This document shows, in pieces, positions 1-64,000 of a stretch of DNA of 64,000 bases; within the stretch, counting starts at the first letter, position 1, and each line of letters starts with the position of its first letter. The stretch comes from Zetaproteobacteria bacterium (GTDB lineage Bacteria; Pseudomonadota; Zetaproteobacteria; Mariprofundales; Mariprofundaceae), in the NCBI GenBank assembly GCA_003228735.1, contig QIFG01000001.1, positions 1 through 64,000 of the forward strand, written 5' to 3'. Position numbers and translations under genes: made by a program. Under the pieces are notes generated by a model, which was not told where the DNA came from, did no database searches, and saw only the letters and a list, made by a program, of their open reading frames with translations.

Positions 1-673
1 CTACGGCCCCTCCATTCCGCGCATGATGGGTCTGGCGGGCCGCCAACCACAGGTGGTGGAGAAAAAGATGTTGCCGCTGGAAAACTTTCATGTCCGCACC
101 ATGTCCATCGGTTATCTGGTCAGGGAGGAAGACGCCATGATCTGGCGCGGGCCCATGGTGGCGGGCGCACTCTCCCAACTGCTGAACGATGTAAATTGGG
201 GTGAGTTGGATTATTTGATCGTCGACCTGCCACCAGGCACGGGCGATGCGCAGTTGACGCTGACGCAACAGGCGCCGGTCACCGCCGCCGTCATCGTCAC
301 TACACCGCAGGATATCGCCCTGCTGGATGCGAAAAAAGGCATCGCCATGTTCGAGAAGGTCAATGTGCCCGTACTCGGCATCATTGAAAACATGAGCGTG
401 TTTGTCTGCCCGCATTGCGGCGAAGCCAGCCATATCTTCGACAGCGGTGGAGCCGAACGCCTCAGCAAGCAGCACAATACACAGGTATTGGCCAGTCTGC
501 CGCTGGATATCCAGATTCGTGAAGATGCCGACAGCGGCACACCCATTGCCGCAGGCCGCCCGGAATCGGAACAGGCAAAGGCCTACCGGCAACTGGCGGG
601 AGAGGTTGCCCGCAATATCAGCACATTGCCCAGGCAGAAGCCTGTTGATATTCCGATTCAGGTCGTTTCCTAA
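1..673 (+). CDS. mrp: Mrp/NBP35-family Fe-S carrier ATPase, 5' end outside window
   Basis: P-loop ATPase of the Mrp/ApbC family, which assembles and delivers Fe-S clusters in the cytoplasm. The reading frame is open from base 2 (YGPSIPRMMGL), so the N-terminal part with the Walker A loop lies upstream of the window and about 220 residues are seen. Visible family features are the IVDLPPGTGD Walker B-like segment, the VTTPQD strand and the CPHCG motif that bridges a cluster between subunits. The gene converges on the L-2-hydroxyglutarate oxidase gene and their 3' ends overlap by 4 bases. Identification is secure; only the start is missing. Confidence 0.93.
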   Translation, partial: YGPSIPRMMGLAGRQPQVVEKKMLPLENFHVRTMSIGYLVREEDAMIWRGPMVAGALSQLLNDVNWGELDYLIVDLPPGTGDAQLTLTQQAPVTAAVIVTTPQDIALLDAKKGIAMFEKVNVPVLGIIENMSVFVCPHCGEASHIFDSGGAERLSKQHNTQVLASLPLDIQIREDADSGTPIAAGRPESEQAKAYRQLAGEVARNISTLPRQKPVDIPIQVVS

Positions 674-1869
674 GCCGTTCCGATTTGATCGGCAACATGG
701 CCTGCGATGCTGAAGGAGCATGTCAGGGCCGGTGAAATGGCATTGAGGACGTGTAGCGAGTTGTCTTTCCGCTCCAGCAGGAAGTCCATGACCATCTCTT
801 GCTTCTGCCGATCAAAAAGCTGCGGCCGGATGCCCGCCTTGCCGCAAGCCTGCAGGTGATCGGGCTTAATCCCCGGCGCAAGACGCGCCGCCTCGGCCGC
901 AAAGCGCTTCCGCCCCAGGCATTTTATTTCACGGTGAGTAAGCAGCCGGAAGCCCTGCCTATTCTTTGCATACATACCCATCAGCAGCCGCAGGCGCTCG
1001 GGCAACTCCTGCCAGTCGATGCCGGATAGCATCTCGTAATGCTCACGGCCAAGCACCGGCACGGCGGAAGGGCCGACATAGACGTGATCATCGACCGAGC
1101 GTGTGAAATGAATGCCAAGGAAGGGAAGCCTGGCATCGGGCACGGGATATATGAGTCCGCGAATATCCAGCCCGGATGACTCATCCAGGCTGTAATATCT
1201 GCCCATAAACGGCATGAGAATATATTGGCTTCCCAGACCATATGCGGCAGCCAGCCGATCCACATGCGCGCCCGCCGCATTGATCAGAAACCCGAACGGA
1301 ATATCACCATGATTCGTGTGCAGGATTGATTGTCCGGCATCGACACCCACAACCTGGTGGTTAAACCGCACCTCGCCACCGAGATCGCGCACCTCCGAAG
1401 CCAGCTTCTCAAGCACAGCACGCGCATCGATTACGGCAATATCCGGCAGGTGCAGCGCCCGATAGTCTGCTGCCGCAGCAGGCTCCACCTCGTGAATATC
1501 CGCCGGATCAATCCACTCAGACGGTACACCAAGCGCTTCAGCCCGATCCTTATACGTAAGTAGCGCCTCACTTTCCGCTTGTGAAGAAGCCACGACCAGC
1601 TTGCCGACATGCCTGATCGGCAGGTCGTTCTGATGACAATATTCCGCCAGACGTTTCGCGCCGGAGGCGCAGGCCTGTGCCTTCATGGTTTCCGCCGGGT
1701 AATAGATGCCGCTGTGCAGCACGCCGCTGTTGCGACCGGAGGCGTGACATCCCAGCTCCGCCTCCTTCTCAAGCAGTACAACCCTGGCTTTCGGATGACG
1801 ATGCAGCAATTCGCGGGCAATCGTCAGCCCGATGATGCCGCCGCCTGTAATGATAAAGTCTGCCACCAT
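670..1869 (-). CDS. lhgO: L-2-hydroxyglutarate oxidase/dehydrogenase, FAD-dependent
   Basis: A 399-residue flavoprotein of the DAO superfamily, the usual size for LhgO, which oxidises L-2-hydroxyglutarate to 2-oxoglutarate and passes electrons to the membrane quinone pool or to oxygen. The N-terminus carries the FAD Rossmann motif GGGIIGL (residues 8-14), and the family signature GCHASGRNSGVLHSGIYY follows near residue 40. The start ATG at 1869 has no clear ribosome site. It is divergent from the M28 peptidase gene, with 80 bases between them. A related glycerol-3-phosphate-type oxidase is the main alternative, but the GRNSGVLHSGIYY block favours LhgO. Confidence 0.88.
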   Translation of the reverse strand: MVADFIITGGGIIGLTIARELLHRHPKARVVLLEKEAELGCHASGRNSGVLHSGIYYPAETMKAQACASGAKRLAEYCHQNDLPIRHVGKLVVASSQAESEALLTYKDRAEALGVPSEWIDPADIHEVEPAAAADYRALHLPDIAVIDARAVLEKLASEVRDLGGEVRFNHQVVGVDAGQSILHTNHGDIPFGFLINAAGAHVDRLAAAYGLGSQYILMPFMGRYYSLDESSGLDIRGLIYPVPDARLPFLGIHFTRSVDDHVYVGPSAVPVLGREHYEMLSGIDWQELPERLRLLMGMYAKNRQGFRLLTHREIKCLGRKRFAAEAARLAPGIKPDHLQACGKAGIRPQLFDRQKQEMVMDFLLERKDNSLHVLNAISPALTCSFSIAGHVADQIGTA

Positions 1870-1949
1870 ATCTGCATACTATCGCAGCCTGTCCGCTTGA
1901 GCACCGGGCAACTTGCGCTCTGGCGGTAGTGGACCATGATCCATATACG

Positions 1950-2960
1950 ATGAATGCATTTACCAGCCGCGTGACCGCTTATGGAATCCTGTTCGCAGTC
2001 CTGCTCGTGACCAGCGGCCGGGGGTACGATACGATGATTAATATCCGGCCACAGGTTGAGCGCCCGACCCTTAACACAACAGATATTCAACTGATCCAGG
2101 CACTGGAGCCAAGGCTACAAATGCATGTCGAATCGCTGGCCGGAAATATCGGTTCGCGCACGATCTACAACCCGGCCACGCTGCATGCCGCAGCCGATTA
2201 CATCCGCAGCTTCTGGCAAAAATCAGGCTTTAAGGTGCAGTCGCAGGCTTATAAAATCTGGAAGGTTGAGTCCGAGAATCTCTCGGTCGAGATCAGGGGG
2301 CATTCAAGGCCGGGTGAAATCCTGATTGTGGGCGCCCATTACGACACGGTCAGCGTGGATGTGCCCGGCGCCAACGACAATGCCTCGGGTGTGGCCGCCC
2401 TGCTGGAGATCAGTCGTCTCTTCAAGTCACTCAGGCCTGCGCAAACCATCCGGTTTGTCGCCTTTGCCAATGAAGAGCCTCCGCAATTTCTTACCCCGGA
2501 CATGGGCAGCATGCATTACGCCAAGCGAGCAAAAGATCGTGGAGAAAACATCGTCGGCATGATCAGCCTGGAAACCATCGGCTATTACAGCGAGAAAAAG
2601 GGAAGCCAGCATTACCCCTTCCCGCTGAGCTTCTTCTATCCGGACACCGGCAATTTCCTCGGCGTGGTCGGCAATATAAGCTCGAAACCGCTGGTGCTGG
2701 ATTTCACCCGCCATTTCATGACTGCAAGCGATTTTCCGGTGGAGTGTGGTGCGTTGCCCGGCTTTATCGCAGGCGTGAACTGGTCCGATCATGGCGCTTT
2801 CTGGCGCTATGGCTATCCGGCCATCATGCTCACGGACACGGCCCTGTTCCGCTATCCGCATTACCACTCAGCCGAAGATACGCCGGACAAGCTCGATTAC
2901 GCCTCGCTGGCGCGTGTCAGCTTCGGCATTTTTAGAACGTTTGAGAAGCTGGCTGAATAG
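1950..2960 (+). CDS. M28-family zinc aminopeptidase-like protein, membrane-anchored or exported
   Basis: The zinc peptidase fold of family M28 is recognisable from GAHYDTV (metal His and Asp), DNASGVAALLE, the catalytic ANEEPP glutamate pair, a METIGYY-like strand and a C-terminal YHSAEDTPDKLDY with the last His ligand. A hydrophobic stretch (YGILFAVLLV) after the start suggests export or an N-terminal anchor. An in-frame GTG at 1929 exists, but the ATG at 1950 gives a normal signal-like N-terminus and was chosen; neither has a strong ribosome site. The substrate cannot be read from sequence. It stands alone, divergent from lhgO. Confidence 0.85.
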   Translation: MNAFTSRVTAYGILFAVLLVTSGRGYDTMINIRPQVERPTLNTTDIQLIQALEPRLQMHVESLAGNIGSRTIYNPATLHAAADYIRSFWQKSGFKVQSQAYKIWKVESENLSVEIRGHSRPGEILIVGAHYDTVSVDVPGANDNASGVAALLEISRLFKSLRPAQTIRFVAFANEEPPQFLTPDMGSMHYAKRAKDRGENIVGMISLETIGYYSEKKGSQHYPFPLSFFYPDTGNFLGVVGNISSKPLVLDFTRHFMTASDFPVECGALPGFIAGVNWSDHGAFWRYGYPAIMLTDTALFRYPHYHSAEDTPDKLDYASLARVSFGIFRTFEKLAE

Positions 2961-3016
2961 GTAAAACCCAACTCCACCATTGCATCTACAACTGGCTCAA
3001 TGCTGATTACTCTGGT

Positions 3017-3355
3017 TCAGAGAGCCAACACAAGATGGAGTCCCTGACTCAGATTACTTAGATGGGCAGGGTTTAATTTCCCGACCTTCTCCGTGAGAAA
3101 TGACTTGTTGATCGTGATGAACTGGGAAATGTTGACCACGGAGTCCTTGCTCAGACCACTGCTTCTGGCGGAAATCCTGAAATTGCCTGGTGCCTGGGCC
3201 AGTTTGAGATTGGATGTAATTACGGCAACGACAACCGTACTGATTCTGCTCTTGTTAAAGTCATTGGACTGAACAATCACAACTGGCCGCCGGTATCCTG
3301 GCTCAGAGCCCCTTGGTGCGCCTAATGACGCCCACCAGATTTCACCACGCCGCAT
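3017..3355 (-). CDS. MazF/PemK-type endoribonuclease toxin
   Basis: A 112-residue protein starting MRRGEIWWASLG, with GYRRPVVIVQSNDFN and VVVAVITSN, the CcdB/PemK fold pattern of MazF-type mRNA interferases. The ATG at 3355 overlaps the antitoxin stop codon (TGATG), the usual translational coupling; TTG and GTG codons lie 6 and 3 bases further upstream. The upstream partner is a ribbon-helix-helix antitoxin. Its likely role is growth control or stability of the locus. Residues of the family's active site (the early Arg, and the Ser/Thr after the N-terminal strand pair) appear present, so it is probably functional. Confidence 0.88.
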   Translation of the reverse strand: MRRGEIWWASLGAPRGSEPGYRRPVVIVQSNDFNKSRISTVVVAVITSNLKLAQAPGNFRISARSSGLSKDSVVNISQFITINKSFLTEKVGKLNPAHLSNLSQGLHLVLAL

Positions 3356-3591
3356 CACCAACCCTTGTCAGGCAGGGATGCCAGTTGCATTTCCGCGAGC
3401 ACGTTATCCATAGAGGACTGCTCTGATTCGTAGACTTTGTTAAGCGCTTCGGTAACGCCTGTATACCGTTGTTCTTTAACAAAAGTAGAAAGCGCCTTTA
3501 CATAAAGCTGGCTCCGGGATACATGCATGCGCCTGGCCAGTTCTTCGGCCTCTTCAAATATAGGATCGGGGATGGATATGGCTGTTTTCAT
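3355..3591 (-). CDS. Ribbon-helix-helix antitoxin of the MazF-like toxin
   Basis: A 78-residue protein with an N-terminal RHH DNA-binding motif (MKTAISIPDPIFEEAEEL, then MHVSRSQLYVKAL) and an acidic C-terminal tail that would wrap the toxin. It is translated just before the toxin, with a one-base overlap between its TGA and the toxin ATG. The inverted repeat directly upstream is the likely site of autorepression. The pair resembles MazE/MazF systems whose antitoxin is of the RHH type rather than the AbrB type. Confidence 0.85.
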   Translation of the reverse strand: MKTAISIPDPIFEEAEELARRMHVSRSQLYVKALSTFVKEQRYTGVTEALNKVYESEQSSMDNVLAEMQLASLPDKGW

Positions 3592-3599
3592 GCGGGGAA

Positions 3600-3617
3600 G
3601 TATAACTTCGGTTATAC
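3600..3617 (-). promoter_or_regulatory. Likely operator/promoter of the toxin-antitoxin pair
   Basis: The arms GTATAAC and GTTATAC form a perfect 7-bp dyad with a 4-base spacer, nine bases before the antitoxin ATG. Read on the minus strand it contains a TATAAC/TATACT-like -10. This is where an RHH antitoxin dimer would bind. No strong ribosome site lies between it and the ATG, so the transcript may have a very short leader. Confidence 0.55.
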
Positions 3618-3677
3618 CATCGTCAAACTGTTATGCTGAGAATCGGTGAATTCACCATCACAAGGCGTCTTCCTGTC

Positions 3678-4076
3678 TCAGCTTGCCTGTAACCAGAAGG
3701 TCACCGGCCCGTCGTTGGTGAGACTCACCTGCATGTCCGCACCGAAAATCCCACATTGAACATCCGCATGGTGCTGCCGTGCCTTTTCAGCGAGATATTC
3801 GAACAGGCGCTTTCCCTCTTCGGGCTCCGCCGCCAGTGTGAACTGCGGCGCCAACAGCAATCCGCCGCCAATCTCCGAAACGGACAGGTTCATGCGGCCT
3901 TCCGCATCGGGAAACACGCGGTAGCCGAGCAAGCGCTCCAAAAGCCTCTCCGCCTGCGCCTCAGCATCGCCCTTCTCCACACCAACCAGAACTAACAGTC
4001 CCTTGCTGATACTGGCCACGGTTTCAGATTCCACCGCCACACTGGCCTCGCTTACCCGCTGAATCAGTCCAATCAC
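3678..4076 (-). CDS. dtd: D-aminoacyl-tRNA deacylase, internally shortened
   Basis: It matches DTD across its length: [15 protein letters not shown] at the start, [16 protein letters not shown] in the middle and [16 protein letters not shown] at the end, with the NxGPVT active-site motif intact. DTD removes D-amino acids (and glycine from tRNA-Ala) from tRNA. At 132 residues it is about 13 shorter than E. coli Dtd (145). The missing block follows the active-site strand, which reads APQFTLAA instead of SQFTLAAD, and the conserved RPSF segment after it is absent. The gene frame is otherwise clean, so it may be a divergent but real enzyme or one with reduced activity. Confidence 0.85.
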
Positions 4077-4126
4077 CTACTCATGCCTATAAAAAGGTCT
4101 GCCCCCATTAATTCAGTTGTTCGATG

Positions 4127-4585
4127 TCATAGTTGTTCTTTTGGCCAACGGTCATCCTCCGAGAGGAAGATGCCTAGGAAATCACAAATTCTCTCGACTC
4201 TCTTTGCATTATGTTCGTAGATTTTATCAGTTGCTCTGTACAAACTATTGGATAGCCCTATGAGCGATTTGGATGCTTCTAGTACCTGAGTCTGTGTGGG
4301 AAGCCGAAATACCAACGACGTAATGTTGTAGAGCGGAACAAGATATAGATGTGACTGAATTTGTGACGAAAGCTTTCTGAGGTGTTGGGAAGTTTCTTTA
4401 ATCGTATTTTTCGGCGGCACACCCGGGTTTTGAATAATATTGGCATGCTCGATCAGTGAATGAGATATCTGTCCGATGGTTTTCTTCATTTCTTGGACAG
4501 GTTCGATCACAAGCTTTAGCACCAACTGACCCAGAACGTAGATGAGTGCGCCTGAGAAAACTGTAAGAAAGACAGTTGTGTTCAT
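4127..4585 (-). CDS. Hypothetical protein with N-terminal membrane segment
   Basis: A 152-residue protein of no family I recognise. Residues about 5-26 (VFLTVFSGALIYVLGQLVLK) form a transmembrane helix. The remainder is hydrophilic and largely helical, with a Ser/Gln/His-rich middle, so it is probably a cytoplasmic domain on a membrane anchor. It lies upstream of dtd in the same direction and downstream of another small single-pass protein of identical length but unrelated sequence. The local bases look AT-richer than the housekeeping genes on either side, which suggests acquisition. Confidence 0.55.
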   Translation of the reverse strand: MNTTVFLTVFSGALIYVLGQLVLKLVIEPVQEMKKTIGQISHSLIEHANIIQNPGVPPKNTIKETSQHLRKLSSQIQSHLYLVPLYNITSLVFRLPTQTQVLEASKSLIGLSNSLYRATDKIYEHNAKRVERICDFLGIFLSEDDRWPKEQL

Positions 4586-4670
4586 GATCTCGATGATGAC
4601 GCTGAACGTTCAGCTTAACCAGCCGGCTTTGGAGCGCCAGCGGAAAATCCGGTCCGAGTTGTAAATATTG

Positions 4671-5129
4671 TTATCCATTGCGCTCGAATTTCTTACGTTC
4701 AGGCACGTAAATCAACGTCTTTTTCCACTTACGCACACGCTTCACTCGTAAAATCATCGGTCCGGCTTCAAGCTTCACCCGTTCCCAGTCATGTTTTAGA
4801 AGCAATGATACCCTCTCCGCAAACTCATCAGCGTGTTCTACTTCTTTTCCTTCATCGGGTTGCTTGATACAGGATATGATTTCTTTGTCATCTTCGTCGC
4901 CGGGATTTAGCAGCGCTCTGAATTCACAACGAAGTTTGTTCAGAACCTGCTCATTTCTAGCGATCAGCGCATCGTGAACCAGAAGCCCTCTCTCACGGAT
5001 ATTCTCACGCCAAGCCCTACGGTCTTGGGTAATGTTCTCAATACTGATTCGTTTCTGCGTCGTCCAGACTGCTACGGCAGCAGCAACGATGGCAGCTATT
5101 ACTGATGATGTAAGTATTGTTCCGATCAT
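4671..5129 (-). CDS. Hypothetical protein with N-terminal membrane segment
   Basis: A 152-residue protein with a hydrophobic N-terminus (IGTILTSSVIAAIVAAAVAVW) followed by a basic and acidic helical region (RRAWRENIRERGLLVHDALI). It resembles small single-pass phage or island proteins with an N-in anchor and a coiled cytoplasmic domain. No catalytic motif is visible. It sits between rnhB and the other 152-residue unknown, all on the minus strand, with about 85 non-coding bases after it. The function is unknown. Confidence 0.55.
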   Translation of the reverse strand: MIGTILTSSVIAAIVAAAVAVWTTQKRISIENITQDRRAWRENIRERGLLVHDALIARNEQVLNKLRCEFRALLNPGDEDDKEIISCIKQPDEGKEVEHADEFAERVSLLLKHDWERVKLEAGPMILRVKRVRKWKKTLIYVPERKKFERNG

Positions 5130-5195
5130 AACTATACCTAGCTAACAATGTTGGTACGTGGAAAATTTTCCATGTGTTTCCTTCTCATATAGACA

Positions 5196-5762
5196 TTATG
5201 CCTCTCTATGCAGTTTCGCCACTGGTGCAAAAGAGGTTCGGTGCCAGGCGCAGGGGCCGTGTTCCTGCAACGCAGCCATGTGCTGGGCTGTGCCGTAACC
5301 CTTGTGTTTGGCGAACAGGTATTGTGGATATAGTACATCGAGCCTGTGCATGAAGCGGTCGCGCACCACCTTGGCGACAATCGAGGCGGCGGCAATCTCC
5401 TGCACCTTATCATCGCCACCAATCACGGCAGACACCGGCACGGACAACTCCGGGCAGCGGTTACCGTCGACAACAACCTCCGACGGTCGGATCGCCAGCC
5501 CATCCACGGCCCGGCGCATGGCGAACATTGTGGCGTGCAGAATGTTGAACTGGTCGATCTCTTCGACCGTGGCCTGCCCCACGGCATAGGCCACCGCTGT
5601 TTTACGGATGTGGTGATACAGCTTTAATCGCTTCTTTGCAGAGACTTTCTTGGAATCCCGGTACTGACCCAACAGCGGATCGTCCGGCGACAGAATCACG
5701 GCTGCGGTGACCACGGGACCTGCCAGCGGCCCACGGCCTACCTCGTCAACCCCTGCAAGCAT
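5196..5762 (-). CDS. rnhB: Ribonuclease HII
   Basis: Cleaves RNA in RNA-DNA hybrids and single ribonucleotides in DNA. The protein opens MLAGVDEVGRGPLAGPVV, which holds the first acidic pair (DE), and continues with VVVDGN and ASIVAKVVRD, giving the remaining metal-binding acids; 188 residues is a normal length. Its ATG abuts the stop codon of the upstream VapC gene with no gap, so the two may be co-transcribed. Confidence is high because all catalytic motifs are in order. Confidence 0.95.
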   Translation of the reverse strand: MLAGVDEVGRGPLAGPVVTAAVILSPDDPLLGQYRDSKKVSAKKRLKLYHHIRKTAVAYAVGQATVEEIDQFNILHATMFAMRRAVDGLAIRPSEVVVDGNRCPELSVPVSAVIGGDDKVQEIAAASIVAKVVRDRFMHRLDVLYPQYLFAKHKGYGTAQHMAALQEHGPCAWHRTSFAPVAKLHREA

Positions 5763-6182
5763 TCACACTCCTAATACTTCCACCTGACATTGTGCTGCCG
5801 CCCGTCGCAATCCCTTGTCCAGCGTGGCGATCGGAACACCCTCCCGCATCGCCAGATCAAGATAGGACGCATCATAGGTGGAAAGTTTGTGCTCTCTTGC
5901 AAGAAAAAGTATCTGGCTCATGGCCCGTTGCGGTGTTTCCGGTTCTGAATAGATAGGAAGCGCTGCAAGCATGGACAGGAAATGAGTAGAGTCCGCCTCG
6001 CTTAATCGGCCCCGGCGCTCTGCCACCAGAAGCACATTGCCAACTTCCAGCGGCCAGATTGAAGGCACAATCGCTGTTGCCTCTTGCAATCTCTCCAGTA
6101 CAGCATCAGCAAGGCCATCGCTTTCGCCTTCAAAACACCATGACATGACAATGGAATTATCCAGAACAAAGCGGTCATGCAT
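5763..6182 (-). CDS. vapC: PIN-domain ribonuclease toxin, VapC type
   Basis: A 139-residue PIN-domain protein. It starts MHDRFVLDNSIVMSW (first acidic Asp of the active site) and has a middle WPLEVGNVLL (Glu) and a later STYDASYLDLAMREG (the conserved Asp in YDASYL), plus TLDKGLRRAA near the end. VapC toxins cut tRNA or rRNA. The expected antitoxin, a Phd-type gene, lies upstream but is separated by a 268-bp inverted-repeat element ending 5 bases before this ATG, so normal antitoxin-toxin coupling is broken. Its end touches rnhB. Confidence 0.85.
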   Translation of the reverse strand: MHDRFVLDNSIVMSWCFEGESDGLADAVLERLQEATAIVPSIWPLEVGNVLLVAERRGRLSEADSTHFLSMLAALPIYSEPETPQRAMSQILFLAREHKLSTYDASYLDLAMREGVPIATLDKGLRRAAAQCQVEVLGV

Positions 6183-6186
6183 GGGC

Positions 6187-6454
6187 TAGTGTCCTATCCC
6201 GCAAATTCGCGGACCATCAGCGAGTCTGGGCGGGAGGTGCGGCAAGGCGTGCGAGTGCGGGACTGGCCGTGGCCAATTCAAATGAGCACAACGCAGCCGC
6301 ACGCCCGCCCGGCCTCGCCCGAAGGGAGCCATCCCAAGGAACCAATGCGGCGTTGCGCCCCTTGTCAAGGGCGCACCATTGACGGCGGGACGCGCCTTGC
6401 CTTGGCTCCTTGGGATGGCTCTGATGGCTCGTGAATTTGCGGGACAGGACACTA
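6187..6454. mobile_element. MITE-like element with 25-bp terminal inverted repeats
   Basis: The left end TAGTGTCCTATCCCGCAAAT and the reverse complement of the right end, TAGTGTCCTGTCCCGCAAAT, match except at one position, and the match continues to about 25 bases. Both ends carry TA, which fits a TA target duplication as in Tc1/IS630-type elements. The interior has no convincing gene. It contains blocks shared with the elements at 20120-20477 and 56963-57064. The right-end TAG serves as the stop codon of the phd gene. No transposase is in the window, so it would be non-autonomous. Confidence 0.75.
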
Positions 6455-6688
6455 ACTCCGCCCTTCCTCGATCATCTCCCGAATGGTCAGGCCATCAAGC
6501 CTTTTACCCCGGCGGAATTCTTTCAGTTCACGAATAATATCGCTGACCACGCCGCTTCTGCCTTCAACAGGCTGCAAGACTGCAACGGAGCGCCCATGCT
6601 TGGTGATGGTAATACGCTCTCCACTGGCAACTTTCTCCAGAAGCTGGGGAAGATGTGTTTTTGCTTCATAAGCACCGACTTGACCCAT
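6452..6688 (-). CDS. Phd/YefM-family antitoxin
   Basis: The start ATG at 6688 is preceded by a good ribosome site (AGGGG, 8 bases upstream). The protein begins MGQVGAYEAKTHLPQLLEKV, followed by GERITITKHGRSVAVLQP, the DNA-binding half of the Phd/YefM fold; 78 residues is typical. Upstream in-frame codons extend the frame but lack a ribosome site. The antitoxin partner would be the VapC gene at 5763-6182, but the inverted-repeat element separates them and provides this gene's TAG stop. The original C-terminus may have been changed by the insertion. Confidence 0.85.
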   Translation of the reverse strand: MGQVGAYEAKTHLPQLLEKVASGERITITKHGRSVAVLQPVEGRSGVVSDIIRELKEFRRGKRLDGLTIREMIEEGRS

Positions 6689-6780
6689 AACATACCCCTG
6701 TAATAATAGACTAGATTTAGACCAGTCTAAAAAGAATCGCTTTATTGTCAAGGCTATGCATCAACTCCTGCCAGAAGAAA

Positions 6781-6878
6781 ATTCACCACAAAGACACAGA
6801 GGCACAAAGGAACATCATGGGGAAAAGCGCACCCTCAACCATTTTTCACTTGGTGTCTTTGTGCCTTGGTGGTTCACG
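6781..6878. repeat. Imperfect inverted repeat of CACAAAGACACA type
   Basis: The left arm TTCACCACAAAGACACAGAG and the reverse complement of the right arm, GTGAACCACCAAGGCACAAA, are related, separated by about 40 bases. Sequences of this ACCACAGAGACACAAAG type are widely dispersed in proteobacterial intergenic DNA, and a single arm recurs at 13677-13696 (AACCACAGAGACACAAAGGG). It lies in the gap between the phd promoter side and the 3' end of pheT and could act as a weak transcription stop. No gene is visible here. Confidence 0.6.
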
Positions 6879-6889
6879 TCTTTCTTCCC

Positions 6890-9250
6890 TCAACCGCCGC
6901 GAAGCTCGGCGCCGAAACGCTTCCCCATCTCGGCAATCAGGCTCTCCGAAACCGCATCGGCCTCTTCCTGCTTCAAGGTGCGGTCATCCGCCTGCAGCGT
7001 GAACCTGAGCCCCAGGCTGACCTTGTCTTCAGGTACGCCCTTGCCGATATACCGGTCGAAGATGCGAACACCGGTGAGCAGTTTACCTCCGGCCTTGTCG
7101 GCCGCCTGTAGAATCTCCTCGCTGGTTAACTTGGAATCAAACAGGAATACCAGATCGCGGGCCACGCCGGGATATTCGGGCAGCGGCGCATATTTCAGCG
7201 CCTTGGCCTGTGGCAGCGCATCCAGATCAACCTCGGCGACGAATACATCCGGCTCGATATCGAGCTTCGCGGCAATGTCTGCATCCAGCTTGCCGATACA
7301 GCCAACCTCAGCGCGTCCGGCCACGATTTTCGCACTCTGACCTGCCTGCAGGCCGGCAATGCCGTCATCGGCGACGAAACGCGCTGTAAGGCCCATGCGA
7401 TTCAGCCACGACTCGACTTCTCCCTTCATGTCGAAGAAATCAGCCACGCTTGCCGACTGGAACCATTCGTCGGAATCTATTTCGCCTGCCAGAAGCCAGG
7501 CCAGCTTGTTGTGCTCGCCATATCCATCCGAACCCTTTTCATAGGTACGGCCCTTTTCGACCAGCGCCACGCCAAGCTGCTGCCGATTCAGGTTATGGCT
7601 GGCGGCCTTCAACAGTCCCGGCCACAGGCTGCGCCGCATGACGGACATCACATCGCTGATCGGATTCGACAGCCGAACATCGGCATCGTCCGCCACCACA
7701 AACAAGCGCTGCTCATCCTCTGCTATGAAGGCGTAGGTGATCACCTGCACAAACCCGGATTGCAGGGCCTTGTCCATGGATTGATCCCTGACCGCCGGTT
7801 TGCCCGGCTGAAGGTTCGGCAGGCACTCGGGAATATGCTCATAGCCGTAAATACGCGCATATTCCTCGATAATATCCTCGGCCAGTGACACATCATGCCG
7901 GTGTGTCGGCACCTCAACATTCAGATCATCGCCCTGCCGTGAAATGCCAAAGCCCATGCGTTTCAAAACATCATCAATCGTATCCGGCACCTGTTCACCA
8001 AGGTGTGAGCTGATACGCGAGATTGGGAATGCGATTTTCCTGGCTTGCAGCAGCAAATCGATATCGCCGCAAACATTCACCGCGCCAGCTTGGCCTCCAA
8101 ACATCTTCAGGATCAGCCCGGTAGCCATTTCCATGGCCACAGACACCATGGCCGCATCGACACCGCGCTCGAAGCGCATCGAAGCTTCGGACACCATGCC
8201 ATACCTTCGCGCCGTCAGGCTGATGCAGGTCGCGCGGAAGGCTGCCGATTCAAGCACGATACTGGTGGTTTTCTCGGTCACGCCCGAGGCCGCAGATCCC
8301 ATGACGCCAGCCAGTGCGATCACGCCTTTACTGTCGGCAATCACGAGATCGTCGCCACCAAGTTCGAGTTCTCGCTCATCCAGAGCACCAAACGCTTCAT
8401 CCTTTTTGGCACGGCGCACGCAGATGCCGCCTGAGAGTTCATCAGCATCAAAGGCATGCATCGGCTGGCCGACTTCCAGCATGACGTAATTCAGCACATC
8501 GACGACGCCATGCACCGGCCGCTGGCCGGCGGCAATCAGACGCTGCTGCATCCAGTCCGGCGAAGGCGCAAGCGTCACGCCCTCAATCCTTCTGGCCATG
8601 TAGACAGGGCAATCTTTCGCCTCGTCTACGACAACCTCCGGCTGTACAACCGAGGGATTAGATGCGAAAGACTCCGGTGAGGCTTCCTGCAATGTCAGGT
8701 TGAAAAATGCCGCCAGATCACGGGCGATACCGCGTACGCTCATGCAGTCGCCACGATTGGGCGTAATCGACAGATCGAAGATGGCCTCTTCCATGCCCAG
8801 ATATTCAGCCACATCCATGCCTACAGTCGCATCGGCAGGCAGAATCAGCAGGCCGGTAGCCTCATCGGCCAGGCCAAGCTCGACCTCCGAGCAGCACATG
8901 CCGAAACTCATTTCGCCGCGAATCTTGCCTTTTTTGATCTTCAGGCCGTTCGGCAGACTGGCGCCGATCGTGGCCACAGGAATCTTGTCATCAACCTTCA
9001 TGTTCGTGGCGCCACAGACAATGGCCAATGACTCATCGCCACCGGTATCGACCTGCAACAGTTGCAGCCTGTCCGCATCCGGATGCGGGCTGGCATCAAG
9101 GATGTGGCCAACGACCACGCCTGCCAGAGCCTGCCGGGGCATCTCAATACCCTCGACCTCGATGCCGAGACGGGTCAGCGTTTCTCTGATTTCATCGATG
9201 CCCTGTGTAAGGGCGACATGTCCGTTCAGCCAGGAAAGAGGGAGTTTCAT
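6890..9250 (-). CDS. pheT: Phenylalanyl-tRNA synthetase beta subunit
   Basis: A 786-residue protein with the bacterial PheT layout: an N-terminal tRNA-binding OB domain (VVGHILDASPHPDADRLQLL, residues about 45-65), GMCCSEVELGL, the B3/B4 editing module with PNRGDCMSVRGIARDLAA, the B5 region (HRHDVSLAEDIIEEYARIYGY), and a C-terminal ferredoxin-like anticodon domain (YPGVARDLVFLFD, LGLRFTLQADDRTL). With PheS it forms the alpha2-beta2 enzyme that charges tRNA-Phe. It overlaps pheS by 4 bases (ATGA), indicating coupled translation, and it ends the translation operon. Confidence 0.97.
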   Translation of the reverse strand: MKLPLSWLNGHVALTQGIDEIRETLTRLGIEVEGIEMPRQALAGVVVGHILDASPHPDADRLQLLQVDTGGDESLAIVCGATNMKVDDKIPVATIGASLPNGLKIKKGKIRGEMSFGMCCSEVELGLADEATGLLILPADATVGMDVAEYLGMEEAIFDLSITPNRGDCMSVRGIARDLAAFFNLTLQEASPESFASNPSVVQPEVVVDEAKDCPVYMARRIEGVTLAPSPDWMQQRLIAAGQRPVHGVVDVLNYVMLEVGQPMHAFDADELSGGICVRRAKKDEAFGALDERELELGGDDLVIADSKGVIALAGVMGSAASGVTEKTTSIVLESAAFRATCISLTARRYGMVSEASMRFERGVDAAMVSVAMEMATGLILKMFGGQAGAVNVCGDIDLLLQARKIAFPISRISSHLGEQVPDTIDDVLKRMGFGISRQGDDLNVEVPTHRHDVSLAEDIIEEYARIYGYEHIPECLPNLQPGKPAVRDQSMDKALQSGFVQVITYAFIAEDEQRLFVVADDADVRLSNPISDVMSVMRRSLWPGLLKAASHNLNRQQLGVALVEKGRTYEKGSDGYGEHNKLAWLLAGEIDSDEWFQSASVADFFDMKGEVESWLNRMGLTARFVADDGIAGLQAGQSAKIVAGRAEVGCIGKLDADIAAKLDIEPDVFVAEVDLDALPQAKALKYAPLPEYPGVARDLVFLFDSKLTSEEILQAADKAGGKLLTGVRIFDRYIGKGVPEDKVSLGLRFTLQADDRTLKQEEADAVSESLIAEMGKRFGAELRGG

Positions 9251-10296
9251 CGGCCTACCCTCCTCAGGAAACGCACATCGTTTTCGAAAAACAGGCGAAG
9301 ATCAGGAATGCCGTGCTTAAGCATCACCAGCCGCTCCACGCCGAGGCCGAAGGCAAAGCCTGAATAGACTTCCGAATCGATATTGACGGCCTTAAGCACA
9401 TTCGGATGGATCATGCCGGAGCCAAGCACCTCGACCCAGCCGCTGCCCTTGCACACGCGGCAGCCCTTGCCGTCACAGATCGCGCAACCCATATCGACCT
9501 CGGCCGACGGCTCGGTGAACGGAAAATAGCTTGGGCGCAAGCGGATCGGCAGATCGCGGCCAAAATACGCGTTGAGGAAATGGTGCAGCACACCCTTGAG
9601 ATGCGCCATCGACACGCCACGGCCGACCTTGAACACCTCGACCTGATGAAACATAGGGGAATGCGTGACATCGTAATCACACCGGAAGACACGGCCCGGC
9701 GCCACAATAGCCAGCGGCGGTTCTCCATCCAACATGGCGCGAATCTGCACCGGTGAGGTGTGCGTCCGGAGCAGCATGTCGTCCCCGCCTTCGATAAAGA
9801 AGGTGTCGTGCATAGCGCGGGCAGGATGTTCGGGCGGAATGTTCAACGCATCGAAATTATGGAACTCGTCTTCAATCTCCGGCCCTTCGGCCACCTCAAA
9901 ACCCATATGCATGAAGATTTCGGACATTTCATCCAGCCCCGCCTGAACCGGATGGCGCACACCCGGCATCTGACTGCGGCCCGGCAGGGTGACATCGATA
10001 CGCTCGGCTTCGACACGCAGCAAACCCTGTTCGTCCTTCAGGACGTTCCGGCAGATTTCCAAATAGCCTTCAAGATCGTCTTTGACTTCGTTGACATTCC
10101 GCCCCACAACCGGGCGCTCCTCAGGATATAGCTTGCCAACACCCTTCAACACTTCGGTTAACGATCCCTTTTTACCAAGATACTTAACCCGAAGCTGATC
10201 CAGCGCAGCCAAATCGAGAGCCTGCGTAAAAGCATGCTTGGCTTCCTTCTGCAAGGCTTCCAGTTCCTGTTTCAGCGACTCACCGCCAGACGTCAT
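9247..10296 (-). CDS. pheS: Phenylalanyl-tRNA synthetase alpha subunit
   Basis: A 349-residue catalytic subunit. It has an N-terminal coiled coil (residues 1-90), then class II motifs including HPARAMHDTF, the TSPVQIRAML strand, RVFRCDYDVTHSPMFHQVE (motif 2) and GFAFGLGVERLVML (motif 3). A four-cysteine knuckle (CAICDGKGCRVCKGSGW) sits before motif 3, as in many bacterial PheS proteins. It is preceded by a terminator-like hairpin downstream of rplT, so pheST may have its own promoter or be attenuated relative to the upstream genes. It overlaps pheT. Confidence 0.97.
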   Translation of the reverse strand: MTSGGESLKQELEALQKEAKHAFTQALDLAALDQLRVKYLGKKGSLTEVLKGVGKLYPEERPVVGRNVNEVKDDLEGYLEICRNVLKDEQGLLRVEAERIDVTLPGRSQMPGVRHPVQAGLDEMSEIFMHMGFEVAEGPEIEDEFHNFDALNIPPEHPARAMHDTFFIEGGDDMLLRTHTSPVQIRAMLDGEPPLAIVAPGRVFRCDYDVTHSPMFHQVEVFKVGRGVSMAHLKGVLHHFLNAYFGRDLPIRLRPSYFPFTEPSAEVDMGCAICDGKGCRVCKGSGWVEVLGSGMIHPNVLKAVNIDSEVYSGFAFGLGVERLVMLKHGIPDLRLFFENDVRFLRRVGR

Positions 10297-10353
10297 TTCC
10301 CCTCCCGATATTCCCTGCTGCTACTCTACGCAAACAATGACCAGATCAGAAAC

Positions 10354-10380
10354 AAAAAAGGCAGGGCTCGTGGCCCTGCC
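10354..10380 (-). terminator. Rho-independent terminator/attenuator between rplT and pheS
   Basis: On the minus strand the GGCAGGG and CCCTGCC arms, extended by GCC/GGC, form a strong stem with a short loop, followed immediately by six Ts. It lies 21 bases after the rplT stop. It would end thrS-rplT transcripts or attenuate pheST; in E. coli pheST is likewise attenuated, though by a leader peptide that I do not see here. Confidence 0.75.
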
Positions 10381-10401
10381 TTGTTACTGATTTCAGTCTG
10401 G

Positions 10402-10758
10402 CTACTGAATCTGGGCGCGGGCTAGTTCTGCCAGCTTTGTAAACCCTTCGGCATCGCGTACGGCGATATCCGCCAGCACCTTGCGATCCAGCGTAATGCC
10501 GGCGCCGTTCAGGCCGTTCATAAAGCTCGAATAGCTCAGGCCATTGATGCGCGCCGCAGCATTGATACGGGTGATCCACAGGCGGCGGAACTCACGCTTC
10601 TTCACCTTGCGGTCGCGATAGGCATATTGCCTGGCTTTATCCACTGCCTGCGTGGCAATGCGGAAACAGCTCTTGCGGCGGCCACGGTAACCCTTGGCTG
10701 CCTTGATCACCTTACGGTGGCGCGTATGGGCGCTGACTTGAGATCTGACGCGAGGCAT
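10402..10758 (-). CDS. rplT: 50S ribosomal protein L20
   Basis: A 118-residue basic protein with the L20 signature [28 protein letters not shown] at its start and [20 protein letters not shown] in the middle. L20 binds 23S rRNA early in large-subunit assembly and can repress its own operon. It is placed right after rpmI, as in most bacteria, and is followed by a hairpin with a U-run. Confidence 0.98.
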
Positions 10759-10777
10759 TGTGCTCTCCTACTTATTC

Positions 10778-10975
10778 TTAAGCGTGTGGCAGCAAGCGGC
10801 CAAGCTGCTTGCAGTCACTGGCCGAAACCATGGTGGTTCCACGGAAATTGCGTTTCCGCTTCGGCGACTTTTTGGTCAGGATATGGCTGGTGAAGGCATG
10901 GTTACGCTTCCACTTGCCGGTGCCGGTCTTGGAAAAGCGCTTTGCAGCTCCACGGTTCGATTTCATCTTTGGCAT
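10778..10975 (-). CDS. rpmI: 50S ribosomal protein L35
   Basis: A 65-residue protein beginning [20 protein letters not shown] and containing [19 protein letters not shown], the L35 pattern. It lies between infC and rplT in the conserved infC-rpmI-rplT order, on the minus strand. Nothing unusual is seen. Confidence 0.97.
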
Positions 10976-11009
10976 CGTTTCAATATCCTCTTAATAATCC
11001 TTGGCCTCA

Positions 11010-11522
11010 CTACTTCTTCAATGGCGCAATGATCATGATCATCTGCCTGCCATCCAGGGCAGGCATGCGCTCGACCTTGGCGACATCCTTCAATTGCTCG
11101 GCCATTTCCTTCAATTTGTCGTAGCCCTGTGACGTATACGCCATTTCTCGGCCACGGAAACGTACGCTTAACTTGACCTTGTCGCCACTTTCCAAAAACT
11201 TGCGGGCTCTTTTTAACTTTACATCCAGATCGTGCTGATCGGTGCTGGCCCTGACCTTCACTTCCTTGATCTGAAAGTTGTGCTGGCGCTTCTTGGCAAG
11301 ATTGGCCTTCTTGCTGGCCTCATACTTGAACTTGCCATAATCCATTACCTTGCACACAGGGGGGGAGGAATTGGCAGTAATCATAACGAGGTCGAGTCCT
11401 TCTTCCTGCGCCTTTGCTACGGCTTCTCGCAATGGCAGGACTCCAGCCTGTTCTCCGTCACTGCCCACGACACGGACTGTATCCGCCTCAATGTCGAAGT
11501 TCACCGGCAAAGATTTCTTGAT
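11010..11522 (-). CDS. infC: Translation initiation factor IF-3, probable ATC start codon
   Basis: IF-3 with an N-terminal domain (VVGSDGEQAGVLPLREAV, PPVCKVMDYGKFKYE) and a C-terminal domain (VKLSVRFRGREMAYTSQGY). The only in-frame ATG is far internal. A TTG at 11510 is possible, but the strong ribosome site AGGGGG right after the thrS stop sits 5 bases before an ATC codon at 11522. This gives a 170-residue protein starting (M)KKSLPV. Non-standard starts (AUU, AUC) are known for infC and let IF-3 repress its own synthesis, so ATC was chosen. It follows thrS by 9 bases. Confidence 0.9.
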   Translation of the reverse strand: MKKSLPVNFDIEADTVRVVGSDGEQAGVLPLREAVAKAQEEGLDLVMITANSSPPVCKVMDYGKFKYEASKKANLAKKRQHNFQIKEVKVRASTDQHDLDVKLKRARKFLESGDKVKLSVRFRGREMAYTSQGYDKLKEMAEQLKDVAKVERMPALDGRQMIMIIAPLKK

Positions 11523-11531
11523 GTAAGCCCC

Positions 11532-13436
11532 CTATTTATACGCATCGGTCATGGCCTGCATTTCATCAAGCCATTCGGACACTGCTTTCACACCCAAATC
11601 ATCTCCGGAGCGCGCCCGCACGCTCACGGCCTTGTTTTCACACTCGCGATCGCCTACCACAAGGATATACGGCACCCGCGCCAACGTGTGGGCGCGCACT
11701 TTATAGCCGACCTTTTCGTTACGCAAGTCCGCTTCCACCCGAAAGCCCTTCTGGCGCATCTTCTCCGTGATGTCGCGGGCGTATTCGGCCTGATTATCAG
11801 TGATATTGCAGACCACCGCCTGCACCGGCGCCAGCCAGAACGGGAACCTGGCTTCATAGTGTTCGATCAGGATGCCAATAAAGCGCTCAAGAGAGCCCAG
11901 GATCGCCCGGTGCAACATCACCGGCGTCTGCCGGCTGCCGTCTTCGGCGACATATTCCGCCTCCAGACGCCCCGGCATCGAGAAGTCCACCTGAATCGTG
12001 CCACACTGCCAGACACGTCCCAGGCAATCGCGCAGCGAAAACTCGATCTTGGGCCCGTAAAAAGCGCCTTCACCGGGATTCAGTTCGTAAGGCAGTTGTT
12101 TGGCCTGCATGGCGGCATGCAGCGCCGCTTCCGCCTTGTCCCACTGTTCATCGGTGCCAACACGCCTATCCGGCCGGTCTGCCAGCTTGATGATGACGTC
12201 ATCAAAACCAAAACGGCGATAGACCTCGAACACCAGATCAATGAAATCGGAAACCTCGGCGCCAATCTGTTCCGGCGTGCAGAAAATATGCGCATCATCC
12301 TGCACAAAGCTCCTGAGACGCATCAGGCCATGCAGCGTTCCGGAAGGCTCGTTACGGTGGCATGAACCGAATTCGGCCAGCCTGAGCGGAAGATCACGGT
12401 AGGAATGCAGCGCCTGCTTGAAAATCTGGATGTGACAGGGGCAGTTCATCGGCTTGATGGCGTAATCGCGATTCTCGGTCGAGGTCGTGAACATCTCCTC
12501 GCGGAACTTGTCCCAGTGGCCGGATTTCTCCCATAAAGAACGGTCAACAAGTTGCGGCGTATTGACCTCCTGATAGCCGCTCTCCCACATCACCTTGCGG
12601 ATCTCGCGTTCGATCACCTGCCTTAGCATCCAGCCCTTGGGATGCCAGAACACCATGCCGGGCGCTTCTTCCTGCAGGTGAAAAAGCTCATATTGCCGGG
12701 CCAGCTTGCGATGGTCGCGCCTTTCCGCTTCTTCCAGACGAAACAGATAGTCTTTCAGTTCCTTGCCGGAAGCCCAGGCCGTGCCGTAGATACGCTGCAA
12801 CTGCTCGTTTTTCGCATCGCCTTCCCAGTAGGCGCCGGCCACGCGCATGAGCTTGAATGCCTTGAGTTTACCTGTGTTTGGCACATGCGGGCCGCGGCAC
12901 AGATCTTCCCAGTCCCCCTGCCGGTAAATGCTGATCGCATCGTTCTCGGGGATGCGTGCAATGAGCATGGCCTTGTAATTCTCGTCGAGCCCTTCGAAAT
13001 GTCCGATGGCCTGCGCGCGCGACCACTCCAGACGCTCGACATCCAGCTTGCGCGAAGCAATCTCCCGCATGCGGGCCTCAATGGCCTCAAGGTCATCCGG
13101 CGTAAACGGACGCTCGAAGGCAAAATCGTAATAAAAGCCATCTTCGATAACCGGCCCGATGGTGACCTGGACTTCCGGAAACAACTCCTTGACAGCCTGC
13201 GCCAGCAGATGGGCAGTGGAATGGCGGATAACCTCTAGCCCCTCATCGGACTTATCGGTAATCAGCGCCACTTTATCGCCATCGTTCAGGGCATGGGAAA
13301 GGTCGCGCATCTCGCCGTTGATGCGCGCAGCTACAACCGCACGAGCCAGGCCGGGGCCGATATCGCGAGCAAGATCAAAGGCAGTCGCCCCATCAGGCAA
13401 GGGACGGGTGGAAGCGTCAGGCAGTACAATGTCCAT
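11532..13436 (-). CDS. thrS: Threonyl-tRNA synthetase
   Basis: A 634-residue class II synthetase. It has an N-terminal TGS domain (residues about 1-60), a second editing domain with [11 protein letters not shown] and the GFYYDF stretch, and a catalytic core with [10 protein letters not shown] (the zinc Cys), [17 protein letters not shown] (motif 2) and [19 protein letters not shown] (motif 3). The C-terminal anticodon domain is [15 protein letters not shown]. The ATG at 13436 has AGGAGA upstream; a longer frame would run into the tRNA-Val gene and was rejected. It is first in the translation operon. Confidence 0.97.
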
Positions 13437-13472
13437 GCTGTATCCTACGTTCTCCTGCCGACACTTCAAAAG

Positions 13473-13547
13473 TGGTTGGCGCGGGCAGGATTGAACTGCC
13501 GACCCCCACCATGTCAAGGTGGTGCTCTACCACTGAGCTACGCGCCA
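13473..13547 (-). tRNA. tRNA-Val (anticodon GAC)
   Basis: A full cloverleaf reads on the minus strand: acceptor TGGCGCG/CGCGCCA, D arm GCTC/GAGC, anticodon stem CCACC/GGTGG with loop TTGACAT (anticodon GAC at 13513-13515), T arm GGCAG-TTCAATC-CTGCC, discriminator A, and an encoded CCA. It lies about 36 bases upstream of the thrS start and may share its transcript. Confidence 0.96.
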
Positions 13548-14035
13548 ATTGATCGAATACCAACCGCATAAACCGATTGATTGAAAGGGCGCGAAGCGTA
13601 GATATCAGTGGCAATATGGTCAAGCAAACCTGCTCCCAATCTAATAATTAAGCTCCTCATTATTGTAAGTAGAACAACCACAGAGACACAAAGGGGGAAA
13701 AGAACGTAGAACGTAGCAGGGAGTTACTTCTTGCCCTTGATCCCCGCTTGCAGATGCGCCGAGTCATTCGGGACAGATCGGGAAACACGCAATATGTTGC
13801 GCCCGTTCTGGCCTGGATGACGAGGAGATACGCATATGCCCGCGGGTGCCTTTTGACTCGGGCCATTCGGCCCTCGGGGCTGAAGCCCCGCCCTGTGGGC
13901 GTCCAAATCGGCGGAATGCCGATTTGTCTTTGGGCAAGCAAAGAAGAAGAACCTGGCAATCCCGGTGAGCGGCTTCATGAACCCGGATCAATCAGAGGAA
14001 CTGATGCCATTCCCTCAATATTTATCATTAAAGCC
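13548..14035. other. Intergenic stretch without a convincing gene
   Basis: About 490 bases between tRNA-Val and the GGDEF-EAL gene. It contains one arm of the CACAGAGACACAAAG repeat (13677-13696) and a GC-rich palindrome, GGGGCTGAAGCCCC, near 13880. Several short open frames on the minus strand have low-complexity, non-homologous-looking translations. It looks like repeat-derived or decayed DNA. Confidence 0.5.
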
Positions 14036-16354
14036 CTATGTTGTTTTCTGATCCGGGCTTAACAGCGAGCGCCACTGCCGCATGACATTCTCATCCTGCA
14101 GCAGTTGACCAATCTCTTCCGCCGGTTGCGGCTTGCTGAACAGGAATCCCTGCACTTCATCACAACGCAGATCCTGCAGAAATTTCAGCTGCTCCACCGT
14201 CTCCACGCCCTCGGCGATGGTTTTAATGTCCATACTGTGAGCCATGTTGACGATGGCCTTGACGATAGCCCCGTCATTTTCATCCAGCGGCAGACTCATG
14301 ACGAAGGAGCGGTCGATCTTGAGCGTGTCGATCGGGAAACGCTTTAAATAACTCAGGGATGAAAAACCGGTGCCAAAATCATCAATCGCCAGCTTTATGC
14401 CCATTTCCTTCAGTTGATTGAGTAAATCGGTGGAGGCTTCGGCATGTTCCATCAGTACGCCTTCGGTAATTTCCAACTCCAGAAGATTCGGGTCCAGACC
14501 CGTTTTTTCCAGGGCATTGGCGATAATTTCCCCCATATCGCCACCCCGGAACTGTTGCGCCGAGATATTCACCGAGATATTGACCAGCATACGTACCGGC
14601 ATGATCCCGTCCTCACGCCACGTCTCTTGCTGAGCACATGCCTGGATCAGAACCCATTCTCCGATCGCCTCAATTACACCGATTTTCTCGGCCAGGGGAA
14701 TAAACCGGTCAGGAGAAACCAACCCAAGCTCCGGATGGTTCCAGCGAACCAGGGCTTCCAGGCCACTGAACTGGCCGCTGGCCAGGTCAATCTGCGGTTG
14801 ATAGTACAACTCGAACTGCTGCTGCTTCACTGCCTGCCACAATTCGAGCCCCATCTTCAAACGCTGCTTGACCTGATCCCCCAGCTTCTGAGTGTAGAAC
14901 CAGGAGACATTTCCACCACCCTTCTTGGCCAGGTACATGGCAGTGTCTGCGTGATTGACCAGTTCTTCCGCCTCACTGCCATCATCGGGATACATAGCAA
15001 TGCCAATGCTGCCGCCGAGGTAGTGCTCCTGACCATTCAATGCAAAGGGCAGCCTGAGGCAATCGAGCACCTTCTGAGCCACCATAGAGGCATCATCGGC
15101 ATCGTGGATATCCAGCAGGGCGAAGGTGAACTCATCGCCGCCATGGCGGGCGACAATGTCCATCTCGCGCAGGCACTTCGTAAGCCGCCGCGCCACCTCC
15201 TGTAGCGCAATGTCTCCCTGCTCATGCCCCAGCATGTCATTAATCGGTTTGAAGTTGTCGAGATCGAGAAACATGACGGCAGCCTTCTGTTTCTTGCGCT
15301 TCGCCTGGTTCAGGCCCTGATGTAAACGATCCAGAAACAGGGCGCGGTTGGAAAGCCCGGTCAAGGCGTCGTTATGGGCCAGATGCTGCAACTCGTTTTC
15401 CACTAGCTTGCGCTTGCTGATTTCCTGATTCAGCTCGGCAGTTCTGGTTTCCAGGCTTATCGCGTGCGCCTTGATGCTGGCGTGAATCTGGGCGTTCTCC
15501 AGAGCGAAGCGAATTTCATCCAGCATTACAGCCAGGATGCGCATATCATTCTTGTCGAATGGCCTGCCGGAATCCTTATCTGCCAGGTTGACCACAGCGA
15601 TCAAATCATCATCCAGCATCACAGGGATGCATGCGAATGAAGGCGAGGCATATTTTTCGCCGTTCGCCTTACCAAAGCGGGGGTCGAGGCTGATATCCGA
15701 AACCACCAACGGTTTCTTTCTCTGGATCACATGCCTGGCTATGGAGTGGTCAAAGGAGACATAGACACCCCCCTCCTCTTCCGGCGTAAACCCGTGTGTG
15801 ACCACAATGCGGAAACGTTCTTTTTTTGCCTCGGCCAGAAAAACAGAGGCGACCCGTGCGCCTGTAATACCCACAGCCTTTTCCATGAGCGCCTCAAGCA
15901 GAACTTCTATATCCAGGCTTATTCTTGCTGTGTCAGCCAGTTCCTGAAGGGCTGCGAGGGTACGGCTGCCGCGCTCACTTTCGAGCCTCGCAAGCTTGTG
16001 CTTCTGCTGCATCTGGTTGAAGGCGTGAGACGCTTCCTGAAACTCCAGCGTGCCGTGCGTCACCTCCAGGATCGAGTCTTCTCCGGTTGAAGCCGCCTTG
16101 ATGACATTGGCCATGGTTGTGAACTCGTCAAAAATCTCATGCAGCAGGGAAAGGACGGTTATTACGAGAAGAAGCCCCAGACAGATAATCACGGTATTCG
16201 TAGTGTCGGACAACACAAAAAGAAGCTTGTTATCGTAAAGGATGAAGATAAACAGCGAAAAAGGCACCGCCAGCACCAAGGCTGCAATAATCCAGAATTT
16301 GTAGAGCAGATTCTGATTATCTATGCTCAGTGCCTGAAGCCACGCATTATTCAT
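14036..16354 (-). CDS. Membrane GAF-GGDEF-EAL protein (c-di-GMP turnover)
   Basis: A 772-residue signalling protein. Two membrane helices lie at residues about 19-42 and 52-72, followed by a HAMP-like linker, a GAF domain (about 150-285), a coiled linker, a GGDEF domain and a C-terminal EAL domain. The GGDEF motif is intact, and REMD five residues before the motif forms an inhibitory I-site. The EAL motif (EALVRWNHP) and DDFGTGFSSLSYLKRFPIDTLKIDR are also intact, so both c-di-GMP synthesis and hydrolysis are possible. It lies after glmM with an 80-base gap. The signal sensed by the GAF domain is unknown. Confidence 0.93.
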   Translation of the reverse strand: MNNAWLQALSIDNQNLLYKFWIIAALVLAVPFSLFIFILYDNKLLFVLSDTTNTVIICLGLLLVITVLSLLHEIFDEFTTMANVIKAASTGEDSILEVTHGTLEFQEASHAFNQMQQKHKLARLESERGSRTLAALQELADTARISLDIEVLLEALMEKAVGITGARVASVFLAEAKKERFRIVVTHGFTPEEEGGVYVSFDHSIARHVIQRKKPLVVSDISLDPRFGKANGEKYASPSFACIPVMLDDDLIAVVNLADKDSGRPFDKNDMRILAVMLDEIRFALENAQIHASIKAHAISLETRTAELNQEISKRKLVENELQHLAHNDALTGLSNRALFLDRLHQGLNQAKRKKQKAAVMFLDLDNFKPINDMLGHEQGDIALQEVARRLTKCLREMDIVARHGGDEFTFALLDIHDADDASMVAQKVLDCLRLPFALNGQEHYLGGSIGIAMYPDDGSEAEELVNHADTAMYLAKKGGGNVSWFYTQKLGDQVKQRLKMGLELWQAVKQQQFELYYQPQIDLASGQFSGLEALVRWNHPELGLVSPDRFIPLAEKIGVIEAIGEWVLIQACAQQETWREDGIMPVRMLVNISVNISAQQFRGGDMGEIIANALEKTGLDPNLLELEITEGVLMEHAEASTDLLNQLKEMGIKLAIDDFGTGFSSLSYLKRFPIDTLKIDRSFVMSLPLDENDGAIVKAIVNMAHSMDIKTIAEGVETVEQLKFLQDLRCDEVQGFLFSKPQPAEEIGQLLQDENVMRQWRSLLSPDQKTT

Positions 16355-16433
16355 CCGACCCTCCCCAAAAAGACCGATCTTCGCAACAAAAACTAGTGAT
16401 AGTACTCAAAACTGCGGGATAAAACTGCCATGC

Positions 16434-17780
16434 CTAATCATGCACATATGCTTCAATCTGTTGCAACAACTGACTGCCAACCTGCTGCATCACCGCTTCG
16501 TCCTCGGCTTCGACCATAATCCGCAATTTGGGCTCTGTGCCGGACATGCGCACATTGATGCGCCCCTGTTTACCAAGCGCTTTCTCGGCTTCATGCACGG
16601 CGGACTGCGCCCGCTTATCGGAAAGGATGTCGACATTTGCAGGAAGCTCCAGATTCCACAAATTCTGTGGAAACAGCTCCATGTCGCAGGCCATGTCTGA
16701 TAACGGCTTGTCCTGATCCAGCATGGCGCAAAGCAGTTGCACGGCGGTAATCAGGCCATCGCCCGTGGTGTTGTGATTGAGAAGAATGATATGGCCGGAC
16801 TGTTCACCACCCAGGTTACAGCCTTTCTCACGCATCATCTCCAGCACATAGCGGTCGCCGACATCCGCCCTGTACATGGCAAGGCCAATTCCAGCCAGAT
16901 AGCGCTCCAGGCCCATATTGCTCATCAGCGTTGTGACGACGGCCCCGCCACTGAGTGTGCCATGACGCATCTGATGTTCGGCCAGGATGGCGATAACCCT
17001 ATCTCCATCCACGAGATTTCCATGAGCATCGCAGGCAATCAGGCGATCCGCATCGCCATCCAGGGCAAAGCCGATATCCGCACCCGTCTCAACCACTTTT
17101 TCGCACATGCCTTGCGGGTGTGTAGAACCGCATGAGAGGTTGATATTGTAGCCGTCCGGTTCGGCATTCATAACCTCGACCTTGCAACCCAGTTCGGCAA
17201 GCAGCGTCGGGGCAACGTCGTAGGCAGCGCCATTGGCGCAATCAACAACCACCTTGAGGCCATCGAACCTCAGACCGCGAGGCAGGGAGGCCTTGCAGAA
17301 TTCCACATAACGGCCGCGTGCATCGTCCACACGAAAGGCCTTACCGATGCGGGAGGCCTCCGGCAGCGGCGGCAACTGATCCAGATTTACCTCAATATCG
17401 TGCTCAATTGCATCCGGCAGCTTGGCGCCGTCAGCGGCAAAGAATTTGATGCCATTGTCCCCGGCCGGATTATGCGAGGCGGAGAGCACCACACCTGCAT
17501 CGGCGCGCAGGCTGCGCGTCAGATAGGCTACGGCCGGCGTTGGCAACGGCCCGACCAGGAGTACATTCATCCCCTGTGAGGTAAGCCCGGCGCACAGAGC
17601 TGACTCAAGCATGTAACCGGACAGCCTGGTGTCCTTGCCAATGAGAATGTGCGGCTGGTGATCCAGATGCCGGGTCAGCACATATCCCGCTGCCCGGCCC
17701 AATCTGAGCGCAAAATCTGCGGTCATAGGCTCCTGATTGACCGTGCCGCGAACGCCATCCGTTCCGAAGTATTTGCGCAT
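16434..17780 (-). CDS. glmM: Phosphoglucosamine mutase
   Basis: Converts glucosamine-6-phosphate to glucosamine-1-phosphate for peptidoglycan and LPS precursors. The 448-residue protein begins MRKYFGTDGVRGTVNQEPMT, has the active-site phosphoserine loop VVLSASHNPAGDNGIKFF, the metal loop FALDGDADRL, and a C-terminal RMSGTEPKLRIMVEA. The ribosome site GGGAGGAA sits just upstream. It is the last gene of the ftsH-folP-cdaA-cdaR cluster; cdaA-cdaR-glmM is the arrangement in which GlmM binds and restrains the cyclase in Firmicutes. Confidence 0.97.
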   Translation of the reverse strand: MRKYFGTDGVRGTVNQEPMTADFALRLGRAAGYVLTRHLDHQPHILIGKDTRLSGYMLESALCAGLTSQGMNVLLVGPLPTPAVAYLTRSLRADAGVVLSASHNPAGDNGIKFFAADGAKLPDAIEHDIEVNLDQLPPLPEASRIGKAFRVDDARGRYVEFCKASLPRGLRFDGLKVVVDCANGAAYDVAPTLLAELGCKVEVMNAEPDGYNINLSCGSTHPQGMCEKVVETGADIGFALDGDADRLIACDAHGNLVDGDRVIAILAEHQMRHGTLSGGAVVTTLMSNMGLERYLAGIGLAMYRADVGDRYVLEMMREKGCNLGGEQSGHIILLNHNTTGDGLITAVQLLCAMLDQDKPLSDMACDMELFPQNLWNLELPANVDILSDKRAQSAVHEAEKALGKQGRINVRMSGTEPKLRIMVEAEDEAVMQQVGSQLLQQIEAYVHD

Positions 17781-17839
17781 ATTTCCTCCCGAATCTTCTG
17801 CAACGAAACATCAGGTGCAGCATCACCCTGCTGCTCTCC

Positions 17840-18505
17840 CTACTTGTCTGCAGCCTCCCGCACCAATATACCGCTAACCGATACTTTCACACCTGTATCG
17901 ACCAGCCGGATAGCCTTTCCGGCCGGGCTTTCCACACCGGCCGTCACCTCAAATGGGCCGACATCGACGTCCAGGCGAATTTCTGTCGTATTAACGGCTG
18001 TCAATGCGTCCAGCCATATCTCAGGGCCCGTCAATCGCACATCAGCAGGCTCCACCCTGACATCCAGCGCCTTCCAGCCATCCGGCAACTCAAAACGCGG
18101 TTGTACGCGGATGCTGCGCGTCACCACACGATCCACCTGCAGTTCCACCTTGTCCGGTTGCAGTTTCTCGATATTAAGTCCGGCGGGCAAGCGGATATCA
18201 GCCGCCATCAGGGCGCGCTCGACCACGCCCGGCTCATTCAGCTGTGACGCATCCAGCGGCACACGCACATCCTGTGGAGAAAGAGCGCTTAATCTTGCCT
18301 GCAGCCCACTGATGGTGACACGCACATGACCGGGAAGGTCATTCACGATAACCATATCCTGAGGCAATCCATAAACCTGTAAAGGAATATCCATGCTGAG
18401 CGAGCCTCCTCCCTGGCCATGCACCTGAAACCACAGGATGATGGCAATCAGCACGGAGAGCCCCTGCATCCAGCGCTTGCGCATCAAATCCATCATGGCC
18501 TGCAT
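17840..18505 (-). CDS. cdaR: YbbR-domain protein, CdaA regulator CdaR
   Basis: About 221 residues: a short cytoplasmic N-terminus, one membrane helix (MQGLSVLIAIILWFQVHG), then beta-rich YbbR repeats with the usual VRVTISGLQARLSAL and PQDVRVPLDAS patterns. YbbR proteins sit next to CdaA and modulate c-di-AMP synthesis. The ATG at 18505 overlaps the cdaA stop (TGATG). Two to three YbbR repeats are likely, fewer than in Bacillus CdaR. Confidence 0.88.
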   Translation of the reverse strand: MQAMMDLMRKRWMQGLSVLIAIILWFQVHGQGGGSLSMDIPLQVYGLPQDMVIVNDLPGHVRVTISGLQARLSALSPQDVRVPLDASQLNEPGVVERALMAADIRLPAGLNIEKLQPDKVELQVDRVVTRSIRVQPRFELPDGWKALDVRVEPADVRLTGPEIWLDALTAVNTTEIRLDVDVGPFEVTAGVESPAGKAIRLVDTGVKVSVSGILVREAADK

Positions 18506-19275
18506 CAAACCACCTCCGGTTCCGGCGTCTGCATAGTCATCAGACGCCGTGCGAGTTCCCTGCGCAAGCCCTGGCTGTCCAGCGCCTCGCTCAAACGCCC
18601 TTCACGGGCCAGGCGCACATCGCCGTTCTCCTCCGAAACAACAATGACCAGCGCATCGCTTTCCTCGGTCAGACCGACAGCAGCCCGATGGCGGGTGCCG
18701 AAACCTCCGGCAAGCGCACTGGCCTGCGCCAGCGGCAGCAACACTCGCGCCGCAACAATGTTGCCGGTACGGACAATTACCGCCCCGTCATGCATCGGGG
18801 CCTGTGGACAAAACAACGCCTGTACGACATCCGCCCGCACCGGCGCATCGATCTCCACTCCGCTTTCATACAAATGCTTCAGACCCGTATCACGTTCGAC
18901 GACAATCAGTCCGCCCCAGCCCCTGTGGGCCAGAGCAAAGCTGGATTCCACCAGCGATTCAATCAGTACGCCGGCGGATGCAGGGGCCGAACCCAGGGGG
19001 TTAACGGCCACGCGCATCAGACCGCGGCGAATCTCATGCTGAAACAACACTACAACGATGATGATAAAGGCCGAGAAAAAGTGGCCGAACATCCATTCCA
19101 CCGTCAACAATCCAAAGGCGCGGGATAAACCATAAACCAGCATCACCACGGCCAGGCCTGTCAGCATCTGTACGGCGCGCGTGCCGCGGATCAGGCGTAA
19201 AACGAAATAAACGACCACCGCCACGAGGGCGATGTCGATCAGATCAACGAAACCAAATTTCCAGCCTTCAAACAT
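18505..19275 (-). CDS. cdaA: Diadenylate cyclase CdaA (c-di-AMP synthase)
   Basis: About 256 residues with three N-terminal membrane helices (FVDLIDIALVAVVVYFVL, MLTGLAVVMLVYGLSRAF, FFSAFIIIVVVLF) and a C-terminal DisA_N domain. Both catalytic motifs are intact: HDGAVIV (DGA) and GTRHRAAVG (RHR). It should make c-di-AMP from two ATP at the membrane. The ATG at 19275 was preferred to 19284 because AAGAG is better spaced; it overlaps the end of folP. The neighbours cdaR and glmM support the call. Such cyclases are uncommon in Proteobacteria. Confidence 0.93.
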   Translation of the reverse strand: MFEGWKFGFVDLIDIALVAVVVYFVLRLIRGTRAVQMLTGLAVVMLVYGLSRAFGLLTVEWMFGHFFSAFIIIVVVLFQHEIRRGLMRVAVNPLGSAPASAGVLIESLVESSFALAHRGWGGLIVVERDTGLKHLYESGVEIDAPVRADVVQALFCPQAPMHDGAVIVRTGNIVAARVLLPLAQASALAGGFGTRHRAAVGLTEESDALVIVVSEENGDVRLAREGRLSEALDSQGLRRELARRLMTMQTPEPEVV

Positions 19276-20134
19276 GATTCGCATTCTCTTTTAACGTATT
19301 GCCAGCATTGCGCATGACGCTGGCCACCATAATAGCGCGTTTCTGCCTGTCAATATCATGCACGCGCAGTACATCCGCTCCGGCAAAGGTGGCAATGCCG
19401 ATAGCCGATGCCGTCTCAATCTCGCGATCATGCACTTGGCCACCACTGATCGTACCCAGAAAGGATTTTCGCGACACGCCAATCAATATGGGAAATCCGA
19501 GTTTCTTGAAGTGTGGAAGCTGGGCCAGCAAAACCAGATTGTCCTCAAGCCGCTTGCCGAAACCGATGCCCGGATCAAGAACAATAGCGCCCTCACTCAT
19601 CCCGGATTCAAGACAGGCATCAATGCGCTGTTCAAAGAACGCGGCAACCTCAGACACCACATCCACGTATTCGGGCTGTTCCTGCATGGTTTCCGGCGTT
19701 CCCCGCATATGCATCAGGCATACGGCGACACCACTGTCAGCCACAATCCCCAACGAAGCCGCATCACCCCTCAAAGCGGTCACATCATTCACCATCTTTG
19801 CGCCCGCCTTGATGGCCTGGCGCATGACTTCTTCTTTGGATGTATCGATGGATACGTAAACCCCCTCTTCATCAAGCGCCTGAATGACGGGGATTACTCT
19901 GGCCAGCTCTTCCGCCAGAGGCGCCGGGGATGCACCCGGGCGTGTTGATTCGCCACCCACATCGATAATGGCCGCGCCTGCCCGCCACATATCCAGACCA
20001 TGGCGAATAGCCGCATCCACATCCGGATACCGGCCGCCATCCGAAAACGAATCGGGGGTGCAATTAAGCACCCCCATCATCCATGCATATCCTCCGGCAG
20101 GGCAGTGCCAGCGGGAGTTGGTATCTTGTCTCAT
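19268..20134 (-). CDS. folP: Dihydropteroate synthase
   Basis: Condenses p-aminobenzoate with dihydropterin pyrophosphate in folate synthesis. The 288-residue protein carries MGVLNCTPDSFSDGGRY, VGGESTRPGA, VNDVTAL, LDPGIGFGKR and a C-terminal VLRVHD, all in order. The apparent ATG at 20134 lies inside the left inverted repeat of the element at 20120-20477, so the first few residues (MRQDTN) are element-encoded and no ribosome site is seen. The conserved core begins 15 residues later. It overlaps cdaA at its 3' end. Confidence 0.95.
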   Translation of the reverse strand: MRQDTNSRWHCPAGGYAWMMGVLNCTPDSFSDGGRYPDVDAAIRHGLDMWRAGAAIIDVGGESTRPGASPAPLAEELARVIPVIQALDEEGVYVSIDTSKEEVMRQAIKAGAKMVNDVTALRGDAASLGIVADSGVAVCLMHMRGTPETMQEQPEYVDVVSEVAAFFEQRIDACLESGMSEGAIVLDPGIGFGKRLEDNLVLLAQLPHFKKLGFPILIGVSRKSFLGTISGGQVHDREIETASAIGIATFAGADVLRVHDIDRQKRAIMVASVMRNAGNTLKENANHV

Positions 20135-20477
20135 AAATACGTTACGTTTCAGCGAGGCCGGAAGTATACAGCGGCAAGGCGCGCGAGCGCCGGACTGGCC
20201 GCCGCCAATTTAAGGTCTGTTAACATTAATTTCGAGCTTATCGACGCGGGCATTTTTGTTGCAATCCAAGGCGCTTCGAGCGGTATGTGCTCAATGCACA
20301 TCTGCGAGAAGCAACGCCGGAGTGTTCAAAAATGCCCCGTCCCGGAGGGTTGCGCCCCAAACCCGCCACTGCGACGTTGCCTTCCTTGGCAAGGGCTTGC
20401 CATTCCCTGCGGAATGCGCCTTGCATTGACAGGTTTGGGAAGCTCTGAAATGCAGCATATTTATGAGACAGGACACC
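20120..20477. mobile_element. MITE-like element between ftsH and folP
   Basis: The left end GGTATCTTGTCTCATAAATA and the reverse complement of the right end, GGTGTCCTGTCTCATAAATA, differ at three positions. This end sequence is related to that of the 6187 element (GTGTCCTGTCYC). The interior shares blocks with it, for example GCGGCAAGGCG followed by GGACTGGCCG and CCAATT. The 3' end of ftsH lies 6 bases beyond its right end, and folP starts inside its left end. The interior also contains a long internal palindrome around 20270-20330. No transposase gene is present. Confidence 0.65.
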
Positions 20478-20482
20478 AGGCA

Positions 20483-22396
20483 TCAAACCTCCTGACCTGC
20501 CTCTTTGTCCCCAGTGTTTGCGCCCTTCCCTGTATCAGGCGCCGTGGCGCTGGGCTCCTCAGGCGGCTTGCGAGTTTTCTTCTTTGCAGAGGACCGGGTA
20601 AACTTCTTGCCCGCCAGCACCTGGTCGATTTCATCTGCATCCAGGGTTTCAAACTCGATCAGGGCCTTGGCCAGCAGATGCAGCTTATCTATCTTCTTGG
20701 TCAGAATCTTCTTGGAACGCGCGTAGTTCTTGTCAATGAGCTTGCGCACTTCGACGTCGATTTTCTGTGCTATCTCCTCCGAGATGTTCTGGTGGCGCGT
20801 TATCTCACGGCCCAGGAATATCTCGGCTTCGCGTTCGCCATAGACCATCGGCCCAAGCTCATCACTCATGCCCCACAACGTGACCATATTGCGGGCCAGT
20901 TGGGTGGCGCGCTCGAAATCATTGGAGGAGCCTGTCGTCATCTGCTTGAGCACCAGTTCCTCGCCCAGGCGGCCACCCATAAGGATCGCTATCTGATCAT
21001 CCAGAAACTCACGGTCGTGGTTGTACTTGTCTTCCTCAGGCAATTGCATGGTAATGCCCAGGGACTGGCCGCGCGGAATAATGCTGACCTTGTGCACCGG
21101 ATCGGCATGCTTCATGTTCTTGGCCACCAGCGTGTGTCCGGCTTCATGGTAGGCCGTTGTTTCCTTCTGTTCGTCGGAGATCAGCATGGAGCGGCGCTCC
21201 GTGCCCATCATCACCTTGTCCTTGGCCGTCTCGAAATCGGCGTTCATCACCTTGTCCTTGTTGTAGCGCGCCGCATTCAGGGCGGCCTCATTGACCAGAT
21301 TCGCCAGATCCGCACCGGTAAATCCGGGCGTGCCGCGTGCCAGCACCGAGGCATCCACATCCGCCGCCAGCGGCACCTTGCGCATGTGAATTTTCAGAAT
21401 CTGCTCACGTCCCTTGATGTCCGGCCGCGGCACAACAACCTGGCGGTCAAACCTGCCGGGCCGAATCAGGGCCGGGTCGAGCACATCCGGACGATTGGTG
21501 GCGGAAATAAGGATGACGCCCTCATTGGCCTCGAAACCGTCCATTTCGACCAGCAACTGGTTCAGCGTCTGTTCACGCTCATCATTGCCGCCACCAATGC
21601 CGGCGCCACGATGCCGTCCCATGGCGTCAATCTCGTCCAGAAAGATGATGCAGGGGGCATGCTTCTTGCCCTGCTCAAACATATCGCGCACGCGCGAAGC
21701 GCCAACACCGACAAACATCTCGACAAACTCGGAACCGGAAATGGTAAAGAAGGGCACCTCGGCCTCACCGGCAATGGCGCGGGCCAGCAGCGTCTTGCCC
21801 GTCCCCGGCGGCCCCACCAGCAACACCCCCTTCGGAATCTTGCCGCCCAGGCGGGTGAATTTGGATGGGTCGCGCAAAAACTCGATCACTTCCGTGACTT
21901 CCTGCTTGGCTTCATCACAGCCGGCCACGTCTTCAAAGGTGGCGCGGTTCTTGTCCTCGGTCAGCATCTTGGCGCGGCTCTTGCCAAAGGACAGCGCGCC
22001 GCCGCGTCCGCCGCCCTGCATCTGGCGCATGAAGAAAACCCATACGGCAATGAGCAGAAGCATCGGAAACCATGAAATAAGTATGGACAGGAAGAAGGGA
22101 ATCTCATCCGGCTGCTTGACGTTGACTTCCACCTTATGATCAAGAAGCCGCTGGGTCAGATTCGGATCGTCGGGCACCAGCACCTTATATGGGCGTAATT
22201 CGCCACCCACATTGCGGTATTGGCCGCTTACCTCATGTTCCGAAATGCTGGCGGTTTCCACCATGCCCTCATCCACCTTCTGCGTGAAAGCGGAATACGA
22301 CATCTCCTCGCCCTTGTGAACCGGCGGATTGAACATATTGAACAGGCTCATCATGGTGATGCCGATGACCAGCCATAGCAGTAAATTCTTGCCCAT
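20483..22396 (-). CDS. ftsH: ATP-dependent zinc metalloprotease FtsH
   Basis: A 637-residue membrane AAA+ protease that degrades misfolded membrane proteins, LpxC and other targets. Two N-terminal helices flank a periplasmic domain. The AAA module has [26 protein letters not shown] and the SRH segment with the arginine fingers ([19 protein letters not shown]). The zinc motif HEAGH and the later [22 protein letters not shown] region are intact. A charged, low-complexity tail ends the protein. It follows tilS in the same direction, with a 107-base gap. Confidence 0.97.
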
Positions 22397-22502
22397 AAGC
22401 CCTATCTTACCTCAACCAGCGGCGCCAGCCGCCTTCATATTGTATAGTCTTAAGCAACGTAGCCCCGAAATATGAATTTCTGATGAAAAACCCGGCGCTG
22501 TC

Positions 22503-23465
22503 TCAGCGCAGACTTACCCGCTTCGGGAAAAGATTCAAGCTCCCTTGTTGATGTGTGATACGGCAGCGCGAAAGATCCAGACCACCCCTTCCCCCCTTTT
22601 GCAACCACTGCTCGATGAGCTGGATATGCCTGCGGCCCAGCACGGTGCCAGCACCCATCAATACCTCGGCCATACGCTGCAACACAACTGCGCGCACAGC
22701 GGCAGGCTGGCCGGTCCAGTCTGTCCAGTTCACGGACACCCTGTCCGCCTGTTTGCGAAGCGCTACATCGTCGGCCAGAGAATCGAGATGATCGGAAACC
22801 CTTACTGCCTGCCGCTGCCATCGTAGATACAACCCGACCGGATCAGCATCAGCCTTGCAAATGACGGGAAACAACGTATGGCGAATGCAGTTTCGAAGCA
22901 GGCTGACGTCCTTATTGCTCGGATCTTCAAGCCAACTCACACCCGCACGCTGCAATGCCCCTTCCAGTTCATGTTTGTGCATATGCAGCAAAGGGCGCAT
23001 CAGCGTCAAATCATCCTGCCGGCGTAGTGCCGCCATGCCCCGGCAGCCGGCCACCCCCGCTCCCTGCAGCATGCGCAGGCAAACGGTTTCAGCCTGATCC
23101 TCCATGTGGTGAGCCAGGCAAAGGGCGCCAATCTCCTGTTCTCTGGCCCAACTGCCAAACTGATTCATGCGTGCCCGCCGGGCCTCTGCCTCCCTGTTGG
23201 CTGTTGGTGCAGCGCTTACGCTGGCGGTATAAAACGGAATGCCCCAATTCCAGGCAAGCGCTTCAAGATGGGCGGCATGGCGGGATGAACGCTTATGCCA
23301 GGCATGGTCGACATGCCAGGCATGCACCTTGTAGCCCAAGGTAGACAAAGCCAGCAACAGTGCTGTGGAATCCGCACCGCCCGACCAGGCTACTGCCAGT
23401 TTTTCCGGTAGCTTCACGCCTTTCAACCATTGCCGGGCATCGGTCAATTGAGGGGTTTTCGACAC
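22503..23465 (-). CDS. tilS: tRNA(Ile)-lysidine synthase
   Basis: PP-loop ATPase that converts C34 of the minor tRNA-Ile to lysidine. The signature LAVAWSGGADSTALLLAL sits near residue 30 and LAHHMEDQAETVCLRMLQGAGVAGCRGM follows. From the GTG at 23465 the protein is 320 residues. This start has AGAGG 7 bases upstream and fits the family, whereas the longer frame starting at 23615 lacks a ribosome site. The C-terminal TilS_C domain of E. coli TilS is missing, as in several short bacterial forms. The gene is divergent from znuA and first in the ftsH-glmM cluster. Confidence 0.88.
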   Translation of the reverse strand: MSKTPQLTDARQWLKGVKLPEKLAVAWSGGADSTALLLALSTLGYKVHAWHVDHAWHKRSSRHAAHLEALAWNWGIPFYTASVSAAPTANREAEARRARMNQFGSWAREQEIGALCLAHHMEDQAETVCLRMLQGAGVAGCRGMAALRRQDDLTLMRPLLHMHKHELEGALQRAGVSWLEDPSNKDVSLLRNCIRHTLFPVICKADADPVGLYLRWQRQAVRVSDHLDSLADDVALRKQADRVSVNWTDWTGQPAAVRAVVLQRMAEVLMGAGTVLGRRHIQLIEQWLQKGGRGGLDLSRCRITHQQGSLNLFPKRVSLR

Positions 23466-23540
23466 TGAGGTACCTCTAATCATGCGCAACCTATTGCATT
23501 GCATTGCCTGCATGGCATCAGGCCAATAGGCTGCGGCCCC

Positions 23541-24404
23541 ATGCAAGTCAGGTTCATCAGGACAGGCCACAAACAAGCGGCCCATTCCCATCAACCGGCA
23601 GCAACCGTGCGCCATTTCAGTGCCCGACTTTTTATCGGACTGAGCCTGATCAACTGGCTATTATGCCTTCCGGCATCCGCTTTTGCAGAAATCGCCGTCA
23701 CGCTGCCGCCGCTGGCAGGTCTTGTCACGATGCTGGACAAGGAGGCTGAGGTTTTCTGCCTGTTGCCGGAAAATGCCGATCCGCATCATTTCAGCCTCAC
23801 GCCCAGACAGATCGACCGCTTACAGAAGGCCGATCTCCTGATCCGCTCAAGCCGGGATGATGGCGGCTGGCAGTTGCGCACACCGGCGCCCAGTATCGAC
23901 CTTTGGCCAGATATCGATCACGCCTGGCTGCGGCCGGAGAAGGTTCGGGACATCCTGCCTGCTCTGGCTGAGCAGTTGCAGCGGCTGCATCCCAAGCGGC
24001 GTGAACGGATCGGTCTGGCCCTGGAGAAAGCGCTGGAGACTTGCAGACACATACAACAGGACTGGCGTGAGGCGCTTGCCCCCCTGAGATCAAAGGGCGT
24101 CATCATGCAGCACCCGGCCTGGCGCGGACTGGCCGGGGATATGGGCATCCCCGTATGGATGGTGCTGGAATCCCACCGGCATGGACATGAGATGGGGCCG
24201 AAAAAGCTTGAACGGGCCACGCAAATCCTGAAGGCGCATCCCGGCATACGGCTGTGGGGAGATATGAGGCACAGTAACCGGGCTCTGAACTGGCTGGCCA
24301 AACACGGCAAAACCGAGAAGCCCGTGCTCCTCGACCCGCTGGGAGATTGCGGTACAAGCTGGAGTCAACTGATGCAGCAAAACATAGCCCGATTGAGTCC
24401 ATGA
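23541..24404 (+). CDS. znuA: Zinc ABC transporter periplasmic binding protein
   Basis: A cluster A-I metal-binding protein with a signal-like segment (FIGLSLINWLLCLPASAFA) and then EIAVTLPPLAGLV. Metal ligands include PHHFSL and a later QHPAWRGLAGDMGI and ESHRHGHEMGPKKL. At about 287 residues it is short for ZnuA and lacks the long His-rich loop. The start is uncertain: a TTG at 23499 gives a longer frame, the ATG at 23541 was chosen, and neither has a clear ribosome site. It is coupled to znuC by a 4-base overlap and would load zinc for ZnuBC. Confidence 0.85.
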   Translation: MQVRFIRTGHKQAAHSHQPAATVRHFSARLFIGLSLINWLLCLPASAFAEIAVTLPPLAGLVTMLDKEAEVFCLLPENADPHHFSLTPRQIDRLQKADLLIRSSRDDGGWQLRTPAPSIDLWPDIDHAWLRPEKVRDILPALAEQLQRLHPKRRERIGLALEKALETCRHIQQDWREALAPLRSKGVIMQHPAWRGLAGDMGIPVWMVLESHRHGHEMGPKKLERATQILKAHPGIRLWGDMRHSNRALNWLAKHGKTEKPVLLDPLGDCGTSWSQLMQQNIARLSP

Positions 24405-25189
24405 TGAGCACCCCTGTTGTCAGCCTCTCGCATATAAATGTCGGCGATGCCCGCCATCCCATACTGGAAGGCATCAACCTGAACCTGGAGGCAGGGCATT
24501 TTCTCGGCATTGTCGGACCCAACGGCGCCGGCAAAAGTACGCTTCTGGATGTCATCACAGGATTGGGGCCCCTGGATAACGGCCATGTAGACCTGTTCGG
24601 CCGTTGCCTGCGCCGCACCAGCCGGCGGCGACTTCTGAAAAAAGTGGCCTATTTAAGCCAGATGCACGGCGCCGAACCGCTATTGCCGCTGCGTGCACGG
24701 GATGTCGTAGCCATGGGTCTGACATCGTATAACGCGCCTCTGTGGCGGCCTGCTGCCTCAAGCACGAAAATCACCGAAGCGTTGGCCCAGGTTGGCATGG
24801 AGCACAAGGCAGAGAACGATTTCCGGCTGCTGTCCGGCGGCCAGAAACAACGCGTACGGCTGGCCCGAGCCCTGGTGCGGGAGCCTGCGCTGTTGCTTCT
24901 GGACGAGCCCTCGGCCGGCCTGGACACGGAAGGCCAGGATCGCCTTTACCAGCTGCTGCGCCGGCTGTGTGACGAAGAAGACATGGCCATCATCATGGTC
25001 GAGCATGATATTGCCGCCATTACGGCCTATGTGGACTCCGTGGCCTGCCTGAACCGGCGAATTCACCATCACGCCATGCGCGGGGAGAGCATTCCGGAAC
25101 ATGTCTGGCACGACATGTATGGCGACCACATGCATGTCATGGCACACGATGCACGCTGTATCGGCTGCCATGACCCGGAGGATAAATGA
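24401..25189 (+). CDS. znuC: Zinc ABC transporter ATP-binding protein
   Basis: About 262 residues with Walker A GPNGAGKST, the signature LLSGGQKQRVRLARAL, Walker B LLLLDEPSAGLD and the switch His in VEHD. The ATG at 24401 overlaps the znuA stop (ATGA). The C-terminus is His/Cys-rich (HHHAMRG, DHMHVMAHDARCIGCHD), a feature that may bind metal. It energises ZnuB. Confidence 0.93.
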   Translation: MMSTPVVSLSHINVGDARHPILEGINLNLEAGHFLGIVGPNGAGKSTLLDVITGLGPLDNGHVDLFGRCLRRTSRRRLLKKVAYLSQMHGAEPLLPLRARDVVAMGLTSYNAPLWRPAASSTKITEALAQVGMEHKAENDFRLLSGGQKQRVRLARALVREPALLLLDEPSAGLDTEGQDRLYQLLRRLCDEEDMAIIMVEHDIAAITAYVDSVACLNRRIHHHAMRGESIPEHVWHDMYGDHMHVMAHDARCIGCHDPEDK

Positions 25190-26016
25190 GCGGCTTTTTC
25201 GACAGTGAGGTCATGCAGGCGGCGCTGTTCCCGGCGCTGCTGACTGCGCTGGTTGCTTCCAGCATGTCGGTCATGGTGCTGGCGCACCGTCTTTCCTTTC
25301 TGGCTGTCGGCGTATCCCATGCCACCCTGGCAGGACTTGGCCTGGCCGTTGTCCTGTCCCTGCCGCTGCTGCCCACGGCCACCGTGGTTGCCGTGCTGGT
25401 GGCATTGCTGCTTACGCCCATGCCCAAAAAGATCGGACTGAATGAGGATGCCGGAACGGGCATGCTGTTTGCCGGCGCCATGGCGCTTGGCGTTGTTCTG
25501 CTTTCATCCGCAAACAAATACGAGGTGGATCTGTTCGGCCTGCTGTTCGGCAACATCCTGACCGTATCGGACACCGACATCCGCTGGCTGCTGCTGGTCG
25601 CTGCGCTGGTATTGTCCAGCCTGGTGCTGGCGGCACGAAGCTGGTGGAGCATCGCCTTTGACGCCACGACAGCCGCCGCCGGCGGGCTGCCGGTCACCGG
25701 CCTGCGTCTGCTGCTGCATGCCATGGTGGGACTGACCGTAATCATGTGCGTGAAACTGGCGGGCATTGTGCTGACAACCGGGCTGCTGGTGCTACCGGCG
25801 GCCTGTGCCTGGTTCTGGGGACGAAGCCTGGGCAGCCTGTGGCTGTTAAGCTCGGCCTTTGCCATTTCGGGCACGCTGCTTGGCCTGATGTTTTCATATC
25901 AGTGGGACTGGCCGTCCGGTGCGACTGTCGTATTGACGCTTTGCAGCATGTTTATTCTAAGTTGGGGGGGATCATGGCTGAAACATCAAGGCCCAGGGCA
26001 CAACCGGCAGGCATAA
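25186..26016 (+). CDS. znuB: Zinc ABC transporter permease
   Basis: A 276-residue membrane protein with about eight hydrophobic segments, of the ABC-3 family: MQAALFPALLTALVASSMSVMVL, the FLAVGVSHATLAGLGL motif and KLAGIVLTTGLLVLPAACA near the end. It overlaps znuC by 4 bases and its 3' end overlaps the start of the RDD protein by 43 bases. It forms the zinc channel with ZnuA and ZnuC. Confidence 0.92.
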   Translation: MSGFFDSEVMQAALFPALLTALVASSMSVMVLAHRLSFLAVGVSHATLAGLGLAVVLSLPLLPTATVVAVLVALLLTPMPKKIGLNEDAGTGMLFAGAMALGVVLLSSANKYEVDLFGLLFGNILTVSDTDIRWLLLVAALVLSSLVLAARSWWSIAFDATTAAAGGLPVTGLRLLLHAMVGLTVIMCVKLAGIVLTTGLLVLPAACAWFWGRSLGSLWLLSSAFAISGTLLGLMFSYQWDWPSGATVVLTLCSMFILSWGGSWLKHQGPGHNRQA

Positions 26017-26492
26017 TCGTCCGCTTTGCCGCATCACTGTATGATGCGGCCATTCTTTTTGGCGTGGCGTTTGTGGCCTTTATTCCGATCGCCATCGCCG
26101 AGCGCTACGTCGGCACCGTTCCTGACTGGCTGAAGAGCATGTTATTGGCGGCTGTTTGTTACGCCTATTTCGTCGGCTTCTGGGTCAAGGCCGGGGCAAC
26201 CACGGGTATGCGGCCATGGCGACTGCGCGTGGCCATGGCGGCTTCCGGCGATGCTGTGGGACTTGCGGCCGCCACGGCGCGCTTTTTCGCCTTTGCCATC
26301 ACCTGGCTTGCCCTGGGTATAACCGTATTTTTCATACTGACCGGACAAACAAAACAACCGCTGTTTTTCATCGCCTCCGGCATTCCGATTGTCAGCATGG
26401 TTTGCCTTGGAACCACCCCGAAGCGGCAAACACTGCATGATCTGGTTGCCGGAACGAGTGTTTTCCGGGTGGGAAAAAGCCCGAAAGGCTAG
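25974..26492 (+). CDS. RDD-family membrane protein
   Basis: A 172-residue protein with four hydrophobic segments and an RDD-family pattern (RFAASLYDAAILFGVAFV, TTGMRPWRLRV, KRQTLHDLVAGTSVF). The ATG at 25974 has a GGGGGG ribosome site and lies inside the 3' part of znuB in another frame; longer in-frame extensions are shadows of znuB. The role of RDD proteins is mostly unknown, though some are Na+/H+ antiporters. It may be co-transcribed with znuABC. Confidence 0.85.
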   Translation: MAETSRPRAQPAGIIVRFAASLYDAAILFGVAFVAFIPIAIAERYVGTVPDWLKSMLLAAVCYAYFVGFWVKAGATTGMRPWRLRVAMAASGDAVGLAAATARFFAFAITWLALGITVFFILTGQTKQPLFFIASGIPIVSMVCLGTTPKRQTLHDLVAGTSVFRVGKSPKG

Positions 26493-26499
26493 AGCCTGG

Positions 26500-27621
26500 C
26501 TAAACGTCGAGCAGCGTGCTGCCCGGGAACTCCAGAAATTCCTTCACGGAACGCAAAAACTGCACGGCTTCCTTGCCGTCGACCAGCCGGTGATCGTAGG
26601 AAAGCGCCAGATACATCATCGGGCGAATCACGACTTCGTCATTCTCCACAACCGGCCGTTTCTGGATCGTGTGCATACCCAGAATCGCGCTCTGCGGCGG
26701 ATTCAGAATCGGCGTGGAAAGCAATGAGCCGAATACACCGCCGTTGCTGATGGAGAACGTGCCACCCTTGAGATCATCCGGCATCAGGCCACCCGTGCGC
26801 GCCTTGTCGGAATACTCGGCGATCCCCCGCTCGATATCAGCCAAACCCAGGCGCTCCGCATTGTGCAGCACCGGTACAACCAGGCCCTTGTCGGTGGATA
26901 CCGCAATGCCGATATCGAAATAGTTGTGGTAAAGCACCTCGTCGCCATCGATATAGGCGTTGATAACAGGAAAGCGTTTTAACGCCTCGACACTTGCCTT
27001 CACGAAGAACGACATCAGCCCCAGATCCACAGCATGCTTGTGCTTGAACGCCTCACGATAGCGGGCGCGCAACTGCATGACCGGCTGCATGTCCACCTCA
27101 TTGAAGGTGGTGAGGATCGCCGCCGTGTTCTGCGCATCCTTCAGGCGCTTGCCAATTCTCTTGCGCAGACTACTCAGCGGCGCACGCTCCACTGTGCGCT
27201 CGGATGCAGCCGTCAATGGCGCCACCTTCGCAGGCTCTTTTTTGACCGGAGGGGCCTCAAGCTCGGGCTTCACCACCTCTTGTTCAGGCTGGGCGGCAAC
27301 CTGCACCTCTTCCGGTTCGGCGACTTTCGCCCTTGCCTTCCCGGCTTTTTTCTGCTTCGGTTTCGGCCTTGCTTCAGGTGTGGCGACCTCATCAACAATG
27401 CCGATCACTTCACCGGGAACCACGATCTCACCGGCCTGACGGCGAATCTCGTTCAGAACGCCATTGTCCAGCGCCGTAATCTCCATGGTGATTTTATCGC
27501 TTTCTATTTCGGCCAGCACATCGTCGACAGCAACGGTATCGCCTTCCTGTTTCAGCCAGGAAACCAGCGTTGCCTCCGTTTCAGACTCGCCGAGGCTCGG
27601 CACCTTGATTTCAATACTCAT
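26500..27621 (-). CDS. sucB: 2-oxoglutarate dehydrogenase E2 (dihydrolipoamide succinyltransferase), lacking the E3-binding domain
   Basis: The N-terminal lipoyl domain has the lipoylated Lys in ESDKITME (K43). The C-terminal acyltransferase core has the catalytic SYDHRLVDG and [22 protein letters not shown]. It is 373 residues, shorter than the roughly 400 typical of E2o. Between lipoyl domain and core is a Lys/Pro/Glu-rich linker in which I cannot find a peripheral subunit-binding domain (the GTGxxGRxxxxD pattern). How E3 would attach is unclear. It follows sucA in the same direction. Confidence 0.94.
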
Positions 27622-27648
27622 CGCACATACTCCTTGCTGCCTGCCGGC

Positions 27649-30525
27649 CTACTTCTCGCATATCATCTCACCCATCAGGGCCTGCTCGACCACGGCCTGC
27701 TGCTGTTCGCCATGGCGTTTGAGTGAGCCGACCGCCGGAGCCGCAGAAGGCTCCCTGCTTACATGGCAAAGCGTCTGTTCCGGGCCAATGCCACGCAAAA
27801 GGTGGTGCTTGATCTGATACCAGGCGCCCTGGTTCCGAGGTTCTTCCTGCGTCCATACCACTTCGCCAGCTGCAGGGTATCGGGATATCTCCTCACGCAG
27901 CTCAAGAATCGGGAACGGATAAAGCCGCTCCACGCGAATGATGGCGACGTCATGCAGATTCCGCTCCTCTCGCCCGGCCACCAGATCGTAGTAAACCTTG
28001 CCGGAGCAAAGGATTATTCGCCGCACTTTTCCGGCATCCACGGACTTGCTTTGCTCCGGCAGGATGGCCTGGAAGCTGCCGCTCGTAAAATCCTTGAGAC
28101 GGGAAAAAGACTTCTTCTGCCGCAGCATGCTCTTCGGCGCCATCATCACCAGTGGTTTGCGCACATTGATCAGGTTCTGCCTTCTCAGCAGGTGGAACAA
28201 CTGGGCAGGCGTGGTCGGGCATGCCACCTGTATGTTGTCCTGGGCGCAGAGCTGCAAATACCGCTCCAGCCGGGCCGACGAATGCTCCGGGCCCTGGCCT
28301 TCATAGCCATGTGGCAGCCACAGCACCAGCCCGCTCATGCGTCCCCACTTGGCTTCGGATGAAGAAACAAACTGGTCGATGACCACCTGCCCGTTGTTGG
28401 CAAAATCGCCATACTGGGCTTCCCATATAATCAGGGCGCGGGGTTCGGCCACGGAGTAGCCGAATTCAAAGGCCATCACCGCTTCCTCAGACAGCATGCT
28501 GTCCACCACGATGAGGCGTGCCAACCCGCCGCTGGCCGCCTGTTTGAGCGGCACATGACTTTTGCCCGTAATCTGGTCGTAGACCACGGCATGACGATGG
28601 AAGAATGCGCCCCGGCCCGTGTCCTGGCCGGAAATACGCACCCAGCCGCCACTGTTGATCAACGTGGCATAAGCCATGATCTCGGCGCATCCCCAGTCCA
28701 CGGGCCTTTCGCCCTCCATCATCTGCAATCGCGCATCGAAAATCTTTCCCACCTTGCCGTGCAACTGGAAACCGGCCGGCAAGGCATGAACGCGGCGCGC
28801 CAACTGCGTCAGCGTACCTGCATCGATTGATGTATCCGGCTCCGGCGCATCCTTTCTCTGAAAGCCCTCCCAGCGCCCAAGCAGGCTGTTGACAGGATTC
28901 GCTGTCCGCTCCTTGGCCCGGCGGATATCCTCAAGACCCTCGCGATACCCCGTTACCATGCCCTCGACTTCCTCACTGCTGAGCATGCCGTCCCTGACAA
29001 GCTGGTCGCCGTAGCGCTGCTGCACGGTCGGGTGAACTGCAATCTTGCGATACATGACAGGCTGCGTGACCGAAGGCGAGTCCACCTCGTTATGCCCATG
29101 CCGGCGGAAACAGACCAGATCGATCACCACGTCCTGTTTGAAGCGGTAGCGGTATTCCACGGCAATCATCGCCGCCAGCGAAACAGCCTCGGGATCATCA
29201 CCGTTCACATGCAGGATGGGCGCCTGCACCATCTTGGCAACATCCGTGCAATATAAGGTCGAGCGGGCATCAAACGGATTGGTTGTGAAACCGATCTGAT
29301 TGTTTACCACGACATGGATGGCGCCACCGGTTCTGAAGCCGCCCAGTTTGGAAAGGTTCAGCGACTCGGCCACAACCCCCTGACCGGCAAAGGCCGCATC
29401 GCCATGCACCAGTACGCCAAACACCTCACCGCGATTTACATCCTGGCGGCGGCACTGACGGGCCCGCACCGAACCCAGCACTACCGGCGTGATGATCTCC
29501 AGATGCGAAGGATTAAAGGCAAGGGACAGATGCACAACGCCGCCGGGCGTGCGAATGTCAGATGAATACCCCAGGTGATACTTCACATCTCCCGATGCAT
29601 TTTCGGCATCCGCAAACTGCAGGCCTTCGAATTCAGCGAACACGTCATTCAGCGACTTGCCAAGGGTGTTGGCCAGCACATTGAGCCTGCCGCGGTGCGC
29701 CATACCTAGAATAATTTCTTTCACCCCCTTGCCGCCGGCCTTCTGGATCAGGGCGTCAAGCAGGGGAATCAAGCTCTCGCCGCCTTCCAGAGAGAAACGT
29801 TTCTGGCCCACGTAACGCGTGTGCAGAAAGCGTTCAAACTCCTGCGCCTTCATGACCTTGCTGAAAATATGCCGGCGGGTATCCCTGTCAAACTGTGGTC
29901 TGGAACGGATGGACTCCAGCCTCTCCTGAATCCAGCGCCGCTGGGCCGAATCCGTGATATGCATGAATTCCGGGCCGAGGCAGCCGCAATAGGTCTTCTT
30001 GAGAATATCCAGAATTTCCCTGAGCGGCAGGCGCGGCGGCCCCAGCATATCCCAGGTTGGGAAGGGCGTATCCAGATCGGCCTCCGTCAGCCCATAATAA
30101 CCAAGTTCAAGTTCCGGGCTGGGTTTATGGGGCTCAAGGCGTAACGGGTCAAGATTGGCGTGCATATGCCCGAACATGCGATAGGCATGGATCAGGTACA
30201 GTGAACGGGACGGGTATTCAATATAGCCGAGGTCGGCAGTTGCGTGTTTCTCCTCCGACTCTTCCTGTGGCTCGGTAAAGTACGGTGGCGGCGCCTGGCG
30301 CATGCGGCTGGCCATTTCCCGGTTCGATACTCCAGCGGCATCCTGCGGAAAACCGGAAAAACGCTTGGCCCACGCTTCCGGAACCGAGGCGGGATTGGCC
30401 AGATAATTCTCATACAGCGACTCGACATAATCACTGTTGGCGCCAAACAGATCGGCATCCTGCTCAAACCGCTCGATGTCGCTACCGGACTTCTTCAGTG
30501 AGGTTACTTTTCTGGCCTTGCTCAT
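27649..30525 (-). CDS. sucA: 2-oxoglutarate dehydrogenase E1 component
   Basis: A 958-residue thiamine-diphosphate decarboxylase. It has the N-terminal E2/E3-binding-type segment with DLFGANSDYVESLYENYLANP, the MAHRGRLNVLANTLG motif, the TPP-binding GDAAFAGQGVVAESLNLS and NNQIGFTTNP, and EFGYSVAEPRALIIWEAQYGDFANNGQVVIDQF with QGPEHSSARLERYLQL. This is a complete SucA. It feeds succinyl groups to the SucB just downstream; there is no lpd in the window. Confidence 0.97.
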   Translation of the reverse strand: MSKARKVTSLKKSGSDIERFEQDADLFGANSDYVESLYENYLANPASVPEAWAKRFSGFPQDAAGVSNREMASRMRQAPPPYFTEPQEESEEKHATADLGYIEYPSRSLYLIHAYRMFGHMHANLDPLRLEPHKPSPELELGYYGLTEADLDTPFPTWDMLGPPRLPLREILDILKKTYCGCLGPEFMHITDSAQRRWIQERLESIRSRPQFDRDTRRHIFSKVMKAQEFERFLHTRYVGQKRFSLEGGESLIPLLDALIQKAGGKGVKEIILGMAHRGRLNVLANTLGKSLNDVFAEFEGLQFADAENASGDVKYHLGYSSDIRTPGGVVHLSLAFNPSHLEIITPVVLGSVRARQCRRQDVNRGEVFGVLVHGDAAFAGQGVVAESLNLSKLGGFRTGGAIHVVVNNQIGFTTNPFDARSTLYCTDVAKMVQAPILHVNGDDPEAVSLAAMIAVEYRYRFKQDVVIDLVCFRRHGHNEVDSPSVTQPVMYRKIAVHPTVQQRYGDQLVRDGMLSSEEVEGMVTGYREGLEDIRRAKERTANPVNSLLGRWEGFQRKDAPEPDTSIDAGTLTQLARRVHALPAGFQLHGKVGKIFDARLQMMEGERPVDWGCAEIMAYATLINSGGWVRISGQDTGRGAFFHRHAVVYDQITGKSHVPLKQAASGGLARLIVVDSMLSEEAVMAFEFGYSVAEPRALIIWEAQYGDFANNGQVVIDQFVSSSEAKWGRMSGLVLWLPHGYEGQGPEHSSARLERYLQLCAQDNIQVACPTTPAQLFHLLRRQNLINVRKPLVMMAPKSMLRQKKSFSRLKDFTSGSFQAILPEQSKSVDAGKVRRIILCSGKVYYDLVAGREERNLHDVAIIRVERLYPFPILELREEISRYPAAGEVVWTQEEPRNQGAWYQIKHHLLRGIGPEQTLCHVSREPSAAPAVGSLKRHGEQQQAVVEQALMGEMICEK

Positions 30526-30596
30526 GTTTCGCGTTATAGCTCAATTCGCTCCGGAAAGCGACCGCTATTCATGCAGATATGGGGTTCAGGGTGCCT

Positions 30597-31385
30597 TTAA
30601 TCACCCCAGCCGTAGCGCAGGCGGTACCAGACAATGCCGAGGTACTCGTGCAGGGCATTGCCGGAGCTTCCCAATGCCTGCCAATCCGGCAGGTAACTGC
30701 GTACATCATAACGGCCACTGCCCTTTGCAAATGCACACGGCGCCGCCTGAACCTCGATGCCCTGCGACTCGAAACACCACACCGAGCGTGGCATGTGCCA
30801 GGCGCTGGTTACCAGAATTACCCGCCTGATTCCCGCCTGCTCGAGCAGGGGCTTAACAAGCTTTGCATTCTCCCAGGTATTATTGGCCAGGCTCTCTGCA
30901 TGCACCTTCTCCTCAGGCACACCCAGCCGGATGAGGTAGCGGCGCATGACCTCCCCTTCCGGCTCTGCAGCATCACTCAATGCAGTGCTGCCGGTGGCAT
31001 AGACGGGAAGCCCGGTCTTCCTCGCCAGTTCAGCCGCATACCAGGCGCGCATCAGGGCGTCAGCGGCCAACTGGTCCCGGCCACTGTATTCCGGCGCCTT
31101 GGTGTAAAGCCCCCCACCCAGCAACACGATGGCCGTATCCGGCTTTACCTGCCCGGCCTGGAGGCTGTTCCAGAAAATCGGGGGATACTCGGACTCCAAT
31201 GGTTCCAGTAACTGGTCGCGCACAGGCGCCGTTGCCAGCAGCCAGAACAGGACAAAGCTTAACGCCACAAGCCCCTTTCCCCACCAGCGCCGTAAAAACA
31301 ACAGGCCCAGCAAACCAAGCAGAATAAGACTGCCCGGTGGCAAAACCAGTTGCGAGATAAGCTTACTAATCAGTAATGTGTTCAT
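30597..31385 (-). CDS. ElyC/SanA/YdcF-family (DUF218) membrane protein
   Basis: A 262-residue protein with two N-terminal hydrophobic segments (LILLGLLGLLFLRRWWGKGLVALSFVLFWLL) and a DUF218 domain containing TAIVLLGGGLY and the VTSAWHMPRSVWCFESQGI motif. ElyC-type proteins affect envelope biogenesis and vancomycin or peptidoglycan phenotypes in E. coli. Its ATG overlaps the stop of cstA by 4 bases, so the two are translated together. Confidence 0.85.
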   Translation of the reverse strand: MNTLLISKLISQLVLPPGSLILLGLLGLLFLRRWWGKGLVALSFVLFWLLATAPVRDQLLEPLESEYPPIFWNSLQAGQVKPDTAIVLLGGGLYTKAPEYSGRDQLAADALMRAWYAAELARKTGLPVYATGSTALSDAAEPEGEVMRRYLIRLGVPEEKVHAESLANNTWENAKLVKPLLEQAGIRRVILVTSAWHMPRSVWCFESQGIEVQAAPCAFAKGSGRYDVRSYLPDWQALGSSGNALHEYLGIVWYRLRYGWGD

Positions 31386-33094
31386 CCTTCAGCCTCTGTT
31401 ACGGCCGCCTGCCGGTGTGAGTCGCGAATGCGCACGGCGGCGAGCACAGCCTCCATCAACACCCATGAGGCCAACACCAGAATCACGCCACCGACGACGG
31501 CCACCGTCCACTGGCTTCCAGCCAGCGCCTTATGGATACCGATGACCATACCACTGATGGTTGCGCCCAGCACCAGAAGCATCGGCAGCATTGTGTAGAT
31601 AATCGGCTTACGCTTGCGGTACAGATAGATGGTGACGGCCAACAGTGTCAGCCCGGCTAAAATCTGGTTGGTGGTGCCGAACAGCGTCCACAGGAACAGG
31701 CCGGCCGGCTTGCCGTCCATCTTGAAAAAAGCAAAAAAACCAATGGCGGCCACTGCCAGCAGGGTGGCCAGATAGCGGTTATCCAGCATCTTTATGCCCA
31801 GCGTATTGCCGATCTCCTGAACATTGAAACGCAGCAGCCTGGCGCCGGTGTCCAGACTGGTCAGGGCAAAACCAACAACGACCACGCTGATAAAGGCCAT
31901 GGACAGATCAAGCGGCGCCCCGAGATGGTGAATGAACTGGCCCGTACCCTCAATGAATACGCCCAGCTTCTGATGCAGGCCGGCAGCTTTCTCCCAGGAG
32001 CCGTAAAAGGCCGCCCAGGCGTCATGCGAGGCAAAGGCTCCTGCAGTTGTAGCCAGCACAGCCATCAGCGCCAACAGGGATTCGCCGATCATGCCGACAT
32101 AACCGACAAAGGGGGCGTCGGTTTCCCTGTTCAACTGTTTGGCCGTCGTGCCGGAGGCTACGAGGCCGTGAAAGCCGGAGACAGCACCGCAGGCAATCAC
32201 GATGAACAAGAATGGCAGCATGGGCGGCGCACCTTCGGGATTCGGATTGATGGCGGGAGCGGCCCAGTCCGGCGACATCAGGAAAAAGCCGGCCAACATT
32301 AAAAACAACGCTGAATATAAGAGCAGCGAGTTCAAAAAGTCGCGCGGTTGCAGCAACAGCCACACCGGCAGCACACTGGCGGCAAAGGCGTAGATCAGCA
32401 GCGTCCAGGTCCAGGCAGAGGCGGATACGCCCGTCACCGGTATCGACAATCCCAGCCAGGTCGTAATCAGCATCAGGCAAAAGCCCACGCCAATCAAAGG
32501 CCACAGCAACATCTGTTTGCGGTGAATCAGAAAGCCGATCACCATGGCGATCAGCATCAGGCTATAGGTTGGAAATACGGCCTCCGGGTGGGCCGAGACA
32601 GGAATGTTCGCCGCATCCGGCGCGGCAAACAGGCCGGCGATTACGAGTACAAACACGCCCATAGCCAGGGACACCAGGAAAAAGATCACCAGCAGGAACA
32701 GCAGGCGCGTACGCGGACTGATCACATCGCGGGAAATCGTACCTACGCTCTTACCCTTGTGGCGGATGGACAGCACCAGCGCCGAAAAGTCATGCACGGC
32801 TCCCACGAGAAGCGTGCCCAGCACCACCCACAACAGCGCCGGCGCCCATCCCCAGATGACGGCGATCGCCGGCCCCAGCATCGGCGCCAACCCCGCTACA
32901 GAGGCAAAATGGTGACCAAACAATACGTACTTATTGGTCGGCATATAGTCGACATCGTCGCGCAGGGTATGAGCAGGCGTGGGGGCTTCTGCATCCAGGG
33001 CAAAAACCCGGACAGCCAGAAAGCCACGTGCGTAAAAACGGTAAAACAGCAGATACAGGCATAAAACGAGCACTGCTATAACGACCGGGGTCAT
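31382..33094 (-). CDS. cstA: Carbon starvation protein CstA-like transporter
   Basis: About 570 residues with many membrane helices, typical CstA motifs DYMPTNKYVLFGHHFASVAGLAP and IACGAVSGFHGLVASGTTAKQLNRE, and a C-terminal membrane part. Family members import peptides or pyruvate when carbon is scarce. The ATG at 33094 has a strong ribosome site (GAGGAGGAAGC); the longer frame to 33121 adds nine non-conserved residues and was rejected. It is shorter than E. coli CstA (701 residues), a common form. An inverted-repeat element begins 13 bases upstream. Confidence 0.92.
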   Translation of the reverse strand: MTPVVIAVLVLCLYLLFYRFYARGFLAVRVFALDAEAPTPAHTLRDDVDYMPTNKYVLFGHHFASVAGLAPMLGPAIAVIWGWAPALLWVVLGTLLVGAVHDFSALVLSIRHKGKSVGTISRDVISPRTRLLFLLVIFFLVSLAMGVFVLVIAGLFAAPDAANIPVSAHPEAVFPTYSLMLIAMVIGFLIHRKQMLLWPLIGVGFCLMLITTWLGLSIPVTGVSASAWTWTLLIYAFAASVLPVWLLLQPRDFLNSLLLYSALFLMLAGFFLMSPDWAAPAINPNPEGAPPMLPFLFIVIACGAVSGFHGLVASGTTAKQLNRETDAPFVGYVGMIGESLLALMAVLATTAGAFASHDAWAAFYGSWEKAAGLHQKLGVFIEGTGQFIHHLGAPLDLSMAFISVVVVGFALTSLDTGARLLRFNVQEIGNTLGIKMLDNRYLATLLAVAAIGFFAFFKMDGKPAGLFLWTLFGTTNQILAGLTLLAVTIYLYRKRKPIIYTMLPMLLVLGATISGMVIGIHKALAGSQWTVAVVGGVILVLASWVLMEAVLAAVRIRDSHRQAAVTEAEG

Positions 33095-33106
33095 GCTTCC
33101 TCCTCT

Positions 33107-33233
33107 AGTGCTCCGTCCCAAACATGTCTTATGTTTCAGAATCCGGCCAATGGGTCAAGGCAAGGCGCAACCCGCAGGGAATGGCTCATCCTGACATGCT
33201 GAAGCTTAAGATATATTTGAGATGGAGCACAAC
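33107..33233. mobile_element. Short inverted-repeat element upstream of cstA
   Basis: The left arm TGCTCCGTCCCAAACATGTC and the reverse complement of the right arm, TGCTCCATCTCAAATATATC, align over about 35 bases, continuing with similar CTTA-GTTTCAG sequences. The middle holds GGCAAGGCGC then CGCAGGGAATGGC, closely matching the reverse complement of 20395-20440 in the larger element. So it is a divergent, shortened relative. It lies between the divergent cstA and PpiC genes. Confidence 0.6.
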
Positions 33234-33343
33234 TCAATTGCCTTATGAGCATGAGTCTAGGAGGCTGCCGGACATATGGGAATAATCCGAGCCGCCTGCG
33301 CGCCGGCACGTTCATATCCCAGCGTCTTCAGGAGGGTGTTCAG

Positions 33344-34192
33344 GTGCCAATAACATTACTTGCCAGTACGATATGCGGGCTGCTGTTCATACTTGCATCC
33401 TGCCAGCAGCAAGATGAAACCGGACTGTCCGGAGCCCGGAACAGCCCCGTGATCGCCGAGTTGGCGGGCAGGGAATTCCGCGAGGCCGATATTGATGCGG
33501 AAATCGCAGCCTTGCCCGGCCAGTTGCAGCATCTGGGCCAGGATCCGAAAGCGCGCACCGAAATTCTCAGGGCCATGATGCGCCGCTATGTATTGAGCCG
33601 GAAGGCACAGGACATGCATCTGGATGCAGACCCCGCCGTTGCATACCGCATCGGCAGAATGCGTGAAAGCATCCTGATCCAGGCCCTGGAACAATGGCAT
33701 CTGGAGCATTTGCCGGAACCTTCCGAAGGCGCCATTGAGGCATATTATCTGGAGCACCAGAATGAGTTCACCACCCCGGAGCAAATCCATGCCCGGCACA
33801 TTCTGGTCTCAAGCAGGAAACAGGCGGGGAAAATCCGGAGCGCTCTCCGCCAGGGAAAGGATTTCGCCGCGCTGGCCTCAGCCCATTCACGGGATGACAG
33901 CAACAAGAGCCGTGGCGGAGATCTGAACTGGTTTCCCAGAGGGGTGATGGTCAAGCCCTTTGAAGAGGCGGCCTTCGCCATGAAGAAAAAAGGCGCTATC
34001 AGCAAGCCGGTCAAGACGAAGTTTGGCTGGCACATCATCCAGCTGCTGGGCAGAAGATCGGCCAGCCTGCAGAGCCGGGAAGAAGCCAGAGATCACATTA
34101 TCGGCGCGCTGCACCAGCAGTCTCTGGCCGCCTGGGTGGAAAAAAACATGCAGGAGGCCGGGGTGCGCATCATCAAGGCCGAATACCGCTGA
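33344..34192 (+). CDS. PpiC/PrsA-type peptidyl-prolyl isomerase lipoprotein
   Basis: The GTG at 33344 with AGGAGG 8 bases upstream begins a lipoprotein signal (LLFILASC). A parvulin domain follows at about residues 150-250: QIHARHILVSSRKQA, ARSHSRDDSNKSRGGDLNWFPRG-like, and KTKFGWHIIQLLG. The N-terminal SurA/PpiD-like helical part includes LRAMMRRYVLSRKA. It probably folds outer-membrane or periplasmic proteins. The longer frame from 33245 covers the element and was rejected. The protein is 282 residues. Confidence 0.88.
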   Translation: MPITLLASTICGLLFILASCQQQDETGLSGARNSPVIAELAGREFREADIDAEIAALPGQLQHLGQDPKARTEILRAMMRRYVLSRKAQDMHLDADPAVAYRIGRMRESILIQALEQWHLEHLPEPSEGAIEAYYLEHQNEFTTPEQIHARHILVSSRKQAGKIRSALRQGKDFAALASAHSRDDSNKSRGGDLNWFPRGVMVKPFEEAAFAMKKKGAISKPVKTKFGWHIIQLLGRRSASLQSREEARDHIIGALHQQSLAAWVEKNMQEAGVRIIKAEYR

Positions 34193-34229
34193 CACGCCTT
34201 CATTGCTTTTTCATACTTGCATACCTAGC

Positions 34230-34628
34230 GTGCGCCGCGTGCGTACGGTCAAATCATATCAACACCGCCTGGCTGCCAGCATAGCGATCGTGTTCGCCCT
34301 GCAGGTGTTTGCTGTCGCCTTCTGCTTCAGTGGGCAAGCCGAGGCGATGCCAATGGCTGGGCAACAAGCCATGATGGCCTGCCCGATGGATATGCCCATG
34401 CTGCAGCAGGCACCAGCCTGTTCCCACTGCGAACTGCCGGATGCCAGTAGCTTTACGAATAGCATCAGCAACCTGTCTGTCGATCTGCCGCTGCTGGCGA
34501 TCATTGCCGATAGCTGGCATGTGCCAGAGATCAAACCAGTTTCACGCAGCTTCCGCATTGCCCATGCCCATGCGCCGCCGGGCAGCGCCTCACTCATCTA
34601 TCACACCAGTTTAAGAATCCGACTGTAA
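34230..34628 (+). CDS. Small secreted Met/Cys/His-containing protein
   Basis: A GTG at 34230 gives a 132-residue protein with a signal segment (LAASIAIVFALQVFAVAF), then a metal-ligand-rich part (MPMAGQQAMMACPMDMPM and ACSHC). No known family is certain; it resembles the small periplasmic proteins that precede copper-efflux operons. It is followed by a hairpin and the efflux operon. The start is not well supported by a ribosome site. Confidence 0.6.
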   Translation: MRRVRTVKSYQHRLAASIAIVFALQVFAVAFCFSGQAEAMPMAGQQAMMACPMDMPMLQQAPACSHCELPDASSFTNSISNLSVDLPLLAIIADSWHVPEIKPVSRSFRIAHAHAPPGSASLIYHTSLRIRL

Positions 34629-34646
34629 AGGCTAACCTCCTTTATT

Positions 34647-34700
34647 GCCGCTGAACCTGCCGGTTCAGGCGGCTGTTATTGTTTGTTGTTTGTTTTTTCA
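34647..34700 (+). promoter_or_regulatory. Hairpin plus T-rich tract upstream of the efflux operon
   Basis: The GCCGCTGAACC and GGTTCAGGCGGC arms form a stem with a 4-base loop and one bulge, then a run of T-rich sequence ending TTTTTT before the TolC ribosome site. It reads as a terminator or attenuator between the small secreted protein gene and the TolC-CusBA genes. Confidence 0.55.
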
Positions 34701-34710
34701 GGAGATTGAT

Positions 34711-36072
34711 ATGCTCAAATTTATCGCATACGCTCTGGCGTTCGCATTTATATCCACAACCATGCTTCCGGCAAAAGCCAGGGCGCAGGAATTACCCGTT
34801 CCAGCGCTTGAACCCCGCCTGGAACAGGCCCCCGCACGCCATACGGACCATATCCTCACGCTTGCCGAGGCCGAACGGCTTGCATTAAAAGTCAACCCCG
34901 GACTGGCAAGCATGGCAAGCCGCGCCAGGGCCATCGCCGAAATCCCGCCGCAGGTGGGAACACTTCCCGATCCGCGCCTTGCTTTTGATTCCGTCAACCT
35001 GCCGGTAGATACGTTTTCCACCACGCAGGAAAACATGACGCAACTTCGTGTTGGGCTTTCGCAAGAAATTCCCTTCCCCGGCAAACTCAGGTTGCGGGAA
35101 GAGGCCGCGCAGTTCGAGGCGAAATCGGCTGGCTTTGATGTCGTGGAAACCCGGCTGAGACTGATTCGTAATGTACATATTTCATGGTGGAATTTGTTTT
35201 ATCTCGACCGGGCGCTGGAAATTATCGGCCGTAACAAGGAATTACTAAGACAGTTTATCCGCATCGCCGAAACCAAATACAAGGTTGGCAAGGGCTTGCA
35301 GCAGGACGTGTTGCTGGCGCAGGTGGAGCTTTCCAAACTGCTGGATATCGATATTCAACTTAAGGGGGCGCGAAAGAATGAAGAAGCGCGCCTGAATGCG
35401 CTTCTAAACCGGCCCACGTATATCAGTGTACGGCTTCCGGCCAGCGTGGAAGAAATGTTACCGCAAATACCAGAGGAAAGTGAGTTGCACCAGATCGCTC
35501 TGGATGCCCGGCCACTGCTGGCCAGCCAGAGTGAAATCATTAAGGCAGCGAATAAGCAGGTGGAACTTGCCGAAAAAGACTACTATCCTGATTTTAAGCT
35601 AGGAGCGGGCTATGGTTTCCGGAGCGGCATCAATCCGGTAAATGGCCGTTCCCGGCCCGATTTTACCAGCTTTATGCTGAGCATGAACCTGCCCATTTTT
35701 ACATCCACCAAACAAGACCGCGCCCTTCAGCAACGCAAAGCCGAAGTGGCGAAAGAACAGTTCTCTCTGCGGGATGCCACTGAAGCCGTATGGTCTGAAG
35801 CCTCATCTGCAATTGCCGACTATATGAGATCCAGAGATCAGGCCCTGCTTTTCAAGACCGGCATTATCCCACAGGCGAGTCAAACAGTTGACTCAATGCT
35901 TGCCGGTTATCAGGTGAACAAGGTGGATTTTCTCAACCTCGTTAACTCCCAAATCACGCTTTATAACTATGAAACCCTGTACTGGAGAGCCCTGACGGAA
36001 GCCAAGCAAAGCCTGGCCCGGCTGGAAGCTTCCATTGGTAAAAAGATTGGCAAGGAGATCACACATGAATAA
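34711..36072 (+). CDS. cusC: TolC/CusC-family outer-membrane channel of the metal efflux system
   Basis: About 453 residues with a signal peptide (FIAYALAFAFISTTMLPAKARA) and two outer-membrane efflux protein repeats. The motif NPGLASMASRARAI and the conserved QEIPFPGKLRLREEAA segment, as in metal-type OEPs, are clear. The ATG at 34711 has AGGAG. It overlaps the next gene by 8 bases. It would form the outer-membrane exit of the RND pump(s). Confidence 0.88.
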   Translation: MLKFIAYALAFAFISTTMLPAKARAQELPVPALEPRLEQAPARHTDHILTLAEAERLALKVNPGLASMASRARAIAEIPPQVGTLPDPRLAFDSVNLPVDTFSTTQENMTQLRVGLSQEIPFPGKLRLREEAAQFEAKSAGFDVVETRLRLIRNVHISWWNLFYLDRALEIIGRNKELLRQFIRIAETKYKVGKGLQQDVLLAQVELSKLLDIDIQLKGARKNEEARLNALLNRPTYISVRLPASVEEMLPQIPEESELHQIALDARPLLASQSEIIKAANKQVELAEKDYYPDFKLGAGYGFRSGINPVNGRSRPDFTSFMLSMNLPIFTSTKQDRALQQRKAEVAKEQFSLRDATEAVWSEASSAIADYMRSRDQALLFKTGIIPQASQTVDSMLAGYQVNKVDFLNLVNSQITLYNYETLYWRALTEAKQSLARLEASIGKKIGKEITHE

Positions 36073-37417
36073 ACAGATCATCGGCATCGCCGCCGTCGCC
36101 CTGGCCCTGGGAGTTGGCGCAGGCTACTTGCTGTCCTCCAAGAATCCGCCCGCATCTCAACAGGAGGTGAAGACAGATAAAGAGCGCAAGCCGCTATTTT
36201 ACCGCAACCCGATGAACCCGGAAATCACATCCCCCGTTCCCGCCAAGGGCTCGATGGGCATGGATTATATCCCGGTCTATGCCGATGGCGATCAGTTCGG
36301 CGATGAACCTGCGGGCACAGTAAGGATCGACCCGGTAACCGTGCAGAACATCGGCGTACGCACGGCCTTGGCCGTACGCAAAACCCTGACCCGTGAAGTG
36401 CAGAGCGTGGGCCGTGTGGATTATGACGAAGAGCGAATCACACGCCTGCATCCCAAGACCGAGGGCTGGATCAGCAAATTGTTTGTCGACAAGACGGGTG
36501 AGCAGGTAAATAAGGACACAATTTTATTATCGCTTTATTCACCTCAGCTGGTGTCGAGCCAGGAGGAATACCTGCTGGCCATGAAGAATGCGGAAACACT
36601 GAAGAAAAGCCCCTTCCCGGATATTCGCCGGGGCGCGGTCGATCTGCTCCGGTCTTCCCGCGAAAGGCTTGAGCTGCTGGACGTTCCCGAGCACCAGATC
36701 AGGGAATTGGAAAAAACCCGCAGGCTCAAAAAAAATCTTCATATCCATTCGCCCTTTGATGGAATCGTGGTCAATATCGGCGCCCGCAACGGGCAATATG
36801 TCACGCCGACTACGGAGCTGTATCTCATTGCAGACCTGAGCAACATCTGGGTCTATGTGGATATCTACGAATATGAATTACCGTGGATCAAGGTCGGAGA
36901 TGAGGCCCATATGCGCCTTGTATCCCTGCCTGGAGAGAGCTTTGCCGGTAAAATAACCTATATTTACCCATACCTGGAGGCCAAGACGCGCACCATCAAG
37001 GTGCGTCTGGAATTTAAAAACCCCGGCCTGAAGCTGAAGCCCAATATGTTCGCCGATGTCAACATCCATGCCAGCAAGCAGGTGAAGGCCATTGTCATCC
37101 CCAGTGAGGCCGTGCTGCGTACGGGAAGCCGCAACGCGGTGTTCGTCGTGCGCGGCCCCGGCAGGTACGAACCACGTGATGTCAAACTCGGCATCAGTTC
37201 GGAAGGTCTGGTGCAAATCCTTTCCGGCGTAAAGGAAGGCGAGGAAGTTGTGACCAGCGCCCAGTTCCTCATCGATTCCGAATCCAAGCTGCGTGAGGCC
37301 GCCGCCAAGATGATGGACGTGAAAAAACCCACCGCGGCCGATCCACGCCCTGCCATGGACGAGAAAGTCACGGGCATGGACATGGAGGGTATGGACATTG
37401 AAAAAGGGAAAGAATAA
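36065..37417 (+). CDS. cusB: CusB-type periplasmic adaptor (membrane-fusion protein)
   Basis: About 450 residues. The ATG at 36065 has AAGGAG. After an N-terminal membrane segment (IAAVALALGVGAGYLLSS) comes a heavy-metal-binding domain (YRNPMNPEITSPVPAKGSMGMDY), then the MFP hairpin and barrel-sandwich (LHPKTEGWISKLFVDKTGEQV, HSPFDGIVVNIGARNGQYV). The C-terminus ends in a Met-rich tail (GMDMEGMDI). It couples the inner-membrane pump to the TolC channel. Confidence 0.93.
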   Translation: MNKQIIGIAAVALALGVGAGYLLSSKNPPASQQEVKTDKERKPLFYRNPMNPEITSPVPAKGSMGMDYIPVYADGDQFGDEPAGTVRIDPVTVQNIGVRTALAVRKTLTREVQSVGRVDYDEERITRLHPKTEGWISKLFVDKTGEQVNKDTILLSLYSPQLVSSQEEYLLAMKNAETLKKSPFPDIRRGAVDLLRSSRERLELLDVPEHQIRELEKTRRLKKNLHIHSPFDGIVVNIGARNGQYVTPTTELYLIADLSNIWVYVDIYEYELPWIKVGDEAHMRLVSLPGESFAGKITYIYPYLEAKTRTIKVRLEFKNPGLKLKPNMFADVNIHASKQVKAIVIPSEAVLRTGSRNAVFVVRGPGRYEPRDVKLGISSEGLVQILSGVKEGEEVVTSAQFLIDSESKLREAAAKMMDVKKPTAADPRPAMDEKVTGMDMEGMDIEKGKE

Positions 37418-37446
37418 GGCGTGAAACGCGTATGGAGTAACCGCCC

Positions 37447-40400
37447 ATGATTCAGGCGATTATCGATGGCTCGCTCAAAAACCGGTTTCTGGTGTTGATC
37501 GCCACGGGCTTTCTGCTCGCGGCAGGCTACTGGGCGATCAAGAATACGCCGCTGGATGCGATTCCCGACCTGTCCGACGTACAGGTGATTGTATTCACCG
37601 AATACCCCGGTCAGGCGCCGCAGGTGGTCGAGGATCAGGTGACGTATCCGCTGACCACCGCCATGCTGGCCGTACCGTTCGCCAAGGTGGTGCGCGGCTA
37701 TTCCTTCTTCGGTTTCTCCTTCGTTTACATCCTCTTCGAGGATGGCACGGACATGTACTGGGCTCGCTCGCGCGTGCTGGAATATCTGAATTTCGTCAGT
37801 AATAAATTGCCTGCCGGTATCAACCCCACGCTGGGGCCGGACGCCACGGGCGTCGGCTGGGTGTATGAATACGCGCTGGTGGACAGGTCGGGTAAGCACG
37901 ACCTCTCCCACCTCCGCTCCATTCAGGACTGGTATCTGCGTTACCCGCTGCAAACTGTGGACGGCGTATCCGAGGTCGCTTCCGTCGGCGGTTACGTCAA
38001 GCAATATCAGGTGGAAGTCGATCCCAATGCCTTGCTGGCCTACCACATTCCGCTATCCAAGGTGAAACGGGCGATCCAGCGCAGTAACAACGACGTCGGC
38101 GGCAGGCTCATTGAACGCGGTGAGACCGAATTCATGGTGCGCGGCCTTGGCTATATCCAGTCGCTGGATGATATAAGAAAAATCGCTGTGGGCGTGGACA
38201 AAAACGGCACGCCTATACGTTTGCAGGATGTCGCCAACATACATCTGGGACCGGAATTGCGCCGTGGCCTTGTCGATCTCAACGGCGAGGGCGAGGTGGC
38301 CGGCGGCGTGATCATCATGCGTTACGGGGCGAACGCCCTTTCCACCATTAAGGCTGTGAAGGAAAAGCTGGAGGAACTCAAGGCTGGCCTGCCGGAAGGC
38401 GTGGAGATCGTACCGGTTTATGACCGTAGCAGCCTGATCGAACGGGCGGTGGATAATCTCACGGTAAAGCTGATTGAAGAATCCATTGTGGTTTCACTGA
38501 TCTGCCTGTTGTTTTTGCTGCATGCACGTTCGGCGCTGGTGGCCATTCTCTCCCTGCCGGTCGGTATTCTTATCGCCTTCATCATCATGTACTGGCAGGG
38601 CATCAACGCCAATATCATGAGCCTCGGAGGCATCGCCATCGCCATTGGCGCCATGATCGACGGCGCCATCGTCATGATTGAGAACGCGCACAAACATCTG
38701 GAGCATGCGGTCAAGGCCAAGGGAGCAGAACTGAATGCCAGGGAACGCTGGCTTGCCGTGGGAACGGCATCCAGGGAGGTGGGGCCGGCGCTGTTCTTCT
38801 CGCTACTCATCATTACCGTGTCGTTCCTGCCGGTATTCACGCTTCAGGCGCAGGAAGGACGGTTGTTTTCACCGCTGGCGTTCACCAAGACCTATGCCAT
38901 GGCCGGCGCCGCTATTCTGGCTATCACCCTCGTGCCTGTTCTGATGGGCTATTTTCTGCGTGGAAAAATTCCGCCCGAGGAAAAAAACCCCGTCAACAGG
39001 GCATTGCGTTTTATGCATCAACCTGCCTTGGCCAAAATCATCCAGTGGCGCTGGAAAAGTCTGTTTGCAGCCGTCCTGTTGCTGGCCGCCACAGCATATC
39101 CGCTGGCCAAAATCGGCAGTGAATTCATGCCGCCACTGGATGAGGGTGATGTGTTTTACATGCCCACGACCTTCCCTGGCATATCCATCACCAAGGCCAA
39201 GGAACTCATGCAGCAGACGGATCGGATACTGAAATCCTTTCCTGAGGTGAAATCGGTGTTCGGCAAGGTGGGGCGCGTTGAAACCGCGACCGATCCGGCG
39301 CCTCTATCCATGCTGGAAACCACCGTGCAGCTCAAGCCCAGGGATGAGTGGCCCGACCCCGGCAAGACCACCAAGGCGCTGATGCGTGAAATGGATCAGG
39401 CCATCCGTTTTCCCGGCGTAGCCAACGCCTGGACCTATCCGATTAAAACGCGCATCGACATGCTTTCCACCGGCATCAAAACGCCCATCGGCATCAAGAT
39501 ATCCGGGCCCGATCTGGCCGTGCTGGAAAAGAATGTCAAAAAAATCGAGCAGGTGCTGAAAACCCTGCCGGATACATTATCGGCCTTTGGCGACCGCACC
39601 GTGGGCGGTTATTATTTCGATTTCAATATCAACCGCGATGCGATCTCTCGTTATGGCCTGACCATCGCTGATGTACAGGATGTCATCCAGAGCGCCATCG
39701 GCGGCATCAATGTGACACAGACAGTGGAGGGGCTGGAGCGTTATCCTGTGAACCTGCGTTATCCGCGTGAATTGCGCGACAACCCGGAACAATTGGGCCG
39801 CGTGCTTATTCCGACTCCGGCCGGTGCGCAGATACCACTATCCCAGTTGGCTACGATTACCACCCGGCAAGGGCCGCCTTCGATCAAGTCCGAGAATGCC
39901 CGCCCCAACGCATGGATCTATGTGGATGTCACCACCAGCGATATCGGCGGCTATGTCGCCAGGGCCAGGAAGGTGATTGGCGAACAGGTGGATCTGCCAC
40001 CCGGCTATACCCTCACATGGTCCGGCCAGTTCGAGTATATGGAACGGGCCAATGAACGGCTGCGGGTTGTCGTGCCCTTCGCCCTGTTTATTATCTTTCT
40101 GCTGCTGTATCTGAATTTCGGTAACGTCACCGCACCACTGGTGGTGATGCTCTCCATTCCGTTTGCACTGATCGGCGGTTTCTGGCTGGTGTTTTGGCTC
40201 GGATTCAATATGAGCGTGGCTGTGGCAGTGGGCTTTATCGCGCTGGCTGGCGTGTCGGCCGAAATCGGCGTGCTGGTTCTCACCTTTATCGATCAGGAAA
40301 TCAGGAAATCGCGCCACGAAAAGGGGCACGCATTGCAGTCGGGGGAGATCATGAATGCGGTGCTTGGCGGGACCTCAAAACGGGTGCGCCCCATCGCCAT

Positions 40401-40602
40401 GACCGCCACGGCCATCATCGCCGGCCTGCTGCCGATCATGTGGAGTTCCGGCACCGGTTCGGAGGTCATGCAACGCATCGCGGCGCCCATGGTTGGCGGC
40501 ATGCTGACTGCCACGCTGCTGTGTCTGCTGGTATTGCCCCTGATCTATGGCCTGATCCTGCAATTCCAGGAAAAGCGGAATGTACAGACACCTGTACTGT
40601 AG
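37447..40602 (+). CDS. cusA: CusA-type heavy-metal RND efflux pump, copy 1
   Basis: 1051 residues with the HME-RND architecture: NTPLDAIPDLSDVQVIV, a periplasmic porter region, and the proton-relay GAMIDGAIVMIENAHK helix. Of the three Met residues that bind Cu/Ag in E. coli CusA, PLSM and RIDM are kept, but the third (RYGM in E. coli) is RYGL here. Substrate is therefore probably monovalent, but not certain. It is followed 12 bases later by a second, closely similar pump. Confidence 0.95.
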   Translation: MIQAIIDGSLKNRFLVLIATGFLLAAGYWAIKNTPLDAIPDLSDVQVIVFTEYPGQAPQVVEDQVTYPLTTAMLAVPFAKVVRGYSFFGFSFVYILFEDGTDMYWARSRVLEYLNFVSNKLPAGINPTLGPDATGVGWVYEYALVDRSGKHDLSHLRSIQDWYLRYPLQTVDGVSEVASVGGYVKQYQVEVDPNALLAYHIPLSKVKRAIQRSNNDVGGRLIERGETEFMVRGLGYIQSLDDIRKIAVGVDKNGTPIRLQDVANIHLGPELRRGLVDLNGEGEVAGGVIIMRYGANALSTIKAVKEKLEELKAGLPEGVEIVPVYDRSSLIERAVDNLTVKLIEESIVVSLICLLFLLHARSALVAILSLPVGILIAFIIMYWQGINANIMSLGGIAIAIGAMIDGAIVMIENAHKHLEHAVKAKGAELNARERWLAVGTASREVGPALFFSLLIITVSFLPVFTLQAQEGRLFSPLAFTKTYAMAGAAILAITLVPVLMGYFLRGKIPPEEKNPVNRALRFMHQPALAKIIQWRWKSLFAAVLLLAATAYPLAKIGSEFMPPLDEGDVFYMPTTFPGISITKAKELMQQTDRILKSFPEVKSVFGKVGRVETATDPAPLSMLETTVQLKPRDEWPDPGKTTKALMREMDQAIRFPGVANAWTYPIKTRIDMLSTGIKTPIGIKISGPDLAVLEKNVKKIEQVLKTLPDTLSAFGDRTVGGYYFDFNINRDAISRYGLTIADVQDVIQSAIGGINVTQTVEGLERYPVNLRYPRELRDNPEQLGRVLIPTPAGAQIPLSQLATITTRQGPPSIKSENARPNAWIYVDVTTSDIGGYVARARKVIGEQVDLPPGYTLTWSGQFEYMERANERLRVVVPFALFIIFLLLYLNFGNVTAPLVVMLSIPFALIGGFWLVFWLGFNMSVAVAVGFIALAGVSAEIGVLVLTFIDQEIRKSRHEKGHALQSGEIMNAVLGGTSKRVRPIAMTATAIIAGLLPIMWSSGTGSEVMQRIAAPMVGGMLTATLLCLLVLPLIYGLILQFQEKRNVQTPVL

Positions 40603-40614
40603 AGGGAGGAAATA

Positions 40615-43600
40615 GTGATCAAGAATATCATCAACGGCTCGCTGAAGAACGGCATGCTGGTGTTCATGGCCACAGGATTTCTGATTCTGGGCGGCTTATG
40701 GTCGGTGAAAAACATCTCGCTGGATGCCATTCCGGACCTCTCCGACGTGCAGGTCATTCTGTTCACCGAGTTTCCCGGTCAGGCGCCGCAGGTGGTGGAA
40801 GATCAGGTCACCTATCCATTGACCACAAAGATGCTGCAGGTTCCACGCGCCAAGCTGGTGCGCGGCTATTCTTTTTTTAATTTTTCCTTTGTTTATATTA
40901 TTTTTGAAGAAGGTACGGATATGTACTGGGCACGCTCACGCGTGCTTGAATATGCCAATGCCGCCGCACAGAACCTGCCTGCCGGTGTTCAGCCGGTGCT
41001 GGGGCCGGATGCCACCGGCGTAGGCTGGATTTATCAATATGTGCTGGTGGACAAAACCGGAAAGCATGATCTGGCCGAGCTTCGCAGCCTCCAGGACTGG
41101 GTAATCCGCTACCGTCTGGAAACGGTCAAGAATGTATCTGAAGTCGCCTCCGTGGGTGGTTTTGTCAAACAGTATCAGGTGGAAGTGGATCCCAATATTC
41201 TGCTGGGCTACAACATCCCGCTGTCCAAGGTGAAGCACGCCATCATGCGCTCGAACAACGATGTCGGCGGGCGTCTGGTGGAAATGGCCGAAACCGAATT
41301 TCTGGTGCGTGGCCTGGGTTATATCAAATCCGTTGATGATCTGAATCAAATTCCGGTAGGCGTGGATGAAAACGGCACGCCTATCCGCCTGATGGACGTG
41401 GCCCATGTGCATCTGGGGCCGGAACTCAGGCGCGGCGCGGTGGATTACAATGGCGAAGGCGATACAGCCGGCGGCATCGTGGTCATGCGTTTCGGCGAGA
41501 ATGCATTGACCACCATTGAAGCCATTCGCGAAAAGATTGCCGAACTACAGGAAATCATGCCGGAGGGCGTGGAAATCGTGCCGGTGTATGATCGCGGCGA
41601 TCTGATTGAGCGGGCGGTGGACAACCTCAAGGAAAAGCTGTTTGAGGAGTTTATCGTCATTGCCCTGGTATGCATGATTTTTCTGCTGCACGCCCGTTCC
41701 GCCCTTGTCGCCATCATCACCCTGCCCATGGGCATGCTGATGGCTTTCATTGTGATGCAATGGCAGGGCTTGTCCGCCAACATCATGTCGCTTGGCGGCA
41801 TTGCCATCACGCTGGGAGCTATGGTGGATGGCGCCATTGTGCTCATCGAAAATGCGCACAAACATCTTGAACACGGCGAGGCGAAAAAGGGATCGGCGCT
41901 GACGATCCCCGAACGATGGTCGGCGATAAAGGACGCCTCGAATGAGGTGGCGCCGGCCCTGTTCTTCTCGCTGCTTATTATTACTTCATCCTATCTGGTG
42001 ATATTCACCCTGGAGGAGCAGTCAGGACGATTGTTCAAGCCACTGGCCTTTACCGCCACCTATATCATGGCCGCCGCCGCCGTGCTTGCCATCACGCTCG
42101 TGCCGTTGCTGATGGGCTATTTTATTCGCGGCAAGATCATACCGGAGGAAAAAAATCCGGTGAACCGGTTCCTCAAATTCATTCATGGCCCGGCGCTTGC
42201 CAATGCCCTGAAATATAAATGGGCCACCCTTGGCATCGCCCTGGCTGTGTTGCTGAGCGTAGCCTATCCCTTAAGCAAGCTGGGCAGCGAATTCATGCCG
42301 CCTCTGGATGAGGGCGATATCCTCTATATGCCCACGGCCCTGCCCGGCATCTCCATCACCAAGGGCAAGGAACTGATGCAACAGATGGGCAAGATTCTGA
42401 AAACCTTCCCGGAAGTGCAATCCGTGTTTGGCAAGAATGGACGGGCGGAAACATCCACCGACCCGGCCTCTCTGGCCATGACGGAAATCACCATCCGCGT
42501 CAAACCCAGGGAACAATGGCCGGACCCGTCCAAAACCACCAAGCAACTCGTCGATGAAATGGACAAAGCCATCCAGTTCCCCGCCGTGGCCAATGCCTGG
42601 GGCTTCCCGATCAAGACGCGCATCGACATGCTTTCCACCGGCATCAAAACTCCGGTCGGCATCAAGATCATCGGGCCTGATCTCTCCGTGCTGCAAAGAG
42701 TCGGCAAGGATATCGAGGGCGTCCTGAACATGTTGCCTGATACCAAGTCGGCCATGGGTGATCGGGCGATGGGCGGCTATTACCTGGATTTCGACATCAA
42801 TCGCAAGGAAGCGGCGCGTTACGGCCTGACCGTGGGCGATGTGCAGGATGTCATCCAGTCCGCTGTTGGCGGCATGAACATCACGGAAACGGTGGAAGGG
42901 CTGGAGCGTTACCCTGTCAACCTGCGTTATGCGCGAGGACTGCGCAGCAGCCCGGAAGAACTCAAACGCATGCTGATCCCCACCCCGACGGGCGTGCAGA
43001 TTCCAATTGCCCAGGTCGCCGATCTTGTCATCCGGCGCGGGCCGCCCTCAATCAAGAGTGAAAACTCTCTGTCCGACACATGGATTTACGTGGACATCAA
43101 GACCTCGGATATTGGCGGCTATGTTGACAGGGCCAAACAGGCCGTCGCCGCACAGGTAAAGATTCCGCCCGGCTACGAGGTGCTCTGGTCCGGGCAGTAT
43201 GAATACATGCAGCAGGCCAATGAGCGCATGCGGCTGGCTGCGCCGCTGGTGTTGATCCTGATCTTTCTGCTGCTGTATTTCAATTTCAAAACACTGATTG
43301 AACCGATGGTGGTTATGGCCTCGGTGCCGTTTGCACTGGCTGGCGGCGCCTGGCTGATCTACCTGATGGACTACAACCTGAGCGTGGCTGTGGACGTGGG
43401 CTTTATCGCGCTGGCCGGCGTAGCGGCCGAGATCGGCGTGCTGGTGCTCACGTTCATCGGCCATGAAATAGAGCGCAAGCGTGCAGAGTTGAAACGCCCG
43501 CTTTCCTCAGTAGAAATATTTGAAGCTGTGCTCAATGGCACTTCCCAGCGTGTACGTGCCATCGCTATGACGGCCGCCGCCATCATCGCCGGGCTGTTGC

Positions 43601-43779
43601 CTATCATGTGGAGTTCGGGCACGGGATCAAGCGTTATGCAGCGCATCGCAGCGCCCATGGTCGGCGGCATGCTTACCACCCTCGTGGTTTGCCTGGTCGT
43701 AGTGCCGGTATTCTACGGCATGATTTTGCAACTCAAAGAAAAACGCGCCGTCAGCACCGCCGCAAACCCACATGCATGA
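40615..43779 (+). CDS. cusA: CusA-type heavy-metal RND efflux pump, copy 2
   Basis: A 1054-residue tandem paralogue of the preceding pump, starting at GTG 40615 with GGGAGGAAATA upstream. It has the same signature motifs (SLDAIPDLSDVQV, GAMVDGAIVLIENAHK), the Met in SLAM and RIDM, and again Leu in RYGL. Alignment by eye shows high identity over the whole length, with divergence mainly in the porter domain. No separate adaptor or channel gene accompanies it, so it must share CusB/CusC with copy 1 or form a mixed trimer. Confidence 0.94.
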   Translation: MIKNIINGSLKNGMLVFMATGFLILGGLWSVKNISLDAIPDLSDVQVILFTEFPGQAPQVVEDQVTYPLTTKMLQVPRAKLVRGYSFFNFSFVYIIFEEGTDMYWARSRVLEYANAAAQNLPAGVQPVLGPDATGVGWIYQYVLVDKTGKHDLAELRSLQDWVIRYRLETVKNVSEVASVGGFVKQYQVEVDPNILLGYNIPLSKVKHAIMRSNNDVGGRLVEMAETEFLVRGLGYIKSVDDLNQIPVGVDENGTPIRLMDVAHVHLGPELRRGAVDYNGEGDTAGGIVVMRFGENALTTIEAIREKIAELQEIMPEGVEIVPVYDRGDLIERAVDNLKEKLFEEFIVIALVCMIFLLHARSALVAIITLPMGMLMAFIVMQWQGLSANIMSLGGIAITLGAMVDGAIVLIENAHKHLEHGEAKKGSALTIPERWSAIKDASNEVAPALFFSLLIITSSYLVIFTLEEQSGRLFKPLAFTATYIMAAAAVLAITLVPLLMGYFIRGKIIPEEKNPVNRFLKFIHGPALANALKYKWATLGIALAVLLSVAYPLSKLGSEFMPPLDEGDILYMPTALPGISITKGKELMQQMGKILKTFPEVQSVFGKNGRAETSTDPASLAMTEITIRVKPREQWPDPSKTTKQLVDEMDKAIQFPAVANAWGFPIKTRIDMLSTGIKTPVGIKIIGPDLSVLQRVGKDIEGVLNMLPDTKSAMGDRAMGGYYLDFDINRKEAARYGLTVGDVQDVIQSAVGGMNITETVEGLERYPVNLRYARGLRSSPEELKRMLIPTPTGVQIPIAQVADLVIRRGPPSIKSENSLSDTWIYVDIKTSDIGGYVDRAKQAVAAQVKIPPGYEVLWSGQYEYMQQANERMRLAAPLVLILIFLLLYFNFKTLIEPMVVMASVPFALAGGAWLIYLMDYNLSVAVDVGFIALAGVAAEIGVLVLTFIGHEIERKRAELKRPLSSVEIFEAVLNGTSQRVRAIAMTAAAIIAGLLPIMWSSGTGSSVMQRIAAPMVGGMLTTLVVCLVVVPVFYGMILQLKEKRAVSTAANPHA

Positions 43780-43793
43780 GAAGGAGGAATTAC

Positions 43794-44126
43794 ATGGAAA
43801 TGAATGTCGTCATCGCCATTATCCGCACCGAGATGCTGGACCGGGTGGAGGCCTGTTTGCAAGACCTTGGCCTCGAAGGCATCAGTGTCAGCCGTGTCAA
43901 AGGCTATGGAGAGTATGAAAATTTTTATAGCAGGGACCATATGACGGCCTATGACCGTCTGGAAATTTTTACTTCTGAATTAAAGGCGGAGGATATTGCC
44001 CGTTGCATCATGGGCGCAGCCCACTCCGGCCTGCCGGATGATGGCATCGTCAGCATCCTGCCTGTCCGGAAATTCTACCGGATACATGCCCAGCCAGATC
44101 ATGGCAGTGAAAATGCCGGGGAATAA
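43794..44126 (+). CDS. PII-like protein of the efflux-associated PII-NG type
   Basis: A 110-residue protein with the PII fold pattern: MEMNVVIAIIRTEMLDRVEACL, a Tyr-rich T-loop region (KGYGEYENFYSRDHM), and the C-terminal DDGIVSILPVRKFYRI strand. AAGGAGG precedes the ATG. PII-NG proteins are a divergent PII group encoded beside heavy-metal RND pumps, and their ligand and partner are not settled. Classical residues for uridylylation are not evident. Confidence 0.8.
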   Translation: MEMNVVIAIIRTEMLDRVEACLQDLGLEGISVSRVKGYGEYENFYSRDHMTAYDRLEIFTSELKAEDIARCIMGAAHSGLPDDGIVSILPVRKFYRIHAQPDHGSENAGE

Positions 44127-44160
44127 AACACGATGAATACAGAAAAAAGGAGAATAAGAT

Positions 44161-44673
44161 ATGATAAAGAAAATAACGATGAGCCTGATTTTGGCAGGTA
44201 TCGTGGGAATAAGCCCGGCATTTGCATCCGGCGATCATAAAGGCATGGATGCGCATCACGGAACGATGGACGGCGGCATGAGCCATGAGATGGACAAGGG
44301 TCACATGAAGGAAAAGATGACGGGAGAAATGAAAGACGCCATGAACGGCACGTTTCTCATCAGGAAGGATGTTGATGGCTACCAGGTCAGCTTCCATGTC
44401 ATGAAGGCGCCTGAAGGCATGCAAAAACATGGCGGGACGCATCATTTCATGTTCAAAGCCGAAAAAAATGGCAAGGCGCTGACAAATATTCTCGTGAACT
44501 CCAAGGTCATACACCCCAAAAAACAAACGGAATCCAAAATGATGATGAAGATGGGCGACTGGTATATGGCCGGTTATGACCTCGGCCATGAAGGACAGCA
44601 TCAGCTTATGGTGTTGTTTAAAACATCAGACGGCGTCAAGCACTTTGGCGGCGTCTTTTACCCGGAGAAATAA
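44161..44673 (+). CDS. Secreted Met/His-rich metal-binding protein
   Basis: A 170-residue protein with a signal peptide (MSLILAGIVGISPAFA) followed by a Met/His-rich segment (DHKGMDAHHGTMDGGMSHEM) and a beta-rich domain with FHVMKAPEGM, ILVNSKVIHPK and GGVFYPEK. The domain recurs in the lipoprotein at 48891-49352, so the two are paralogues. The fold resembles YtkA/CopC-type Ig domains, but I cannot name a family. It presumably binds Cu/Ag in the periplasm. Confidence 0.7.
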   Translation: MIKKITMSLILAGIVGISPAFASGDHKGMDAHHGTMDGGMSHEMDKGHMKEKMTGEMKDAMNGTFLIRKDVDGYQVSFHVMKAPEGMQKHGGTHHFMFKAEKNGKALTNILVNSKVIHPKKQTESKMMMKMGDWYMAGYDLGHEGQHQLMVLFKTSDGVKHFGGVFYPEK

Positions 44674-44683
44674 GGAGGAAAGA

Positions 44684-45070
44684 ATGGAACGGCGAATGTT
44701 CAAATCCGGAAAAATCCTAATGGCTTGTGCTGCGCTCTTATTTGCCGCCTATAGCCAGGCTGGTGTGCCATCAGCACAGGCTGCGCAACTCAAGCGCGTG
44801 CCCACCGAAAAGGTGTGCATGATCAACAACGAATTCATGAGCAAGAAGCTGATTCCCGTGGAGGTGGACGGCAAAACATATTACGGCTGCTGCCAGGCCT
44901 GTTACAGCATGTTGAAGAACGACGCCAAGGCGCGGCGCGCTGTGGATCCGGTTTCCGGAAAGCAGGTGGATAAAGCAACCGCTGTAATCGGATCACTGCC
45001 AAACGGCAAGGTCTTTTACTTTGAAAACGAGTCCTCGTTTACCTCCTATCAAAAAGCGCATGGCAGCTGA
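44684..45070 (+). CDS. Secreted TRASH-like metal-binding protein
   Basis: A 128-residue protein with a signal peptide (LMACAALLFAAYSQA), then a TRASH/YHS-like cysteine pattern (VCMINNEFM, YYGCCQACYSMLKND) typical of metal-sensing or metal-scavenging domains. AAGGAGG precedes the ATG at 44684; longer frames are shadows. It follows the Met/His-rich protein in an evident operon. Confidence 0.7.
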   Translation: MERRMFKSGKILMACAALLFAAYSQAGVPSAQAAQLKRVPTEKVCMINNEFMSKKLIPVEVDGKTYYGCCQACYSMLKNDAKARRAVDPVSGKQVDKATAVIGSLPNGKVFYFENESSFTSYQKAHGS

Positions 45071-45134
45071 TTTGTGATTGCCATGAATTGAAATATCTGG
45101 CGGGCAGAGCGGACTACCGGGTAAGGAGTTTGAT

Positions 45135-45785
45135 ATGAACATCGAAATCATAAAACCTGTGCAACATGGCCTGATGATGGCTGTATTGGCCTTGATCCTC
45201 GGCGCCCTGTGGGCCGCCTTCATGGCGGTCAACCACGAGTCCCTGCATAACGGCTTTGAACAACAGCAGGAGAAAGGCCAGCAAGTGCAAATGAACCGCC
45301 TCATACAGGACCTCAGCATGGAACAGATGGACATGGGCCATCCCCATGGTGATCAACATGCGGCGGCAAAACATGTGACAAGCGGTCAGCATTCACATTC
45401 AGGCAGCCTGGCGAAAGATGCCATGCAGCGGCTGCTGCGTGGCCATATCCACTTTATGGGCATCGGCGTGCTGGCTGCCGTGCTGCTGCTGATCACAGCA
45501 TTCACATCACTGAAGTCATGCTGGAAGAAGTTGCTGGGTTGGACGTTGGGCCTTGGCGCGCTGGCCTATCCCGTTGCCTGGATTGTGATGGGATTCCGCA
45601 CTGTAGAGCTCGGACCTGAGGCAGCGGAGGCCAGCATTCTCTGGCTGTTCGGCCCGGCGGTCGGCCTGTTGCTGGCTTCGATGGTGGCCGTCTTTGCTGT
45701 ACTCATTATCGAGGCCATGCGGTTGCACCATCGCTTGCCTTTTCTTGCCTGCTTCTTTGTTAAGTCAGGAAACGGGAACACGTGA
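45135..45785 (+). CDS. Hypothetical membrane protein with His/Met-rich loop
   Basis: A 216-residue protein with about five membrane helices (GLMMAVLALILGALWAAF, GIGVLAAVLLLITAFTSL, LLGWTLGLGALAYPVAWIV, WLFGPAVGLLLASMVAVFAV). A loop (MEQMDMGHPHGDQHAAAKHV) is rich in Met and His, suggesting metal contact. I do not recognise the family. TAAGGAG precedes the ATG. It lies between secreted metal-binding proteins and a glutamate dehydrogenase-type gene. Confidence 0.6.
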   Translation: MNIEIIKPVQHGLMMAVLALILGALWAAFMAVNHESLHNGFEQQQEKGQQVQMNRLIQDLSMEQMDMGHPHGDQHAAAKHVTSGQHSHSGSLAKDAMQRLLRGHIHFMGIGVLAAVLLLITAFTSLKSCWKKLLGWTLGLGALAYPVAWIVMGFRTVELGPEAAEASILWLFGPAVGLLLASMVAVFAVLIIEAMRLHHRLPFLACFFVKSGNGNT

Positions 45786-45814
45786 ATGCAAACATCTGAC
45801 GCCAGGCGATTAAG

Positions 45815-47098
45815 ATGACCAAAGCAAAAAAGAAGAAAAACATGCATGAAGACATAAGCTGTTGCTGTCAGAATAGTCAGGCGCATTTTCTCGATGGCGC
45901 CATGCAACGACTTGATCTTGATCCAGCTCAAAAACAGCTTCTTCTGCAGTCCTTCCGTGAGGTTACAGTCCAGATTCCTCTCAATGTTCATAGCAATGGG
46001 CAAAAGATTCTGCACACATTTACCGGTTATCGGGTACAACACAGTCATGCCCGTGGCCCGTTCAAAGGCGGCCTTCGCTTTCATCCCGATGTTCAACTAG
46101 ATGAAATGAGAGCTTTGGCTCAGTTGATGACCTGGAAAACAGCGCTCGTTGATATTCCATTCGGAGGCGCCAAAGGCGGTATTGCCGTTGACCCTGCAAC
46201 ATTAACCGAGCATGAGCTGGAAACTCTGACACGCAGGTTTACACAGAAGATGTCGCCTGTGCTGGGGGTTAAAGAGGATATCCCTGCACCGGATGTAAAC
46301 ACCGGCCCACGGGAAATGGCATGGATATTTGACGAATACAGCAAATCCAACGGACACATTCCGGGGGTGGTAACAGGCAAGCCTGTTGAGCTTGGGGGAT
46401 TAGATGGGCGCCTCGAAGCAACAGGATATGGAGTGGCCCATGTAACAGAGCTAGCACTTGATCAACTGGATATTCCCCTGAAGGGCGCAAGAGTTGTGAT
46501 CCAGGGCTTTGGCAATGTTGGCTCACATGCCGCTCTCCGTTTTCAGGCCATGGGAGCGCATGTTGTGGCTATTTCAGACATGTATGGCGGGTTATTCAAC
46601 CCACAGGGCATAAAGATTGAATCTGCAATTGAACATGTAGCAAAGACCGGGAGCCTGAATGATTTTCCTGGAGCAGAGCCGGTTACAAACAATGAACTAT
46701 TGGGACTTCCCTGTGATGTGCTGGTTCCAGCAGCCCTTGAAGGGACTATCAATTGTGATATCGAACCAACCATTCAGGCAAAGCTCATTATCGAAGCGGC
46801 AAACATGCCGGTGACATATATGGCTGATGACAAGCTACGCCAGCGTGGCATTGCCATTATTCCCGACATCCTGGCCAACGCCGGTGGCGTCATTGCCTCA
46901 TACTTCGAATGGGTGCAGAACATTCAGCGTTTTGCATGGGAGAGAGATAAGGTGTTTGCTCGCATGGAAGCACATTTATCCCGGGCTTATACAGAGGTTC
47001 ATCAGTTAGCTGAGGCTGCACATGTTGATTTGCGTACAGCAGCTTATGAGGTGGCGGTGCGACGCGTATTGCGAGCTGTCGAATTAAGAGGGTTCTAG
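45815..47098 (+). CDS. gdhA: Glu/Leu/Phe/Val dehydrogenase (glutamate dehydrogenase type)
   Basis: A 427-residue dehydrogenase with the catalytic GGAKGGIAVDP, PAPDVNTGPREMAWI and the NAD(P)-binding VVIQGFGNVGSHAAL motifs. It reversibly converts glutamate to 2-oxoglutarate and ammonia. The N-terminus carries an odd Lys-rich, Cys-containing extension (KAKKKK, SCCCQN), so an internal ATG at 45842 is possible. The bases look AT-richer than the flanking metal genes, suggesting separate acquisition. Its place in a metal island is unexplained. Confidence 0.9.
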   Translation: MTKAKKKKNMHEDISCCCQNSQAHFLDGAMQRLDLDPAQKQLLLQSFREVTVQIPLNVHSNGQKILHTFTGYRVQHSHARGPFKGGLRFHPDVQLDEMRALAQLMTWKTALVDIPFGGAKGGIAVDPATLTEHELETLTRRFTQKMSPVLGVKEDIPAPDVNTGPREMAWIFDEYSKSNGHIPGVVTGKPVELGGLDGRLEATGYGVAHVTELALDQLDIPLKGARVVIQGFGNVGSHAALRFQAMGAHVVAISDMYGGLFNPQGIKIESAIEHVAKTGSLNDFPGAEPVTNNELLGLPCDVLVPAALEGTINCDIEPTIQAKLIIEAANMPVTYMADDKLRQRGIAIIPDILANAGGVIASYFEWVQNIQRFAWERDKVFARMEAHLSRAYTEVHQLAEAAHVDLRTAAYEVAVRRVLRAVELRGF

Positions 47099-47103
47099 TG
47101 TGA

Positions 47104-47475
47104 ATGCATGAACAAGGTTATCACCCTGTCACAAAGTGGCTGCATGCAGGGCTGATGCTGGGTTTGCTTGCAATGACAGGCATGGCTGTGACTGGCGCCA
47201 TGATCTGGTTTGAAGGAGATGGAATTGTTTCTCATAACCACAGCCATCTTTCACAGAGAATGGAGTTCCTCATGGATATCCACTCCCTGTTATCCAAGCT
47301 GCTTTGGCTGTTTGTGGCAGGCCATGTTTCGATGGCTTTGATGCATATGCGTGCAGGGAACCGCCCCTTTGCCCGCATTGCGCCTTTCTCAATAAATATC
47401 GCGAAGGAACAAGATGGCCTGATTGGAAGACCCAGTACGTGTTGTTGCAGATCACCAAAAAAGGCAGGGAGGTAA
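47104..47475 (+). CDS. Cytochrome b561-like membrane protein, short
   Basis: A 123-residue protein with two to three hydrophobic segments. It has His-containing patterns of the cytochrome b561 type: HPVTKWLHAGLMLGLLAMTG and DIHSLLSKLLWLFVAGHVSMALMHMRAG. Only half of a normal four-helix b561 is present. The C-terminus (TCCCRSPKKAGR) looks unrelated, so the gene may be frameshifted or recombined next to the truncated PII gene. It follows gdhA by 5 bases. Confidence 0.55.
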   Translation: MHEQGYHPVTKWLHAGLMLGLLAMTGMAVTGAMIWFEGDGIVSHNHSHLSQRMEFLMDIHSLLSKLLWLFVAGHVSMALMHMRAGNRPFARIAPFSINIAKEQDGLIGRPSTCCCRSPKKAGR

Positions 47476-47478
47476 ACA

Positions 47479-47607
47479 ATGGAAATGAAATGCATTATGG
47501 AGGCTACCCATGCCGGCCAGCCGCGTGATGGCGTGGTGATTATCCTGCCGATGGAAAAGTTTTACCATGTTCGCACGAAATCCGAAGTAGCGGCTGAATC
47601 AGCCTGA
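47479..47607 (+). pseudogene. Truncated PII-NG-like gene (N- and C-terminus only)
   Basis: A 42-codon frame with a good ribosome site (GGGAGG). Its product starts MEMKCIMEATHAGQPRDG and continues with VVIILPMEKFY. It matches the start (MEM) and last third of the PII-like gene at 43794 (CIMGAAHSGLPDDGIVSILP, then RKFY), with the middle deleted. It is an internal-deletion remnant of a second PII-NG copy; whether it is still translated is unknown. Confidence 0.7.
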
Positions 47608-47621
47608 GCGTACGTGACCTG

Positions 47622-48035
47622 ATGACAGTCGCTGAACTTGCCCATTTCGCCAGGGTGACGCCGGATACGGTGCGCTACTATGTCCGGATTGGCCTGTTAA
47701 ATCCCGATCGCCATCCTGAAAACGACTATAAATTGTTTGCCGGAGGCGATATCAAACGGGTGCGGTTCATCCGGCGGGCAAAGTCACTTGGCTACACGCT
47801 GGCTGAAATTGAGCAGATTCTTGAGCATGGCATGCATGGTCACTCCCCCTGCCCTCTGGTGCGCAAGATCATTCAGCACCGTATCCAGGAAAACAGGATA
47901 AAGCTGAAGGAGATGAACGCCCTGCAGCAACGCATGGAATCCGCTCTCAGGCGTTGGCAGGACATGCCCGATGGGGTGCCCGATGGCGATTCCATCTGTC
48001 ACCTCATTGAGGCGTTTACAGATGAGGACGCTTGA
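47622..48035 (+). CDS. MerR-family metal-responsive regulator
   Basis: A 137-residue protein with an N-terminal winged HTH (MTVAELAHFARVTPDTVRYYVRIGLL), a dimerisation helix, and cysteines at positions 77 (HSPCPLV) and 126 (SICHLI). Cys at the 77-79 position is the mark of divalent-metal sensors (ZntR, PbrR, MerR); Cu/Ag/Au sensors have Ser there. It would activate the promoter overlapping its own 3' end. The start at ATG 47622 is not strongly supported by a ribosome site. Confidence 0.85.
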   Translation: MTVAELAHFARVTPDTVRYYVRIGLLNPDRHPENDYKLFAGGDIKRVRFIRRAKSLGYTLAEIEQILEHGMHGHSPCPLVRKIIQHRIQENRIKLKEMNALQQRMESALRRWQDMPDGVPDGDSICHLIEAFTDEDA

Positions 48036-48063
48036 CCTGTGACTAACACACACCTTCTAGAAT
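48032..48063 (+). promoter_or_regulatory. Probable MerR-type promoter
   Basis: -35 TTGACC, overlapping the regulator's stop codon, and -10 TAGAAT, separated by 20 bases. The unusually long spacer is typical of MerR-activated promoters. A weak dyad (ACCTGTG / CACACCTT) lies in the spacer. It reads toward the gene at 48101. Confidence 0.5.
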
Positions 48064-48100
48064 AGTAACTGGACTATAGAAAGCCAGAAAGGAGGCGCTG

Positions 48101-48625
48101 ATGAATGTTCAAACAAACGCCAAGTTTCCAGTATATCTTTTATTCCTTGCCGCTTTTCTCGTAAACGTATCTGCCGCCGTCGCTGCCGACTCGGAACGTC
48201 ATCAGCGTGTGGATGGTATGGATGTCTATCTCGGTGTCATGCCTTCACAGATGATTATGAAGCACCCGCGCATGCATGGCATAGTGGGCCTTCCACAGGA
48301 TCAGCAGCTCACGCTTCCGGATCAACCGCACATACAAGGCATGGTGCCGGCCAGCACCCACCGCTACCACGTGCTTGTTGCCCTGTTCGACAGCGCAAGC
48401 GGCAAACGCATCACGGACGCCAAGGTTGCGGCAACAGTGCAGGCCCCCGGCCTTACCGCGAAAGAGCAGAAACTTGAGCCGATGCATACGGAAGGTGCGC
48501 TGAGTTACGGCTACCATTTTCTTATGCTCAACCCTGGCCAGTACAAAATTCTGATTGATATCCAGCGGCCTGGCGCAGAACGCCTCACCAGGGTGAACTT
48601 CATTTACGCCCGGCCACGGGATTAA
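48101..48625 (+). CDS. Secreted protein of unknown function, metal-island type
   Basis: A 174-residue protein with a signal peptide (FPVYLLFLAAFLVNVSAAVAA) and a beta-rich body containing MDVYLGVMPSQMIMKHPRMHG and a C-terminal SYGYHFLMLNPGQYKILIDIQRPG. The latter part resembles YtkA-like/Ig-type domains of copper-handling proteins and loosely the two Met/His-rich paralogues. It is first after the MerR-type promoter. AAGGAGG precedes the ATG. Confidence 0.65.
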   Translation: MNVQTNAKFPVYLLFLAAFLVNVSAAVAADSERHQRVDGMDVYLGVMPSQMIMKHPRMHGIVGLPQDQQLTLPDQPHIQGMVPASTHRYHVLVALFDSASGKRITDAKVAATVQAPGLTAKEQKLEPMHTEGALSYGYHFLMLNPGQYKILIDIQRPGAERLTRVNFIYARPRD

Positions 48626-48890
48626 GGCCAGCACATGATGGAGCGCGCTGGATCATTTTTAGCGGCCGCACCTGGTTTCTTGCTTTTGGCTCACCTGCGC
48701 GGCAAATGGATAGTGGCGAAGCCGCAAAGCCATTCCACGATGAATCGGGCGAGGAATGCAGATAATGGCGGCAGAAAAATGCACCTGCGGCATATGGGTA
48801 AAAGCCTATCCTCCAGCCTGAATACTGGTGGGCTTCCGCACCATGATAATGCATATTCTTATGATGTGCTCATTAACAAAGGAGAAAACC

Positions 48891-49352
48891 ATGCAGAAAA
48901 GCCTTGCCATTATGGCAATTACAATCCTTTTAGGCGCGTGTTCTACACTGGCATACAACGATAAAGTTGCTGTCGAAACGAGCCGTGTCACGGAACACGA
49001 GGGAGGTTTTATTGCCAGAAAGGGCATTGAAGACGGATATGTGATCACCTTCCATGTCATGAGAGCGCCGGAGGGCATGGGGTATAGCAGGGTTTATTAT
49101 CACCTCATGGTTAATATTGTGAAAGATAAAAAGCCGCTGACCAACTTGCAGGTATCCTCCAAAGTGAAGCACCCGAATGGCACTGCTGAAAAAATGGACA
49201 TGATGCTGATGGGTAAATGGTATATGGCGCGTTACAACCTCAATCATGAACAGGGAAGGCATTGGATCACAGTGTGGTTCGAGGTGGCTGGAAAACAATA
49301 TTCCAGCGGCATCTATTACCCTGAAATTGATTTCTCGGAGCAATCCCGATGA
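48891..49352 (+). CDS. Lipoprotein paralogue of the Met/His-rich metal-binding protein
   Basis: A 153-residue lipoprotein (lipobox LLGACS) with the same domain as 44161-44673: FHVMRAPEGMGYSRVYYHLM, VSSKVKHPNG, MGKWYMARYNLNHE and a closing GIYYPE. It lacks the Met/His-rich leader segment. AAGGAG precedes the ATG; the in-frame upstream extension lacks support. It overlaps the HMA protein by 4 bases. Confidence 0.7.
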   Translation: MQKSLAIMAITILLGACSTLAYNDKVAVETSRVTEHEGGFIARKGIEDGYVITFHVMRAPEGMGYSRVYYHLMVNIVKDKKPLTNLQVSSKVKHPNGTAEKMDMMLMGKWYMARYNLNHEQGRHWITVWFEVAGKQYSSGIYYPEIDFSEQSR

Positions 49353-49582
49353 AACCCACACAACAAAATCTGAAACACATCACCATCAAACTCGCTGGCA
49401 TGAGATGTGATGGCTGTGAGAACACCATTCGCAAGCGGCTGCTGAAACTGGACGGTATTTACGACGCCCGCGCCAACGATAAGACGGGAGAGGTGCATCT
49501 CAGTGTTAACGAATCTGTCTTTCGCATGACGGATGTGGATGCGGCCATCCGGGAGTTGGGCTATGAACCCAAAACAAACTGA
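49349..49582 (+). CDS. HMA-domain copper chaperone, CopZ-like
   Basis: A 77-residue protein consisting of one heavy-metal-associated domain with the GMRCDGCENTI motif (GMxCxxC), which carries Cu(I) or another soft metal between partners. The ATG overlaps the preceding stop (ATGA). Likely a cytoplasmic donor to the P1B ATPase. Confidence 0.85.
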   Translation: MKPTQQNLKHITIKLAGMRCDGCENTIRKRLLKLDGIYDARANDKTGEVHLSVNESVFRMTDVDAAIRELGYEPKTN

Positions 49583-49595
49583 GTTCTCCTAGGCA

Positions 49596-50399
49596 ATGAA
49601 GTTTCCTTCGGCTAAGCGCTGGCTGATTGCACTGCATACCCTGGCCGGCGCCATTATCGGAATCGTCGTACTGCACCCCGTAACCAAGGCGGTGTACTGG
49701 TTTGAATTTAGAGACAACATGCTTGTGGAAGCGGACAGCCTGTGGGGTTTTCTCCTCAATCGCTTTGGATCGGCATTTTCTATAGAGATGGTTCCGATGA
49801 GTCTGATTTTCGCTCTTATCGGCGGCAGCATTGGTCTTGGTTTCGCCTTATACCACCTCGCCATTGTCGGCCGGAATCGGACGGTCCGATATCTGGAAAA
49901 AGAGCTTGCCGAAGACCTCCCATCACTGATCAAAGGTGGGGAAAACGAGCACATCGAATTCAAGGCCTCAGTCAGGTGGGATTTGCGTCAGGGGAAAACC
50001 AACCGGGTTCTCGAAGGCGTGATTGCGAAAACTATTGTGGGTTTTATGAATCACAGGGGTGGCAGCCTGCTCGTTGGCGTTACCGATGCCGGTGAAATTG
50101 TGGGGCTGGAGCATGATTACCAGACACTCAAACATAAGGATCGGGATGGTTTTGAACGTTGCATGACTGATATCATCAAGGCCAGATTGAGCGGAGACCT
50201 TTGTTCGCTTGTGCATTGCGCGTTTTATGACATGCAAGGCAAAGATATCTGCCGTGTTATTGTAGAGCCGTCCCCATATCCCGTTTATTACCAGGATGGG
50301 AAGGTATCCAGGTATTTTCTGCGCACTGGCAATGCAACCCGGGAACTTGATGCCCGCGAAGCGCTAGCGCACATCTCGCGAAGGCCGGCAAATGGGTAA
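49596..50399 (+). CDS. Membrane protein with AlbA_2/Schlafen-type ATP-binding domain
   Basis: A 267-residue protein. Two or three N-terminal membrane helices (LIALHTLAGAIIGIVVL, MSLIFALIGGSIGLGFALY) precede an AlbA_2 domain: GGENEHIEFKASVRWD and GFMNHRGGSLLVGVTDAGEIVGL are the family hallmarks. AlbA_2 domains occur in transcription regulators and defence proteins. The membrane link is unusual, and the role in a metal island is unknown. Its stop overlaps the next gene's start by 8 bases. Confidence 0.75.
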   Translation: MKFPSAKRWLIALHTLAGAIIGIVVLHPVTKAVYWFEFRDNMLVEADSLWGFLLNRFGSAFSIEMVPMSLIFALIGGSIGLGFALYHLAIVGRNRTVRYLEKELAEDLPSLIKGGENEHIEFKASVRWDLRQGKTNRVLEGVIAKTIVGFMNHRGGSLLVGVTDAGEIVGLEHDYQTLKHKDRDGFERCMTDIIKARLSGDLCSLVHCAFYDMQGKDICRVIVEPSPYPVYYQDGKVSRYFLRTGNATRELDAREALAHISRRPANG

Positions 50400-51567
50400 G
50401 GGAATCTCGCGTGGATGCGCGGCCGAACCCAAATCCATGCCGATCCGACAGGTCGTCCCGGCGATGAGCACGCCGCTGGCCTCCATTTTCGGCAGCGGTT
50501 TTCTGGTGATTGTCCCCGTTCTGGCCAGCAGCGTGGGGCCGTATTCCGTGCTGGCGATGCTTGTCGTGGCATTTGTCGCTTTCCAGGCCGGCGCGGTTGT
50601 GCGCCACAATATTCTATGTGCGGAACCGGTGCTGGCGGCGGGCCGCAAACGCATGACGCTCATGCTGGAGCGCCTGTCGGATGCCGCCCTTGTTGCCGCC
50701 TATGTCGTGTCGGTATGCCTCTATATTCACATCATGAGCGCCTTTGTACTCGGTGCTTTCGGCATGGATTCGAGCTTCAACAAGAGTCTGCTCACCACGC
50801 TGGTGATTGGGCTGATCACTGCTATCGGCGTCATGGGCGGCTTGAAGCCGCTGGAGAAGCTGGAGAGCTGGGCCCTGTATGTGACATTGCTTATTCTGGC
50901 CCTGCTACTGGGCGGGTTCGCCGTTTATGACATCAGCAGCTTTTTGAATACGGGGCGTTTCGCGATGCCTGCCATGCCGCAGCGCTCTGCCTGGGAAATG
51001 GTGACGATCGTGGCCGGCACCCTGATCGTCGTACAGGGTTTCGAAACCACCCGCTATCTCGGTCAAAACTTCGATACCTGGACGCGAATACGGGCTTCGC
51101 GATGGTCTCAATATGTTTCGCTCGCAGTCTACATCGCCTTTGTGGCCCTGGCGCTGCCCGTCGTGCACGTCCTGAACGGAGAATATACGGACAATAGCCT
51201 GATCCGGCTTGCCGCAGAGGTGTCAGTACTGTTGGCGGCACCGCTGATTGTCGGCGCTGGCCTGTCGCAGTTTTCCGCAGCAGTAGCGGACACCCTGGCG
51301 GCCGCGGCAAATATGGAGGAGGTGACGCATAGCCGCGTGAGTCAACGCTGGGGCTATCTGCTGGTCGGCGGCACAGCCATGGCGCTTGCCTGGTCGGGGT
51401 CGACATTTGGAATTATTACCCTGGCATCGCGGGCTTTCGCGCTGTATTACCTGTTACAGTGCTTCGTGGGCTTTACGGTGTGCCGGAACCACCGCGAACG
51501 GACAAGGTTTATCCTCGTGGGGCTGGCCTTGCTCTTTGTCCTGGTGTTTGCCGTTCCGGCCGGATGA
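50392..51567 (+). CDS. Multi-pass membrane transporter, APC-superfamily-like
   Basis: A 391-residue protein with about 10-11 membrane segments, including [25 protein letters not shown] and [18 protein letters not shown]. It looks like an APC-type secondary transporter, but I cannot assign the substrate. It overlaps the AlbA_2 gene, suggesting a pair. It ends 13 bases before the copper-ATPase remnant. Confidence 0.6.
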
Positions 51568-51580
51568 TCACCATGCCACC

Positions 51581-51769
51581 ATGGGCGATATCCGCCAGAA
51601 TTTGTTCAGCGCCTTTGTGTATAACACGCTCGGCATTCTGGTGGCGGCGGGCATTCTTTACCTCTTCACCGGTCTGCTGTTGTCGCCAATTATTGCTGCG
51701 ACAGCCATGAGTTTCAGTTCGGTGAACGTGATCACCAATGCGTTGAGATTACGCAGTGCGAAACTGTAG
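51581..51769 (+). pseudogene. C-terminal remnant of a copper P1B-ATPase
   Basis: A 62-residue frame closely matching the last 62 residues of the CopA at 57102-59666: [28 protein letters not shown] and VITNALRLR. It holds the final two membrane helices with the Cu(I) YN and MxxSS motifs. It starts with ATG, but all ATPase domains are lost. This shows an earlier second copA here. Confidence 0.75.
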
Positions 51770-51782
51770 GAGCAATGTGGTA

Positions 51783-53045
51783 ATGATGATGAATAGAAAC
51801 CTTCAATCTGTGATCAATCAATATAAATGTGATAGTGAATCCGTCTATAACACTTGGTTTGTGAATAATGATGAACGACTCAAAGCATTTCGCTCCATTC
51901 GCAAGGGCGTTCAACAGGTTGTTGAGGATATCAGGTCAGGGATATTTCCAAATGACTTCAAGGGATCATCGCTTGAATTCGTCATCACCTGTATCAGCGA
52001 ACAGAAACAGGTGTTTGCCGGGGCCTCGCATCCATTTTACTGGAAGCCGAAACTCAGGATTCCCGATATTTATGAAAATGAACAGAACAAGCGTGCCTTC
52101 GGTGCTTTTTTAGACCGCTGTTTGACTACCACGAATGAAGAAAAACTACTCAAGGAAATAGTTCGCCTGGATGGTCTGAACATCAAGGGGCTCGGGCCTG
52201 CTGTAGCAAACATCCTCTATTTTCTGCATCCGACGCTGCTCCCTCCATTCAACACCGCTATTGTGAATGGGTTTAACCGCCTGTTCGGTGAAAAGAGGAA
52301 GCTCGGCTCATGGTCTGAATACCTGGCCATGCGTGCAGTGATGCTTGAGGTCAATCTGCAACATCGCACACTGCTTTCTTCTGATCTTGGAGCCATTGCC
52401 GGTCTGTTGTTCGATATCGGAAGCAATAAGCTATTGACCGGAAATGAGCATACATTGACAGACGCTGAGCGTGAAAAGGTTGAAAAGAGTCTGCGCAAGA
52501 GGGTCAAGGAGGTCGAGGAAGACGACAGACAGGAAAACCTGCATTCAGAGATGCAGGCCCACCTGCTCAGGGTTGGCAGTGCACTTGGTTATGATGTGAT
52601 CTGTGCCAGCAATGACCGCTCCCGCTGCCACGCGGGAACAACATTGGGTTCAATGAGCATGCCTGTCTTTCCAAAGCTTCCTGTGAACGAGGCTACGGGT
52701 AAAACTATTCGACTGATTGATGTGCTTTGGTTTGAGAAGGATAGCCACCGTGTTGCTGCCGCGTTCGAGGTGGAGAAAAGCACAACCATCACTTCGGGCA
52801 TTGGACGAATGATAGATTTGCACCATTCTCTTCTGGAATCAGCCTCATCGTTATATATCATCATCCCCGACAAACGCGAGAAAGAGCTGCACCTACTGAT
52901 GGCAAGACCATCTGTTCGTGCCACTCATGTGAATGTGGATATGCATTACATTCTGTTTTCCGATCTTAGGAAACATTGTGATGCGCTATGCATGTTTGGT
53001 GAAAGCAAGGACATCTTGAAAAAGATCGCCAGAACCACGGCATGA
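51783..53045 (+). CDS. Probable PD-(D/E)xK-type nuclease with HhH-like N-terminus
   Basis: A 420-residue protein. The middle has a helix-hairpin-helix-like LNIKGLGPAVANILYFL; the C-terminal third has a restriction-nuclease-like motif (LIDVLWFEKD, FEVEKSTTITSGIGRMIDL), resembling the D-ExK core of Type II or defence-island enzymes. AGGAG lies 10 bases before the ATG at 51783. The bases look AT-richer than the metal genes. No methylase is beside it. Function is inferred only. Confidence 0.6.
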   Translation: MMMNRNLQSVINQYKCDSESVYNTWFVNNDERLKAFRSIRKGVQQVVEDIRSGIFPNDFKGSSLEFVITCISEQKQVFAGASHPFYWKPKLRIPDIYENEQNKRAFGAFLDRCLTTTNEEKLLKEIVRLDGLNIKGLGPAVANILYFLHPTLLPPFNTAIVNGFNRLFGEKRKLGSWSEYLAMRAVMLEVNLQHRTLLSSDLGAIAGLLFDIGSNKLLTGNEHTLTDAEREKVEKSLRKRVKEVEEDDRQENLHSEMQAHLLRVGSALGYDVICASNDRSRCHAGTTLGSMSMPVFPKLPVNEATGKTIRLIDVLWFEKDSHRVAAAFEVEKSTTITSGIGRMIDLHHSLLESASSLYIIIPDKREKELHLLMARPSVRATHVNVDMHYILFSDLRKHCDALCMFGESKDILKKIARTTA

Positions 53046-53078
53046 AATTAGGCGTGAGGAAAGCTCTGAAATGATCAA

Positions 53079-53213
53079 TTGGATGGGTTCACACATTGGC
53101 TGCTGGCAGTTGTCTGCATCCTGGGGTTCGTCATCTTCGCCATCTGCCTCAAGCGCTCAGAGCAATGGAAGGCTTTTCCGGGTGTGCCTGTGCCTGGTGA
53201 TGAAAATGAGTGA
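53079..53213 (+). CDS. Possible small single-pass membrane protein
   Basis: A 44-codon frame from a TTG start with AGGAAAG upstream. It contains one hydrophobic helix (WLLAVVCILGFVIFAICL) and a charged tail ending PVPGDENE. Its position just before the YHS-protein gene fits a small accessory protein, but the start codon and expression are uncertain. Confidence 0.35.
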   Translation: MDGFTHWLLAVVCILGFVIFAICLKRSEQWKAFPGVPVPGDENE

Positions 53214-53231
53214 GTTCAAAAGGAGATTGCA

Positions 53232-53546
53232 ATGGAAGGTTTAGGATCATTCTTACTGTTTGCCGCATTGTTCTACATCATGATGCGCTACGGCTGCGGC
53301 GCGCACATGATCCATGGCCATGGCGGCGGCAAGCATGAAGGCCATGGCGAGCATAATGATGCACAAGGAGCCAAGTTCATAGACCCTGTGTGTGACATGG
53401 AGGTCGAGCCCGACCAGGGCTACGGTATGATGCACGAAGGCAATCTTTACCGCTTCTGCTCACGCAAGTGCCTGGATCAATTTGATACCCAACCATCTCT
53501 GTTTACTCATAACCCCAAACATCAGGAGGAAAGTCATGAACACTAG
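53232..53546 (+). CDS. YHS-domain membrane protein
   Basis: A 104-residue protein. One N-terminal helix (GSFLLFAALFYIMMRY) is followed by a His/Gly-rich stretch (MIHGHGGGKHEGHGEH) and a YHS domain (DPVCDMEVEP, YRFCSRKCLDQF). YHS domains bind soft metals; the CopA here carries two of them. It overlaps the DUF5676-like gene by 11 bases. Confidence 0.75.
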   Translation: MEGLGSFLLFAALFYIMMRYGCGAHMIHGHGGGKHEGHGEHNDAQGAKFIDPVCDMEVEPDQGYGMMHEGNLYRFCSRKCLDQFDTQPSLFTHNPKHQEESHEH

Positions 53547-53817
53547 AATTTCCCTTGCTGCAGTCGGACATGCCACCAGCATCTTTCTCACCACCACCTT
53601 CACGCTCTGTGTAGTCTTTGACCTGGCGTTTCCGGAACACGCCATGTATTCGGTGTGGCAGAAACTGCTGCCAGGTTTTGAATGGATCAGCTGGAAGAGC
53701 TTTCTCATAGGCTTTGTTGAAACCTATGGCTACGGCTGGTATATCGCGCTGATCTGGGTGCCCATTTACAACGTGTTTGCTTCACGTTCAGGCCGTTGCA
53801 CCTGCGATAATAAATGA
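53536..53817 (+). CDS. DUF5676-like small membrane protein
   Basis: A 93-residue protein with two to three membrane helices (SIFLTTTFTLCVVFDLAF, LIGFVETYGYGWYIALIWV). The pattern LPGFEWISWKSFLIGFVE resembles DUF5676 proteins found beside YHS/CopA genes. AGGAGG lies before ATG 53536. The C-terminus CTCDNK could bind metal. The function is unknown. Confidence 0.7.
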   Translation: MNTRISLAAVGHATSIFLTTTFTLCVVFDLAFPEHAMYSVWQKLLPGFEWISWKSFLIGFVETYGYGWYIALIWVPIYNVFASRSGRCTCDNK

Positions 53818-53866
53818 GTATTTCAACCATCGATGGATAAACGCCAGCAGATGAAATGGATCAAAG

Positions 53867-54808
53867 GTGAATAACCCGCCTCGCATCGGCGTTGTCCTCA
53901 GTTCCGGCGGCAACCGTGGCATTTATGCGCATACGGGGTTTTTATCCGCCATGGAGAACATGGGCCTTTCCATCGCCGCCATCGCAGGTTGCAGCGCCGG
54001 GGCGGTTGTCGGGGGGATCGCGGCCAGTGGCGCTGATCTGCACTGCTGGTCCAAGGCTCTCGCACACCTCAAGCCCGGGCAATTCTGGACTCCGGATTCA
54101 TGGCTGCGTATCGCTTGGCAAATAGCGGTTAACAAGGGGCGAGGCTACACTGGAATCTCCAGCACTGATGCTGCGGTGGATTTCTGCCGCAGCCAGTTGG
54201 CAGTCCAGAATTTTGAGGAATGCAAGACGCCTTTCTATGCCTTGGCCATGAGCCTTTGCCGAGGCGCCAAGGTTGTATTTTCGGATGGAGAGCTTGCCCC
54301 CCGCATGGTGGCAAGTGCTGCCATGCCGATGCTCTATCGTCCCGTAGAAATCGACAACGATTTGTATTGTGATGGCGCCACAGTGGAATTGGCGCCAACA
54401 GAGGCCATATGTTGCAGACATCAACTCGATATACTTATCATTCACCATGTTGCTGCCAGCATTAAGGGACATTCTGAAACGGCAGGTGTTCTAGATAACT
54501 CATGGTCGATGGGTGAGATTTTGGGACTATTGCTTTTCCGCCAGCGTCCCTGGTATCTCTCCGATAAACCGTTGACCTTCCGCCAATGTCCCTGCGGCTG
54601 CAAGGCCCTGATCATGGTCATCGAACCGGATTTGCCGGAGCTGCCGTGGCCTGAAGCCAAGCGTGGCCCGGCAGTGCAGGCCGCAGCCAGGCGCCAGGCC
54701 GAGACGCTATTGGCGGCCCATCTGGATCACCTCCTGAAAGATCCGCAGGCCTTGCATGCGCTGGTCGAAGCGGCCGGCCAGAAGGCCGGCAAAGACGGGC
54801 CATGTTGA
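53867..54808 (+). CDS. Patatin-like phospholipase
   Basis: A 313-residue serine acyl hydrolase of the patatin/RssA type: the oxyanion loop VVLSSGGNRGIYAHTGFL, the nucleophile elbow GCSAGAVVGG, and the catalytic Asp in CDGATVELAP. The start is GTG 53867. The lipid substrate is unknown. It overlaps the flavoprotein gene by 7 bases, so the two are likely co-translated. Confidence 0.8.
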   Translation: MNNPPRIGVVLSSGGNRGIYAHTGFLSAMENMGLSIAAIAGCSAGAVVGGIAASGADLHCWSKALAHLKPGQFWTPDSWLRIAWQIAVNKGRGYTGISSTDAAVDFCRSQLAVQNFEECKTPFYALAMSLCRGAKVVFSDGELAPRMVASAAMPMLYRPVEIDNDLYCDGATVELAPTEAICCRHQLDILIIHHVAASIKGHSETAGVLDNSWSMGEILGLLLFRQRPWYLSDKPLTFRQCPCGCKALIMVIEPDLPELPWPEAKRGPAVQAAARRQAETLLAAHLDHLLKDPQALHALVEAAGQKAGKDGPC

Positions 54809-55977
54809 GCCCGCTCGTGGCAAAGCCCGGCATGCCTCAACCTTCAGATGACGCAATTCACATCAGTGGCGCCGGCCCGGCGGGACTGGCCGCGGCAATT
54901 ACCATCGCCAGGGCTGGTGGCAAAGCCATCGTCCATGAACGAAAATCGGATGTAGGTCTGAGATTCCACGGCGACTTTCAGGGCATCGAGAACTGGACTA
55001 CTGAAGGAGATGTGCTGGAAGAGCTATCTGCCATCGGCATTAAGCCGGATTTTGAGCACACGCCCTTCCATGAAGTTGTCTGCTATGACCCGGCCGGCCT
55101 CGAATACGTCTACCGCTCAGCACAACCTCTTTTCTACCTGGTCTGTCGTGGAAATCAGCTGGGCACGCTGGATGCCAGCCTAAAAAAACAGGCGCAAGCG
55201 GCAGGCGCCGAGCTTCGCTTTGATGATGCCATGCATCGCATGCCGCATGGCGGCATCGTGTCGGAAGGGCCGCATGGCGCTGATGTGATTGCTGCCGGCT
55301 ATGTATTTGAAACGGATATGGCCGACGGCGTTTATACAGCCCTGTCAGACAGGCTGGCGCCAGAGGGATATGCCTATCTTCTCATCCATAATGGACAAGG
55401 TACACTTGCCACTTGCATGTTTGATGATTTTCATAATGAACTGATTTATTTGAAGCGAACCGTTGGCTTTTTTGAGAAGAAGACTGGCGTGCAAATAAAA
55501 AATCCAAAACGCTTCGGTGGAGTCGGCAACTTTTTCTCTTCTGCCAGGGCCCACAAAGGCAATATCCTCTATGTGGGTGAGTCTGCAGGATTCCAGGATG
55601 CTCTTTGGGGCTTCGGCATGCGCCATGCGGTGCTTTCAGGCCATTTGGGCGCAAAGGCCATGCTGACCGGCAATACGTATGAACGCCTTTGGAAGAACCG
55701 CCTTGGCGGATTGTTGCGCGCATCCCTGGTGAACCGCTTTTTTTTCAGCAAGATGGGCGACCGGGGCTATACGGCCTTTCTGAAACGTATCAGCCAGGTG
55801 GATGATGCGCGTGAATGGCTGCACGGACACTATGAACCGTCCTTGTGGAAGAACCTCGGTTTTCCGATTATCCGGTTTTTCCGCCATTCCAGATTAAGAG
55901 GAAGAATATGCCTCAGGGAAGGATGCGATTGCACCTGGTGCCGCTGCCGGCATGCGTGCTCTGAGGAAGCAGGTTGA
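54802..55977 (+). CDS. Geranylgeranyl-reductase-family flavoprotein with Cys-rich tail
   Basis: A 391-residue NAD(P)/FAD-dependent oxidoreductase. GxGxxG motif (ISGAGPAGLAAAITIARAGG) at residues 21-40; a later GNILYVGESAGFQDALWGFG binds FAD. The C-terminus is Cys-rich (CLREGCDCTWCRCRHAC), which could bind metal or a cluster. The substrate may be an isoprenoid or other lipid, fitting with the patatin gene. The exact function is not determined. Confidence 0.75.
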   Translation: MLSPLVAKPGMPQPSDDAIHISGAGPAGLAAAITIARAGGKAIVHERKSDVGLRFHGDFQGIENWTTEGDVLEELSAIGIKPDFEHTPFHEVVCYDPAGLEYVYRSAQPLFYLVCRGNQLGTLDASLKKQAQAAGAELRFDDAMHRMPHGGIVSEGPHGADVIAAGYVFETDMADGVYTALSDRLAPEGYAYLLIHNGQGTLATCMFDDFHNELIYLKRTVGFFEKKTGVQIKNPKRFGGVGNFFSSARAHKGNILYVGESAGFQDALWGFGMRHAVLSGHLGAKAMLTGNTYERLWKNRLGGLLRASLVNRFFFSKMGDRGYTAFLKRISQVDDAREWLHGHYEPSLWKNLGFPIIRFFRHSRLRGRICLREGCDCTWCRCRHACSEEAG

Positions 55978-56014
55978 ACGCCCCCTCAGGCCTGCCGATC
56001 AATAAGGAGTAAAT

Positions 56015-56965
56015 ATGCACACCTATGATTTGAGCGCATGGCAACATGACCATGATTTTGTGCATCAACATGATCACGCCGAACGCCGAACCATGTTCGT
56101 GATGATTCTGACGTTTGCAATGATGATAGGAGAAATCGTTGCTGGAACCGCCTTTGGTTCCATGGCCTTGCTGGCTGATGGGTGGCATATGGGCACGCAT
56201 GTTGCAGCCTTTGCCATCGCCCTTTTTGCATATGCCTATGCCAGGAGACATGCAGATAACCCCCTGTACAGCTTTGGCAGCGGCAAGGTCAGCGTGCTAG
56301 GTGGCTTTGCCAGTGCGACAGCCCTGGCGGTCATTGCTTTGATCATGGTGCTGGAATCAGTACACCGCATGTTTGAGTCGCGAGATATCTTGTTCAATGA
56401 AGCCATTGCCGTGGCCGTGATAGGACTCATAGTTAACATAATATCCGCCGTGCTCTTGCAACATCCGCATGCCGATAATCAGCACCATCACGACCACAAC
56501 CTTCGTGCCGCCTACCTGCATGTACTGGCGGATGCCATAACCTCAGTGCTTGCCATTGTGGCCCTGCTGACCGGCAAGTGGCTGGGCTGGCAGTGGATGG
56601 ACCCACTGATGGGGATTGTCGGTTCAGTCATCATAGGCCGTTGGTCATATGGCCTGATTCGCGATACAAGCTCAATTCTCCTGGATGCGGCCAACGATAC
56701 GGAACTCAGGTCGGCCATCCGCCATGCCATTGAGTCGGAGGACGATGAGCGGATTTGCGATTTGCACACCTGGGATATTGCATCGGGCCAAAAGGCCGCA
56801 ATTATCGCCATCGTAGCGCATTCACCGAAGACGCCTGAAGATTACAAGCAGCGGATAGCCGGCGTATATCCGTTCGCACACGTCACGGTCGAAATTCACC
56901 GATGCCCAGGCGATAAACTTCCCAATGAGAAACCAGTTTGCGGCGGCATAGTGGCAGCTTGCTAG
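56015..56965 (+). CDS. CDF-family cation efflux protein (DmeF/CzcD type)
   Basis: A 316-residue exporter with about six membrane helices. Metal ligands are in the N-terminal His-rich tail (HDHDFVHQHDHAERR), the ADGWHMGTH motif (the HxxxD site), and a His-rich loop (HPHADNQHHHDH). The C-terminal domain contains ICDLHTWDIASG. Its TAG stop is the first three bases of an inverted-repeat element, so the last residues may have been altered. It would export Co/Ni/Zn/Cd. Confidence 0.88.
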   Translation: MHTYDLSAWQHDHDFVHQHDHAERRTMFVMILTFAMMIGEIVAGTAFGSMALLADGWHMGTHVAAFAIALFAYAYARRHADNPLYSFGSGKVSVLGGFASATALAVIALIMVLESVHRMFESRDILFNEAIAVAVIGLIVNIISAVLLQHPHADNQHHHDHNLRAAYLHVLADAITSVLAIVALLTGKWLGWQWMDPLMGIVGSVIIGRWSYGLIRDTSSILLDAANDTELRSAIRHAIESEDDERICDLHTWDIASGQKAAIIAIVAHSPKTPEDYKQRIAGVYPFAHVTVEIHRCPGDKLPNEKPVCGGIVAAC

Positions 56966-57064
56966 TATCCTTGCCAAGGGCACGCCATTGGCGGCGGGAC
57001 GCGCCTTGCCTTGGTTCCTTGGGGGTGACTCTGATGACGCGCTCTTTTACGGGACAGGACACTA
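56963..57064. mobile_element. Truncated copy of the 6187-type MITE
   Basis: TAGTATCC at the left and the right end ACGGGACAGGACACTA match the termini of the 6187 element, while the interior keeps only its right half (GGCGGGACGCGCCTTGCCTTGG). It is 102 bases, an internal-deletion derivative. TA flanks are at both ends. Confidence 0.7.
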
Positions 57065-57101
57065 GTGTTACGCGCAAATGACGAACGATAGGAGTCAAGC
57101 C

Positions 57102-59666
57102 ATGAATATTGATCCGGTCTGCGGTATGAAAGTTGCCGAAGATAGCAAACATACGCACACCTTCCGGGGCGTGGATTACCATTTTTGCAGTGCGCACTGT
57201 CTGGAAAAATTCGGTGAGACTCCGGAAGACTACATGGGCGACGACTGCACGCATGATCCGGTCTGCGGGATGAAGGTGAGCCGGGATTCATCTAATCATG
57301 TGGCCCATGCCGGTCACGACTACTATTTCTGTTCCAATCACTGCGTCGAAAAATTCACCGCCGATCCGGCAGCTTTCAAGGGAAAGGATCAGCCGTGCGA
57401 GCATGAGCATGCCGCCAAACCCGCCGTAACCGAGAATCCCGAGGCGATGTATTTCTGCCCGATGTGTCCCGGCCAGGAACAGCAGGGACCAGGCATCTGC
57501 CAATCGTGCGGCATGGCGCTGGAACCCATGGCGACGCCCCAGCTTGCACAAAAGACCGAATACTTCTGCCCGATGCATCCGGAGATTATCAGCGATGCCC
57601 CCGGTTCATGCCCGAAGTGCGGCATGGCGCTGGAGACGCGTACGGTTGCCGCCGAGGAGGGAAACCCGGAACTGGAGGATATGAGCCGCCGTTTCAAGGT
57701 CAGCGCTGTGCTTGCTGTGCCGGTGTTTGTGCTGGCCATGGTGGCCGACCTGGCGCCATCGTGGCTGCCTGCCGGCCTTGATATGGGTACTGTGCAGTGG
57801 ATCGAATTTGTGCTGGCGACACCCGTGGTATTGTGGGGCGGCTGGCCTTTTTTCGTGCGCTTCGTGCTGTCTGTGAAAACCTGGAATTTGAACATGTTCA
57901 CGCTGATTGGCCTCGGTGTCGGCGTGGCCTGGATTTTCAGCGTGGTTGCGCTGCTGTTGCCGGGCATCTTCCCGCTGGTTATGCAAATGGAGGGTGGTTT
58001 CGTCGATGTCTATTTCGAGGCCGCTGCCGTGATTACCGCGCTGGTGCTGCTTGGTCAGGTACTGGAGTTGCGCGCCCGTTCGCGTACCAATGAAGCCATC
58101 AAACTGCTGCTCGGCATGGCGCCGAAGACCGCCCGCCGCGTGAATGCGGATGGCTCTGAAGCCGATGTGCCGTTGGAGGATGTGATTCCGGGGGATGTGC
58201 TGCGTATCCGCCCCGGCGAGAAGATTCCGGTCGATGGCGTGGTAACCGAAGGCGAGAGCCATGTTGATGAATCGATGGTGACCGGCGAACCGATTCCGGT
58301 GGACAGGCGCACCGGAGACAAGCTGATTGGCGCCACAATCAACGGCAATGGCTCGCTGTTGATGCGCGCCGAGAAGGTCGGGGCCGATACCCTGCTGGCG
58401 CAGATTGTGAACATGGTCGCCGAGGCCCAGCGCTCGCGTGCGCCGATCCAGAAAATGGCCGATACCGTGGCCGGGTATTTTGTGCCGGTCGTGGTTGGCA
58501 TCGCACTGATTGCCTTTGCCGTCTGGCTCTTTGTCGGGCCAGAGCCACGGCTGGCGCACGCCATCGTCAATGCCGTAGCCGTGCTGATCATCGCCTGCCC
58601 CTGTGCGCTGGGCCTTGCTACGCCGATCTCGATCATGGTTGGCACAGGCCGGGGCGCCACGGCCGGCGTGCTGATCAAGAATGCCGAGGCGCTGGAAATC
58701 ATGGAGAAGGTGAATACGATCGTGGTGGATAAAACCGGCACGCTGACGGAAGGAAAACCATCCCTGACCACAGTCCTCGCCCTTGCCGGTCATGAGGAAG
58801 AAGAAGTGCTGCGGCTGGCGATGAGTCTGGAACGCGCCAGTGAACATCCGCTGGCCGAAGCGATTGTTGCAGGCGCAAAAGAGCGGGATTTGGAGCCGGA
58901 ATTTGTTGAAGGATTTTCCGCTGTGACGGGAAAAGGCGTCAGCGCCACTGTTGGCGGCAAAGCTGTGCTGCTGGGCAATGCAGCGCTGATGCAGGATAAC
59001 GGCATTGACACCTCCGGCGCAGGATCAGCGGTCGAAGAACATCAGCATGGCGGTGAAACGGTTATGTATCTGGCTGTGGATGGAAAGCTTGCAGGCATTC
59101 TGGGGGTTTCCGATCCGGTCAAGGCATCCACGCCCGATGCAATCAAGGCATTGCATGAAGAGGGCATCGAAGTGGTGATGCTCACCGGCGATAACCGCAA
59201 TACCGCAGCAGCGGTCGCATCGAAGCTGGGTATCGACCGTTTCGAGGCGGATGTGCTGCCCGACCAGAAGGCAACTGTCGTCAAAGCACTTCAGGATGAG
59301 GGGAAAATCGTGGCCATGGCCGGTGATGGCATTAACGATGCGCCGGCGCTTGCCCAGGCCCACGTTGGCATTGCCATGGGTACGGGCGCCGATGTAGCTA
59401 TGGAATCGGCCGGGGTGACGCTGGTCAAGGGTGATCTGACCGGCATTGTGCGCGCCCGCCGGCTGTCGCGGGCGACGATGAAAAACATCCGGCAGAATCT
59501 CTTTTTCGCCTTCATCTATAACTCGGCCGGCGTGCCTGTGGCAGCAGGTGTGCTGTACCCCGTTTTCGGCCTGCTGCTTTCGCCGATCATTGCTGCCGCT
59601 GCCATGAGCTTCAGCTCGGTGTCGGTGATTACCAATGCCCTGCGGCTGCGCAAGACAGCACTTTAG
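57102..59666 (+). CDS. copA: Copper-translocating P1B-type ATPase with YHS and HMBD modules
   Basis: An 854-residue ATPase. The N-terminus has two YHS domains (DPVCGMKV each) and two heavy-metal-binding zinc-finger-like modules ([22 protein letters not shown]), with no HMA. The core has [29 protein letters not shown] and [11 protein letters not shown] and MSFSS in the last helices mark Cu(I) transport. The ATG at 57102 has AGGAG; an upstream ATG at 57078 does not. It exports Cu(I)/Ag(I) from the cytoplasm. Confidence 0.95.
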
Positions 59667-59685
59667 GTAGAAAGAGAAATACCGT

Positions 59686-60369
59686 ATGGGACATGGTGGC
59701 GAATATGCCTATGGCATGTGGGTGGTGGCGGCCTTTAACGCTGGCCTGTTTCTCTTTTTCATGCTTAGTTTTCTGAAGCCAAGGGGTGGGGAAGAATGGC
59801 GCAGCATGGGCGTGGTCACCGCCTTTCTGGTGGCCCTGTTCGCTGAGATGTACGGATTCCCGTTGACGATCTATCTGCTTATCGGCTGGTTGGGTGACGC
59901 TTATCCGGCGTTGCAACCTTTCAATCATAAGTTCGGCCATCTGTGGGTCGTGGCATTCGGCGGCTCGACCTTCGCCTGGGCGGTGGTGATGGGTGGAAGC
60001 TTGGCACTTATGGTCGCCGGCTACATGCTGCTTTCAAAAGGCTGGACGCAGATCCACGCCGCTCGCGGTGGCCTGGTCACCGACGGCATCTATGCTTACG
60101 CCCGTCACCCGCAATACACGGGGTTGTTCCTCGTCATCATCGGTTTTCTGGTGCAGTGGCCCACACTGCTCACCGTGTTGATGGCCCCCATTTTACTCTA
60201 CGCTTATGCGCACCTGGCCAGGGTTGAAGAGCGGCGCGCCGAGGCGGAGTTTGGTGAGGCATACAATGAGTACGTGCGCAGAACGCCGGCATTTTTTCCG
60301 CCTTTGAGCCAGTGGAAAGCGTTTCTCACTGCGCCCGTGCCCGATGCTGCTGGTGGTGAACGGGGATGA
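59686..60369 (+). CDS. Isoprenylcysteine/phospholipid methyltransferase-family membrane protein
   Basis: A 227-residue protein with about five membrane helices. The C-terminal motif LVTDGIYAYARHPQYTGLFLV and EERRAEAEFGEAYNEYVRRTPAFFP are typical of ICMT/PEMT-type methyltransferases in bacteria. The N-terminal half (AAFNAGLFLFFMLSFL) is variable. It follows copA and precedes a soluble methyltransferase. The substrate is unknown. Confidence 0.8.
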   Translation: MGHGGEYAYGMWVVAAFNAGLFLFFMLSFLKPRGGEEWRSMGVVTAFLVALFAEMYGFPLTIYLLIGWLGDAYPALQPFNHKFGHLWVVAFGGSTFAWAVVMGGSLALMVAGYMLLSKGWTQIHAARGGLVTDGIYAYARHPQYTGLFLVIIGFLVQWPTLLTVLMAPILLYAYAHLARVEERRAEAEFGEAYNEYVRRTPAFFPPLSQWKAFLTAPVPDAAGGERG

Positions 60370-60381
60370 CCTCCAATAAAC

Positions 60382-61029
60382 ATGAAGCCGTTTGATACTC
60401 GGAACAATCCCGAAGATGCGGTACAAAAGGAGTACGCCAGGCTGGCTCCTGATTATGACGAGCGCTGGTCATTTTACGTTGAGGCGTCACTCCATGAGAC
60501 TTTGAAGAGAATCAAGATCGAACAGGGCCAGAGCGTGCTGGATGTCGGTTGCGGCACCGGGGTGTTGCTGAAAACGTTAGCGGATACTTATCCCGATGTT
60601 GCACTGGCGGGCGTTGATCTCACGCGGGAAATGCTTGCAGTCGCCCGTAAACGGCTGCCCAAGGCCGTTCGCCTGGAGCAGGCCGGAGCCGAAAAGCTGC
60701 CCTTCGATGATGAATCATTCGACACCGTTATATCCTGCAACATGTTTCACTATATCAGGGAGCCCATTGCCGCACTTGAAGAGATGCGGCGGGTGCTGAA
60801 GCCAGCAGGCGCTTTTATTGTGACGGATTGGTGTGATGATTATCTGACCTGCCGGATGTGTAATCTGTTTCTACAGGCCTTCAACCCGGCCCACTTCAAG
60901 GCCTACCGGAGGGAGGAGTGCAGCAACCTGCTTGCCGCGTCAGGCTTCAGGGGAATCAATATAGAACGCTACAAGATTAACTGGCTCTGGGGGATGATGA
61001 CGGCAACGGCCCACAAGCAGGGCGATTGA
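60382..61029 (+). CDS. Class I SAM-dependent methyltransferase
   Basis: A 215-residue enzyme with motif [17 protein letters not shown], motif II-like [18 protein letters not shown], and a later [22 protein letters not shown], as in the UbiE/Menaquinone methyltransferase type. The C-terminus ([20 protein letters not shown]) is Cys-containing. Substrate not determined; the end overlaps the convergent ferredoxin gene. Confidence 0.85.
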
Positions 61030-61381
61030 GCGGATGCTGCACGAGCAGATAATCCTGCACCGGCGTACCGCCTATCAGATGTTCCTGAATGATGCGTTCC
61101 AGAACATCCGGCGTGCAGGAGTGGTACCAGACGCCTTCGGGATAAACGAGTGCGATGGGCCCCTGCTGACATATCCGCAAACAGTCAGCCTTGGTTCGGT
61201 AGATTCCACCCTTGCCCGTCAGGCCGAGTTCATCGAGGCGGGATTTCAGGTAGTTCCAGGATTCGAGGCTTGCCGCCTTCTCCGAGCATTTTGGCTTGGT
61301 CTGATCGCAGCACAGGAAGATATGGCGCTTGATGCCACCTATTTCCAGGGCTGAAGTGATTTTTTGCAGTGATTCCAGCAT
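60977..61381 (-). CDS. Thioredoxin-like [2Fe-2S] ferredoxin
   Basis: A 134-residue protein with the thioredoxin-like 2Fe-2S pattern: [16 protein letters not shown] (first Cys ligands), then [24 protein letters not shown] (second pair). Such proteins serve in electron transfer or as subunits of dehydrogenases. Its 3' end overlaps the methyltransferase gene by 53 bases on the other strand. The C-terminal tail ([15 protein letters not shown]) is low in homology. Confidence 0.85.
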
Positions 61382-61460
61382 ATCCGCATCTTAAGAGACA
61401 TGAAGATGTTTTCATATCGTCTTAACGGTTTCGCAAGAACCCGCGCCTAAGATTCCGCCC

Positions 61461-61547
61461 ACCTGACGCTGCTACCTCCTCCCCTCCCTCCTCTGTGGCG
61501 TCAGGTAACCTTTCAAGCCCCGGCCTCCCAGCCGGGGCTTTTCTTTT
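61461..61547 (+). ncRNA. Candidate small RNA with anti-Shine-Dalgarno loops
   Basis: In a 400-base gap without a gene, ACCTGACGC (61461-61469) pairs with GCGTCAGGT (61498-61506) to present a 28-base loop containing CCTCCTCCCCTCCCTCC, an extended anti-SD. It is followed by a perfect terminator whose own loop is CTCCCA. The layout matches the alphaproteobacterial cuckoo/CUCCUCCC-type sRNAs. The 5' end is not known; a -10-like TAAGAT is at 61448-61453. Confidence 0.5.
61516..61547 (+). terminator. Rho-independent terminator of the candidate sRNA
   Basis: AGCCCCGGC and GCCGGGGCT form a perfect 9-bp stem with a 6-base loop, followed by TTTTCTTTT. No plus-strand protein gene precedes it within 480 bases, which supports an independent transcript such as an sRNA. 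Confidence 0.85.
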
Positions 61548-61568
61548 ATCCGGGATTAATCAACCCGG

Positions 61569-61580
61569 TATGGTTCGAGT
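61569..61580. repeat. Direct repeat, left copy, flanking the mer-like module
   Basis: TATGGTTCGAGT occurs here and at 63506-63517, on either side of the MerC-MerF genes. The sequence resembles a tRNA T-arm end (GGTTCGAGTCC) and may be an attachment-site remnant. Confidence 0.45.
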
Positions 61581-61723
61581 TCGGCTCGGCTCCCCAGTCC
61601 GGACAAATCTGGGCACTGGCAGGAGAGGCTGATTCTACCTTGATTGCGAACACCTGCTTCCAACCCGAATCGGACATTGGTGAGTAACTACTTTCGGTCA
61701 AATCGCGGCATGTTAAATGCACC

Positions 61724-61755
61724 TTGACTCCATACCATAGTAATGGGTTTAGGAT
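61724..61755 (+). promoter_or_regulatory. MerR-type promoter of the MerC-like gene
   Basis: -35 TTGACT and -10 TAGGAT with a 20-base spacer that holds the dyad ACTCCAT / ATGGGTT. This is the classic MerR-activated layout, probably controlled by the MerR encoded at 62625-63029. Confidence 0.7.
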
Positions 61756-61783
61756 TCATTTTTAGCAAGTAAAGGGGCACGGC

Positions 61784-62260
61784 ATGCACTCAAACCACAC
61801 AAATACTCCGTCTTCTTTTGCGGTTTCGATGCCTTGCAACGGAAGGGCGATGTCTTTCGATAGGTCATGGAGAAGCATGCTGGGCACTACATCGGGGTCG
61901 CTATTTACCATTGCCTTGCCCAAGCTGTTGTGCCCCGTGTGCTGGCCAGCCTATGCGGGAGCTATCAGCTCACTGGGGATAACATCCATACTGAACACGG
62001 CATGGCTGACACCACTCACGATTATCACGCTTGTGCTTATTCTGGGCACCCTCGGTTTTCGCGCCGGGACGCGCAGGGGCTTCGCGCCCTTTATTTTGGG
62101 GATGCTGGGAGCAAGTGTCTTGCTTGTTGGAGAGTTCATAATGAAGGTCATGCCGCTAATGTACACAGGGGGAGCCTTACTGATCGCCGCTTCCATATGG
62201 AACGGATGGCCACGCAAGAAAGATACGCTCAGTAGTTGCCCGGCCTGTGCCAAACCTTGA
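61784..62260 (+). CDS. MerC-like mercury/metal uptake membrane protein
   Basis: A 158-residue protein with four hydrophobic segments. The pattern PKLLCPVCWPAYAGAISSLG matches MerC-type proteins, with a CPVC pair at the entrance of a helix. Ribosome site AAAGGGG. The N-terminal 20 residues are poorly conserved, so an internal start is possible. It would bring Hg(II) or another metal into the cytoplasm. Confidence 0.75.
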   Translation: MHSNHTNTPSSFAVSMPCNGRAMSFDRSWRSMLGTTSGSLFTIALPKLLCPVCWPAYAGAISSLGITSILNTAWLTPLTIITLVLILGTLGFRAGTRRGFAPFILGMLGASVLLVGEFIMKVMPLMYTGGALLIAASIWNGWPRKKDTLSSCPACAKP

Positions 62261-62262
62261 AC

Positions 62263-62294
62263 TTGACTCTATACCAAGGTGCAGGGTTTATACT
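62263..62294 (+). promoter_or_regulatory. Second MerR-type promoter
   Basis: -35 TTGACT, -10 TATACT, 20-base spacer containing the imperfect dyad ACTCTATACC / GGTGCAGGGTT. It begins two bases after the MerC-like stop and drives the thioredoxin-like gene and merR. Confidence 0.75.
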
Positions 62295-62327
62295 TACAGT
62301 ATAAGACCAATCAAAGGAGATCATATC

Positions 62328-62597
62328 ATGAGCACCAAACGAAGGATCGAGGTATTCAGTGCAGGTTGCCCGGCCTGCAACGAGGCAGTTGACCTGGTTC
62401 GCCACCTGGCCTGTGATTCATGCGAGATTAGCGTACTGGACATGCATGATAAGCAGGTAGCCAAACGGGTAAAAGCGCTTGGGGTACGATCCATCCCATC
62501 TATCGCGATTGACGGAAAATTGGCGGATTGCTGCTCTGGCAGGGGGATCGATGAGGCCGCCCTGCGCGCTGCCGGCATTGGTCAGGCCTTGGCATAG
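62328..62597 (+). CDS. Small thioredoxin/glutaredoxin-like protein
   Basis: An 89-residue thioredoxin-fold protein with the motif GCPACNEA (CPAC), followed by LACDSCEISVLD and the cis-Pro turn VRSIPSIAIDGKLADCC. AAAGGAG precedes the ATG. Such proteins accompany mer genes and may reduce or bind metal thiols. The two CC-rich segments could bind mercury. Confidence 0.8.
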   Translation: MSTKRRIEVFSAGCPACNEAVDLVRHLACDSCEISVLDMHDKQVAKRVKALGVRSIPSIAIDGKLADCCSGRGIDEAALRAAGIGQALA

Positions 62598-62624
62598 GAC
62601 ATAAAGCGCCAGAGGTCAAAGCCT

Positions 62625-63029
62625 ATGAAGCGGAAAACCATCGGGTGGGTTGCGAAGGAGGCGGGCGTAAACGCACAGACCGTTTTATACTACGAACGCC
62701 GGGGGCTGCTTAAGGTATGCGCCCGTTTGCCCTCCGGGTACCGCCTGTTTGACGATGAAACCGTGCGTCGCATCCGCTTTATCCGTCATGCGAAAGAACT
62801 TGGTTTTACGCTTGAGGAGATCAAGCAACTTCTCGGTCTACGCGCTGGCGGTTCAGAATGTGCCCAAGTCAGGAAAGTAGCCGAGGCCAAAGCAACTGAT
62901 ATTCAGGAGCGCATTGAGAAGCTCTCCAGTATGCGGGCGGTATTGCTTGATCTCGCCCGGCGATGCGAGCAGGACGGCAGCATTGATGCCTGCCCGATTC
63001 TCAAAACCCTGGAAGCGGCAGATGGCTAA
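62625..63029 (+). CDS. merR: MerR mercury-responsive regulator
   Basis: A 134-residue MerR with the N-terminal HTH (TIGWVAKEAGVNAQTVLYYERRGLL) and cysteines at 79, 114 and 123. Their spacing (35 and 9) is exactly that of the three Hg(II) ligands of Tn501 MerR (82, 117, 126). So it should sense Hg(II). It probably controls the two promoters upstream. It overlaps merF by 8 bases. Confidence 0.9.
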   Translation: MKRKTIGWVAKEAGVNAQTVLYYERRGLLKVCARLPSGYRLFDDETVRRIRFIRHAKELGFTLEEIKQLLGLRAGGSECAQVRKVAEAKATDIQERIEKLSSMRAVLLDLARRCEQDGSIDACPILKTLEAADG

Positions 63030-63243
63030 TTCATCAACCTTGCTGAAGGCCGGCATAGTCGGCAGCGCCATTACAGCTTTGTGCTGCTTCACTCCAGTCT
63101 TGGTAGTGCTGTTTGGCACGTTGGGGCTGGCCACTTGGGTGGGATATTTGGACTATGTGCTCATGCCAGCGCTCGTCTTTTTCGTTGGCCTTACCGCTTA
63201 TGCATATTTCCGAAAAGAGAATGAGGGTACGTCATGCAGGTAA
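63022..63243 (+). CDS. merF: MerF mercury transport protein
   Basis: A 73-residue protein with two membrane helices. The paired cysteines of helix 1 are in ITALCCFTPVLVVLFGTLGL, the MerF signature; LDYVLMPALVFFVGLTAYAY is helix 2. The second, C-terminal CC pair of typical MerF is reduced to a single Cys (TSCR). It imports Hg(II). Its ends overlap the neighbouring genes. Confidence 0.88.
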   Translation: MANSSTLLKAGIVGSAITALCCFTPVLVVLFGTLGLATWVGYLDYVLMPALVFFVGLTAYAYFRKENEGTSCR

Positions 63244-63452
63244 GGCAAGAGTCCACTATTACCTGTCCTGAATGCGGGCATCAAAAAAAGGAGACAATGC
63301 CGACAGATGCATGCCAATGGTTCTACGAATGCAAGCGCTGTTGTGCTCTCCTCAAGCCAAAGGAAGGCGACTGTTGTGTTTACTGTTCTTACGGTGATGT
63401 TCCGTGCCCACCAATACAGCAAAACCAGTCCTGTTGTGAAAAGTCAGAATAA
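63234..63452 (+). CDS. Small Cys-rich GDCC-type protein
   Basis: A 72-residue protein with a zinc-ribbon-like layout: TCPECGHQKKETMP, YECKRCCALLKPKEGDCCVY and CSYGDVPCPPIQ. The GDCCxxCxxG tail is common in small proteins that follow mer genes; their function is not established. It overlaps merF by 10 bases and ends the module. Confidence 0.7.
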   Translation: MQVRQESTITCPECGHQKKETMPTDACQWFYECKRCCALLKPKEGDCCVYCSYGDVPCPPIQQNQSCCEKSE

Positions 63453-63460
63453 CTAGCGAA

Positions 63461-63486
63461 TGTCCGTTTCTGGCTGAAAGCGGACA
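63461..63486. repeat. Hairpin TGTCCGTTT / AAAGCGGACA
   Basis: An imperfect stem, TGTCCG-TTT against AAA-CGGACA, with a short loop, just downstream of the GDCC gene. Palindromes of this type are dispersed in many proteobacteria. No T-run follows, so it is not a canonical terminator. Confidence 0.4.
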
Positions 63487-63505
63487 ACAGGCATCCCTAG
63501 AATCC

Positions 63506-63517
63506 TATGGTTCGAGT
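63506..63517. repeat. Direct repeat, right copy, flanking the mer-like module
   Basis: TATGGTTCGAGT matches the copy at 61569-61580. The same spot forms an inverted repeat, GGTTCGAGTCC against GGACTCGAACT, 19 bases apart, resembling two halves of a tRNA T-arm. Confidence 0.45.
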
Positions 63518-63577
63518 CCTGATTTGTTCCCCGTGCCGGACTCGAACTAAATGGGAACGGGGAAAAGAAATCCTTAA

Positions 63578-64000
63578 TCAAATGCGTTCTGCGGCAAGCC
63601 TGCCTTCGTTTTCATCTACAAAGCGCAGCACAGTCAGGCCGGCGATGAACAGAACCAGAACGGAGAGGATGGACAGGCGCGGGCTGCCTGTAAGCAGGCC
63701 GACATACCCCATCATCACCGGGCCGATGACCACGGCGAAGCGGCCCAGCATATTATAAAATCCGAAAAACTCCGCCGCCTTGTCCTTCGGAATCAGCCGG
63801 GCATAAAAGGAGCGGCTCAACGACTGCACGCCGCCCTGCACCAGGCCAATCGCCACGGCCACGGCATAAAACTCGGCAACATTGTCGATGAAACAGGCCC
63901 AGAGGGTCACGCCGATGTATACGCTGATGCCGATATACAGGCCGGTCTTCGCGCCCAGACGCTCGCCCAGCTTGCCAAAGAGCAAAGCCGCCGGAAAGCC
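63578..64000 (-). CDS. MFS transporter of the UMF1 type, partial
   Basis: The C-terminal part of a multi-pass transporter; the frame is open to the window edge. It contains FGKLGERLGAKTG, AIGLVQGGVQSLSRSFYARLIP and EFFGFYNMLGRFAVVIGPVMMG, the signature of the UMF1/Atg22-like MFS family. The last helix ends LSVLVLFIAGLTVLRF. The N-terminus lies outside. The substrate is unknown. Confidence 0.85.
   Translation of the reverse strand, partial: GFPAALLFGKLGERLGAKTGLYIGISVYIGVTLWACFIDNVAEFYAVAVAIGLVQGGVQSLSRSFYARLIPKDKAAEFFGFYNMLGRFAVVIGPVMMGYVGLLTGSPRLSILSVLVLFIAGLTVLRFVDENEGRLAAERI

Follow-up and report, generated by a model that had tools for sequence, protein, structure and literature searches.

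The question raised by this locus is whether a gap between genes near the end of the window, by which we mean the whole 64,000-nucleotide stretch of Zetaproteobacteria DNA analyzed here, encodes a stand-alone small RNA (sRNA) and, if so, to which family it belongs and on what it might act. An earlier note, made from the sequence alone, had described a 9-bp perfect stem displaying a loop, followed by a terminator with a CTCCCA loop and without a preceding plus-strand gene. This description was exact to the base. By inspection, ACCTGACGC at 61461-61469 pairs with GCGTCAGGT at 61498-61506, and RNAfold extended the stem to 12 bp (61461-61472/61495-61506), the nine Watson-Crick pairs being followed by U-G, G-U and C-G, two of the 12 pairs thus being G-U pairs. 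A 22-nt loop at 61473-61494 was left unpaired in this fold. The second hairpin (61515-61540) was folded as AAGCCCCGGC-CTCCCA-GCCGGGGCTT, a 10-bp stem closing the CTCCCA loop, and is followed by the T-run TTCTTTT. The closest upstream plus-strand gene stops at 61029, and the sole gene between this position and the terminator, a 2Fe-2S ferredoxin gene at 60977-61381, lies on the minus strand; hence, the terminator serves no plus-strand gene. The features of the locus are as follows.

61411 to 61437, plus strand: activator-box-like triple repeat TTCAT-N6-TTAAC-N6-GCAAG with an 11-bp period and the last unit at −35; 74 of 81 hairpin members carry this box at the equivalent position
61448 to 61453, plus strand: −10 box TAAGAT, its spacing to the third repeat matching that in relatives
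61460 to 61547, plus strand: predicted sRNA of ∼88 nt, the start placed from the −10 box and the end from the T-run
61461 to 61472, plus strand: 5′ arm of hairpin 1 (RNAfold and covariation)
61473 to 61494, plus strand: C-rich anti-Shine-Dalgarno loop TACCTCCTCCCCTCCCTCCTCT, predicted to be open (RNAfold; CCTCC or CTCCC in the loops of 80 of 81 members)
61495 to 61506, plus strand: 3′ arm of hairpin 1 (RNAfold and covariation)
61515 to 61547, plus strand: intrinsic terminator with loop CTCCCA at 61525 to 61530 (sequence and RNAfold)

A coding role for this RNA was rejected, as it contains no start codon preceded by a ribosome site and as loop lengths within the family differ by non-multiples of three. 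No matches to the sRNA were detected in the viral contigs searched. A MerC-like gene (61784-62260, plus strand) begins ∼240 nt downstream of the terminator, and mercury-type genes occupy the region immediately 3′ of the sRNA (61784-63240), encoding MerC-like, glutaredoxin-like, MerR-type regulator and MerF proteins.

A DNA search of the same genome detected a second copy, 82% identical to the first, with an RND efflux gene on one side and a kdtA-like gene on the other. The third-best DNA match (L004), which lay antisense to the closing part of a histidine kinase coding region, was discarded as due to chance. A possible third copy in the window genome (G000:C23:19633-19718; ∼1521-1600 of locus L093) was weak and divergent, with the loop GGTCCCCTTCCCCCTCATCG and no clear repeat box. 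A pattern search of the family Mariprofundaceae gave 25 matches, spread over 19 of its 74 genomes, compared with few for the reversed control. A covariance model, R1, was built from 17 members and contained 19 pairs, nine of which had changed on both sides (24 cells, versus 6.3 for shuffled alignments and 0 to 5 with a slid partner). When the set was widened to 45 distinct arms, double changes were observed at every pair except one; as these arms had been selected by pairing, only the variety of pairs counts as evidence in this set. Conservation of the stem in relatives, which the earlier note had named as the check on which its proposal could fail, was therefore found, the stem being kept by compensatory changes. 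The sequence of the stem itself (GTCTGG/CAGAC) was conserved more than pairing requires.

The model matched the window copy at 61451-61548 with 76.3 bits (E = 3.5e-17). Matches at E < 1e-8 were present in 64 of the 74 genomes of the family, 35 of its 36 good genomes had a match at E < 1e-7, and four genomes of sister families gave values of 6e-10 to 4e-8. None of ∼221 sampled genomes of other Pseudomonadota reached E < 1e-8; the best score among them, 4.7e-7, was taken as background. A strict pattern run over 84,980 named species matched nine contigs, all from Zetaproteobacteria and mostly from Mariprofundus, with M. erugo P3 and strain EBB-1 among the carriers. Copy number is best read from the individual matches, which give two sure copies for the window genome and approximately five for one complete genome of Mariprofundus, since R1 at E ≤ 0.01 gives up to 24 copies per genome, mostly plain terminators, where the real number is ∼2 to 5. 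Scanning of all the fetched loci yielded 81 distinct hairpins, 74 with the repeat box and 80 with a CCTCC or CTCCC loop; a handful of the seven box-less hairpins may be due to chance. An orthologue of the second copy was found in synteny in nine loci from several genera, where an RND pump gene precedes it by ∼50 to 130 nt. In genus g4 (L115, L117, L120, L121, L124 and L070), two or three sRNA genes stand in tandem, and most of the genes in these arrays have a box promoter to themselves. A sub-threshold match to 6S RNA (38 of 46.4 bits, E = 1.3e-4) lies just upstream of the type-A copy in the complete Mariprofundus genome (L043, 1207-1371).

Chance was excluded as an explanation for the hairpin by the 82%-identical second copy and by a covarying family that extends across the order. 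As read from sequence, the stretch in the window is, with very high probability, a real and conserved sRNA gene, and the genome carries at least two predicted sRNA genes of this family. The proposal of a candidate sRNA with an anti-Shine-Dalgarno loop was thus borne out in the form of a predicted gene of ∼88 nt within a covarying, multi-copy family.

The members also have a common promoter, composed of three TTMAY-type units spaced 11 bp apart, the last of which lies at −35 and is followed at a constant distance by a −10 box. A search with the promoter pattern alone, ignoring the RNA, detected ∼117 sites in 63 of the 74 genomes, whereas the reversed pattern detected 6. Of the promoter sites, 75 were distinct and readable, and ∼65 of them led directly to a C-rich-loop hairpin; a portion of these loci had first been brought in via the RNA, and the loci obtained by promoter alone (L110 onward) behaved alike. 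The window copy is missed by the strict promoter pattern (no matches in G000) due to its degenerate third repeat, GCAAG. A few of the remaining promoter sites precede a different kind of gene: in four Mariprofundus genomes, the repeat box TTAATTANATNTTAATTTACTAATAAG was observed upstream of a gene for a conserved exported EF-hand protein (L160, 2181-2834, in G044; L161; L162; L163), and hence the regulon may extend beyond the sRNAs. The features shared by the family are this repeat promoter with its fixed −10 box, a predicted RNA of ∼85 to 120 nt, a covarying stem, a C-rich loop and an intrinsic terminator. Both the predicted RNA class and the putative promoter are strongly supported.

Direct repeats with a period of 11 bp are typical for response regulators of the OmpR/PhoB family. 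It is likely, judging from the box, that a response regulator of this type controls the sRNAs; it would bind the three repeats and activate transcription under stress. An OmpR-type DNA-binding domain was found twice in the window genome, in a PhoB-like protein encoded near pstS and in a regulator of the heavy-metal type (G000:C78). The latter scored 281 bits with TIGR01387 (cut-off, 279), and the adjoining sensor kinase scored below the TIGR01386 cut-off. PhoB was set aside as the protein binding the box, as the region upstream of pstS in relatives carries TGTCA-type Pho boxes and lacks the sRNA box; comparison of the Pho box (CTGTCAY-N4-CTGTCAY) with the sRNA box (TTMAY-N6-TTMAY) likewise did not place the sRNAs in a PhoB regulon. 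The heavy-metal-type regulator is the best candidate because the only other OmpR-type regulator found looks PhoB-like, the assignment being one by elimination in an assembly that is 95.6% complete. The chances that this regulator is the controlling one are about even; in the window genome, it would then be the activator. No repeat box was found near the response-regulator genes searched. ColR of Pseudomonas putida recognizes a site with the 16-bp consensus YYNASNNYTTTTTSAC, and its sensor, ColS, responds to Fe(III), Zn, Mn and Cd (PMC2689224, PMC4074579). The sRNA box resembles this site in having the same TTNAC-N6-TTCAC layout, a likeness of layout only. In contrast to ColR, the candidate regulator is of the TIGR01387 type, and no ColR orthologue was identified.

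The action of the RNA was approached through its loop. The units CCUCC and CUCCC are exact complements of GGAGG and GGGAG, and GGAGG stands before 61 of the 405 starts sampled. The predicted single-stranded loop of 22 nt, complementary to the Shine-Dalgarno sequence, is a feature that the RNA shares with the C-rich-loop class of Shine-Dalgarno-blocking sRNAs, which includes LhrC, sX13 and RNAIII. Hfq (PF17209) was detected in none of 10 Zetaproteobacteria genomes from nine genera, including the window genome, while 5 of 14 control genomes were positive; the Zetaproteobacteria may be a class without Hfq. Loop-first pairing independent of Hfq, as known for sX13 (PMC3771888) and observed for LhrC (PMC4132741), is favored because of the complementarity to GGAGG and GGGAG combined with the failure to detect Hfq in these ten genomes. 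From its anatomy, the sRNA is likely to act on Shine-Dalgarno sites. The loop would pair without Hfq to G-rich Shine-Dalgarno stretches, and this pairing would block translation of a set of mRNAs.

Searches for targets gave no enrichment. The mean pairing energy between the loop and start regions was −11.3, no better than the −11.4 of the reversed loop or the −10.7 ± 0.7 of shuffled loops, and perfect complements of the loop showed no enrichment over those of reversed or shuffled loops. Within a quarter of the genome, the strongest complements included those at pheS, two complex I (nuo-type) genes, an RND pump gene and CstA; nuoA, nuoL and the RND gene at 40615 were among the best. Overall, the complements were no better than those of control loops. 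The suggestion that metal genes are particular targets was not upheld, as start regions were bound no better than by reversed or shuffled loops, and the statement that many ribosome sites are AAGGAGG was overstated, this sequence serving as the Shine-Dalgarno site of 2 of 52 genes in the window and 5 of 405 sampled genes. In genus g8 (L127, L132 and L135), the sRNA has the RND gene on one side and nuoA on the other, the latter ∼200 to 240 nt downstream; two small-scale checks found G-rich start regions for nuoA in this genus and are suggestive only.

The lack of detectable enrichment for Shine-Dalgarno targets, together with conservation of the GTCTGG/CAGAC stem beyond the needs of pairing, could indicate that the RNA is real and that its C-rich loop binds other G-rich RNA or a C-binding protein, or that the DNA forms a G-quadruplex or i-motif. 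This reading is unlikely, given the exact match of CCTCC and CTCCC to GGAGG and GGGAG and the frequency of GGAGG before starts. Furthermore, only 17 of 81 loops contain four runs of three C residues, and hence a quadruplex is not a conserved feature.

Cuckoo RNAs are said, after work by Reinkensmeier and Giegerich in 2015, to consist of two to four adjacent hairpins, each with CCUCCUCCC in its loop. The earlier note had likened the locus to the two-loop design of known alphaproteobacterial sRNAs, and it could be argued that the present RNAs are not a separate family and descend, vertically or by horizontal transfer, from a remote branch of the cuckoo/CcsR or ar14 sRNAs. The cuckoo RNAs, CcsR1-4 and ar14 do resemble the present family in having CUCCUCCC-like anti-Shine-Dalgarno loops and several copies (PMC10253847, RF02344). 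The loop chemistry is the same, 27 of the 81 loops containing CCTCCTCCC exactly, those of both copies in the window genome among them, and no Rfam sRNA comes closer to the window copy than ar14, with 26.8 bits (E = 0.18). However, this score is below the ar14 gathering score of 58.8 bits, other members scored 20 to 23 bits, and no Rfam family reached its gathering score with the window copy. R1 found nothing above background in the ∼221 other Pseudomonadota genomes. DUF1127 (PF06568), the small partner gene of cuckoo RNAs at the CIN1 locus, was detected in 0 of 74 family genomes, while the Escherichia coli control was positive. Unlike the cuckoo RNAs, each RNA has a single C-rich hairpin, and its terminator loop is mostly plain: 6 of 69 terminator loops were C-rich, so that the window copy shares this trait only with its paralog in the same genome and a few others. 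The promoters also appear to differ: CcsR is described with an RpoH-type (RpoHI/RpoHII) promoter (PMC10253847) and processing from a shared transcript, whereas the copies here have their own putative repeat box of the response-regulator type and a fixed −10. Membership of the cuckoo/CcsR or ar14 families was rejected on the basis of DUF1127, the single C-rich hairpin, the copies' own repeat promoter and the ar14 score, and the two-loop assignment was abandoned; even a distant common origin appears improbable.

The least likely reading, that the element acts in cis on a neighbor, as a leader, an attenuator or a read-through terminator, for example of the MerC-like gene that follows on the plus strand after ∼240 nt, is highly improbable, as the downstream gene in relatives varies in strand and kind, the sole widely common neighbor is the upstream RND gene in a subset of relatives, and a separate promoter precedes almost all copies, including those in the tandem arrays of L121 and L124.

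Two other C-rich-loop sRNAs offer closer parallels in design. LhrC1-5 of Listeria monocytogenes is a multi-copy set in which C-rich (UCCC) loops block Shine-Dalgarno sites and a single two-component system, LisRK, activates all copies (PMC4132741). Compared by description, the present family shares the multiple copies, the C-rich loop and, putatively, two-component control. It differs in that LhrC is from a Firmicute and carries UCCC not only in the loop but also in the linker and the loop of the terminator, and in that regulator and targets are proven for LhrC and inferred here. In Xanthomonas, sX13 acts through C-rich stem-loops on G-rich motifs near start codons without a need for Hfq (PMC3771888). 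It resembles the present RNAs in having compact stem-loops with C-rich loops; it differs in having three hairpins with 4C/5C loops, a polA locus and another lineage, and no sequence relation was found.

Considered as a whole, the best explanation is probably that the locus is a stand-alone sRNA gene of a multi-copy family in the Mariprofundales, activated by a response regulator and blocking Shine-Dalgarno sites without Hfq. The earlier note's expectation that an sRNA in this lineage would be new held, in that no described Zetaproteobacteria sRNA was found in the literature searched, which takes in few subscription journals; the family appears to be previously undescribed and extends, by its predicted genes, across these marine iron-oxidizing bacteria. 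A more tentative possibility is that one OmpR-type regulator, probably heavy-metal sensing, acts mainly via several near-redundant anti-Shine-Dalgarno sRNAs and so turns a metal or envelope signal into a broad, Hfq-free brake on translation. The family would provide the Zetaproteobacteria with a first regulatory RNA system, which is class-wide, multi-copy and covarying and has its own common promoter element, and would be a test case for the action of C-rich-loop sRNAs without Hfq. The likeness to LhrC, sX13 and the cuckoo RNAs suggests convergence on the same solution. If the regulator is metal sensing, iron or metal stress would be tied to the control of translation in these organisms.
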